From Rouxiella silvae (GTDB lineage Bacteria; Pseudomonadota; Gammaproteobacteria; Enterobacterales; Enterobacteriaceae), in NCBI RefSeq assembly GCF_002093625.1, contig NZ_MRWD01000052.1, positions 1-41,642 of the forward strand: a DNA stretch of 41,642 nt, in the 5' to 3' direction. A program made the position numbers and the translations under genes. Of this stretch, positions 1 to 41,642 are shown one piece after another. Position 1 is the first letter of the stretch. Each line of letters opens with the position of its first letter. A model generated the notes under the pieces. The model ran no database searches. It had not been told where the DNA came from and saw nothing but the letters and a program-made list of their open reading frames with translations.

Positions 1-44
1 CCTGAAATCTACATTTTCATATTTATATAAGGAGCATTATATAA

Positions 45-173
45 ATGATAGGTACTTCAAAATATCTTGCTTGCGTGAGTCGTTATTTTTTTTCGACGCA
101 AAGAAAGAATATTGATTATGTGCTTATGAAGGTTCTTTTCAGTATTTTCACGCATGGAGAGGGCCGTTTCTGA
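45..173 (+). CDS. Candidate small protein, 42 aa, unknown function
   Basis: An ATG at 45 is preceded by AAGGAG at 29-34, ten bases upstream, and the frame runs 42 codons to TGA at 171-173. The product begins MIGTSKYLACVSRY. It is basic in the middle (STQRKN) and has a short hydrophobic stretch near its end (VLMKVLFSIF), too short and polar to call a membrane segment with certainty. I recognise no family. The ribosome binding site is the main argument for translation; an ORF this short in AT-rich DNA can arise by chance. The promoter, if any, lies before the window. Confidence 0.3.
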   Translation: MIGTSKYLACVSRYFFSTQRKNIDYVLMKVLFSIFTHGEGRF

Positions 174-251
174 GGGTTTTCAACTTAAGAGTCCCTTAAC
201 AACAGCTTTCAGCGCTAAACGACTCCTCACATTGTCGGCTAAATGTACAAC

Positions 252-265
252 TAGGAAGAATCCTA
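252..265. promoter_or_regulatory. RcsB/RcsAB-box-like palindrome
   Basis: TAGGAAGAATCCTA is an inverted repeat with 5-bp arms (TAGGA/TCCTA) and a 4-bp centre. It agrees at about 11 of 14 positions with the RcsAB box (TAAGAATATTCCTA) known from capsule and motility genes. No clear sigma-70 promoter follows at the usual distance, so this is only a candidate for envelope-stress control of whatever is transcribed here. Confidence 0.3.
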
Positions 266-301
266 ATTCGCGCATCATATCAATTTGAGAGTGACTCAGC
301 T

Positions 302-330
302 AGCGTATTTTTTAACTAAAACGCTATGTT
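302..330 (+). terminator. Terminator-like stem with T-rich tail
   Basis: AGCG-TTTT can pair with AAAACGCT (one bulged A) around a short loop, and the stem is followed by ATGTTTTT. The stem is AT-rich and the tail is interrupted, so it would be weak. It could end a short transcript that starts near the RcsB-box-like site at 252-265. Confidence 0.22.
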
Positions 331-401
331 TTTCAAGGTTTTTTAATCGCATCTTTTTGAGACCTGTCCATGGCACAAAGTTTAGGTATATATATAACGA
401 T

Positions 402-419
402 TGTTGTGAATTCGCAACA
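402..419. promoter_or_regulatory. 18-bp operator-like palindrome
   Basis: TGTTGTGAATTCGCAACA is a palindrome with one mismatched symmetric pair, placed just after a TATATATAAC stretch (388-399) that could serve as a -10 element. The position over a possible transcription start is typical of a repressor operator. No regulator is recognised for this half-site and no convincing gene lies downstream. Confidence 0.3.
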
Positions 420-968
420 CCTTAATGAGTTTTAAACTAAGGTTTTTCTCTAAGATAACCATGCATTTGCCGTAAAAAAGGCATTTTATGGCTAAAATTA
501 ATGGCCCGCAATCAGCGTTTCTTATGGATAAATTGGCTAAGCAGCCTTGGCAGATGGGGCGGTAAGGGAAGTTGAGAGATTTCTTAGATAATCACACCCG
601 TCATTTTATTACGCGTTAGGTAATTCAGAACGCAGCAGCGGAAGTTTTTTGTACTTTATCCCGCTCTTATCGCTTTTCGCAGTATAAATTAATTTCTTCT
701 CTAAACTAATAGTCACGTATGTCGCAATTAAATTTCTACGTAGTCAAAAATAATAAGAGTATTAATGATTCATTAAGATTACGTTTAATTTTCGTCTAGG
801 TGGCATGGTGACACTATTTACGTGTTTACGTTTCGAACAAAAATAGCGGGGGGATGGAGTGCGCTGCGCGTGGGAGAACGGCAAATGAATAAGCAAAGCA
901 GAATAAGCAATAATGCGGATCCCAACTATTTCGCTATCGTGCGTTATAATATAACATTTCAATGGTTT

Positions 969-1907
969 TCATTTACCTGCGGGTTGAGTTCCACTGAGTA
1001 CCGGCATGACTTTACGAATTAGCGCCAAAAACGTTAACAGCCGTGCAGGATAGTAACTGGCATAGGGGTAAACCAGATAAACTGGCAACGGCTTGGCCCG
1101 CCACTGCGGCAATATATTCACCAGACTGCCATCAGCAATATTTTCCTTAACAATCCACGCCGAGATAATGGCTGCGCCTAATCCTGCTTCTGCCGCTTTG
1201 CGTGCGGCATAAAGACTGTCGGTGCTCATTTTGGGTACGATATTAAAGTGGACGTTTTCATTAGTGGCTTCATGGCGCAGGGTGACCTCATTGCGGTAAT
1301 AGGTGCTGAGCGCAATCCAAGGTAGCCCGGTAAGATCGCTGATTTTTTCAATCTCAGGAAAGCGAGTCAGCAGGGCGGGTGAGGCAATGACAATACGCGG
1401 CACTTCGGCAAGCAGCACGGCCACCATTGACGGGTCAGTGATTTCACCTACCTGAATTGCACAGTCAATGTGCTCGGCGATAAAATCTGGTGAGCGGTCG
1501 TTCAGCATCCAGTCAACCGACATGTTGGGGTAGCGCTGTAGGTACTCGGTCAACGGCGTAATGAGCTGGTCCTGACCAAACGCATGTGGTGCACGCACGC
1601 GCAGCACACCCTCAGGCTCGTCACTTGCACCTCGCAGTTCATCTTCAAGCGCATTCCAGCGTTCAATCAGCAGTTTTGCATGACGAAAACAGCGTTGGCC
1701 GTCGTCGGTGAGCTTCATGGCGTGGGTGGTACGCAGGATAAGTTTTGCGCCCAGCATTCGCTCCAACGCCTGCAATCTTCGACTGACGGTAGGTTGGCTG
1801 GTCTGCATTTGCTGTGCGGCGGCCGAAAGACTGCCGCTTTCCACGATGCGTATAAAGGTGTGCATCAGGTCTATGCGGTCAATGCCGCTTTGGAATGTTT
1901 TATTCAT
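969..1907 (-). CDS. LysR-family transcriptional regulator
   Basis: 312-aa LysR-type regulator. Residues about 13-75 form the winged helix-turn-helix (IRIVESGSLSAAAQQMQTSQ followed by PTVSRRLQALE), then a linker helix and an effector-binding domain of the substrate-binding fold to the C-terminus. The conserved SAAA..M..SQPTVSR..Q.LE pattern is clear. It is divergent from an MFS transporter gene with about 110 bp between them, so the transporter is the likely target, with negative autoregulation as usual for the family. A LysR-type T-N11-A motif overlaps the start codon. The effector cannot be deduced. Confidence 0.9.
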   Translation of the reverse strand: MNKTFQSGIDRIDLMHTFIRIVESGSLSAAAQQMQTSQPTVSRRLQALERMLGAKLILRTTHAMKLTDDGQRCFRHAKLLIERWNALEDELRGASDEPEGVLRVRAPHAFGQDQLITPLTEYLQRYPNMSVDWMLNDRSPDFIAEHIDCAIQVGEITDPSMVAVLLAEVPRIVIASPALLTRFPEIEKISDLTGLPWIALSTYYRNEVTLRHEATNENVHFNIVPKMSTDSLYAARKAAEAGLGAAIISAWIVKENIADGSLVNILPQWRAKPLPVYLVYPYASYYPARLLTFLALIRKVMPVLSGTQPAGK

Positions 1908-1920
1908 ACGTCATACGTAT
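1906..1920. promoter_or_regulatory. LysR-type T-N11-A box overlapping the regulator's start codon
   Basis: ATACGTCATACGTAT is a 15-bp perfect inverted repeat (6-bp arms, 3-bp centre) that contains the ATAC-N7-GTAT form of the LysR T-N11-A motif. It overlaps the first codon of the LysR gene and lies about 95 bp before the MFS start. That fits a site used for autorepression and possibly for activation of the divergent gene. No binding data are available. Confidence 0.45.
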
Positions 1921-2015
1921 AACAGTTTTACCTTTCCGGTGGCTACCACAGAATGTCGTCCCGGCTACTATAGCCGCAGTTTCCAGACCTATAAATATGA
2001 CCTCAAGGATCCAGC

Positions 2016-3227
2016 ATGTCTGAATTGCAAAACACCCAAAATTTGGATTTAGCGGACACAGCCGCACTTCCCGGAAAAATGGTTTTTACCCTGGCGGTGG
2101 GAGCTGGCCTGAGTGTGGCTTCTCTCTATTACAGCCAGCCGATGCTGGGCATTATGGGACCGAGTCTTAATGCCACCGTCAGTGAAACCGGTATGGTGCC
2201 GACGCTCACCCAAATAGGCTACGCGCTGGGTATTTTGTTTCTTATCCCGCTCGGTGACCGTTTTGACCGACGTAGCATCATTTTATTGAAAAGCTTTCTG
2301 TTGACCGTAGCGCTATTAATGTGCGGATTTGCGCCGGGGATCCACAGTCTACTGTTGACCAGCCTGCTGATTGGCGTGGCGGCAACCCTGGCGCAGGACA
2401 TTGTGCCTGCCTCGGCCGCACTCGCGCCTGCCGCTCAGAGGGGCAAAACCGTCGGTACGGTCATGACCGGTTTACTGGTGGGAATATTGCTCTCACGCGT
2501 GGTCAGCGGCGTGGTGGCAGAATGTTTTGGCTGGCGGGCGATGTACCAATTGGCGGCGGTTAGCGTTGCGCTGGTAGGATTCGCGCTGTGGCGGGTGTTG
2601 CCGCGCTTTACGCCTGGCACCGACATGAGCTATACGGCGCTGCTGCTGTCGATGCGTCATTTATGGTTACGTTATAAAACACTGCGTCGGGCAGCGCTGT
2701 CGCAGGGGCTGCTTTCCGTAGGATTTAGCGCATTTTGGTCAACATTGGCAATCATGCTTAATGAAACCTACCACTTGGGCAGTGGCGTGGCGGGGGCGTT
2801 CGGACTGGCGGGTGCCGCCGGTGCGCTGGCCGCGCCGCTGGCAGGCAAGTTGGCCGACCGACAGGGGCCAGCGAAGGTCACGCAGTTAGGCTCTGCGTTG
2901 GTTATGGTATCGTTTGCCGCGATGTTTTTACTGCCGTTGCTTTCACCCCATGCTCAACTGGTTTTGATCGTGCTTAGCGCCGTGGGTTTCGACCTTGGCG
3001 TACAGGCTACGCTGGTTTCTCATCAGACGCTGGTTTATGGGTTAGAACCTGCCGCGCGCGGCCGTCTTAACGCGCTGCTGTTTACCGTGGTGTTTATCGG
3101 TATGGCCGTCGGATCTGCCTTGGGCAGTAAAGCGCTAGAGTTAGCAGGATGGCAGGGCGTCGTGGCATTGGCCACGCTGGCAGGCGCGGGCAGTCTGCTG
3201 GTGAGGGTGATGAGTCGAAGAGTCTAA
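2016..3227 (+). CDS. MFS transporter, 12-TM drug/metabolite efflux type
   Basis: 403-aa inner-membrane protein of the major facilitator superfamily with about 12 hydrophobic helices. The conserved loop between helices 2 and 3 (PLGDRFDRRSII, near residues 77-88) is the MFS motif A, and a related copy (AGKLADRQGPAKV) follows helix 8, marking the internal duplication. An AAGGA at 2005-2009 supports the ATG at 2016. Its divergent partner is the LysR regulator. The family includes efflux pumps for drugs and small metabolites; the substrate here is unknown. A short gap of 166 bp follows before msrA. Confidence 0.85.
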   Translation: MSELQNTQNLDLADTAALPGKMVFTLAVGAGLSVASLYYSQPMLGIMGPSLNATVSETGMVPTLTQIGYALGILFLIPLGDRFDRRSIILLKSFLLTVALLMCGFAPGIHSLLLTSLLIGVAATLAQDIVPASAALAPAAQRGKTVGTVMTGLLVGILLSRVVSGVVAECFGWRAMYQLAAVSVALVGFALWRVLPRFTPGTDMSYTALLLSMRHLWLRYKTLRRAALSQGLLSVGFSAFWSTLAIMLNETYHLGSGVAGAFGLAGAAGALAAPLAGKLADRQGPAKVTQLGSALVMVSFAAMFLLPLLSPHAQLVLIVLSAVGFDLGVQATLVSHQTLVYGLEPAARGRLNALLFTVVFIGMAVGSALGSKALELAGWQGVVALATLAGAGSLLVRVMSRRV

Positions 3228-3393
3228 GCTTGATTTCTTCCAACGGGCCAAAATCTTCTTAGGCTTAAGGTTAATGAAGCTCGATTTTAATAAAGCACAC
3301 ACTGCTCACCGAGCTACTGGTTCAAATTACTTTAAAAGTGTAGCCTGTGGGCAAGGTGGCATCACCACAGTGCTTTAGAAGAGGAAGAAAACA

Positions 3394-3939
3394 ATGACTA
3401 TCGAATACGCAATCGTGGCAGGCGGCTGTTTCTGGTGTACGGAAGCAGTCTTTAAAGACGTTATCGGCGTTGAAACGGTTGAGAGCGGCTACATCGGCGG
3501 TTTAACCGAGAACCCGACCTATGAGCAAGTGTGTTCAGGAGAAACCGGTCATGCAGAAGCTATCCGTATCGGCTTTGACGCCGATAAACTCAACTATGGC
3601 GATCTGCTGGACATCAGCTTTGCCACTCATGATCCTACGCAGTTAAACCGCCAGGGTAATGACATCGGCACCCAGTATCGTTCAGCTATTTTTCCGCTAA
3701 ACGAACAGCAGAAAGTGCAAGCCGAAGCTGCCATTGTGCGCGCGCAGGAAGACAACGTCCAACCGGTGGTCACCACCATCGAGCCGCTGGCAACCTGGTA
3801 TCCTGCCGAGAACTATCATCAGGATTATTGGGACGGAGCAGGGCAGCGCAACGGTTACTGCATGGCAGTGATCCCGCCGAAATTGCAGAAATTGCGTAAA
3901 AGCTTTGCCAACCGCACTAAATCTTTGCAGGCGCAGTAA
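3394..3939 (+). CDS. msrA: Peptide-methionine (S)-S-oxide reductase MsrA
   Basis: 181-aa cytoplasmic MsrA that reduces the S epimer of methionine sulfoxide in proteins, using thioredoxin for recycling. The catalytic motif GGCFWC (residues about 10-15) carries the nucleophilic cysteine, and GTQYRSAIF, the HDPTQ motif and YHQDYW are the usual substrate-pocket segments. A cysteine near residue 151 (NGYC) could be the resolving residue. It is the short form: it lacks the roughly 40-residue N-terminal extension of the 212-aa E. coli MsrA, so it may be a paralogue of that gene. AGAGGAAG upstream is a strong ribosome binding site. A 26-bp hairpin-forming stretch (3346-3371) lies in the presumed leader. 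Confidence 0.93.
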
Positions 3940-3949
3940 GCCTAAGCCA

Positions 3950-4402
3950 TTATTCTTGCAGCGCGGCCTCACGGGGTTTGCGCTGCTTCAGAATACGATG
4001 CAGGTTGCTCTCAAGCCACTCGGCTAAGCCAGTAACCTGCTCTTTCACTTCAATGCCTAACGGCGTCAGGCTGTACTCCACGTGTGGCGGAACTACCGGA
4101 TAAGACACGCGGTCGATAAAGCCGTCATCCTCCAGCGACTGTAGCGTTTGAGCCAGCATTTTTTCGCTCACGCCGCCAATTCTCCTACGCAACTCACTGA
4201 ATCGCAAAGTTTCTTCGCTTAATGAAATAAGTACCAACAGCCCCCAACGACTGGTGATATGGCGCAAAACTTCGCGCGAAGGGCAGTTTGCACTCATCAA
4301 CTCACCGCGTCGTACCTGCTCTACAAAAGAGAGTTCTGACGTAGGTTGCTCAATTGGCGCATTATTTCCGTTGGTTATATCGATAGACGTTTTATTCATC
4401 AT
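3950..4402 (-). CDS. ytfH: HxlR-family regulator YtfH (redox/quinone-sensing type)
   Basis: 150-aa winged-helix regulator of the HxlR family. The core from about residue 25 (CPSREVLRHITSRWG, then RFSELRRRIGGVSEKMLAQ, then YPVVPPHVEYSLTPLG) closely follows E. coli YtfH, with a longer N-terminus of about 25 residues. The cysteine in the CPSREVL segment is at the position used by redox-sensing HxlR members. It is divergent from qorB, the same pairing as ytfH/ytfG in E. coli, so it very probably represses qorB and itself. It converges on msrA with only 10 bp between the two stop codons. Confidence 0.9.
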   Translation of the reverse strand: MMNKTSIDITNGNNAPIEQPTSELSFVEQVRRGELMSANCPSREVLRHITSRWGLLVLISLSEETLRFSELRRRIGGVSEKMLAQTLQSLEDDGFIDRVSYPVVPPHVEYSLTPLGIEVKEQVTGLAEWLESNLHRILKQRKPREAALQE

Positions 4403-4410
4403 TTTTTTCC

Positions 4411-4449
4411 ATACTAACTAAAGGGTGCGTACTTACATAAAGTTAGTAT
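4411..4449. promoter_or_regulatory. Candidate YtfH operator in the ytfH-qorB intergenic region
   Basis: ATACTAACT (4411-4419) is repeated as its exact reverse complement AGTTAGTAT (4441-4449), with a further TACT at 4430-4433. HxlR regulators commonly bind TACT...AGTA-type sites, so this is the best operator candidate. It sits just upstream of the ytfH start, where binding would block ytfH transcription and possibly also the divergent qorB promoter. Confidence 0.55.
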
Positions 4450-4562
4450 AACGCATAGCATGGGGTCAAGCGAAGCCGAGTGAGCACCATTATCGGCTGT
4501 TCCTTAACTACTTATTAACTCACTGCTGTTCATTCGCTACAACCACACATTGGAGAATAACT

Positions 4563-5420
4563 ATGTACGCAATTACCGGTGCTACCGGCCAACTTGGCCG
4601 TTTGGTGATTAACGCTCTGCTGAGAACCGTGCCTGCCGACCAAATTATTGCAGCCGTTCGCAGTCCAGAAAAAGCCCAAGACTTGGCTGACCTCGGCGTA
4701 GTGGTGCGTAAAGCGGACTATGCCCAGCCAGATACGCTTGATGCCGCGTTTAATGGCGTGGATAAGGTCCTGCTTATTTCCTCAAACGAGATGGGCCAGC
4801 GTCAGGTACAACATCAGGTCGTCATTGATGCGGCCCAAAGAGCGGGCGTTAAACTGCTGGCTTACACTAGCCTGCTGCACGCCGACAGCAGCCCGCTTGG
4901 CCTTGGCGCGGATCATCGGGCGACCGAAGCGGCGCTCGCGGGATCTGGCCTGCCGGTAGTGGTACTGCGCAACGGCTGGTATACCGAGAACTATGCTGCC
5001 AGCATTGCTCCGGCGCTGGCGCATAACGCGTTTATTGGCTCAGCCGGCGAGGGCCGCATTGCCTCGGCGGCGCGTATTGACTACGCCGAGGCCGCCGCCG
5101 CCGCGCTGGTGCTCGACGAGCAGGCCGGTAAAATTTACGAGTTGGCGGGGGACACCTCCTACTCCTTGGCCGAGTTTGTCGCGGAAATTGCACGCCAGTC
5201 GGGTAAAAGCGTGGACTATGTCAATCTCCCGGAAAGTGATTTTGCTCAGGCGCTGATAGCTGCCGGTCTGCCTGAGGTGCTGTCGCTGATGTTGGCTGAT
5301 TCCGACGTGGGTGTCAGCAAAGGTGGGCTGTTTGACGACAGTCATACCCTCAGCAAACTGATTGGTCGCCCGACAACTGACTATAAAGTGGTGATTGCCG
5401 ACACTTTGGCTTCACTCTGA
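4563..5420 (+). CDS. qorB: NAD(P)H:quinone oxidoreductase QorB
   Basis: 285-aa atypical short-chain dehydrogenase of the NmrA-like type, orthologous to E. coli YtfG/QorB. The N-terminal MYAITGATGQLGRLV is the Rossmann GxxGxxG motif, and AYTSLLHADSSPLGL, LRNGWYTENY and ADSDVGVSKGGLFDDS are shared with QorB. It reduces quinones with NADPH in the cytosol and is thought to protect against quinone toxicity. GGAG ten bases upstream supports the ATG. It is divergent from ytfH, with the inverted repeat at 4411-4449 between them. A strong hairpin at 5500-5530 ends the transcript. Confidence 0.92.
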   Translation: MYAITGATGQLGRLVINALLRTVPADQIIAAVRSPEKAQDLADLGVVVRKADYAQPDTLDAAFNGVDKVLLISSNEMGQRQVQHQVVIDAAQRAGVKLLAYTSLLHADSSPLGLGADHRATEAALAGSGLPVVVLRNGWYTENYAASIAPALAHNAFIGSAGEGRIASAARIDYAEAAAAALVLDEQAGKIYELAGDTSYSLAEFVAEIARQSGKSVDYVNLPESDFAQALIAAGLPEVLSLMLADSDVGVSKGGLFDDSHTLSKLIGRPTTDYKVVIADTLASL

Positions 5421-5790
5421 TTCAAGAATGAGAGATAGATAACGCCTTGGTGAAAATTACAGCGTATTTTTAGTCGCTTATTTTTGGAAATTTGAAACAG
5501 ATCACAAGCATCCTCAGGATGTTTGTGGTCGTTTTGTTTAATAAATGCGCGAGAAGGCAAAATATTGTACTGATTACGCGAATTATAACGATTTAAAATG
5601 AGGTTTTTTTTGCCACGCTCCAAGAGAATAGGGTAGCATCTTCCGCCGTTGCCGGTTTTAACTCCTCGTTAACCTCGGCAGGTCAAGAATAATACAGTGG
5701 CGAAAAGCCACGAAAGGCGTCAGCAATTGCAATCGTTTGCTCATGTTGAAGGCTGGGCGTGGAAGAATTCTTTTGGAGAACAGGTAAGAA
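5421..5790. other. Intergenic region between qorB and ansP
   Basis: This 370-bp gap holds the qorB terminator (5500-5538) and the ansP leader. In the leader there is a small stem, GTGGC-GAAAA-GCCAC at 5697-5711. I see no convincing sigma-70 promoter and no coding frame with a ribosome binding site. Confidence 0.5.
5500..5538 (+). terminator. Rho-independent terminator after qorB
   Basis: A 14-bp stem (5500-5513 with 5517-5530, two G-U pairs) closes on a 3-base loop (TCA) and is followed by a T-rich tract (GTTTTGTTT). It lies 80 bp after the qorB stop. Confidence 0.75.
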
Positions 5791-7260
5791 ATGAAACGAC
5801 ATAAAAAAACTGCGGAAGAAAAACACGCAGCCAAAAGGCGTTGGCTGGATTCTCACGAGGAAGGTTATCACAAGAGTATGGGCAATCGTCAGGTTCAGAT
5901 GATTGCTATCGGGGGCTCTATTGGTACCGGTCTGTTTTTGGGCGCCGGTGCGCGTCTGCAAATGGCCGGTCCTGCGCTGGCGCTGGTTTATCTGGTCTGC
6001 GGTATATTCTCATTCTTTATTCTGCGCGCGCTGGGCGAACTGGTTTTACACCGCCCAACCAGCGGCAGCTTCGTTTCCTACGCCCGTGAGTTTTTGGGTG
6101 AAAAGGCTTCTTATGTCGCCGGTTGGATGTATTTCCTTAACTGGGCAATGACGGGCATTGTCGATATCACCGCCGTGGCGCTGTATATGCACTATTGGGG
6201 CACTTTTGGCGACGTACCACAGTGGATGTTTGCACTTGCAGCGTTGGCGATAGTGGCGACCATGAACATGATTGGCGTGAAGTGGTTCGCCGAAATGGAG
6301 TTCTGGTTTGCGCTTATTAAAGTGGCGGCGATTGCTATCTTCCTGATTGTCGGCGTGGTGTTCCTCGGCACCGGTAAAGAGCTGGCAGGTCAGCCGACCG
6401 GTCTGCATCTGATAACCGACAACGGCGGGATTTTCCCACACGGTCTGCTGCCTGCGCTGGTGTTGGTGCAGGGTGTGGTCTTCGCCTTTGCAGCCATCGA
6501 GCTGGTGGGGACCGCCGCCGGTGAAACCAAAGAGCCTGAAAAGATCCTGCCGAAGGCGATTAACAGCGTTATTTGGCGTATCGCCCTGTTCTACGTTGGC
6601 TCAGTGGTGCTGTTGGTGCTGCTGCTGCCGTGGAATGCTTATCAGGCAGGTCAGAGTCCGTTTGTGACCTTCTTTAGCAAGTTGGGTGTGCCTTACATCG
6701 GCACCATCATGAATATCGTGGTGCTGTCCGCGGCGCTGTCAAGCCTGAACTCGGGTCTGTATTCCACCGGCCGCATTCTGCGCTCGCTGTCGATGGGCGG
6801 TTCTGCTCCTAAGTTCATGTCAAAAATGAGCAAGCAGCAGGTGCCGTACGCCGGTATTTTGGTGACCGTGGCGATTTACATCATTGGCGTGGTGCTGAAC
6901 TACTACGTGCCGTCACAGGTGTTTGAAATCGTTCTGAATATCGCATCTTTGGGTATTCTGAGCTCGTGGGGCTTTATCGTGGTTTGCCAGATGAAACTGC
7001 GCAAGGCAATAAAAGAAGGCAAGGCGAAAGAGGTCTCCTTCAAGATGCCGGGCGCACCGTTCACCTCGTGGCTGACACTGTTGTTCTTGGGCAGCGTACT
7101 GGTGCTGATGGCGTTTGACTATCCAAACGGCACCTACACCGTGGCGACGATCCCCCTGCTGGTTATTCTGCTGGTGTTTGGTTGGTTTGGCCTGCGCAAC
7201 CGCGCTAAAGAAGTTAAAGCGCTGGAGCAGGAACACGCCGAGAGTTTTGATACCAAATAA
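5791..7260 (+). CDS. ansP: L-asparagine permease AnsP
   Basis: 489-aa inner-membrane amino-acid permease of the APC superfamily with about 12 helices. The sequence tracks E. coli AnsP almost throughout: AKRRWLDSHEEGYHKSMGNR before helix 1, the substrate-binding IGGSIGTGLFLGAG turn (about residues 40-53), GWMYFLNWAMTGIVDITAVA and the ITDNGGIFPHGLLP loop. It imports L-asparagine by proton symport. The ATG at 5791 follows a purine-rich AGGTAAG. It appears monocistronic, with a terminator at 7278-7309. Confidence 0.93.
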   Translation: MKRHKKTAEEKHAAKRRWLDSHEEGYHKSMGNRQVQMIAIGGSIGTGLFLGAGARLQMAGPALALVYLVCGIFSFFILRALGELVLHRPTSGSFVSYAREFLGEKASYVAGWMYFLNWAMTGIVDITAVALYMHYWGTFGDVPQWMFALAALAIVATMNMIGVKWFAEMEFWFALIKVAAIAIFLIVGVVFLGTGKELAGQPTGLHLITDNGGIFPHGLLPALVLVQGVVFAFAAIELVGTAAGETKEPEKILPKAINSVIWRIALFYVGSVVLLVLLLPWNAYQAGQSPFVTFFSKLGVPYIGTIMNIVVLSAALSSLNSGLYSTGRILRSLSMGGSAPKFMSKMSKQQVPYAGILVTVAIYIIGVVLNYYVPSQVFEIVLNIASLGILSSWGFIVVCQMKLRKAIKEGKAKEVSFKMPGAPFTSWLTLLFLGSVLVLMAFDYPNGTYTVATIPLLVILLVFGWFGLRNRAKEVKALEQEHAESFDTK

Positions 7261-7277
7261 GTACGGTCGGTGTTTTC

Positions 7278-7309
7278 AAAAACGGCCGCCTTTTGAGGTG
7301 GCCGTTTTT
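7278..7309. terminator. Terminator between ansP and the convergent FAH-family gene
   Basis: AAAAACGGCC pairs with GGCCGTTTTT around an inner CC/GG pair and a small loop. The T-run on one strand and the A-run on the other make it suitable for termination in both directions between the convergent genes. Confidence 0.8.
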
Positions 7310-7353
7310 GTCTCTCACAATATTATGTCTAATCTTATGTCTACCCAGTAAAA

Positions 7354-8052
7354 CTAAGGTTTAGCGCCCAGCGTAAAGCTAAACTCACCGACGCCTTCGA
7401 TGCCGCCGGTCACCGTGTCGCCTGGGTTGATCGCGCCCACTCCTGCTGGCGTGCCGGTATAAATCAAGTCACCCGCTTTGAGCTCGACGGCCTGCGAAAG
7501 AGAGCTAATGACGTCGGCTACCGGCCAAATCTGATCGTTCAGATCGCCAGCTTGACGGGGCTCACCGTTAACGTTGAGCCAAATTTTACCCTGTGCGGGA
7601 TGACCCACCTTACTGACCGGCAGTAGCGCAATCGTCGGCGCAGAGGCATCAAAGCCTTTGGCAAAGTCCCACGGGCGACCCATCTTTTTGGCGACGGCCT
7701 GTAGGTCACGGCGTGTTAAATCCACACCCACCGCATAACCCCAAACGTGATCAAGCGCCTGCTCGGCGGCAATGTTTTTGCCGCCTTTGCCAATGGCAAC
7801 CACCAGCTCAACTTCATGGTGCAGGTCAGAGGTCAGGGTGGGATAAGGCACTTCGCCCTGTGCAGGAATTACCGCGTCGGCCGGTTTAGCGAAAAAGAAC
7901 GGCGGCTCGCGGTCGGGGTCGTGGCCCATTTCACGGGCGTGTTCGGAATAATTGCGGCCAACGCAGTATACGCGGCGAAGGGGGAATCGGGCATCTTGAC
8001 CACTAACAGCCAATGAAGCGGGTTGTGGTGCGGGGATAACGAATTCAGTCAT
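7354..8052 (-). CDS. Fumarylacetoacetate hydrolase family protein (fumarylpyruvate hydrolase-like)
   Basis: 232-aa enzyme of the FAH family, which cleaves C-C bonds in acylpyruvates using a divalent metal. RRVYCVGRNYSEHAREMGHD and PPFFFAKPADAV resemble the fumarylpyruvate hydrolases of the gentisate pathway. The metal ligands are visible as HHEVELVVAIG (two Glu) and VGVDLTRRD (Asp), and YTGTPAGVG closes the active site. I chose the ATG at 8052; a GTG two codons earlier is possible. No gentisate dioxygenase or maleylpyruvate isomerase gene is next to it, so the physiological substrate is open; oxaloacetate decarboxylation and acylpyruvate hydrolysis both occur in this family. Confidence 0.82.
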   Translation of the reverse strand: MTEFVIPAPQPASLAVSGQDARFPLRRVYCVGRNYSEHAREMGHDPDREPPFFFAKPADAVIPAQGEVPYPTLTSDLHHEVELVVAIGKGGKNIAAEQALDHVWGYAVGVDLTRRDLQAVAKKMGRPWDFAKGFDASAPTIALLPVSKVGHPAQGKIWLNVNGEPRQAGDLNDQIWPVADVISSLSQAVELKAGDLIYTGTPAGVGAINPGDTVTGGIEGVGEFSFTLGAKP

Positions 8053-8134
8053 TTTCACTCTGCCATTTGTTGATTGATAATAAACGGACGGTCAAAAAGT
8101 GCTGCGAATAAGTTTATCCAATGTACTCAGAGTG

Positions 8135-8182
8135 CTAATCACATGCAACGGGACCCGATGCATGCATCGAGCCCCGTGATTG
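8135..8182. terminator. Long imperfect hairpin downstream of the SDR gene
   Basis: AATCAC and ACGGG pair with CCCGT and GTGATT, enclosing a 12-bp perfect palindrome (GATGCATGCATC, 8157-8168). It lies between the SDR stop and the FAH start on the minus strand. It lacks a good T-run, so it may be a Rho-independent terminator of poor quality or an mRNA-stabilising structure. Confidence 0.35.
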
Positions 8183-8220
8183 ATTATTCAGGGATACGCC
8201 CACACTTCATCCGCTATTTG

Positions 8221-9012
8221 TTAACGGTAGCGCGGTGCTGCGTGGCTTTGTAAAAACTCAGGCAACAGCGCTTTACGGGCGTTATCCAGCGCCAGCCATT
8301 TGTTTTCATCCTGTAGCGGCGGAATAGTGACCCGTTCTTTTTTATCGAAGCCTGCCAGCGCGGCGTCAACAAGCTCGCCGACTTCCATCACGCCTTGAAT
8401 ATCATCAACATTTTTGCCGCCCTTTTCCCAGATGTCCGTGCGCGTTGCCGCGGGTAAGACTGCCTGGAAATAAACGCCGCTGTCGGCCAACTCCACCTGT
8501 AGCGACTGGGTAAACGCTAACACAAAGGCTTTGCTGGCGGCATAAACCGGACCGCTGATTTCAGGGGCCAAGGCCAGCACTGAGGCAATGTTGATGATTG
8601 CGCCTTGTGGGTGTTTTTGCAGGCCATCAAGCGCCACACGTGACAGTCGGGCCAGTGAATTAACGTTCAGGCGGATTAACCCGTCGATGGCATCGGCGTC
8701 TGAGTCATTAAATTTACCCGGCAGCGTGGAGCCTGCGTTGTTGACGAGCAGCGAAATCGCTGGGGTATCACGGATCAGCTGTTCAAGGCTTTTCAAGCTG
8801 GCGGAATCGGTCAGGTCGGCAGGGAACACGCGAACGTCAACCCCGGTTTTGACACTGAGTTCGGCAGCAAGTTTTTCCATTTTAGCGCCGTCGCGAGCGA
8901 CTAAAATGAGGTCATAACCGCGATCGGCGAGTCTTGCTGCGTAGGTGGCCCCTATTCCAGTTGATGCGCCGGTGACTAATGCTAAGGGTTTGGCTGCGGT
9001 TGTCTGGCTCAT
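8221..9012 (-). CDS. Short-chain dehydrogenase/reductase (SDR), classical type
   Basis: 263-aa classical SDR. The cofactor motif TGASTGIG (residues about 15-22), NNAG (about 91-94), the catalytic Ser in NIASVLAL and the YAASK tetrad motif (about 158-162) are all present, so it should be an active NAD(P)H oxidoreductase. GAGGA upstream supports the ATG at 9012. It is divergent from an HxlR regulator, with two inverted repeats between them. The substrate is unknown; the C-terminal segment resembles the uncharacterised DltE/YqjQ-like SDRs. Confidence 0.85.
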   Translation of the reverse strand: MSQTTAAKPLALVTGASTGIGATYAARLADRGYDLILVARDGAKMEKLAAELSVKTGVDVRVFPADLTDSASLKSLEQLIRDTPAISLLVNNAGSTLPGKFNDSDADAIDGLIRLNVNSLARLSRVALDGLQKHPQGAIINIASVLALAPEISGPVYAASKAFVLAFTQSLQVELADSGVYFQAVLPAATRTDIWEKGGKNVDDIQGVMEVGELVDAALAGFDKKERVTIPPLQDENKWLALDNARKALLPEFLQSHAAPRYR

Positions 9013-9065
9013 GTTGCAATCCTCTTTAAAATGTAGACAGGGAATGTGGTTTCATTATTAAACTG

Positions 9066-9109
9066 AATGATTTTTATCATTAGAGGTTTTATAATGCAAC
9101 CAGATTGCA
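9066..9109. promoter_or_regulatory. Candidate operator/promoter between the SDR and HxlR genes
   Basis: Two inverted repeats lie in the divergent spacer: AATGAT-TTTT-ATCATT (9066-9081) and TGCAA-CCAGA-TTGCA (9095-9109). A TATAAT at 9090-9095 faces the HxlR gene and overlaps the second repeat. The arrangement suggests autoregulation by the HxlR protein together with control of the SDR gene. Confidence 0.45.
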
Positions 9110-9141
9110 CTTTTAGCCCTTTTAGCAGCACGGAGTGATAA

Positions 9142-9600
9142 ATGAAACGCACCAGTTTTAACGACAACGTTTGTCCGGTAGCGCGTTCACTTGATTTGAT
9201 TGGCGATTGGTGGACGTTGCTTATCGTGCGCGACGCGCTCGGCGGTATCAGGCGCTTCAGCGAATTTCAGCGCAGTTTGGGTGCGGCTAAAAATATACTG
9301 AGTACGCGGCTAAAAGCGCTGGTGGCTGAGGGGATTTTGGATATAGGACCGGCTTCCGACGGTTCGGCGTATCAGGAATATAGGCTTACCCAAAAGGGCA
9401 AAGACCTCTACCCGATACTGATTGCGCTGGGGCAGTGGGGCAATCACTATCTTTTTGCTGAAAATGAGGCCTGCAGCCGCGCAGTGGACACACTGCATCA
9501 GCAGCCTATCGCGACCATAAAACTGCATGCGCAGGACGGCCGCACGCTGACTGCCGAAGATATTCAGGTCATTCCTGGAAAATCTGTGAGTAAAAACTGA
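9142..9600 (+). CDS. HxlR-family transcriptional regulator
   Basis: 152-aa winged-helix protein. The N-terminal CPVARSLDLIGDWWTLLIVRD and RRFSEFQRSLGAAKNILSTR are typical of HxlR domains, and the cysteine at position 11 matches the redox-sensing cysteine of this family. A 45-residue C-terminal tail follows the DNA-binding domain. CGGAG lies ten bases before the ATG. It probably controls the divergent SDR gene and itself. Its stop codon lies inside the stem of a terminator (9587-9635). Confidence 0.87.
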   Translation: MKRTSFNDNVCPVARSLDLIGDWWTLLIVRDALGGIRRFSEFQRSLGAAKNILSTRLKALVAEGILDIGPASDGSAYQEYRLTQKGKDLYPILIALGQWGNHYLFAENEACSRAVDTLHQQPIATIKLHAQDGRTLTAEDIQVIPGKSVSKN

Positions 9601-9635
9601 ATCCGTCTTAAAATCCTGATATCAGTTTTTACTCA
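9587..9635. terminator. Bidirectional terminator overlapping the HxlR stop codon
   Basis: TGAGTAAAAACTGA (9587-9600) has its exact reverse complement at 9622-9635, giving a 14-bp perfect stem with a 21-base loop. The last 14 bases of the HxlR gene, including its stop codon, form the left arm. The right arm is followed by GCTTTT. It separates the HxlR gene from the convergent yjiR gene. Confidence 0.6.
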
Positions 9636-9668
9636 GCTTTTATTGTTTCCCTAGAGCGGGGGAAATGG

Positions 9669-11087
9669 CTAACCGTTTTCCATGAGTTGGTGAACCCTCT
9701 CTCCGACGCGTTTAATGGCCTGTTGGTCAATGTTTTCATCGAGTCGCGCATAGTTGATGCGCATACAGTTGCGGTACTTGCCCGAGGCTGAAAAAATTGA
9801 TCCGACGGCAATTTGAATCTTTTCGGGTTCAAGTATCCGATTGAGTCTTTGGGTATCAATTTTCTCGTCAAGCTCTATCCACAGTAAAAAACCGCCCTGC
9901 GGTCGGCTGACCCGCACGCCCTGTGGAAAATACTGCATGACCCAGTTGGTCATCACGCACAGATTTTGCTGATACTGATTACGGACCCGGCGCAGATGTG
10001 CCTGATAATGTCCTTCCTCGATAAAGTCGACCATCGCTAGCTGCGGCTGCGTGGCAGTATTGCCGGTGCTGATATATTTCATGTGAATAGCGCGGTCGCG
10101 ATACCGGCCCGGCGCTATCCAACCGACCCGCAGACCAGGAGCCACCGTTTTCGAAAACGAGCTACACAGCAGCACGCGGCCGTCGTCATCGAAGGAGTAG
10201 ATGGTAGCGGGGCGTGGGTATTGGTAGGCCAAATCACCGTAAACGTCGTCTTCAATGATAGCGATGTCGTAGCACTGTGCCAGACGCAGCAGCGCTTTTT
10301 TACGATCGTCGGGCATGTTGTAACCCAAGGGATTATTACAGGTCGGCGTGAGCTGTATTGCCTTAATCGGCCACTGTTCGAGTGCCAGCTCCAGCGCTTC
10401 AATGCTAATGCCGGTAATCGGATCGGTTGGTATCTCCAGCGCTTTCATGCCGAAACCTTTTAAGGTTTGCATCGCGCCGTGAAAACTCGGCGAGTCCACC
10501 GCCACAATGTCTCCGACTTCACAGACAGAACGAATGGCAATAGAGAGCGCTTCGTGACAGCCGGTGGTAATGACCAGGTTTTCGGCGTCGATATGGCTAC
10601 CGCTGTCAATCATCAGGCGCGCAATTTGGTCACGCAGCTCTTTCGAACCCTCAATAATGTCGTAATACAGCATGCTGTTGTCGGTGCGCTGCGCCACGCG
10701 TGCCATCGCCCGGTTTAGCGGCCTTAGGCTGGTGAGTGTGAGGTCTGGCGTTCCACCGCCCAATGCCACCATGCCGGGGATCACACGGCTGGTAATTTGA
10801 CCCATCACTAAGTCCCACTGCGAGATATCCACCGGACGCTGCGGCGTGCGGCACACGGCGGGCAGGGCAGCGAGATGCTTGCGGGTAGAAACGAAATAGC
10901 CGGATTTGGGACGAGCCTCGACCAGATAACGGTCCTCCAGCGATCGGTAGGCCTGCTGCACGGTGCTGACACTCACGCCGTGCTCTGTGCTTAAGGTTCT
11001 TACCGAAGGCAGGCGCTGCCCGGCAGGATATAAACCTTGCTCAATTCGTTCACCTAATACCTGGGCTAAATGTTCGTAGCGATTCAT
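9669..11087 (-). CDS. yjiR: MocR-type (GntR + aminotransferase) regulator YjiR
   Basis: 472-aa two-domain regulator. Residues about 5-72 are a GntR-type winged helix (IEQGLYPAGQRLPSVRTLS, then HGVSVSTVQQAYRSLE). The rest is a fold-type I aminotransferase domain with the PLP lysine in SSFSKTVAPGLRVGW. Segments such as LELALEQWPIKAI, IIEDDVYGDLAYQYPRP and FSASGKYRNCMRIN match E. coli YjiR closely. MocR proteins bind PLP and usually act on a divergent promoter rather than as enzymes. The divergent neighbour here is a DUF1127 gene, as with yjiS in E. coli. Confidence 0.9.
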   Translation of the reverse strand: MNRYEHLAQVLGERIEQGLYPAGQRLPSVRTLSTEHGVSVSTVQQAYRSLEDRYLVEARPKSGYFVSTRKHLAALPAVCRTPQRPVDISQWDLVMGQITSRVIPGMVALGGGTPDLTLTSLRPLNRAMARVAQRTDNSMLYYDIIEGSKELRDQIARLMIDSGSHIDAENLVITTGCHEALSIAIRSVCEVGDIVAVDSPSFHGAMQTLKGFGMKALEIPTDPITGISIEALELALEQWPIKAIQLTPTCNNPLGYNMPDDRKKALLRLAQCYDIAIIEDDVYGDLAYQYPRPATIYSFDDDGRVLLCSSFSKTVAPGLRVGWIAPGRYRDRAIHMKYISTGNTATQPQLAMVDFIEEGHYQAHLRRVRNQYQQNLCVMTNWVMQYFPQGVRVSRPQGGFLLWIELDEKIDTQRLNRILEPEKIQIAVGSIFSASGKYRNCMRINYARLDENIDQQAIKRVGERVHQLMENG

Positions 11088-11239
11088 GGTTACACCTAAT
11101 TGCAGTACAGATGACGTTAATCTACGCCTAAATCTGTGTCTATGGCTAGAACTGTACGGTTAAATTAATTAAAAACTGAGTCTGTATTGTTTGTTGGCGT
11201 TGTTAGATCCTATGTTCAGGGTTAACAGGAGGCGTCAAA

Positions 11240-11557
11240 ATGAAAAGAATCTATGAGAGTGACCAATTTACGGGCCAACGTGTAGCGCCCGCAGCGGTAG
11301 AAGTTAATATTCATTCGGGTGGTGAAGACGGCGCGGATAACACGGGCAATACGATTGATATAAAAGAGAAGCAAGGCGTTTGGACAATGTTTTTCAGAGC
11401 GTTGAATAACTGGCATGAACGTCGCCAGACAGTGAAGATCCTGCGCGGGCTAAACAGCAGTCAGTTGAAAGACATTGGCCTGTCGTGCGTCGACGTCGAT
11501 AAACTGTACGGTAATCGGGATGATAACCGTAAAGTATGGCCCAACTGGCCGAAGTGA
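11240..11557 (+). CDS. DUF1127 (YjiS-like) small protein
   Basis: 105-aa protein. Its C-terminal half, RALNNWHERRQTVKILRGLN followed by SSQLKDIGLSCVDVDKLYG, is a DUF1127 domain (the usual end is ...L.DIGLSR.D). The N-terminal 45 residues are polar and probably disordered. An AGGAGG seven bases before the ATG is a very strong ribosome binding site. DUF1127 proteins are arginine-rich; in alphaproteobacteria some affect RNA turnover and phosphate/carbon metabolism. E. coli yjiS also neighbours yjiR, which supports the pair as a conserved unit. The start could also be internal near the domain, but the Shine-Dalgarno sequence favours 11240. Confidence 0.82.
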   Translation: MKRIYESDQFTGQRVAPAAVEVNIHSGGEDGADNTGNTIDIKEKQGVWTMFFRALNNWHERRQTVKILRGLNSSQLKDIGLSCVDVDKLYGNRDDNRKVWPNWPK

Positions 11558-11578
11558 CAGTGTGCTCTCGCATTTTAG

Positions 11579-11609
11579 CCCTTCCCGCGCAGAAAAAAGC
11601 GGGGAAGGG
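11579..11609. terminator. GC-rich hairpin between the DUF1127 gene and the convergent lyase gene
   Basis: CCCTTCCCGC pairs with GCGGGGAAGGG (one bulged G) around a loop AGAAAAAA region. It lies after two convergent genes, so it may end transcription from both sides, although no T-run follows the stem. Its arms resemble the hairpin core of the array at 19029-20039, but the flanking CCCCATCC motif is missing. Confidence 0.5.
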
Positions 11610-11652
11610 ATTAAAACTGAAGCCGGAGGAATAGGCGTTTCAAATCTTTCAT

Positions 11653-12891
11653 CTAAAAGAAAGTCGTCACCTCTCCTACACAGCGATAATCATCGTCAAT
11701 CAGCGGCAGATAACGCCACTTGTCAAAAGCCGTGCACGGATGCGAAATTCCACAGCCGACCCAGTCTCCCACCGCTAAAGGCAGCGCCGCAGGAATACGC
11801 AGATAGGCGTGTTGATCGTTAACCGCAGTAATCACACCTTCAGAGGCCGAGCGCGGATTTGACCCATCGCGGTCGCGGAAAAAATGCGGCAGCGGCAGGT
11901 CCTGATCGAACGGCACATCGCGGCGGCCGAAGTCTAAAATCGCTAACTCCGGCTCAGGACGAGACAGTACGCGGCCCCAAATTTCCAGCGTCGATTGAAA
12001 GCTGTAGTCGGCGTTAGGCTGGGCAAAGGGGGCAATGCGCGCATAAAGGCCGTCGTCGTGGGCCATATACGCACCTGAGCGGATCAGTGTCACGCTCGGC
12101 TGACTAAGTTGTACACCCGAAAATGATTCAACCACGATATCAAAGAAAGTACCGCCGCCGGCGCTTAATAATACTTCTCCGGCGGGAAAAAGCTGTTCGG
12201 CGTCAATCGCTTCCGCCGCGGCAATCATTGTGGCACAGTAATGCCTTACCGCCGCAAGTGACGCCTCGCTGCGATCGCCTGCAATCGCGCCCTCATAGCC
12301 CGCAACGCCCGTAAGGTGCAAATACGGGCTGTCATTGACTGCTTTGGCAATAGCCACCGCCTCACTCAGGCTGCGGCAACCGGTGCGACCACCAGGCACA
12401 GAAATCTCGACCAGTACGCAAAGACGGCTCCCCACCTCAGCAATCACTTCATCAAGCAGTGCCACCCCAGCCAGTGAATCGACGTAGCAAATAAACTCGC
12501 TTCCGGGATTATCGCGTTGGTATTCTGCTATCCAGCGAATACCGGCAGTATCGACCAACTCGTTGGCCAAAAAAACCTTTTCAATACCAAATGTGCGCAA
12601 CGCGCGTACCTGCGCTGGCGTGGCCGCACAAATACCCCAAGCTCCGGCTGCTACGGCGGCGCGTAAGATTTGTGGTGACATCGACGTTTTGCCGTGCGCG
12701 GCATGACGAACGCCGTGTTGTCGACAATATGCGGTCATGCTGGCTAGGTTATGTCGCATGGCGCTTTGTTTCATCACCATCAGCGGCGAAAAAACCTCGT
12801 GGGAGGCCAGTACTGACGTCCCCATCGGCAGCGGGGCAGTGCCGTCACCGGCAACGGACTTATAGAGCATCGGCAAAATGTCTTTGTGCAT
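11653..12891 (-). CDS. D-serine/D-threonine ammonia-lyase-type PLP enzyme (amino acid deaminase)
   Basis: 412-aa fold-type III PLP enzyme of the D-threonine aldolase / eukaryotic-type D-serine dehydratase family. The alanine-racemase-like barrel holds the PLP lysine in AAHGKTS (Lys68), and the C-terminal D-ser_dehydrat domain ends with GISHPC (His384, Cys386), the His-x-Cys metal site of D-serine dehydratase. It should convert a D-hydroxyamino acid to a 2-oxoacid and ammonia through an enamine. I chose the ATG at 12891 with GGAA upstream; a TTG nine codons earlier is also open. It is the last gene of the RidA/ABC transporter cluster, 42 bp after the ATPase. Confidence 0.85.
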   Translation of the reverse strand: MHKDILPMLYKSVAGDGTAPLPMGTSVLASHEVFSPLMVMKQSAMRHNLASMTAYCRQHGVRHAAHGKTSMSPQILRAAVAAGAWGICAATPAQVRALRTFGIEKVFLANELVDTAGIRWIAEYQRDNPGSEFICYVDSLAGVALLDEVIAEVGSRLCVLVEISVPGGRTGCRSLSEAVAIAKAVNDSPYLHLTGVAGYEGAIAGDRSEASLAAVRHYCATMIAAAEAIDAEQLFPAGEVLLSAGGGTFFDIVVESFSGVQLSQPSVTLIRSGAYMAHDDGLYARIAPFAQPNADYSFQSTLEIWGRVLSRPEPELAILDFGRRDVPFDQDLPLPHFFRDRDGSNPRSASEGVITAVNDQHAYLRIPAALPLAVGDWVGCGISHPCTAFDKWRYLPLIDDDYRCVGEVTTFF

Positions 12892-12933
12892 AGTTATTTC
12901 CAAATAGCGAGGATGCAATGAGTCTGGAGTGAA

Positions 12934-13674
12934 TCAGTGTTCCAGCACGCGTGATAAAAACTGCTGCGTGCGTGGGTTCTGCGGATCCACAAAGATTTGC
13001 TCCGGCGCACCCTGTTCAGCAATCACGCCTTTGTCCATAAACACCACGCGGTCGGCGGTTTTGCGAGCAAAGCCCATTTCATGGGTAACCACCACCATAG
13101 TCATGCCGTCGCGCGCCAATCCGCGCATAACTTCAGTCACTTCACCCACTAGCTCAGGGTCGAGGGCCGAGGTCGCTTCGTCAAAGAACATGATTTTGGG
13201 TTCCACCGCGAGCGCACGTGCAATCGCCACGCGCTGCTGCTGTCCGCCCGAAAGCTGTGAGGGATAGTGGTTGGCGCGCTCTGCCAGACCTACGCGTTCT
13301 AATGCCTCCATACCGCGCCTGTTGGCTTCTGAAACAGACATTTTGCGTGCCTTAATCAGGGCCAGAGTGACATTTCCCAGCGCAGTTTTATGTGGGAACA
13401 GGTTGAACTGCTGAAACACCATGCCGACGTGGCCGCGTATCTCTTTGGCGCGTTTGGCGTCGTGCAGCGGGACTTGATTGACCCAGACTTCACCGCCGTC
13501 GGCAATTTCCAGACCGCTCATGATGCGCAGCACAGTACTTTTACCTGAGCCGGATGCACCGATCAGCACCAACACTTCGCCCGCTTTTACGTCGAGGCTA
13601 ATCTCTTTCAAAACCTGGGTACTGCCGAATGATTTAGTGATCCCGTTTAGGCTAATGACAGCGTTGTTGTTCAT
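12934..13674 (-). CDS. Polar amino-acid ABC transporter ATP-binding protein
   Basis: 246-aa ATPase of the GlnQ/HisP type. Walker A (GASGSGKST, about residues 39-47), Q-loop ([13 protein letters not shown]), signature ([15 protein letters not shown]), Walker B ([14 protein letters not shown]) and the switch His (VVVTHEMGF) are complete. It energises uptake through the two permeases encoded upstream; its start overlaps the preceding permease stop by four bases (ATGA), so translation is coupled. Substrate class follows from family: polar amino acids. Confidence 0.93.
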
Positions 13675-14318
13675 GACAGCTGACTCCTGGTGTGATTATG
13701 GTGTTGAACCCAGCGCGAAAGCGGGTAGCAAATAGCGAAATAAAGTGCGGCAACCAGCAGGTAAATCACCACCGGCTGGCCAATGCGGTCAACGATCGCC
13801 TGCCCTTGGTGCATAAGTTCCGACATGCCAATCATGCTGACAATCGAGGTGTCTTTAATCAGTGAAAGGTATTGTCCAGCTAGCGGAGGCAGTACGATTT
13901 TGCGCGTTTGTGGCAATATCACCGAAAAGAACGCCTGTCGTTTATCCAGTCCAAGAATTTGAGAGACTTCCCACTGGCCCTTCGGCACGGCTTCTATTCC
14001 TGCGCGAAATACCTCGGAGATATAGGCGCCCTGATAAATACTCAGGCCCAAAATACCCGCCGCAAACAGGTTTATTTCATAGCCGAAATAGGCCACGCCG
14101 AAGTAGATAAACATCAGGGTGATCAGCACCGGTGTGCCGCGAAACAGTTCGGTATAGACGCGGGCAATCTGTGCCCCCACAGGAACATTGCTGGTACGCA
14201 ATACCGCAGCCAGCAGGCCGAGCAGCGTACTGCCGATAATCGATGCCACCGAAAGCAGCAGGGTGACCAGCAATCCTTTAAACAGCAGCGGCAGGCTGGA
14301 AAGAATTAAATCGCTCAT
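13671..14318 (-). CDS. Amino-acid ABC transporter permease (HisM/GlnP type)
   Basis: 215-aa inner-membrane permease with about five helices. The N-terminal family signature ([20 protein letters not shown]) and the EAA loop ([20 protein letters not shown]) that docks the ATPase are clear. It overlaps both neighbours by four bases and pairs with the 254-aa permease to make a heterodimeric channel. Confidence 0.9.
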
Positions 14319-15079
14319 AGCAGGTCTCCAGATTTGAGATTATTTGCGGGTAAAGATTTTCCACGACCGCCTGCCCGCCAAGTTTTTATCGCCGACCCTG
14401 AAGACTTTTTTACCGGCGTCACCAGCGGAGGATTAAACATGCGGCGTCCCAACAGATTGCCTATTAATGAGAACGCATTGCTGAGCAACAAATAAATGAC
14501 CAGCGTCACGCTGAAGGTCTGTATATAGAGCAACGTGCGGGAGTTAATCACCGTCGCCACGCCGGTCAACTCGGGAAGTGCAATGGCCGAAAGCAGCGAA
14601 GTGCCCAGCAAAAGCTGAATCAGATTATTAATAATCGCCGGATACACGGCGCGCGCAGCCTGCGGCATAATAACGTTGATAAAAACCTGTCGACGGCTAA
14701 TGCCCAATATCGTTGCAGCCTCAATTTGTCCTTTGGGAACCGACTGTATACCGGCGCGAAATACCTCTGCCAGATAGGCGCCGACGTTCACGCCAAGCGC
14801 TATCACACCGGCGGTATAGGCGTTTAATACAATGCCCAATGACGGCAAACCGAAAAAAACGATAAATATTTGTAGCAAAACCGGGGTGTTTCTTATCACT
14901 TCGATGTAGCAGTGACTGACCAGACGAAGGACAGACCAGCCGGATTCTTTAGCCAACGCCGCCAGCAGGCCCAATATCATCGCCAGCAAAAATGCCAGCA
15001 GGGTAACTTGCAGCGTTACCCATGCCGCCTCAATAAAGGTATTGAAATAGCCCGCGAGGGTTAACCATTGGTAGCTCAT
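14315..15079 (-). CDS. Amino-acid ABC transporter permease (HisQ/GltJ type)
   Basis: 254-aa inner-membrane permease with about five helices. The EAA loop is AEVFRAGIQSVPKGQIEAAT, and the N-terminal TFIEAAWVTLQVTLLAFLLA is the family signature. It is about 35 residues longer at the C-terminus than the 215-aa partner, with a basic serine/lysine-rich tail that probably lies in the cytoplasm. It follows the binding-protein gene by 24 bp. Confidence 0.9.
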   Translation of the reverse strand: MSYQWLTLAGYFNTFIEAAWVTLQVTLLAFLLAMILGLLAALAKESGWSVLRLVSHCYIEVIRNTPVLLQIFIVFFGLPSLGIVLNAYTAGVIALGVNVGAYLAEVFRAGIQSVPKGQIEAATILGISRRQVFINVIMPQAARAVYPAIINNLIQLLLGTSLLSAIALPELTGVATVINSRTLLYIQTFSVTLVIYLLLSNAFSLIGNLLGRRMFNPPLVTPVKKSSGSAIKTWRAGGRGKSLPANNLKSGDLL

Positions 15080-15103
15080 TGTCTGTCTCCGTCTTTAGGA
15101 ACT

Positions 15104-15943
15104 TTAGTACTGAGGGTTCAGCGGATAATGCGGCGTCGTACCAAACCATTTTTGATACAGCTCGGCATTTTTCTTCGACGCATTAATTTCAAACAGGAAT
15201 TCATTGAGATAGTTAAGCCATACCTGGTCGCCGGCTTTAACACCAAAGGCGTTATATTCCAGAGGTACCAGCGCTTCATCGGTAACCATTAAGGTAGGGT
15301 CGAGCTTGGCCTGATATGCCAGGAAGTTATTATCTTCGATCATTGCATCGGCCTGACCCTGTTTCACCGCCAGAATTGCCGCCTGTGAGGAGTCATATTC
15401 CTGAATATTGACCTTAATGTTCATTGAACGGACTTCATCGCCGTTGGTGGAACCTTTCACCGTGGCAATGGTTTTACCGTTCATGTCATGCGCAGACTTG
15501 ATACCGCTGGATTTTTTGACCAACAGGGCCTCACTGGCCACCACGTAAGGTTGGGTGAAGCCAATTTCTTTGGCACGGTCCAGATTGCGGGTGAAGTTAC
15601 AGAACACCACATCAACCTTGTCGGTTTGCAAGTTCGGAATACGGTTGGCGCTGGTGGTGTTGACCATTTCGAGCTTAACGCCCATATCTTTAGCCAGCTC
15701 TTTGGCTAAATCGACATCGTAACCGTCTGGGTTACCGGCTTTATCGTAGAAGCCAAAGGGGGCAAAACTCAGGCAATCGCCAACGCGCAAGGTGCCACGC
15801 TGTAAAACGGTTTGCAGTGTGGAGGTTGGCGCGGCACCGGCTTTTCCCTCTTTAGAATCTGTCGGTGTGCAACCTATTAAAGCAAATAAACTTACCGCGC
15901 TAAAAATACAGGCGGTTTGCGCTTTATATTTAATATGATTCAT
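15104..15943 (-). CDS. Amino-acid-binding lipoprotein of the ABC transporter
   Basis: 279-aa extracytoplasmic solute-binding protein of family 3. The N-terminus has a basic start, a hydrophobic core and a lipobox-like LFALIGC with Cys25, so it is probably a lipoprotein anchored to the outer face of the inner membrane. RVGDCLSFAPFGFYDKAGNP and GYDVDLAKELAKDMG are the family 3 ligand-binding signatures. It delivers the amino acid to the two downstream permeases. The precise ligand cannot be read from sequence; the neighbouring deaminase suggests a D-amino or 3-hydroxyamino acid. Confidence 0.88.
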   Translation of the reverse strand: MNHIKYKAQTACIFSAVSLFALIGCTPTDSKEGKAGAAPTSTLQTVLQRGTLRVGDCLSFAPFGFYDKAGNPDGYDVDLAKELAKDMGVKLEMVNTTSANRIPNLQTDKVDVVFCNFTRNLDRAKEIGFTQPYVVASEALLVKKSSGIKSAHDMNGKTIATVKGSTNGDEVRSMNIKVNIQEYDSSQAAILAVKQGQADAMIEDNNFLAYQAKLDPTLMVTDEALVPLEYNAFGVKAGDQVWLNYLNEFLFEINASKKNAELYQKWFGTTPHYPLNPQY

Positions 15944-16059
15944 TTCAATACCCTCGTTGTAATAATAATTTGTCTGCGGCTGGTGAATTTAAATATCAAT
16001 AGACCAAAGATAAATCGTGTTGCTAATCAAGAGAAAAGAAAGCGGGTGTTGCGATGTTA

Positions 16060-16452
16060 TTATTTTCTGTCGGCTCTAAAACATTTCATGTCGACTTCAA
16101 CTTTACAGTCCACCACCAAGTCTTGAACGCTGCAAATTCTCGCTGGAGGATGTCCGTCAAAAACTTCACTAAAAACTTTGTTAAAAGAACTGAAGTAGCG
16201 TGCGTCGGTCAAAACCGCCGTAACGTGAACAACGTCTTTAACCTCGTAGCCGGCTTCACGCATAATCTGTAGACAGTTATCAAAGGCCAATCTGGTTTGA
16301 TCGACAATGCCACCCTCCACCACTTCACCCGCTGTCATAGGCGTCTGACCGGAAATATACAACCAGCCGTCGGCTTCAACCGCGCGTGCAAAGGGCAAGC
16401 GCTGCCCGCCGGTGCCTACGCCACCTTCGGTGCCATAGCGTTTAATTGACAT
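16060..16452 (-). CDS. RidA-family (YjgF/YER057c/UK114) protein
   Basis: 130-aa trimeric RidA-type protein. The active-site arginine is in PPARICSVQDL and the glutamate in KVEVDMK. RidA hydrolyses reactive enamines/imines such as 2-aminoacrylate that PLP enzymes release. As the first gene of the cluster, with a PLP ammonia-lyase as the last, its likely job is to speed release of the 2-oxoacid and protect PLP enzymes from enamine damage. AGGAG upstream supports the ATG. This is a divergent RidA subfamily member, so a more specialised imine substrate is possible. Confidence 0.88.
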   Translation of the reverse strand: MSIKRYGTEGGVGTGGQRLPFARAVEADGWLYISGQTPMTAGEVVEGGIVDQTRLAFDNCLQIMREAGYEVKDVVHVTAVLTDARYFSSFNKVFSEVFDGHPPARICSVQDLVVDCKVEVDMKCFRADRK

Positions 16453-16900
16453 GTGTTTCTCCTGAGTTACGTTTTTCTCTTAGCCTGAGCTACGGTTATT
16501 TTTAGTCTTATAATTTTTATTTAATCAAAAAAACAGTTTTCCCTGGTGTTGCTGTTGTCCGGTATATCAGATGACTGTCTGCGATACTGGATGTTTTTAG
16601 ATTTGCATAAAGAAATTTATTTTGCAATATAGGTCATGCGCTTTATTTATTAATGAAGCTGGGATGTGGATAAGTTTTTGTTGTGGGGATGGATTAAAAT
16701 AACGCTTCTGTGATCTTTATCTATATTTTACTTTTAGTAATACTTATCCTTACGCCCTAAATAAGGGCTTTATTATGGTGCAAATTTGTATGTGCTAATT
16801 ATGTAGGCTGTCAAAGGTATTCGCTTTCCGACGGCATTAAACAATGTGTATGATGTGGTTCATTACGAAAGAGACAGGCTTTATAAATAAGGGAGTAAGT
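16453..16900. promoter_or_regulatory. Divergent control region between the ridA-type gene and the IclR gene
   Basis: This 448-bp AT-rich spacer must hold the promoters of the transporter/deaminase operon and of the IclR regulator. I see a small stem GCCCT-AAATA-AGGGC at 16754-16768 followed by TTTATT, which may be a weak terminator or attenuator. No clear IclR operator or consensus promoter stands out. An upstream ATG at 16844 in frame with IclR lacks a ribosome binding site. Confidence 0.45.
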
Positions 16901-17653
16901 ATGCCGGTAGAAAACGCACCCCGCGCGAGGGGAGTGGACCGCGTGATTGATATCTTTCGTCAGTTGCATCAGGCGCGTCAGCCGATGAGCATGCGTGAAC
17001 TCATTGACGCCACGGGCGCGCCGCGTTCGAGCATTTACGAACTGGTGAGTATTTTGTCAGAAGCTGGATGGCTTGAGTCGAATGCGGAAGGTAACGTATT
17101 TTTCGGCCGCGAGATGCACTATTACGGTGCGGACTATATGACCCATAACGATTTGATCCGCCGTTCACATCAACTGATGGTTGAGCTGGTGGCGAAACAC
17201 GGCGAAACGGTGCAGCTTTGCATGCTTGAAGGTAACAAATACACGGTAGTGCTCTCTGAAAGCAACGCCCAGCCTTTCAAGATAACGTCGGATATCGGTG
17301 TTAAAGTTCCCATTCCGTGGACTGCGTCGGGCAGGCTTCTGCTCGGCGATTGGTCGGCAGAAGATATTCTAGCCCTAATCCCGGATGAAGATTTTGTGCT
17401 CGCCAACGGGCGCCATATCGATAAGCAGGAGTTTCTTGACGATATTCATCGCGCGGGGGCGCAGGGGTATTATTTGACCGAAGGGCTTTCCGACAGCTTT
17501 ACCTGCTGCATGGCGGCGCCAATCCGCACCCGTGCGGGACAGGCGGTGGCGGCATTTTGCTTTATGGTGAGTCGTGATACGCCCATGGAAAGAAGGCAGA
17601 TGTTGTTACAGGAGTTGATTGTATCCGCGCAGCGCCTTTCCGAGTTGTCATAA
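16901..17653 (+). CDS. IclR-family transcriptional regulator
   Basis: 250-aa regulator. Residues about 10-70 are the winged helix (RVIDIFRQLHQARQPMSMRE, then APRSSIYELVSILSEAGWLE). The C-terminal GAF-like effector domain includes TASGRLLLGDW and CMAAPIRTRAGQAVAAFCFM. GGGAG at 16891-16895 selects the ATG at 16901 over the in-frame ATG at 16844. It is divergent from the RidA/ABC/deaminase cluster and is the natural candidate for its regulator, with the transported compound or its 2-oxoacid as effector. Confidence 0.88.
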   Translation: MPVENAPRARGVDRVIDIFRQLHQARQPMSMRELIDATGAPRSSIYELVSILSEAGWLESNAEGNVFFGREMHYYGADYMTHNDLIRRSHQLMVELVAKHGETVQLCMLEGNKYTVVLSESNAQPFKITSDIGVKVPIPWTASGRLLLGDWSAEDILALIPDEDFVLANGRHIDKQEFLDDIHRAGAQGYYLTEGLSDSFTCCMAAPIRTRAGQAVAAFCFMVSRDTPMERRQMLLQELIVSAQRLSELS

Positions 17654-17669
17654 ATAACAGCAATAATTA

Positions 17670-17697
17670 GGGCGGGGCCGAAACTGTGGCCCCGCCC
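17670..17697. terminator. Strong GC hairpin between the IclR and yqhD genes
   Basis: GGGCGGGGCC and GGCCCCGCCC form a perfect 10-bp stem with an 8-base loop between two convergent stop codons. Both flanks are AT-rich but lack a run of T, so termination strength is uncertain. Confidence 0.6.
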
Positions 17698-17707
17698 GGT
17701 TAATCAG

Positions 17708-18862
17708 TTAGTAGCTAAGCGTAAGGATCTCTTTTGCACGTGCCAAGTCGATATCCTGCTGCTCACCCATCGGCAACATGTTGAAACGCTTCAGGTTTTC
17801 GAGGATTTCATCAATTGCAGTTTTAGGGTGTCCATGCGCGCTGAGCTGCGTTTTCAATCCCATTAACTCAAAGAATTCACGCGTTTTTGCAATGGCGGCG
17901 TCAATGCGGGTATCGTCGTCTCCAGCAGTAATATTCCACACACGCTCCGCATACTGCAGCAGTTTCTGCTTTTTGCTGTCACGCTGCACTTGCAGCAGGG
18001 CGGGCAGCAAAATAGTCAGCGTTTGAGCGTGGTCGATACCGTAGAGTGCCGTTAATTGGTGACCAATGCGGTGGGTGGCCCAGTCCTGCGGCACGCCCAC
18101 GCCGATCAGGCCATTTAGCGCCAGCGTTGCCGACCAAGTGATGGCGGACCGCACGTCATAGTTCTGCGGGTCACTTAACGCTTTCGGACCTTCCTCTATT
18201 AAGGTGAGCAGCAGACCCTCGGCAAAACGGTCCTGCACTTTTCCGTAGACTGGATAAGTCAAATACTGTTCAACAACGTGAATGAAAGCATCAACCACGC
18301 CGTTGGCAACCTGAGTTATCGGCAGGGTGTAAGTTTTAGTCGGGTCCAATACGGCAAATTTAGGGAACAGCAGCGGGTGGCTATAGCCGGATTTCTGCCC
18401 CAGTGCGGTGTTGGTGACCACCGCAACGTCATTCGTTTCAGAGCCAGTGGCTGGCAAAGTCATCACGCAGCCCAATGGCAGCGCATCGGTCAGCGGCTGA
18501 CGCGCGGCCCACAGTGGCCAAATGTCACCCTCATAGCACGCCGCAGCAGCAATAAACTTGGTGCCGTCGACCACTGAACCGCCGCCCACGGCCAGCAGAA
18601 AATCAATGTTGTTTTCTTTAATAATATCGACCGCTTTCATCAGCGTATCTAAATGCGGGTTAACTTCGATACCGCCAAATTCAAACGTGACGCGGTCACC
18701 TAATGCAGCCTGTACTTCATCCAGTGTGCCATATTTTTTAGCACTGCCGCCGCCGTAGGTGATCAGCACGCGGGCATTTTCAGGGATATTTTTACCGATA
18801 TCCGCGATTCGGTCGACGCCGAACAGCACGCGCGTAGGGTTGTAAAAATCGAAATTAAACAT
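17708..18862 (-). CDS. yqhD: Iron-containing alcohol dehydrogenase, YqhD type (aldehyde reductase)
   Basis: 384-aa group III alcohol dehydrogenase close in length and sequence to E. coli YqhD (387 aa), an NADPH-dependent reductase of short aldehydes. The GGGS cofactor motifs (ITYGGGSAKKYG, AVGGGSVVDGTKFIA) and the metal ligands are present: NGVVDAFIHVVEQ (Asp, His), THRIGHQLT (His) and GIDHAQT (His). In E. coli, yqhD is controlled by the AraC-type YqhC and flanked by dkgA; neither is here, so this may be a paralogue. The region upstream of its start runs into the hairpin array. Confidence 0.85.
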   Translation of the reverse strand: MFNFDFYNPTRVLFGVDRIADIGKNIPENARVLITYGGGSAKKYGTLDEVQAALGDRVTFEFGGIEVNPHLDTLMKAVDIIKENNIDFLLAVGGGSVVDGTKFIAAAACYEGDIWPLWAARQPLTDALPLGCVMTLPATGSETNDVAVVTNTALGQKSGYSHPLLFPKFAVLDPTKTYTLPITQVANGVVDAFIHVVEQYLTYPVYGKVQDRFAEGLLLTLIEEGPKALSDPQNYDVRSAITWSATLALNGLIGVGVPQDWATHRIGHQLTALYGIDHAQTLTILLPALLQVQRDSKKQKLLQYAERVWNITAGDDDTRIDAAIAKTREFFELMGLKTQLSAHGHPKTAIDEILENLKRFNMLPMGEQQDIDLARAKEILTLSY

Positions 18863-19028
18863 GGTTTGCCCTTATGGAAGAGTACACAGCAGTTGAATGC
18901 AATAATGACGTAATGATTACCATGATACGACAATCAAGGGTATGAATTGTCACCGTTTGACGGTGGGTGCCGCACAATCTGCTTATCTGAAAGAGTAATG
19001 TTAGGGTCTATACCGGACGTCGCGATAT

Positions 19029-20039
19029 CCCCATCCTAGCCTTCCCCAAATATGGGGAAGGGATAACACCGAGAGATTGGGCGGATGGAAGGGTGTGAGT
19101 GAAAACATCGCGATATCCCCATCCTAGCCTTCCCCAAAAATGGGGAAGGGATAAAACCGAGAGGTTGAGTGGGTGGAAGAGGTGAGTGAAAACATTGCGG
19201 TATCCCCATCCTAGCCTTCCCCAAAAATGGGGAAGGGATAACACCGAGAGATTGGGTGGATGGAAGGGTGTGAGTGAAAACGCTGCGGTATCCCCATCCT
19301 AGCCTTCCCCAGAAATGGGGAAGGGATAAAACCGATAGATTTAGTGGGTGGAAGAGGTGAGTGAAAACATCGCGGTATCCCCATCCTAGCCTTCCCCAAA
19401 AATGGGGAAGGGATAACACCGAGAGATTGGGTGGATGGAAGGGTGTGAGTGAAAACGCTGCGGTATCCCCATCCTAGCCTTCCCCAGAAATGGGGAAGGG
19501 ATAAAACCGATAGATTTAGTGGGTGGAAGAGGTGAGTGAAAACATCGCGGTATCCCCATCCTAGCCTTCCCCAAAAATGGGGAAGGGATAACACCGATAG
19601 ATTGGGTGGATGGAAGGGTGTGAGTGAAAACGCTGCGGTATCCCCATCCTAGCCTTCCCCAAAAATGGGGAAGGGATAAAACCGATAGATTTAGTGGGTG
19701 GAAGAGGTGAGTGAAAATGCCGCGGCATCCCCATCCTAGCCTTCCCCAAATATGGGGAAGGGATAAAACCGAGACCCAGCCTTCCCTAAATATGGGGAAG
19801 GGGTAAAACCTAGAGGTTGAGTGGATGGAAGGGTGTGAGTGAAACGCTGCGGTATCCCCATCCTAGCCTTCCCTAAATATGGGGAAGGGATAGAACCGAG
19901 ACCCAGCGTTCCCCAAAAATGGGGAAGGGATAAAACCGAGAGATTGAGTGGATGGAAGAGGGTAAGTGAAAACATCGCTGTTTTCCCATCTTGGCGAATT
20001 ATAATCCCTTCCCCCTTTGGGGGAAGGTTAGGATGGGGG
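19029..20039. repeat. Tandem array of 13 CCTTCCCC/GGGGAAGG hairpins with higher-order 175-bp dimers
   Basis: CCCCATCCTAGCCTTCCC begins units at 19029, 19117, 19204, 19292, 19379, 19467, 19554, 19642 and 19729, giving periods that alternate 88 and 87 bp, i.e. four 175-bp A-B dimers. Two further units of about 127 bp follow (19729 and 19856), each with two hairpins. The array ends at 20007-20039 with a hairpin of CCTTCCCCC/GGGGGAAGG followed by the motif in inverse orientation. Each unit holds one hairpin and a conserved GGATGGAAG...GTGAGTGAAAAC linker. Stems are conserved while loops vary (AAATAT, AAAAAT, AGAAAT). It lies between the yqhD start and the DUF559 gene. There are no unique spacers. 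Confidence 0.93.
20007..20027 (-). terminator. Terminal array hairpin after the DUF559 gene
   Basis: CCCTTCCCCC-TTT-GGGGGAAGG forms a perfect 9-bp stem immediately after the DUF559 stop codon on the minus strand. It is the last, inverted member of the array and would act on the DUF559 transcript as a stabilising or terminating structure. Confidence 0.5.
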
Positions 20040-20372
20040 TGCCAGCAACGAAGAAATAGCATCAAGAACGCCCGACATATTTTCAAAAACCTCGAAATTC
20101 CAAAAACGAACTACTCGCCAGCCCAGATTGGATAAATACTTTGTCCTCAAAGCATCACGATAAGACCTTTCATCATGCTGCCCGCCGTCCAATTCAATAA
20201 TGAGGCTATGTTCTATGCAGGCAAAATCCACAATGTAGGGCGCAATAATGTGCTGCCTTCTGAATTTGGCACGCATTATCTGACGTTTTCGTACCCTATT
20301 CCAAAGCTTACGTTCGGCATCACTCATTGAGGTGCGTAGCTGACGACTTCGGTAAAGAGTTGCAGTGGGCAT
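20028..20372 (-). CDS. DUF559-family nuclease-like protein (PD-(D/E)XK / Vsr-like fold)
   Basis: 114-aa protein of the DUF559 family. The layout is typical: SDAERKLWNRVRKRQIMRAK near the N-terminus, FRRQHIIAPYIVDFACIEHS with the first catalytic Asp, LIIELDGGQHDERSYRD with the Glu-x-Asp and His of the nuclease core, and GWRVVRFWNFEVFENMSGVL at the end. The fold is related to very-short-patch-repair and restriction endonucleases, but the cellular role is unknown. I chose the ATG at 20372 because family members start about 15 residues before the AERKLW motif; the frame stays open to 20456. The gene points into the hairpin array, and its last codons and TAA stop (20028-20030) lie within the inverted CCCCATCCTAACC motif. 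Confidence 0.82.
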   Translation of the reverse strand: MPTATLYRSRQLRTSMSDAERKLWNRVRKRQIMRAKFRRQHIIAPYIVDFACIEHSLIIELDGGQHDERSYRDALRTKYLSNLGWRVVRFWNFEVFENMSGVLDAISSLLAPPS

Positions 20373-20497
20373 GAGCAGGTCCAAAAGTCTAAGCCTGCCG
20401 GGTATTTGTGAAGATGAGAAGAGAAGTGAGGTGCTTGTGGAATGTGTCGCCCACAATGATTTGCTTATGTAATAAATTTAAACGGGTTATGCAGCAC

Positions 20498-20530
20498 ATA
20501 AAAAAGCCCGCCCTCAACCGGGGCAGGCTT
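20498..20530 (-). terminator. metG terminator
   Basis: On the minus strand AAGCCTGCCCC pairs with GGGCGGGCTT and is followed by TTTTTT. It lies 25 bp after the metG stop codon. Confidence 0.85.
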
Positions 20531-20554
20531 AAACATGATTTGTTGTATAAGCCT

Positions 20555-22585
20555 TTACTTCACCTGCATACCAGGCTGAGCACCGCTGTCAGGACTGAGC
20601 AGGAAAATCTCTTTCCCGCCAGGACCGGCAGCCATCACCATACCTTCAGAAATGCCGAAACGCATTTTACGCGGTGCCAGGTTGGCAACCATGATAGTTA
20701 AACGGCCTTCAAGCAGTTTTGGATCTGGATAGGCCGAGCGAATGCCGGAGAAAATCTGACGTTTCTCGCCGCCTAAATCCAGCTGTAGGCGCAGCAGTTT
20801 GTCGGAGCCTTCCACAAAGTCAGCGCTTTCAATCAGCGCAATGCGCATATCAACTTTGGCAAATTCGTCAAAGTTGATGGTTTCCTGAATCGGCGCATCG
20901 GCCAATGGGCCGGTCACTGGGGCCTTGGCCGCGGCGATGTCTTCTTTAGAGGCATCAACCATTGCGGTAACCTTATCCAGCTCGATGCGGTTGAACAGCG
21001 CCTTGAACGGGTTAACTTTATGGCTCAGCAGCGGCTGGGCGATAGCATCCCAAGTCAGTTCAGTATTGAGAAATGCCTCGGTACGCTCGGTCAAAGAAGG
21101 CAGAACCGGCTTGAGGTAAGTCATCAGAACACGGAACAGGTTAATGCCCATTGAACAGATTGCCTGCAGGTCAGCATCGCGGCCTTCCTGTTTTGCCACC
21201 ACCCACGGAGCCTGCTCGTCAACATAGCGGTTGGCAAGGTCTGCCAGTGCCATGATTTCACGAATGGCACGACCTGATTCACGGCTGCTGTAGGCCTCGG
21301 CGATGCTGGTTGCGGCATCGGTAAAGGTTTTGTACAACGCTTCGTCAGCCAATTTGTCGGCCAAAACGCCGTCAAAACGCTTGTTGATGAAACCGGCATT
21401 ACGCGAGGCCAGGTTGACCACTTTGTTAACGATGTCGGCGTTTACGCGCTGCACGAAGTCTTCAAGATTTAGGTCGATGTCGTCGATGCGTGAAGACAGC
21501 TTAGCGGCGTAGTAGTAACGCAGACAGTCGGCATCAAGGTGCTGCAAATACGTGCTGGCCTTGATAAAGGTGCCGCGCGATTTAGACATCTTCGCGCCGT
21601 TGACCGTCACGTAGCCGTGTACGAACAGGTTGGTAGGCTTGCGGAAGTTGCTGCCTTCGAGCATTGCTGGCCAGAACAGGCTGTGGAAATAGACGATGTC
21701 CTTGCCAATAAAGTGATACAGCTCGGTGGTGGAGTCTTTTTTCCAGAACTCGTCGAAGTTCAAATCAGGGCGACGGTCGCACAGGTTTTTAAAGGAACCC
21801 ATGTAGCCGATCGGCGCGTCGAGCCAGACGTAGAAATATTTACCCGGCGCATCAGGAATTTCGAAGCCGAAGTATGGCGCATCGCGGCTGATGTCCCACT
21901 GCTGCAGGCCTGATTCAAACCACTCCTGCATTTTATTGGCAACCTGCTCCTGCAACGCGCCCGAGCGGGTCCACGCCTGAAGCATGGCGCTGAATTCCGG
22001 CAGATCGAAGAAGTAGTGTTCTGAATCACGCATGATCGGCGTAGCGCCGGAAACGGCAGATTTAGGGTCAATAAGCTCGGTTGGGCTGTAGGTTGCGCCA
22101 CACACTTCACAGTTATCGCCGTATTGGTCCGGTGATTTACATTTCGGACAGGTGCCTTTCACAAAGCGATCGGGCAGGAACATGCCTTTCTCAGGATCGT
22201 AAAGTTGAGAAATAGTACGATTCTTGATGAAGCCATTTTCTTTCAGACGGCTATAAATCAGCGTAGACAGTTCGCGGTTCTCGTCGCTGTGCGTTGAGTG
22301 ATAGTTATCGTAGCTGATACCAAAACCGGCAAAGTCTTTCTGATGTTCCTGGCTCATCTCCTCAATCATTTGCTCCGGCGCAATGCCCATCTGCTGCGCT
22401 TTAAGCATGATCGGGGTGCCGTGCGCGTCGTCGGCGCAGATGAAGTGAGTTTGGTGGCCGCGCATTCGCTGATAACGGACCCAGATATCTGCCTGGATGT
22501 GCTCGAGCATGTGTCCGAGATGAATTGAACCGTTAGCATAAGGAAGTGCACAGGTTACCAAAATTTTTTTCGCGACTTGAGCCAT
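20555..22585 (-). CDS. metG: Methionyl-tRNA synthetase
   Basis: 676-aa class I aminoacyl-tRNA synthetase, the same length as E. coli MetG within one residue. The HIGH-type motif is HLGH (residues 22-25). A zinc knuckle with two Cys-x2-Cys pairs (CPKC and CEVC) follows near 146-162, KMSKSRG is the KMSKS loop, and the C-terminal tRNA-binding domain starts near [16 protein letters not shown]. It charges initiator and elongator tRNAs with methionine. The frame is open 56 codons further upstream, but that extension has no family similarity, so MAQVAKK at 22585 is the start. It is divergent from mrp. Confidence 0.97.
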
Positions 22586-22762
22586 AGTAAGAGCTTGCTT
22601 TCTTTTTTGAGAATGGGGTATCGATGTTAACTCACAGAACGACCCTACGTAAACAAACGGGGATTCTGTTATGCTATTTTTATAACAGTAAGATAGCGGA
22701 GCATTTTCAGAAACTGCTTCGTTACTGAATTCCATAATAAATCCGTATTTCAAGGAGCCGGG

Positions 22763-23875
22763 ATGAAATCACAATCCCCTGAGAACGCTACTCCCGCTGA
22801 GCTTCATGCCGCCGTTAATGTGGTATTAGCCACTTTTACCCATCCTACGCTACAAAAAAGTCTCACCGCCATTAAAGCCCTCCATCAGTGTGTGCTGCTC
22901 GACAATGTGCTACACATCGAGCTGGTGCTGCCGTTTGCCTGGAAGTCAGGTTTTGAGCAGCTCAAACTGTTGACTACCTCCGAACTGCTGCGAGCAACCG
23001 GTGCGAGGAGCGTTGACTGGCGTCTTTCACACGATATTGCCACGCTGCGCCGTGCTAACGATAAACCCGGTATTAAGGGAGTGCGCAATATTTTAGCCAT
23101 CAGTTCGGGCAAGGGCGGGGTTGGCAAGTCGACGACGGCAGTTAATCTGGCTCTGGCGCTCGCCGCAGAAGGGGCAAAGGTGGGTCTGCTGGACGCCGAT
23201 ATTTATGGTCCGTCGATTCCCAATATGCTGGGTACGGAAGATGAGCGCCCGACCTCACCGGACGGTCAGCACATGTCGCCAATATTAGCACACGGGCTGG
23301 CGACCAACTCCATCGGTTACCTTGTCACCGATGAAAACGCCATGGTATGGCGCGGACCGATGGCCAGCAAGGCGCTGTTGCAGATGCTTCAGGATACGCT
23401 TTGGCCCGATTTAGATTACCTGATCCTCGATATGCCGCCGGGAACCGGTGACATTCAGCTTACGCTGGCGCAAAGCGTGCCGGTAACCGGTGCGCTGGTG
23501 GTGACTACGCCGCAGGACATCGCGCTGCTCGATGCCATGAAGGGCATTGTGATGTTTGAAAAGGTTAATGTTCCAGTGTTAGGCATCGTCGAGAACATGA
23601 GCATGCACATTTGCAGCCAGTGCGGGCATCATGAGGCTATTTTCGGCACCGGTGGCGCGCAAAAGCTGGCCGAAAAGTACCGCTGTGAGCTGCTGGCGCA
23701 AATGCCGCTGCATATTTCACTGCGTGAAGACCTCGACCGCGGCGAGCCTACGGTCATTGCCAATCCAGACAGCGAATTCACGGCGATTTACCGTCAACTG
23801 GCGTCAAAAGTAGCGTCGCAGCTTTACTGGCGAGGTGACGCTATTCCGACCGAGATTGCATTCCGCGCACTTTGA
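22763..23875 (+). CDS. mrp: Iron-sulfur cluster carrier protein Mrp/ApbC
   Basis: 370-aa P-loop ATPase that carries Fe-S clusters to target proteins. An N-terminal MIP18/DUF59-like domain (about 1-95) precedes the ParA-like domain with the deviant Walker [13 protein letters not shown] (about 114-125) and the Cys-x-x-Cys cluster site (ICSQCGHHE). AAGGAG before the ATG at 22763 fixes the start. It is divergent from metG, the conserved enteric arrangement. Confidence 0.96.
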
Positions 23876-24043
23876 GTGCGCAATAGCTGGATAAATTGCG
23901 CTCACTTGCAGATTAATTTAACCAAGCCAGCCGCTTAGTGGCTTTAAGGCTGGCTTCATCACCGCGTTGTACCTATAATTGGCGCGATCAAAGCGCCATC
24001 AGGCTGCTTGCCCTTCAAACCTCCAAATCAGGTCGTTAATTTT

Positions 24044-24685
24044 ATGTCTGACAAGTTCCATCAGTGTGTCATCGTGGGTATCGCTGGCGCATCTGCCTCT
24101 GGAAAAAGCCTTATTGCCAGCACCTTGTATCGCGAATTGCGCGACCAGGTCGGTGACGAACATATCGGTGTTATCCCGGAAGATTGCTACTACCGCGATC
24201 AGAGCCATTTGACTATGGAAGAGCGGGTTAAAACCAACTACGACCATCCAAGCGCAATGGACCACAATCTGCTTTTCCAGCACCTGCAGGCCATGAAATC
24301 AGGAAACGCCATCGAGCTGCCGAGCTACAGCTTTATTGAGCATACCCGTCTGAGTGAAACTGTGACGCTGGCTCCAAAGAAAGTGATCATCCTTGAAGGG
24401 ATCCTGCTGTTGACCGACGTGCGTCTACGTCAGGAAATGAACTTCTCTATTTTCGTCGATACGCCATTAGACATCTGCCTGATGCGCCGCATGAAGCGTG
24501 ACGTTAACGAACGTGGACGCTCGATGGACTCCGTGATGGCGCAGTACCAAAAAACGGTGCGCCCAATGTTCCTGCAGTTCATTGAACCTTCAAAGCAGTA
24601 TGCTGATATCATCGTGCCTCGCGGCGGCAAAAACCGTATCGCTATCGATATTCTCAAGGCAAAAATCAGCCAGTTTTTTGAATAA
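24044..24685 (+). CDS. udk: Uridine kinase
   Basis: 213-aa uridine/cytidine kinase, equal in length to E. coli Udk, which phosphorylates uridine and cytidine with GTP/ATP in pyrimidine salvage. The P-loop GASASGKS is at about residues 15-22, and [17 protein letters not shown] and [13 protein letters not shown] are conserved nucleoside and phosphate contacts. I used the ATG at 24044 (MSDKFHQ); a TTG 12 codons upstream is open but unsupported. It is followed by dcd after 37 bp, so the two may be co-transcribed. Confidence 0.96.
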
Positions 24686-24722
24686 TCATCTTACCCAGTA
24701 TGTGCCAATGGAGTTTTAAAGC

Positions 24723-25304
24723 ATGAGATTATGCGATCGTGATATTGAAGCCTGGATGGACAACGGTAAATTGTCTATTGAACCGCGTCCCCCTATTGAG
24801 CGTATCAATGGTGCAACAGTAGACGTGCGTCTGGGAAACGGTTTTCGCGTATTCAATGGACATAATGCAGGCTTTATCGACCTCAGTGGCCCGAAAGATG
24901 AAGTGGGTGCCGCGCTCGACCGCGTGATGAGCAATGAAATTGTTCTGCGCGAGGGCGAGGCCTTCTTCTTGCATCCCGGCGAACTGGCGCTGGCGGTTAC
25001 GCTAGAGTCCGTTACACTGCCTAATGACCTGGTTGGCTGGCTCGATGGCCGCTCCTCATTGGCGCGCCTTGGCCTTATGGTGCATGTTACTGCGCACCGC
25101 ATTGACCCAGGTTGGCAGGGGCGCATTGTTTTAGAGTTCTATAATTCAGGTAAACTGCCTTTGGCGCTGCGCCCAGGTATGCTGATAGGTGCGTTAAGCT
25201 TTGAGCCACTTTCCGGTCCCGCTGCGCGCCCTTACAATAGTCGAACTGACGCCAAATATCGGGACCAGCAGAGTGCGGTTGCCAGCCGCATTGATAAAGA
25301 CTGA
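24723..25304 (+). CDS. dcd: dCTP deaminase
   Basis: 193-aa homotrimeric dCTP deaminase, same length as E. coli Dcd, giving dUTP for thymidylate synthesis. The substrate loop and catalytic segment [20 protein letters not shown] with [19 protein letters not shown] are intact. GGAG at 24712-24715 precedes the ATG. The gene order udk-dcd-asmA matches E. coli. Confidence 0.97.
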
Positions 25305-25350
25305 TACGACCTGGCAGGATGCGAGGGCAGGCAATAGATAAGAGGAAGGC

Positions 25351-27198
25351 ATGAGAAGATTAGTGACAACGTTGGTTATTTTACTGGTGGTTATTATTGC
25401 CGGTATGACCTCGCTGGTTTTTTTGATTAACCCGAATGACTTCCGTGATTACATGGTCAATCGGGTTGAGCAAAAAAGCGGTTATAGACTGGCAATTGAT
25501 GGTGAACTTCGCTGGCACGTCTGGCCGCAGCTCAGTATTTTGGCAGGTCAAACCTCTCTTACTGCACCGGGTGCCAAAGAGCCGGTTGTCAGCGCCGAGA
25601 ACATGCGTCTTGACGTTCGTCTCCTGCCATTGCTCTCGCATCAGCTTTCAATTAAACAGGTCATGCTCAAAAGCGCCGTTATCCGCCTTACGCCTGACAG
25701 CGAGGCCAATGAGCCGGACGCGCCTATTGCGCCGGCCATAAATTCAGGCAACGAAGGCATTGTTGATACGCAAAGCGGTTGGAAGTTTGACATCGGCCGT
25801 CTGAACGTAGCCGACAGTCTGCTTATCTGGCAGCGCGCCAAAAGCGATCAGGTCAACGTGCGCGACATTAACCTGCAAATGGACCAAAACGACCAACGTC
25901 AGGCGAATATCAAACTCTCGAGCCGCATCAATCGTGACCAGCGTGACCTCACATTGAACGTTGAGGCGACGCTCAATATGCAAAATTATCCTCGCCAGTA
26001 CTCTGCCGACATTACTAACCTGACTTACAAACTCAGCGGTGCGGATATTCCAGCCAACGGCATTGCCGGGCAGGCCAGCCTGAATGCCAGCTATCAGCAA
26101 AGCAACAACACGGTTACGCTGAATAAACTTGCGGTATCCGCCAACGATAACCAGTTAACCGGCAGCGGTCAGGCTGTGTTGACCGACTTACCTGACTACC
26201 AGTTGAATTTACAGTCCGATAAAATGGACCTAGACGCCATTTCCGGCTGGCAACCCAACGGCAGCGACAGTGCTCAGCAAAAGGCGCAGGCGGTGACATC
26301 GGCGCCGGTGATTGCACGTGACATTGACGCACAGCAGGACAGCCTGTCGGTATTGACCGGTTTTAATGCGTTACTCAGTCTCAAGGCCGTGGATGTGACC
26401 TATCGCGGACTAAAAATTCACAATCTTGATCTTCAGGCGCAGAATCGCGTCGGCCATGTACAGCTTTCTACACTCAGCGGCAGCATGGGTAACGGTACCT
26501 TCTCACTGCCGGGTACGCTTGATGCAACCGGCCCACGTCTGATGGCCAATCTGTCGCCTGACCTGAAAAATATCGAGATTAGCGACCTGCTGCGTGCCTA
26601 TAATTTGCCTCAGGTGATGACCGGCAACTTCAGCATGCAGGGCGAAATGGGCGGCAGAGGGCTTTCAATAGAAGATTTTAACAGTAATTGGCAGGGTAAC
26701 GCGCAAATGGCGATGACCAATGCCCACCTCAACGGCTTGAACATTCAGCAGTTGGTGCAGCAGGGGATAAGTCGCAGCAACAATCGCGTGCAGGGCCAGC
26801 AGCGCTATGAATACTACAGTGAGTTCCAGCAAATGCAGGCGCAGGGTGCGCTGAAAAACGGCGTGCTTAATCTAAATGACATCAGCGCTGATGCCAGCAT
26901 GATGGGCATTAAGGGCAGTGGAACGGTTAATTTCCCTGGCAAAATGGCGGACATGAATCTGCTGGTGAGAGTCTCCGGCGGCTGGCAGGGCGACAACGCC
27001 TTGATCAACATGCTGCAAAAAACGGATATTCCTTTCCGCGTGTATGGCCCGTGGGATCAACTGAACTATGAGCTGAAAGCCGATCAGATTCTACGCCAGC
27101 AAATGCAGCAGGAAGCCCGCAATGCGATTCAGAGTTGGATTGACAAGAACTCAGACAATAAAGAGATTCAGGACAATAAGTCGTTGTTGAAAAAATAG
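25351..27198 (+). CDS. asmA: AsmA, inner-membrane-anchored lipid-homeostasis protein
   Basis: 615-aa protein of the AsmA family (E. coli AsmA 617 aa). One N-terminal transmembrane helix (about residues 4-27, TLVILLVVIIAGMTSLVF) anchors a long beta-rich periplasmic region. AsmA-like proteins belong to the repeating beta-groove bridge proteins proposed to move phospholipids between the membranes, and E. coli asmA affects outer-membrane assembly. The C-terminal domain with FQMQAQGALKNGVLNLNDIS-like repeats is typical. It follows dcd by 46 bp and ends before a strong terminator. Confidence 0.94.
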   Translation: MRRLVTTLVILLVVIIAGMTSLVFLINPNDFRDYMVNRVEQKSGYRLAIDGELRWHVWPQLSILAGQTSLTAPGAKEPVVSAENMRLDVRLLPLLSHQLSIKQVMLKSAVIRLTPDSEANEPDAPIAPAINSGNEGIVDTQSGWKFDIGRLNVADSLLIWQRAKSDQVNVRDINLQMDQNDQRQANIKLSSRINRDQRDLTLNVEATLNMQNYPRQYSADITNLTYKLSGADIPANGIAGQASLNASYQQSNNTVTLNKLAVSANDNQLTGSGQAVLTDLPDYQLNLQSDKMDLDAISGWQPNGSDSAQQKAQAVTSAPVIARDIDAQQDSLSVLTGFNALLSLKAVDVTYRGLKIHNLDLQAQNRVGHVQLSTLSGSMGNGTFSLPGTLDATGPRLMANLSPDLKNIEISDLLRAYNLPQVMTGNFSMQGEMGGRGLSIEDFNSNWQGNAQMAMTNAHLNGLNIQQLVQQGISRSNNRVQGQQRYEYYSEFQQMQAQGALKNGVLNLNDISADASMMGIKGSGTVNFPGKMADMNLLVRVSGGWQGDNALINMLQKTDIPFRVYGPWDQLNYELKADQILRQQMQQEARNAIQSWIDKNSDNKEIQDNKSLLKK

Positions 27199-27232
27199 CG
27201 ATTCAATCGTCTCGTTAAGCCGTTATCAGTGA

Positions 27233-27266
27233 TTCGGCGCGGTATACCTCTACCGCGCCGAACGTT
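27233..27266. terminator. Bidirectional terminator between asmA and yegH
   Basis: TTCGGCGCGGTA (27233-27244) and TACCGCGCCGAA (27251-27262) form a perfect 12-bp stem with a 6-base loop, followed by CGTTT. It lies between two convergent stop codons, so it can serve both genes. Confidence 0.8.
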
Positions 27267-27276
27267 TCATCTCCCC

Positions 27277-28863
27277 TTAAACTTCATAATCGTTTTCGAC
27301 CGGCTTCAACGGCGTTATCTTCACTTTGAGAATTCGGTGGCTGCTGACTTCGAGAGGCTCAAACAGATAGTTATCAATGTGTAACTGCGCCCCTTGCTGC
27401 GGAATATTTTGCGCATACTCCATCAGCAAACCGGCAATAGTGTGGTATTCGCGTTTTTCATCTATTGGCAGCGGCAGGTACATCACCAGGTCATCCAGCG
27501 GCATGTAACCGTTGGCTATCCAACTTCCGTCCGCCAACTGCACAATATCGTGACGCGCATCCAACGTGGCCGAAGATTCAGGCAGGCTACCGGCGATGGT
27601 TTCCATTACATCGGTCAATGTAACGACGCCTTCAACCGAACCAAACTCGTCAACCACAAAAGCGAAATGGGTCTTAGCTTGCCTAAACTGCTCAAGCGCG
27701 GCCAACAATGACAGCTGTTCCGGAAAGATAAGCGGCTGCTTGATAAGGGCTTTTAAGTCTAGCGCGTTGTGCAGCAACTGCTGTTTCAGTAAATCAACCA
27801 CGTGAACCACGCCGAGCGGGGCATCGGTTGAGCTGTCTTCGGTAACAAGAATGCGCGTGTGCTGATTGTTGGCAATTTGCTGAGTCAATATATCCGGCGG
27901 GTCATTAAGCTCGAGATTATCGACGTCGTGACGCGAAGTCATGACGCTGCTAACCGAACGCTGAGCTAATCCCAGCACCCGTTCGATCATATGCCGTTCC
28001 TGCTGATTAAAAATCGCATGCTCTTCACGATCGATGTCGGCAATCATACTTGAGGAGTGCGAGTCTAATTCTGCCTCTTCGTGTTTGCCGCGCAGCACCC
28101 GCAATACTGTCTCTGCGGTGCGCTCGCGCAGCGAACGGCTGGAAGAGAGAAAGCGTCGACGGTTAAACTGTGCAAGCTGATTGAGCATTTCAATCATTAC
28201 CGAGAAGCCAATCGCCGCATAGAGATAACCTTTCGGAATGTAATAGCCGAAGCCCTCTGCCACCAGGCTAAAGCCAATCATCAGCAGGAAACTCAAACAC
28301 AGAATAACAATAGTGGGATGGTCGTTAACGAAACGCGTTAATGGGCGACTGGCCAGCAACATTAGCGCAATAGCAATACAGACTGCGGCCATCATCACAG
28401 GAAGATGTTCAACCATGCCCACGGCGGTAATGACCGAGTCGAGTGAGAACACCGCATCCAGTACGACGATTTGCGCGACAACGGGCCAAAATTTCGCTCG
28501 ACTACCTTGTTGGGTGTTTTCCTCGTCTTTACCTTCTAAACGTTCATTAAGTTCGGTCGTCGCTTTAAACAGCAGGAATAGACCCCCGGCAAGCATGATC
28601 AGGTCACGCGCGCTGAAGGCGTGAGACAAAACGGTGATAAGCGGTCGGGTGAGGGTAGAGAGCCATGAAATGGATGCCAGCAGTAGCAGGCGCATAACCA
28701 AGGCCAATAAAAGGCCGGTTACGCGTGCGCGTTCACGTTGCTGCCGGGGGAGTTTGTCGGCAAGAATAGCGATAAAGATCAGATTGTCGATGCCCAAAAC
28801 AATCTCGAGGATCACCAGGGTTGCCAGCCCTACCCAAATCGACGGATCGGCTACCCATTCCAT
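27277..28863 (-). CDS. yegH: TerC/CBS/CorC-HlyC domain membrane protein YegH
   Basis: 528-aa inner-membrane protein matching E. coli YegH (527 aa). The N-terminal TerC domain (about 1-220, seven helices) has the acidic membrane motifs [11 protein letters not shown] and [19 protein letters not shown] pair of CBS domains (about 300-425; [33 protein letters not shown]) and a C-terminal CorC/HlyC transporter-associated domain follow. TerC proteins are implicated in metal, chiefly manganese, export; the YegH role is not established. I used MEWVAD at 28863, as in E. coli, instead of an open extension of 13 codons. Confidence 0.93.
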
Positions 28864-29384
28864 ATCGCCATTTAACCTTACTCGACGCGGTGAAGCCCGC
28901 ATGATGAATAATGGTCGCTGAAAAGGTAAATTTCAAATTTAAATCAGATAGCTAACCTTAATTCATCTCATTGTCATGTTGCGCATGATGTCCTGATTGA
29001 TAGAAAAAGCAGCAACTGACAACATAACCCCTTTATTTAGCCTATTTTTCATAAAAAAAAGTCAATCTTGGGTAACAATCTTATTTTTTTATGGTTGACT
29101 TACAGTCATACTTAACCTGCTGTTATGGTGTTATTTGTGAAACGCATTAAGAAAAAAATCGCGTGGGCATGAATGATTTCGTAGTGATAAGACAACATCT
29201 TATTCAGGCAAAGGACTGTCGGTCGAACCTGCAAAAGCAAGGCTAGGGTCTATACTTTGCTTAAGTGATTTATTGGGTAGTAGAAGCAATTGCTTAAGTA
29301 TCTTCAGTTAGTAAAGCGGTGAACAAGCCATGGCAAACCGCTGGCTGAATTTTAATCTTATGGTGTTGAGGAGTATCTCTTACA
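28864..29384. promoter_or_regulatory. 521-bp control region upstream of yegH and the galU-type gene
   Basis: No gene is visible in this AT-rich spacer between divergent genes. Two promoter-like elements face the galU-type gene: an extended -10 (TGTTATGGT, 29121-29129) with TTGACT upstream at non-standard spacing, and TCTATACTTT (-10 hexamer TATACT at 29251-29256), which resembles the sigma-S preferred -10. Neither is decisive. The leader from 29260 to 29384 is long for an ordinary 5' UTR. Confidence 0.4.
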
Positions 29385-30272
29385 ATGTTAAAAGCTGTTA
29401 TCCCAGTTGCCGGACTTGGCACACGTATGTTGCCAGCAACAAAGGCTATTCCAAAAGAAATGTTGCCTATTGTTGATAAGCCACTGATTCAGTACATCGT
29501 TAACGAATGTGCTGCCGCCGGCATTAAAGAAATCATCCTGGTGACTCACTCGTCTAAAAATGCGATTGAAAACCATTTCGACACATCTTTTGAACTTGAA
29601 AGCATGCTGGAATCCCGCGTGAAGCGCCAGTTGCTGGAAGAGATTCAATCTATCTGCCCGAAAGGCGTGACCATCATGAACGTGCGCCAGGGCCAGTCCA
29701 AAGGTCTGGGTCATGCTGTTCTGTGCGCGCGCCCTTTGATTGGCGATGCACCTTTTGCCGTATTGCTTCCAGACGTTCTGATGGATGAAGTCTCGTGCGA
29801 CCTGCGCAAAGACAATCTGGCAGCAATGTTGAAGCGTTTCGACGAAACGGGCAACAGCCAGGTTATGGTTGAAGAAGTACCCGAAGAAGACGTGTCCAAG
29901 TACGGCGTGGTTGACTGCAATGGCGTTGAAGGCGAACAAGGCAAAAGTACGCCAATGAAAGCCATCGTTGAGAAGCCAGACCGTAAAGATGCGCCATCTA
30001 ACCTGGCGGTAGTCGGGCGCTATGTCTTCAACAAGGATATCTGGCCACTGCTGGAAATCACCCCTTACGGTGCCGGTAACGAAATTCAGCTGACAGATGC
30101 TATCGCGCTGTTGATGAAAAAAGAGACGGTTGAAGCCTTCACCATGACCGGTCGTTCACACGACTGTGGCGACAAGCTGGGCTACATGAAAGCCTTCGTT
30201 GAATATGGCCTGCGTCATAAAGCAACGGGCGAACAGTTCAAAACTTGGCTGAACGAGTTAATCGCTAAGTAA
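29385..30272 (+). CDS. galU: UTP-glucose-1-phosphate uridylyltransferase (GalU/GalF type)
   Basis: 295-aa nucleotidyltransferase making UDP-glucose from UTP and glucose-1-phosphate. The active-site motif [19 protein letters not shown] is complete, unlike E. coli GalF (GLGMHMLP). [20 protein letters not shown] and [20 protein letters not shown] also resemble GalU more than GalF. Its position before an O-antigen cluster is that of galF in E. coli. It therefore looks like an active GalU-type enzyme in the galF slot. UDP-glucose feeds UDP-galactose synthesis for the Gal-based O-antigen downstream. A terminator follows at once. Confidence 0.9.
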
Positions 30273-30300
30273 GATTTGTTGATCTCGTCAGTAAAAAATG

Positions 30301-30334
30301 AAAGCACCGTAGCGATGTATGCGGTGCTTTTTTT
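30301..30334 (+). terminator. Rho-independent terminator after the galU-type gene
   Basis: AAAGCACCG (30301-30309) and CGGTGCTTT (30322-30330) form a 9-bp stem with a 12-base loop, followed by a run of seven T. Confidence 0.9.
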
Positions 30335-30863
30335 ATGCACTAGAATCAATGTGTACTTTTTATCTTCAGGTATTACTTGTGCATAATTGTGTGTAACGCA
30401 TCGTGTTTTTCAACTATTTTTTTAATCTTTATTTAAAATTGTTTAGCGTCTCCATAAATCCCCCTCTATGTTATATAATAGCCGCGCAAAAAAGCGCTAT
30501 TTTTAAGCTGATTACTCTACGTTTAGCGAAAACGTTGCAGATGTGTAGCATACTTGGGTAGGCAATGGGATAAGTCAGGTGATTCTTAGAGATAGGGATC
30601 GCTAATATAGGTAGATTGACTGATTAATATTGCTGGTTTGAATGAACGCAAAATGCATTCACCGCGACGGGTAAAATTTCAAGCAGCCGTTGGATGAGCT
30701 CGAAAGACCTCATTTTGCCGCGTACTCTGGTTGCCGCACCGCCAGGGGCGGTAGCATGGTTAACTGAAAATAATGAGTCCTGGCGCATTGATTTGGGTGA
30801 TAGCGCTGTTTGCTAAATTATGCCCAAGCGCTGGTGTAAATTTCAATAAAAACAGAGAGTTAT
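30335..30863 (+). promoter_or_regulatory. Long leader region of the O-antigen operon
   Basis: The spacer between the galU terminator and wzm is 529 bp and has no gene. A TATAAT at 30474-30479 in an AT-rich setting is the best promoter candidate, although the -35 region is poor. It would give a leader of about 380 nt that ends in the JUMPstart element. GCAAAATG (30648-30655) and CATTTTGC (30711-30718) are inverted copies that could fold the leader just ahead of JUMPstart. Confidence 0.5.
30720..30758 (+). promoter_or_regulatory. JUMPstart element with ops (RfaH recruitment site)
   Basis: The 39-bp stretch follows the JUMPstart consensus, with CTCTGGT near its 5' end and GCCAGGGGCGGTAGC near its 3' end. 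Its last 12 bases, GGCGGTAGCATG (30747-30758), match the ops sequence GGCGGTAGYNTG at all but one position. RfaH binds paused RNA polymerase at ops and suppresses termination, so the six-gene O-antigen operon that starts 105 bp downstream is expected to need RfaH. Confidence 0.93.
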
Positions 30864-31631
30864 ATGAAGTATAGTCTAGGGTATCTTCTCGATTTGGCTA
30901 CGGTCATCACTGAGAAAGAATTAAAAGTTAGATATAAGAGCAGTTTCTTTGGATACTTGTGGTCAATTGCCAATCCATTACTTTTTGCCATGATCTATTA
31001 CTTTATCTTTAAACTGATCATGCGTGTACAGATTCCAAACTATACCGTATTTATCATTTCAGGTTTGTTCCCGTGGCAGTGGTTTGCTAGCTCAACGTCG
31101 AACTCTCTATTTTCATTCATTGCCAATGCGCAGATCATCAAGAAAACGGTCTTTCCTCGCTCAATTATCCCGTTCAGTAACGTACTCATGGAATGTCTAC
31201 ATTTCCTGTGTACCATACCGGTAATTATTGTTTTCCTTTACATTTATGGAATGAGTCCCTCTTGGGATTGGATTTGGGGCGTGCCGCTGATTGGTATTGC
31301 GCAAATGGCCTTCACGCTGGGAATAGCGCTAACTCTCTCAACGTTGAATCTGTTTTTCAGGGATCTCGAAAGATTTATCACCCTTGGCATCATGCTGCTG
31401 TTCTACTGCACGCCAATTCTATACGCGGGAGATATGATACCTCAACAGTATCACTGGCTGATTGACTATAATCCATTGGCTAATATGATCTTGAGCTGGA
31501 GAGACTTGTTCATGAATGGCGTGATTAATTATCATGAAGTTTTCATGCTCTATGGTTATGCAGTCATATCACTTCTGATCGGCTCCTTCGTATTTAATAA
31601 GTTAAAATACAGATTTGCAGAGATACTATAA
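30864..31631 (+). CDS. wzm: O-antigen ABC transporter permease Wzm
   Basis: 255-aa inner-membrane ABC-2 type permease with about six helices. The early amphipathic segment KELKVRYKSSFFGYLWSIAN and the PFSNVLMECLHFL region are typical of polysaccharide exporters. With Wzt it flips the finished undecaprenyl-linked O-polysaccharide to the periplasm. First gene after JUMPstart; GAGAG lies upstream of the ATG. Its TAA overlaps the wzt ATG (TAATG), so the two are translationally coupled. Codon use is visibly more AT-rich than in the flanking housekeeping genes, as is usual for O-antigen loci. Confidence 0.92.
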   Translation: MKYSLGYLLDLATVITEKELKVRYKSSFFGYLWSIANPLLFAMIYYFIFKLIMRVQIPNYTVFIISGLFPWQWFASSTSNSLFSFIANAQIIKKTVFPRSIIPFSNVLMECLHFLCTIPVIIVFLYIYGMSPSWDWIWGVPLIGIAQMAFTLGIALTLSTLNLFFRDLERFITLGIMLLFYCTPILYAGDMIPQQYHWLIDYNPLANMILSWRDLFMNGVINYHEVFMLYGYAVISLLIGSFVFNKLKYRFAEIL

Positions 31632-32371
31632 TGAGTGCTGTTATTGAGTTTGTGAACGTCACGAAAAGATATCCCCTTTATCATCATATTGGTTCTGGGA
31701 TAAAAGAGCTTATTTTTAATCCAAAACGAGCACTCAGCTTACTCACAGGCAGAAGCTACCTCGCTATAGAAGATATTAATTTTCAAGTGATGAAGGGTGA
31801 GTCTGTAGCCTTAATTGGACGTAACGGTGCCGGTAAAAGTACGTCTTTAGGACTCGTTGCGGGCGTAATGAGGCCGTCATCAGGTCAAGTCAAAGTGAGT
31901 GGCCGCGTTGCCTCGATGCTTGAGTTGGGCGGTGGATTTCACCCTGAGCTTACGGGTCGTGAAAACATCCGTCTTAATGCAGTTCTCCTCGGATTACGTA
32001 GAAAAGAGCTGAACCAAAGATTAGATAAAATAATAGAGTTTTCAGAGCTTGGTGAGTTTATCGACGAGCCGATCCGTGTTTATTCCAGCGGCATGTTAGC
32101 TAAACTAGGCTTCTCGGTAATTAGCCAGGTAGACCCTGATATTTTAATCATCGATGAAGTGTTGGCCGTAGGTGATATTGCATTTCAGCGAAAGTGCTTA
32201 AATACAATTGAAGATTTTAAAAGAAAAGGCGTAACTATCCTGTTCGTGAGTCATAACTTGTCTGATGTTGAGAAAGTGTGCGACAAAGTGATATGGATTG
32301 AAAATCATCGACTTAAGCAAATGGGCCCGGCCCATGAAGTGATTGCCAGCTACAAAGAAGCTATGTCTTAA
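31631..32371 (+). CDS. wzt: O-antigen ABC transporter ATPase Wzt, short form
   Basis: 246-aa ATPase of the polysaccharide exporter family. Walker A (IGRNGAGKST, about 69-78), signature (VYSSGMLAKLGFS) and Walker B with ILIIDEVLAVGD are intact. It lacks the extra C-terminal carbohydrate-binding domain that the longer Wzt proteins of E. coli O8/O9a use to recognise a chain-end modification. It therefore fits the D-galactan I type of exporter, in which export is coupled to synthesis without a dedicated terminating residue. Confidence 0.92.
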   Translation: MSAVIEFVNVTKRYPLYHHIGSGIKELIFNPKRALSLLTGRSYLAIEDINFQVMKGESVALIGRNGAGKSTSLGLVAGVMRPSSGQVKVSGRVASMLELGGGFHPELTGRENIRLNAVLLGLRRKELNQRLDKIIEFSELGEFIDEPIRVYSSGMLAKLGFSVISQVDPDILIIDEVLAVGDIAFQRKCLNTIEDFKRKGVTILFVSHNLSDVEKVCDKVIWIENHRLKQMGPAHEVIASYKEAMS

Positions 32372-32411
32372 TTATTTTGTTAATCCTAATTTGATCTTGA
32401 CGGATTTTTGA

Positions 32412-34304
32412 ATGAAAAATATTAATATTTACACCTGCCACCATAAGCCGAGTGCTTTTTTATCAAGCGATTTGATTACGCCTATTCACGTTGGCAAGGC
32501 CAACAGTTTTAATGAAATAGGTTGTGCTGGTGATGAGACCGGTGAAAATATATCTTTTAAAAACCCCTTTTACTGCGAATTGACCGCGCAGTATTGGGTA
32601 TGGAAAAATGCGGCTCCAAGCGACTATGTCGGATTTATGCACTATCGTCGCCATCTGAATTTTTCTGCTGATCAAGGTAAACCAGAAGATAACTGGGGGG
32701 TAGTGAACTATCCTGAGATTACGTCAGAATACGAAAAAATCTTTGGTTTAGACAGTGAGTCTATAGCATCTTGTATTGGTGATTACGACATTATCCTGCC
32801 TAAAAAATGGAGCGTTAAAGCGGCGGGCAGTAGCAATAATTACCAGCACTATAAAATATCCAACTACCTGCATATCAAAGATTACCAAGCTGCGATCGAC
32901 GTATTGCTAAAACGCCATCCGGAATATTATCAGGCAGTAAAAGAGTTTAACGCTGCTTCCGATGGTTATTATACCAATATGTATGTTATGACTCAGGCAT
33001 TATTTACCGAGTATTCTGCGTGGCTGTTCGGCATCTTCGACGATCTTGAAAATGAAATTTCATTTGATAATTATAATGCTCAAGAAAAAAGAGTTATTGG
33101 GCATATCTCTGAAAGATTGTTCAATATCTTTGTTATCTATAAATCATCCGTAACACCCCTCAAAGTTAAAGAGGTTCAGCGTACTTTTATCTCGCAGGAA
33201 ACGTTTAACGGGGTTATTGAGCCATTTTACAAGACTCACTCTGTACCCTTGGTCATCTGTTTTGACGACAACTATGCGATGAGCGGCGGCGCTCTGATTA
33301 ACTCCATTGTTAAAAATAGTTCTTCCGATAAAAATTATGACATCGTCATTCTCGAAAATGGCGTTTCACAAAGAAATAAAGGCCGGCTGAAAGAATTAGT
33401 CAAAGAGCATTCAAATATAAACGTTCGTTTCTTTGACGTTAATGCCTTCAGCGAACTTAAAGGGGTATACACGCGAGCCCACTTTAGTGCGGCTACCTAT
33501 GCGCGACTGTTTATCCCACAACTTTTCAAAAAATTTCCACGCGTACTGTTTATTGATGCCGATACTGTCGTCGAAAGCGATGTTGCAGAAATCTTAGATT
33601 TAGATATCGGTAACAACCTTGTTGCTGCTGTAAAAGATATCGTGATGGAAGGGTTTGTTAAGTTTAATGCCATTGCTCAGTCCGACAGTGGTGTTCAAAC
33701 CGCGGCTCAGTATTTAAAAACCAGTTTGCTGATGGAAGATCCAGATAAGTATTTCCAAGCGGGTATTATCTTGTTCAATGTCGAAGTGATGAACCAAGAG
33801 AATACTTTTTCCAAGTTAATGGAAAGCATGAAAGAGAAAAACTACTGGTTCCTCGATCAAGACATAATGAATAAAGTCTTCTATAACAGAGTGCATTATT
33901 TGCCGCTGTGCTGGAATGTTTATCACGGTAACGGAAATACTGACGACTTCTTCCCTAATCTGAAGTTTTCAACGTATATGAGTTTCCTTGATGCGCGTAG
34001 AAACCCAAAAATGATCCACTACGCGGGCGAAAACAAACCGTGGAATACCTCAAACGTGGACTTTTTCGATAATTTCTTGAAGAACATCCACAATACTCCA
34101 TGGGAAAAAGATGTCTATGAGCGTCTGCTTTCTCACGGTACAAAAAGCACGGACCCGGCGATGCCATTGCCGAGCGTATTACTGCAAACCAAAATTAAAC
34201 GTAAGTTGATGCCACATTTTAACAAGTTTGCGCCTATTGGTTCTCGCCGTAGAAGCTCAGTCAGCAAATTTTACTATAAAATTAGACGCATCGTTTTAGG
34301 CTAA
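32412..34304 (+). CDS. wbbM: WbbM, dual-domain galactan polymerase (DUF4422/GT111 + GT8)
   Basis: 630-aa glycosyltransferase. Residues about 1-270 are the DUF4422 domain (INIYTCHHKPSAFLSSD, YWVWKNA and FMHYRRHLNF), the family GT111 galactofuranosyltransferase. Residues about 280-560 are a GT8 galactopyranosyltransferase domain (VPLVICFDDNYAMSGGALIN, ARLFIPQLFKKFPRVLFIDA and DTVVES, with the Asp-Ala-Asp metal site). The basic C-terminal tail (from about 590) probably binds the membrane. This two-domain order and length match Klebsiella O2a WbbM, which polymerises alternating Galp and Galf. It follows wzt by 40 bp and has a weak ribosome binding site. Confidence 0.92.
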   Translation: MKNINIYTCHHKPSAFLSSDLITPIHVGKANSFNEIGCAGDETGENISFKNPFYCELTAQYWVWKNAAPSDYVGFMHYRRHLNFSADQGKPEDNWGVVNYPEITSEYEKIFGLDSESIASCIGDYDIILPKKWSVKAAGSSNNYQHYKISNYLHIKDYQAAIDVLLKRHPEYYQAVKEFNAASDGYYTNMYVMTQALFTEYSAWLFGIFDDLENEISFDNYNAQEKRVIGHISERLFNIFVIYKSSVTPLKVKEVQRTFISQETFNGVIEPFYKTHSVPLVICFDDNYAMSGGALINSIVKNSSSDKNYDIVILENGVSQRNKGRLKELVKEHSNINVRFFDVNAFSELKGVYTRAHFSAATYARLFIPQLFKKFPRVLFIDADTVVESDVAEILDLDIGNNLVAAVKDIVMEGFVKFNAIAQSDSGVQTAAQYLKTSLLMEDPDKYFQAGIILFNVEVMNQENTFSKLMESMKEKNYWFLDQDIMNKVFYNRVHYLPLCWNVYHGNGNTDDFFPNLKFSTYMSFLDARRNPKMIHYAGENKPWNTSNVDFFDNFLKNIHNTPWEKDVYERLLSHGTKSTDPAMPLPSVLLQTKIKRKLMPHFNKFAPIGSRRRSSVSKFYYKIRRIVLG

Positions 34305-36364
<2,060 letters not shown>

Positions 36365-36377
36365 CTGGTGGTTTCAG

Positions 36378-37508
36378 ATGAAGAAAGTATGTTACATCAT
36401 AAATTCAGATTGGTACTTTGAGCTGCATTGGATAGAAAGAGCATTGGCAGCCAAGATGGCAGGGTATGAAGTTCATGTTATTTGCCACTTCGAAGGAGAG
36501 GACGTTAAGTCCCGTCTCGAGGGACAAGGTTTTATATGCCATAACTCTGAGGTTGCCGCTCAATCTTACAATCCTTTAGGGTTTATCGTCACCTTTACTA
36601 AAATTTGGGCCATGCTCAAAAAACTAAACCCGGAAATTTTGCACTGTATTACGATTAAATCAACGGTAACTGGGGGTATTTATGCCAAAGTACGTTCTAG
36701 GCCCGTTGTGTTGAGTTTTGCCGGTTTGGGGCGTGTATTTGATCACTCAAAAGGCATACATAATCTATTACGGTTCTGCACTTTAGCTGTGTACAGGTAT
36801 ATTGCCAAAAATAAAAAAGCCACATTAGTTTTTGAACATGAATTTGACAGAGATACGTTACTTTCATTAACCGGTATTGATATTAATCAGACGCTGGTGA
36901 TTGATGGGGCGGGTATTAACACAGAAGAATATCCCTATTCTACAGAGCCAGGTACTACTCTGCCGGTTGTACTTTTTGCCAGCCGAATGCTGTGGAGTAA
37001 AGGGTTAGGTGATTTAATTACTGTTAAAAAATCGCTTGAAAAGTCTGACATACACTTCCAATTAAACGTTGCCGGTATCATTTCCAGCGCTGACGCCGAT
37101 GCCATACCCCTAAGCACCATCGAACAATGGCATCAGGAAGGCTCTATAAACTGGCTAGGCAGAAGTAATAATGTCAGCCAACTGATTAAAGAGGCCAATA
37201 TTGTTGCTTTACCCTCAACGTATTCGGAGGGCGTACCGCGAATATTGCTAGAGGCGGCCTCTATTGGGAGAGCATCGCTGACTTATGATGTTGGGGGGTG
37301 TAAAAGTATTGTTCACAATGGTGAAAATGGGTTTCTTATCGAAAAGAAAAATTTGATTGAGCTCGAAAATAAAATGAAGATTCTACTATTGCAACCCGAC
37401 GTTCGCCATCGAATGGGACTTGTGGGGCGCAGTCTGGCGCTAAATAAGTTCTCATCTTCTAGGGTGATTTTAAAAACCTTAGATCTGTACCATAGGACTG
37501 AGGCTTAG
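36378..37508 (+). CDS. wbbO: WbbO, family-4 glycosyltransferase starting the galactan chain
   Basis: 376-aa GT4 (GT-B fold) enzyme, the size of Klebsiella WbbO. The N-terminus is MKKVCYIINSDWYFELHWIE. The C-terminal donor domain has the GT4 E-x7-E pattern in STYSEGVPRILLEAASIGRA, and VLFASRMLWSKGLGDLI opens the domain. In the Klebsiella O2a pathway WbbO adds the first galactose residues to GlcNAc-PP-undecaprenol, after which WbbM polymerises; WecA makes the carrier elsewhere. It is the last gene of the six-gene operon and ends before a bidirectional terminator. Confidence 0.87.
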   Translation: MKKVCYIINSDWYFELHWIERALAAKMAGYEVHVICHFEGEDVKSRLEGQGFICHNSEVAAQSYNPLGFIVTFTKIWAMLKKLNPEILHCITIKSTVTGGIYAKVRSRPVVLSFAGLGRVFDHSKGIHNLLRFCTLAVYRYIAKNKKATLVFEHEFDRDTLLSLTGIDINQTLVIDGAGINTEEYPYSTEPGTTLPVVLFASRMLWSKGLGDLITVKKSLEKSDIHFQLNVAGIISSADADAIPLSTIEQWHQEGSINWLGRSNNVSQLIKEANIVALPSTYSEGVPRILLEAASIGRASLTYDVGGCKSIVHNGENGFLIEKKNLIELENKMKILLLQPDVRHRMGLVGRSLALNKFSSSRVILKTLDLYHRTEA

Positions 37509-37542
37509 TTTTCTTGCCTGATAGAGCTTTACATAATTTTGC

Positions 37543-37583
37543 AAAAAAAGGCCTCTAAGTCTTACGATTTAGGGGCCTTTTTT
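37543..37583. terminator. Bidirectional terminator between wbbO and the acyltransferase gene
   Basis: AAAAAAAGGCC (from 37543) pairs with GGCCTTTTTT (to 37583) around an inner CTAA/TTAG extension and a short loop. The A-run and T-run let it work on both strands between the two convergent genes. Confidence 0.85.
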
Positions 37584-37591
37584 AAAGGGGC

Positions 37592-38680
37592 TTACAGGGC
37601 AGGGGTTAACGGAACTGTTTTTTTTAATCGTTTAGGAAAGTTATTGTCGATGCTCTTTTTCAATAGTTTATAAAGTTCTCGTTCAAACACAACATGCAAG
37701 ATATATGAGACTGCAAAGGTGATTGAGAGGAATATTGTCATCCGCAAAGCAATCGGCAGGTTGTTATAGCTTCCTGAACGACCCAGCAGCAAGATAATGG
37801 GCGTATGAATCAGATAGAGAGAGAAGCTGATTTTCCCTAAAAAATTTAGGGGGGCTGTTTCAATTAGATTTCTCATCCACGAGGGTCTGACCTGCAATCG
37901 ATAGATTAAGAAAGCAAAACAGACCACCATCAAGCTGTCTATTTTCGGCATACTCACGTTAATGCAGGTAAATACCATAATTATCGCAAACAGTGCTAAG
38001 TCGATGAGTCCTGAAAAACGTGTCGAGTTCGGTTCCGCTACGGATGTTTCACTGGATAGTTTGAACAGTAAAATCCCTAGCGCCATGCCGCCAATACATT
38101 TAAGAAAGCCTGATGACAGGTAGAAATAACTAAAATCAAATGCCGCCATCAATGAATCATGTTTATTGATGACGAGGCTATAGCAGACAAAAGAAAAGAT
38201 AAAGAGTGAGGTATTGTTGAATTTTCGCGCTAAAACTTGAAATACTAGCACTGAGGCCCAAAGTTCGACCGAGATGGACCAGCTTGGATCGTTCCAACTC
38301 CAGTCAGAGGTCATTCCCATACCCTGCAATGCGAGCAGGTTTGCAACGCCTGAGTATGTGGGGTCAGAAAATGGAAAGTCGTTATATAGAAAATAATAAA
38401 TTAGGAAAGTGATTATTAGCGTTGCCAAATGCAGCGGATACATCCTGGCCAAGCGATGGAGAGAAAATTGGGTATTGCCTATTTTTGAAGAATTAAATGC
38501 ATTGATGTAGACATAGCTCAGAACAAATCCTGAAAGTATAAAAAAGAAATCAACTGCAATATAGGCATTGATGAATGGGTAATGGTTCCATCCCATTGCG
38601 CCACCCAAGAAATGGCTTAGCGCGATAGACAAAGCAAATATGCCACGGAGGCCGTCTAAATATTTAAGTCTATTTTTCAT
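37592..38680 (-). CDS. Acyltransferase family 3 membrane protein, probably O-antigen modifying
   Basis: 362-aa integral membrane protein of acyltransferase family 3 (OafA/ExoO type) with about ten helices. The N-terminal signature LDGLRGIFALSIALSHFLGG includes the conserved Arg and the catalytic His, and FFILSGFVLSYVYINAF follows. There is no SGNH extension. Members transfer acetyl groups from the cytoplasm to sugars. Its place between the galactan operon and gnd, on the opposite strand and with the most AT-rich codon use in the region, suggests later acquisition and O-acetylation of the galactan, but the target is inferred. Confidence 0.85.
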   Translation of the reverse strand: MKNRLKYLDGLRGIFALSIALSHFLGGAMGWNHYPFINAYIAVDFFFILSGFVLSYVYINAFNSSKIGNTQFSLHRLARMYPLHLATLIITFLIYYFLYNDFPFSDPTYSGVANLLALQGMGMTSDWSWNDPSWSISVELWASVLVFQVLARKFNNTSLFIFSFVCYSLVINKHDSLMAAFDFSYFYLSSGFLKCIGGMALGILLFKLSSETSVAEPNSTRFSGLIDLALFAIIMVFTCINVSMPKIDSLMVVCFAFLIYRLQVRPSWMRNLIETAPLNFLGKISFSLYLIHTPIILLLGRSGSYNNLPIALRMTIFLSITFAVSYILHVVFERELYKLLKKSIDNNFPKRLKKTVPLTPAL

Positions 38681-39144
38681 CGCTAATTATAACTTTTAAA
38701 TGTAAGCATATAGTTATCGTACATTACACTACGCTTACATTTATGTCGGTAAGTATCGACTTTTTCTTATTGAAAAATTTTATTTATGTGATCTCTATAA
38801 CTTGTGTTTAAGGTTTAATCACCGATTCAGCCCAAATTTTACACGCCTCTCACAGCAAGGACCCGCTGGAAATACGGCTAAAGCCAAAGTTAAAAAATTC
38901 GCTCTTTTTGAACTGCAATTGGCCGCTGTTACCGGTAAAGTGTTGTGTGCTCGGCATAGTGGCTGAGGCTGTACTGCACCGACCACTTGATTGGTTGCGC
39001 GAGTTATAGCTGTGATAGGTACACCCTCAGTCATTCTGATGTACAATGCTTGGGTTCATTTGTATGGCGCGGTGAAGATAAACCTACTAAGAACAGGGGT
39101 TTGAGATTCACCGAGCTATCGACTATTTCAGACAGGAGTTGCTA
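38681..39144. other. 464-bp region between the acyltransferase and gnd
   Basis: It has an AT-rich left part with the inverted repeat at 38697-38743 and a less biased right part that leads gnd. TACAAT at 39042-39047 is a possible gnd -10 element, with a poor -35, giving a leader of about 90 nt. No coding frame with a ribosome binding site is visible. The right part may be a remnant of sequence displaced when the O-antigen genes were exchanged. Confidence 0.4.
38697..38743. promoter_or_regulatory. 11-bp inverted repeat upstream of the acyltransferase gene
   Basis: TAAATGTAAGC (38697-38707) and GCTTACATTTA (38733-38743) are exact reverse complements separated by 25 bp, starting 17 bp before the acyltransferase start on the minus strand. 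The position is that of a repressor-binding pair or of a 5' UTR stem. No regulator is known for it. Confidence 0.4.
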
Positions 39145-40554
39145 ATGTCCAAACAACAGATCGGCGTCGTCGGTATGGCAGTAATGGGTCGTAACCTGGC
39201 GTTAAACATCGAGAGCCGTGGTTATTCCGTTGCTATTTTTAACCGTTCTGGCGACAAGACTGATGAAGTCGTTGCCGAGAATCCGGGTAAAAATCTGGTT
39301 CCATACTACACAGTGGAAGAGTTCGTAGCGTCACTGGAAAAACCACGCCGTATTTTGCTGATGGTGAAAGCTGGTGAAGCGACAGATAAAACTATCGCCT
39401 CCCTCACACCGCACCTTGATAAAGGTGACATCCTCATTGATGGCGGCAACACCTTCTATAAAGATACCATCCGTCGTAACAAAGAACTTTCAGACCAAGG
39501 CTTCAACTTTATCGGTACCGGCGTTTCCGGTGGTGAAGAAGGCGCATTGAAAGGCCCTTCAATCATGCCTGGTGGTCAGAAAGAAGCTTACGAACTGGTT
39601 GCTCCCATTCTCGAGCAAATCGCTGCTCGTGCTGACGATGGCGATGCATGCGTTGCTTACATCGGCGCAGACGGCGCAGGCCATTACGTTAAAATGGTAC
39701 ATAACGGTATCGAATACGGCGACATGCAGCTGATTGCTGAAGCCTATTCTCTGCTGAAACAGTCCCTGAATCTGAGCAATGAAGAGCTGGCAAGCACCTT
39801 CGTTGAGTGGAACAAGGGCGAGCTGAGCAGCTACCTGATCGACATCACCAAGGACATCTTCACCAAGAAAGACGAAGACGGTAAATACTTAGTTGACGTT
39901 ATTCTTGACGAAGCTGCCAACAAAGGCACCGGGAAATGGACCAGCCAGAGCTCTCTGGATCTGGGCGAACCGCTGTCGCTTATCACCGAATCTGTATTTG
40001 CTCGTTACTTGTCTTCTCTGAAAGACCAGCGTGTAGCCGCTTCTAAAGTGCTGACCGGTCCTACCGTGAAAGCGTTCGATGGCGAAAAAGCTGAGTTCAT
40101 CGAGAAAGTACGTCGCGCACTGTACCTGGGTAAAATCGTTTCTTACGCTCAGGGCTTCTCACAGCTGAAAGCGGCATCAGACGAAAACAACTGGGACCTT
40201 CACTACGGTGAAATTGCCAAGATTTTCCGCGCTGGCTGCATCATCCGTGCACAGTTCCTGCAGAAAATCACCGATGCTTACGCTGAAAATGCTTCAATCG
40301 CAAACTTGCTGTTGGCGCCTTACTTCAAAAACATCGCTGACGAATATCAGCAAGCGCTGCGTGACGTGGTGTCTTATGCCGTTCAGAACGGTATCCCTAC
40401 GCCAACGTTCTCTGCTGCGATCAACTACTACGACAGCTACCGCAGTGCGGTTCTGCCAGCTAACCTGATCCAGGCACAGCGTGACTACTTCGGTGCACAT
40501 ACTTACAAACGCACTGATAAAGAAGGCGTCTTCCACACCGAATGGTTGGACTAA
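39145..40554 (+). CDS. gnd: 6-phosphogluconate dehydrogenase (decarboxylating)
   Basis: 469-aa pentose-phosphate-pathway enzyme (E. coli Gnd 468 aa) that oxidises 6-phosphogluconate to ribulose-5-phosphate with NADP. The Rossmann motif [29 protein letters not shown] and the catalytic [17 protein letters not shown] (Lys and Asn) are intact, and the C-terminus ([15 protein letters not shown]) is complete. CAGGAG before the ATG at 39145 sets the start; a TTG two codons upstream is in frame. gnd is a classic flank of variable O-antigen loci and often recombines with them. Confidence 0.97.
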
Positions 40555-40567
40555 GTTTTCGCAATAT

Positions 40568-40599
40568 AAAAAGGGGCCAGGAAACTGGCCTTTTTTTTT
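40568..40599 (+). terminator. gnd terminator
   Basis: GGCCAG and CTGGCC form a stem closed by a GAAA tetraloop, with an A-run on the 5' side and nine T on the 3' side. It starts 14 bp after the gnd stop codon. Confidence 0.92.
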
Positions 40600-40732
40600 G
40601 CCTTGTAACAACTTGAATATTATCTGGGTCACGTAAACAGAACTCTCCTATCCTACAATTTCTTTAAAGGCGTATAATTACCTTAAATTAGCTATTGGTA
40701 TTATCCATCCCTGGATGATTTAAGGATGAAAT

Positions 40733-41642
40733 GTGAGCAATAAACCCAAGGTTTCGGTCATACTTGCCGTCTATAATGCCGCACAGTTTTTAAATAAATG
40801 TATCGATTCAATAATCAATCAGACGCTAAATAATATTGAAATAATTTGTGTGGATGATTGTTCAAGCGATGATTCTCTTGCGATTCTTCACGCCTATGCT
40901 GAAAAAGATAGCCGAATAAAGGTTATTCAACAAAAAAGTAACCGTGGGGCGGGCGCGGCAAGAAACGCTGGCCTAGAAATTGCCAATGGCGAATATCTGT
41001 CATTCCTTGATGCTGATGACTATTTTTCTTCGGATATGTTAAAAGTCTCCGTTGAAAAAGCCGATGCTTTATCGTTGGACGTCTTCGTCTTTGGTTCTAA
41101 GGCTTTCAATGACGCGACCGGCGTAGAGTCAGACATGTCGTGGAGCATTAAAGAGACACTGTTGCCTGAAACCGAGGTGTTTTCCGCACAGCAGATAAAA
41201 GAAGACTTCTTCCAAGCCTTTATTTGGTGGGCTTGGGATAAAATTTTCCGCAAAGAGTACATTGACAAACATGGCTTCAAGTTTCAGGAAATTAGAACCA
41301 GTAACGATCTGTTATTTACCGTTTCTGCTGTACTTATGGCCGACAAAATTTCTTATACCAAAGAGGCCTTTGCCGTCCAGAGACAAAAAGTTGAAAGTTC
41401 TCTTTCAAATACCCGCCATCTTTCCTATGACTGCTGCTTAAAGGCGACGATAGCGCTAAAAGATTTCATGGAAAGCGCCGATCTCTACTCACGGTATGAA
41501 CGAGATTTTAAAAATTATGCGCTAAATTTTTTAATCTGGAATATTAATACTATCAGGCAGACTGCCTACGTTGATCTCTATAATGCCGTAAAACAATTTT
41601 ACACGACACTCAACGTGAGCAGGGATGACGTCTATTATAAAC
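40733..41642 (+). CDS. Family-2 glycosyltransferase, GTG start, 3' end outside window
   Basis: At least 303 codons of a GT2 enzyme, open to the window end. The N-terminus VSVILAVYNAAQFLNKCIDS, VDDCSSDDSL, GAGAARNAGLEIANG and FLDADDYF (the Asp-x-Asp metal site) show a complete GT-A core; the later part resembles capsule and O-antigen transferases that have a helical C-terminal half. The start is GTG at 40733 with AAGGA at 40722-40726; the only nearby ATG is out of frame and stops after five codons. It is probably the first gene of a further surface-polysaccharide cluster beyond gnd. The acceptor and donor are unknown. Confidence 0.87.
   Translation, partial: MSNKPKVSVILAVYNAAQFLNKCIDSIINQTLNNIEIICVDDCSSDDSLAILHAYAEKDSRIKVIQQKSNRGAGAARNAGLEIANGEYLSFLDADDYFSSDMLKVSVEKADALSLDVFVFGSKAFNDATGVESDMSWSIKETLLPETEVFSAQQIKEDFFQAFIWWAWDKIFRKEYIDKHGFKFQEIRTSNDLLFTVSAVLMADKISYTKEAFAVQRQKVESSLSNTRHLSYDCCLKATIALKDFMESADLYSRYERDFKNYALNFLIWNINTIRQTAYVDLYNAVKQFYTTLNVSRDDVYYK

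Follow-up and report, generated by a model that had tools for sequence, protein, structure and literature searches.

Is a nuclease-like gene that ends within a hairpin motif tied to the spread of that motif? This question is raised by a stretch of 41,642 nucleotides from Rouxiella silvae (contig NZ_MRWD01000052.1; the whole stretch is called the window here), in which a DUF559 gene adjoins a tandem array of hairpins. An initial annotation of the window had likened this arrangement to REP elements and their RAYT transposases, and had proposed to look for the motif beside other DUF559 genes and to compare its copy number in genomes with and without the gene; both comparisons were carried out in a broader form.

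The DUF559 locus of Rouxiella silvae

The gene (20028-20372, minus strand), assigned to DUF559 (PF04480) and to a Vsr-like PD-(D/E)XK nuclease fold by profile, model and fold matches, lies between two conserved minus-strand neighbours named by eye, an iron-type alcohol dehydrogenase gene (17708-18862) and metG (20555-22753). Its open frame extends to 20456, and the ATG at 20372 corresponds to the end point given in the initial annotation. Residues 35-137 of the ORF 20028-20456(-) matched PF04480 with E = 1.8e-38 and 131.2 bits (curated cut-off 20.6), which confirms the earlier assignment; DUF559 and MTES_1575 were the sole Pfam matches of the protein.

A recount of the hairpins at 19029-20372 again gave 13, with 12 in the tandem array of 88-bp units (19029-19971, plus strand) and one at the gene end, where the entries at 20007 and 20008 denote a single hairpin and were counted once. 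Nine array hairpins are perfect CCTTCCCC/GGGGAAGG pairs and three, at 19780, 19867 and 19907, carry one stem mismatch. Tandem Repeats Finder described the array as an 88-bp unit repeated 8.6 times (or a 175-bp dimer repeated 4.3 times) at 19020-19774, followed by a 127-bp pattern up to 19971. The motif CCCCATCCTARCC, which had been taken as the start of each unit, stands ahead of 10 of the 12 array hairpins and thus does not open every unit. The gene ends in ...CCC CCA TCC TAA. As this is the inverse motif (a single inverse copy, at 20026), the last codons and stop of the gene lie within a repeat copy, as had been claimed. This gene-end repeat (20007-20038, minus strand) consists of a hairpin at 20007-20027, a TAA spacer doubling as the stop codon and a third-strand block at 20031-20038; a window copy reads GGGGAAGG-TTA-GGATGGGG, that is, stem, 3-nt spacer and third strand. 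The array has the opposite orientation to the gene-end copy, and its third-strand block is on the side facing away from the gene. Upstream of the window gene no hairpin was detected, which counts against reading this locus as a hairpin-DUF559-hairpin unit. An Rfam scan of 18800-20600 returned four rows up to E = 1, none close to the gathering score.

The genome contains one DUF559 gene and 16 sites of the exact hairpin kind, 10 in the window and 6 elsewhere, and the reversed-pattern control gave 0. Minus-strand open frames of 116-127 amino acids at 19036-19594 and 19736-20086 simply translate the array and are unlikely to be genes. Elsewhere in the genome (G000:C43 near 50,959; L003 about 1270-1520) a dispersed repeat copy ends a tandem array of about 50-bp units, with no adjoining DUF559 gene. 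At 30864-37508 of the window, ABC-transporter and glycosyltransferase-like genes lie by galF-like and gnd-like genes and, by eye, have the look of a surface-polysaccharide cluster.

Predicted fold of the DUF559 enzyme

A model of the window protein based on 49 sequences had a pLDDT of 89.8. The structure 3hrl is a solved relative (E = 9.6e-39 by sequence and 1.6e-8 by fold); the catalytic domain of the homing endonuclease I-Bth0305I (3r3p) was matched with 5.6e-4 by sequence and 2.6e-4 by fold, and Vsr (1cw0) by fold only (E = 0.027, prob 0.99). Residues invariant in the A3 alignment included E22, D51, E62, D64, Q67, H68 and D75. The predicted fold is Vsr/homing-endonuclease-like PD-(D/E)XK and not HUH, and it is this modelled fold that likens the enzyme to EDxHD homing endonucleases (I-Bth0305I) and to Vsr. 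In contrast to these, the window gene is flanked by repeats, and no intron, intein or methyltransferase partner was noticed among the window ORFs (methyltransferase by eye). In the accessible text of earlier papers, YcjD is placed in PD-(D/E)XK and a YcjD profile finds Vsr (PMC1189080), one DUF559 gene is assigned to the EDxHD homing family (PMC9403480), and the DUF559 protein VsrA of Caulobacter is tied to DNA damage, with mismatch repair proposed (PMC12907096).

The repeats and the BoxC/PIT/triplex family

In the repeat, a stem is followed after a short spacer by its mirror image as a third block, usually with one T-to-A change; stems and third blocks pair as CCCTCTCC with CCTCACCC, CCTTCCCC with CCCCATCC, CCTTCTCC with CCTCATCC and CCCTCCCC with CCCCACCC. 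Stem and third strand covary: among 187 elements near DUF559 genes, 119 reached a score of at least 7 of 8, compared to 47 when the arms were drawn from other loci (58 at most in 50 shuffles), 0 with the complement and 47 when the third block was taken as a direct repeat.

In their architecture the repeats agree with an orphan family already described, BoxC/PIT/intrastrand-triplex (Holder et al., 2015; PMC4666352). The available text of that survey describes a stem, a 3-nt spacer (TTA in type A, CCG in type B) and a third strand, gives 23 copies with five inverted A/B pairs for E. coli MG1655, and reports triplex formation of the E. coli motif in vitro that is unsupported in vivo. It also ties the repeats to genome instability, citing polymerase blocks, and states that flanking genes have no common function and that a transposase or integrase was never found nearby; its main text contains none of the terms DUF, Vsr, endonuclease and ycjD. 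BoxC, PIT and the intrastrand triplex motifs (TM, TMECO) are this same dispersed repeat, inverted A/B pairs included, with the difference that the survey, in its available text, names no mobility gene, to which the DUF559 link adds one candidate. The initial annotation had foreseen neither this known family nor an extension of the link past Enterobacterales to other phyla, and the same holds for E. coli ycjD as a further case and for units in frame within proteins.

Hairpins adjoin DUF559 genes

We assembled 111 loci, comprising that of the window, 30 matches from a sample of the order and 80 of the 566 confirmed relatives in genome_contigs. They are mainly from Proteobacteria, with one locus each from Planctomycetota, Nitrospirota, Melainabacteria, Doudnabacteria and a Bacteroidota-labelled bin. 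A first count found a pyrimidine-first hairpin upstream of 77/111 and downstream of 56/111 genes, at a background of 0.148 per kb. At the 81 compact DUF559 loci whose flanks were complete, a pyrimidine/purine hairpin was present within 250 bp in 73 (upstream 55, downstream 51, both sides 33), compared to 6 for the purine-first control, so that the enrichment proposed for the motif is strong for the hairpin class as a whole. Counted per 250-bp bin, the hairpins numbered 81 and 81 in the two gene-adjoining bins and 0 to 14 in bins further out. In the genome_contigs subset, 51/54 DUF559 genes had a hairpin beside them versus 38/293 other ORFs of the same loci, a fairer control because repeats favour intergenic DNA.

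Doublets and tandem arrays were also examined. Among 181 copies listed, which are the first-listed places in each of 30 genomes, 62 lay within 200 bp of another copy (median spacing 118), and doublets accounted for 56/127 copies listed in DUF559 genomes versus 6/54 in gene-less ones; in E. coli, 10/23 copies are in doublets. Tandem arrays within 600 bp of DUF559 numbered 25 in 103 kb, compared to 7 in 367 kb further off. The near arrays are spread over 16/90 compact loci, and the strict repeat pattern was present in 13 of the near arrays and in 1 of the distant ones. At the gonococcal relative of 3hrl, hairpins recur with a period of 281 bp.

The hairpins near a DUF559 gene resemble those dispersed in the same genome (similarity 0.83 vs 0.69, p = 1.8e-4; 8/10 genomes, G638 and G696 dropped, duplicates and two flank copies of G142 removed). 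Similarly, arm types are clustered on the protein tree, with 28 changes vs 40.4 and 0/500 shuffles reaching this value (labels for 69/94 rows). In G694, four DUF559 loci have different stems, one of which is also dispersed; there the match between near and dispersed copies is barely above the between-genome level (0.73 vs 0.71), which speaks against such a correspondence. The parallel to REP and RAYT drawn at the outset thus extends to inverted flanking copies, to dispersed doublets and to the clustering of arm types.

Copy number of the repeat and presence of the gene

In the order sample of 394 genomes, 88 had a PF04480 match. Of these, 58 were classed as compact, their best hit reaching about 53 bits or above (one fused frame and a few genes that are broken or partial are among them), and 30 as weak. 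With the pattern CCYTYYCC-N3..13-GGRRARGG, the median number of hairpins was 11.5 for compact DUF559 (n = 58), 0 for weak hits (n = 30) and 0 for genomes with none (n = 306). For the compact 58 versus the 306 without, a Mann-Whitney U test gave p = 1.4e-25 and a family-group permutation p ≤ 5e-5; p-values of this kind are partly too small because genomes are related. Within the window's own family, hairpins numbered 122.5 with the gene vs 3.0 without it, and within one genus 27 vs 13 (p = 0.013), while in Pasteurellaceae the difference was not significant (p = 0.13), the stem there being unlike the search pattern. In a phylum sample of 267 genomes, from which 32 genomes already in the order sample were left out, medians were 44 for strong hits (n = 75), 2 for weak hits (n = 25) and 1 for none (n = 167), and at least 10 net hairpins occurred in 57/75 genomes with DUF559 versus 8/192 without (within-family permutation p ≤ 5e-5). 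Genomes in which a long helicase-type protein has a weak DUF559-like hit behave as gene-less ones (medians 0 and 2). Copy number follows the gene, as anticipated, between and within families.

There are exceptions. No compact gene was detected in the eight repeat-rich genomes among the 192 of the phylum sample (for example G591 with 121 and G612 with 178 hairpins) or in G112 with 111, and the closest relative of R. silvae (G398) has 20 hairpins and no DUF559 gene; if gene and repeats form one mobile family, gene loss must therefore be assumed. Also, 11/75 phylum-sample genomes with the gene have fewer than 5 net hairpins, which argues against such a family.

Insertion sites and E. coli ycjD

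In G398, with 93% identity in the metG query, the adh-metG interval is found without the stretch at 19019-20498 (its left edge follows ...CCGGAC and its right edge precedes ATAAAAAAGCCC). Four genus relatives (G398 and three more) keep the neighbours and lack gene and array, and a fourth further member has another neighbour. Base-level edges come from G398 only, and at this site gain and loss look alike. Two dispersed copies of the window genome are present in G398 (one degenerate) and absent in four other genus members. Units occupy different positions: adh-metG in the window, sapF-fabI in E. coli, hemW-yggN in five Enterobacteriaceae genomes (neighbours by eye, K-12 order checked), and others, among them sites by a Dyp-type peroxidase gene or a cellulose-type locus in further Enterobacteriaceae. 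A flank duplication at insertion was considered and dropped, the alignment score of 30 comparing with 36 and 34 at two other window places.

Relatives occur in 42/72,556 records of a plasmid collection and in 3/50,697 phages, counts that say little on transfer because several 'plasmid' records are chromosome-sized (H16, H17, H19, H22 and H23, of 2.2 to 5.4 Mb, are chromosome-like). The nearest hint of mobility in print, in the available text of PMC12308824, is that repeated transposase/DUF559 segments of Legionella are recombination hotspots.

The E. coli MG1655 gene ycjD (b1289), annotated as a DUF559 protein, lies between sapF and fabI. The final codons of ycjD form a degenerate repeat that ends in the loop; a longer third block is present in another E. 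coli. Repeat no. 9 of the published list (1,351,239-1,351,204; PMC4666352, text seen in part) sits 168 bp past ycjD, and the available text of PMC12817139 notes 12 additional nt in the ycjD of ST69 and ST182. Of 5426 E. coli genomes, 3361 contain 80% or more of the ycjD region. An eef-bearing E. coli strain has neither the gene nor such a hairpin in 16 kb of the site, and at 30 fabI loci of other Enterobacteriaceae (27 of them sapF-flanked) ycjD was present in 0 and the hairpin in 0.

Units in frame within host proteins

Long open frames were found at 21/111 loci, and 18 of the 20 scanned by Pfam matched an additional host family. At six loci host domains flank DUF559 on both sides, namely Mfd, ValS twice, PriA, and two restriction enzymes, one MmeI-type and one Eco57I-type; the Mfd case also gave two BLASTP pieces to K-12 Mfd, and the ValS cases come from two phyla. 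The ends of these in-frame units are inverted hairpins, with the third block outward at L105, L062, L071 and L080 and inward at L072 and L093 (by eye). For IspE, M14 peptidase, polyA polymerase and HsdM, Pfam support is one-sided, and L026 is HsdS-like by eye only. N-terminal fusions (FolC, RimM, PurQ-like, deiminase, PaaD and lysyl-synthetase-like) may be open frames that run through two genes and were not counted as insertions.

One Rickettsiales genome (JAOIVE01 contigs; L051 and L072) carries the unit within both Mfd and ValS, and at L051 the repeat blocks flanking the unit are near-identical direct copies. In restriction proteins of type IIG/IIL and of the HsdM-like kind (L093, L099 and L112), DUF559 lies between the methylase and specificity domains or behind them, where it might serve as a nuclease domain.

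Discussion

There is good support for the association of hairpins with DUF559 genes, for their inverted bracketing of the gene and for insertion of the unit as a whole. We consider it probable that DUF559 genes and triplex-type hairpins (BoxC/PIT/TM) are one mobile family, similar to REPINs and RAYTs, which is driven by a Vsr-like nuclease and not by an HUH transposase. The simplest account would be that the nuclease drives the spread of the repeats. The full unit would be hairpin-DUF559-hairpin with inverted hairpins, gene-less doublets and single hairpins would be its non-autonomous offspring, and arrays like that of the window would be local amplifications. The Vsr-like nuclease may recognise its own hairpin subtype, perhaps as a folded single strand or triplex during replication, and may nick beside the hairpin, whereupon repair or replication would copy the unit, or hairpins alone, to a new site or into tandem copies.

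With REP/REPIN and RAYT such a family would share a single- or low-copy enzyme gene between inverted copies of a dispersed palindrome. It would differ in the enzyme, PD-(D/E)XK/Vsr-like instead of the HUH/Y1 tyrosine transposase of RAYTs, in the pyrimidine/purine stem with its third-strand block, and in the occurrence of the unit in frame within proteins. Palindromic repeats that are translated in frame within proteins are also known as Rickettsia palindromic elements; in contrast to these, a nuclease gene lies between the repeats here, and hosts extend beyond Rickettsiales. Inverted doublets about 100-150 bp apart and enzyme-specific repeat subtypes are a further likeness to REPINs (PMC3116915, text seen in part).

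The main rival explanation is that the hairpins owe their spread to some other enzyme, such as a RAYT or a different transposase, and that DUF559 is a homing-type nuclease which settles there. A homing endonuclease catalytic domain (3r3p) is indeed among the nearest solved folds, the accessible text of PMC9403480 assigns one DUF559 gene to the EDxHD homing family, and gene-less repeat-rich genomes exist. However, sites without the gene are hairpin-less as well (G398, the 27 sapF-fabI intervals and the eef-bearing E. coli), and the largest earlier survey, in its available text, saw neither a transposase nor an integrase close to the repeats (PMC4666352), so that we regard settlement by homing as unlikely. 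Slightly less credit still is given to the view that the repeats came first and block replication, and that repeat-rich genomes retain a Vsr-like nuclease for processing or repair; the accessible parts of PMC4666352, on genome instability and polymerase blocks, and of PMC12907096, on VsrA, DNA damage and proposed mismatch repair, agree with it, but it leaves unexplained why repeats bracket DUF559, move jointly with it and are placed with it in frame within proteins.

That there is no functional tie, and that two common mobile-looking sequences of similar base composition merely co-travel by gene transfer, would fit the patchy occurrence of DUF559 (88/394 genomes, 58 compact) and its variable loci. 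Yet a purine-first hairpin of equal composition seldom occurs at these places (6/81), third strand and stem covary, and copy number differs within families, which makes mere co-travelling very improbable.

Going beyond one mobile family of gene and repeats, we lean somewhat towards regarding TM-DUF559-TM as its own class of mobile element, whose only protein would be a Vsr-like PD-(D/E)XK nuclease and which would insert between genes and, without splicing, in frame into essential proteins. The BoxC/PIT/triplex repeats found in Enterobacteriaceae, Neisseria, Xanthomonas and other bacteria would derive from it, and K-12 ycjD would be a degenerate resident copy. No link between DUF559 and the repeats was found in the open-licence literature, subscription papers lying outside the search, or in the available text of PMC3733652. 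For repeats that were surveyed in thousands of genomes with no explanatory gene, DUF559 is a candidate enzyme, and as K-12 carries it (ycjD), the old question of these repeats is open to a knockout and an oligonucleotide assay. If true, this would give a role to DUF559, a widespread family, and would add an enzyme fold to the known drivers of short repeats.
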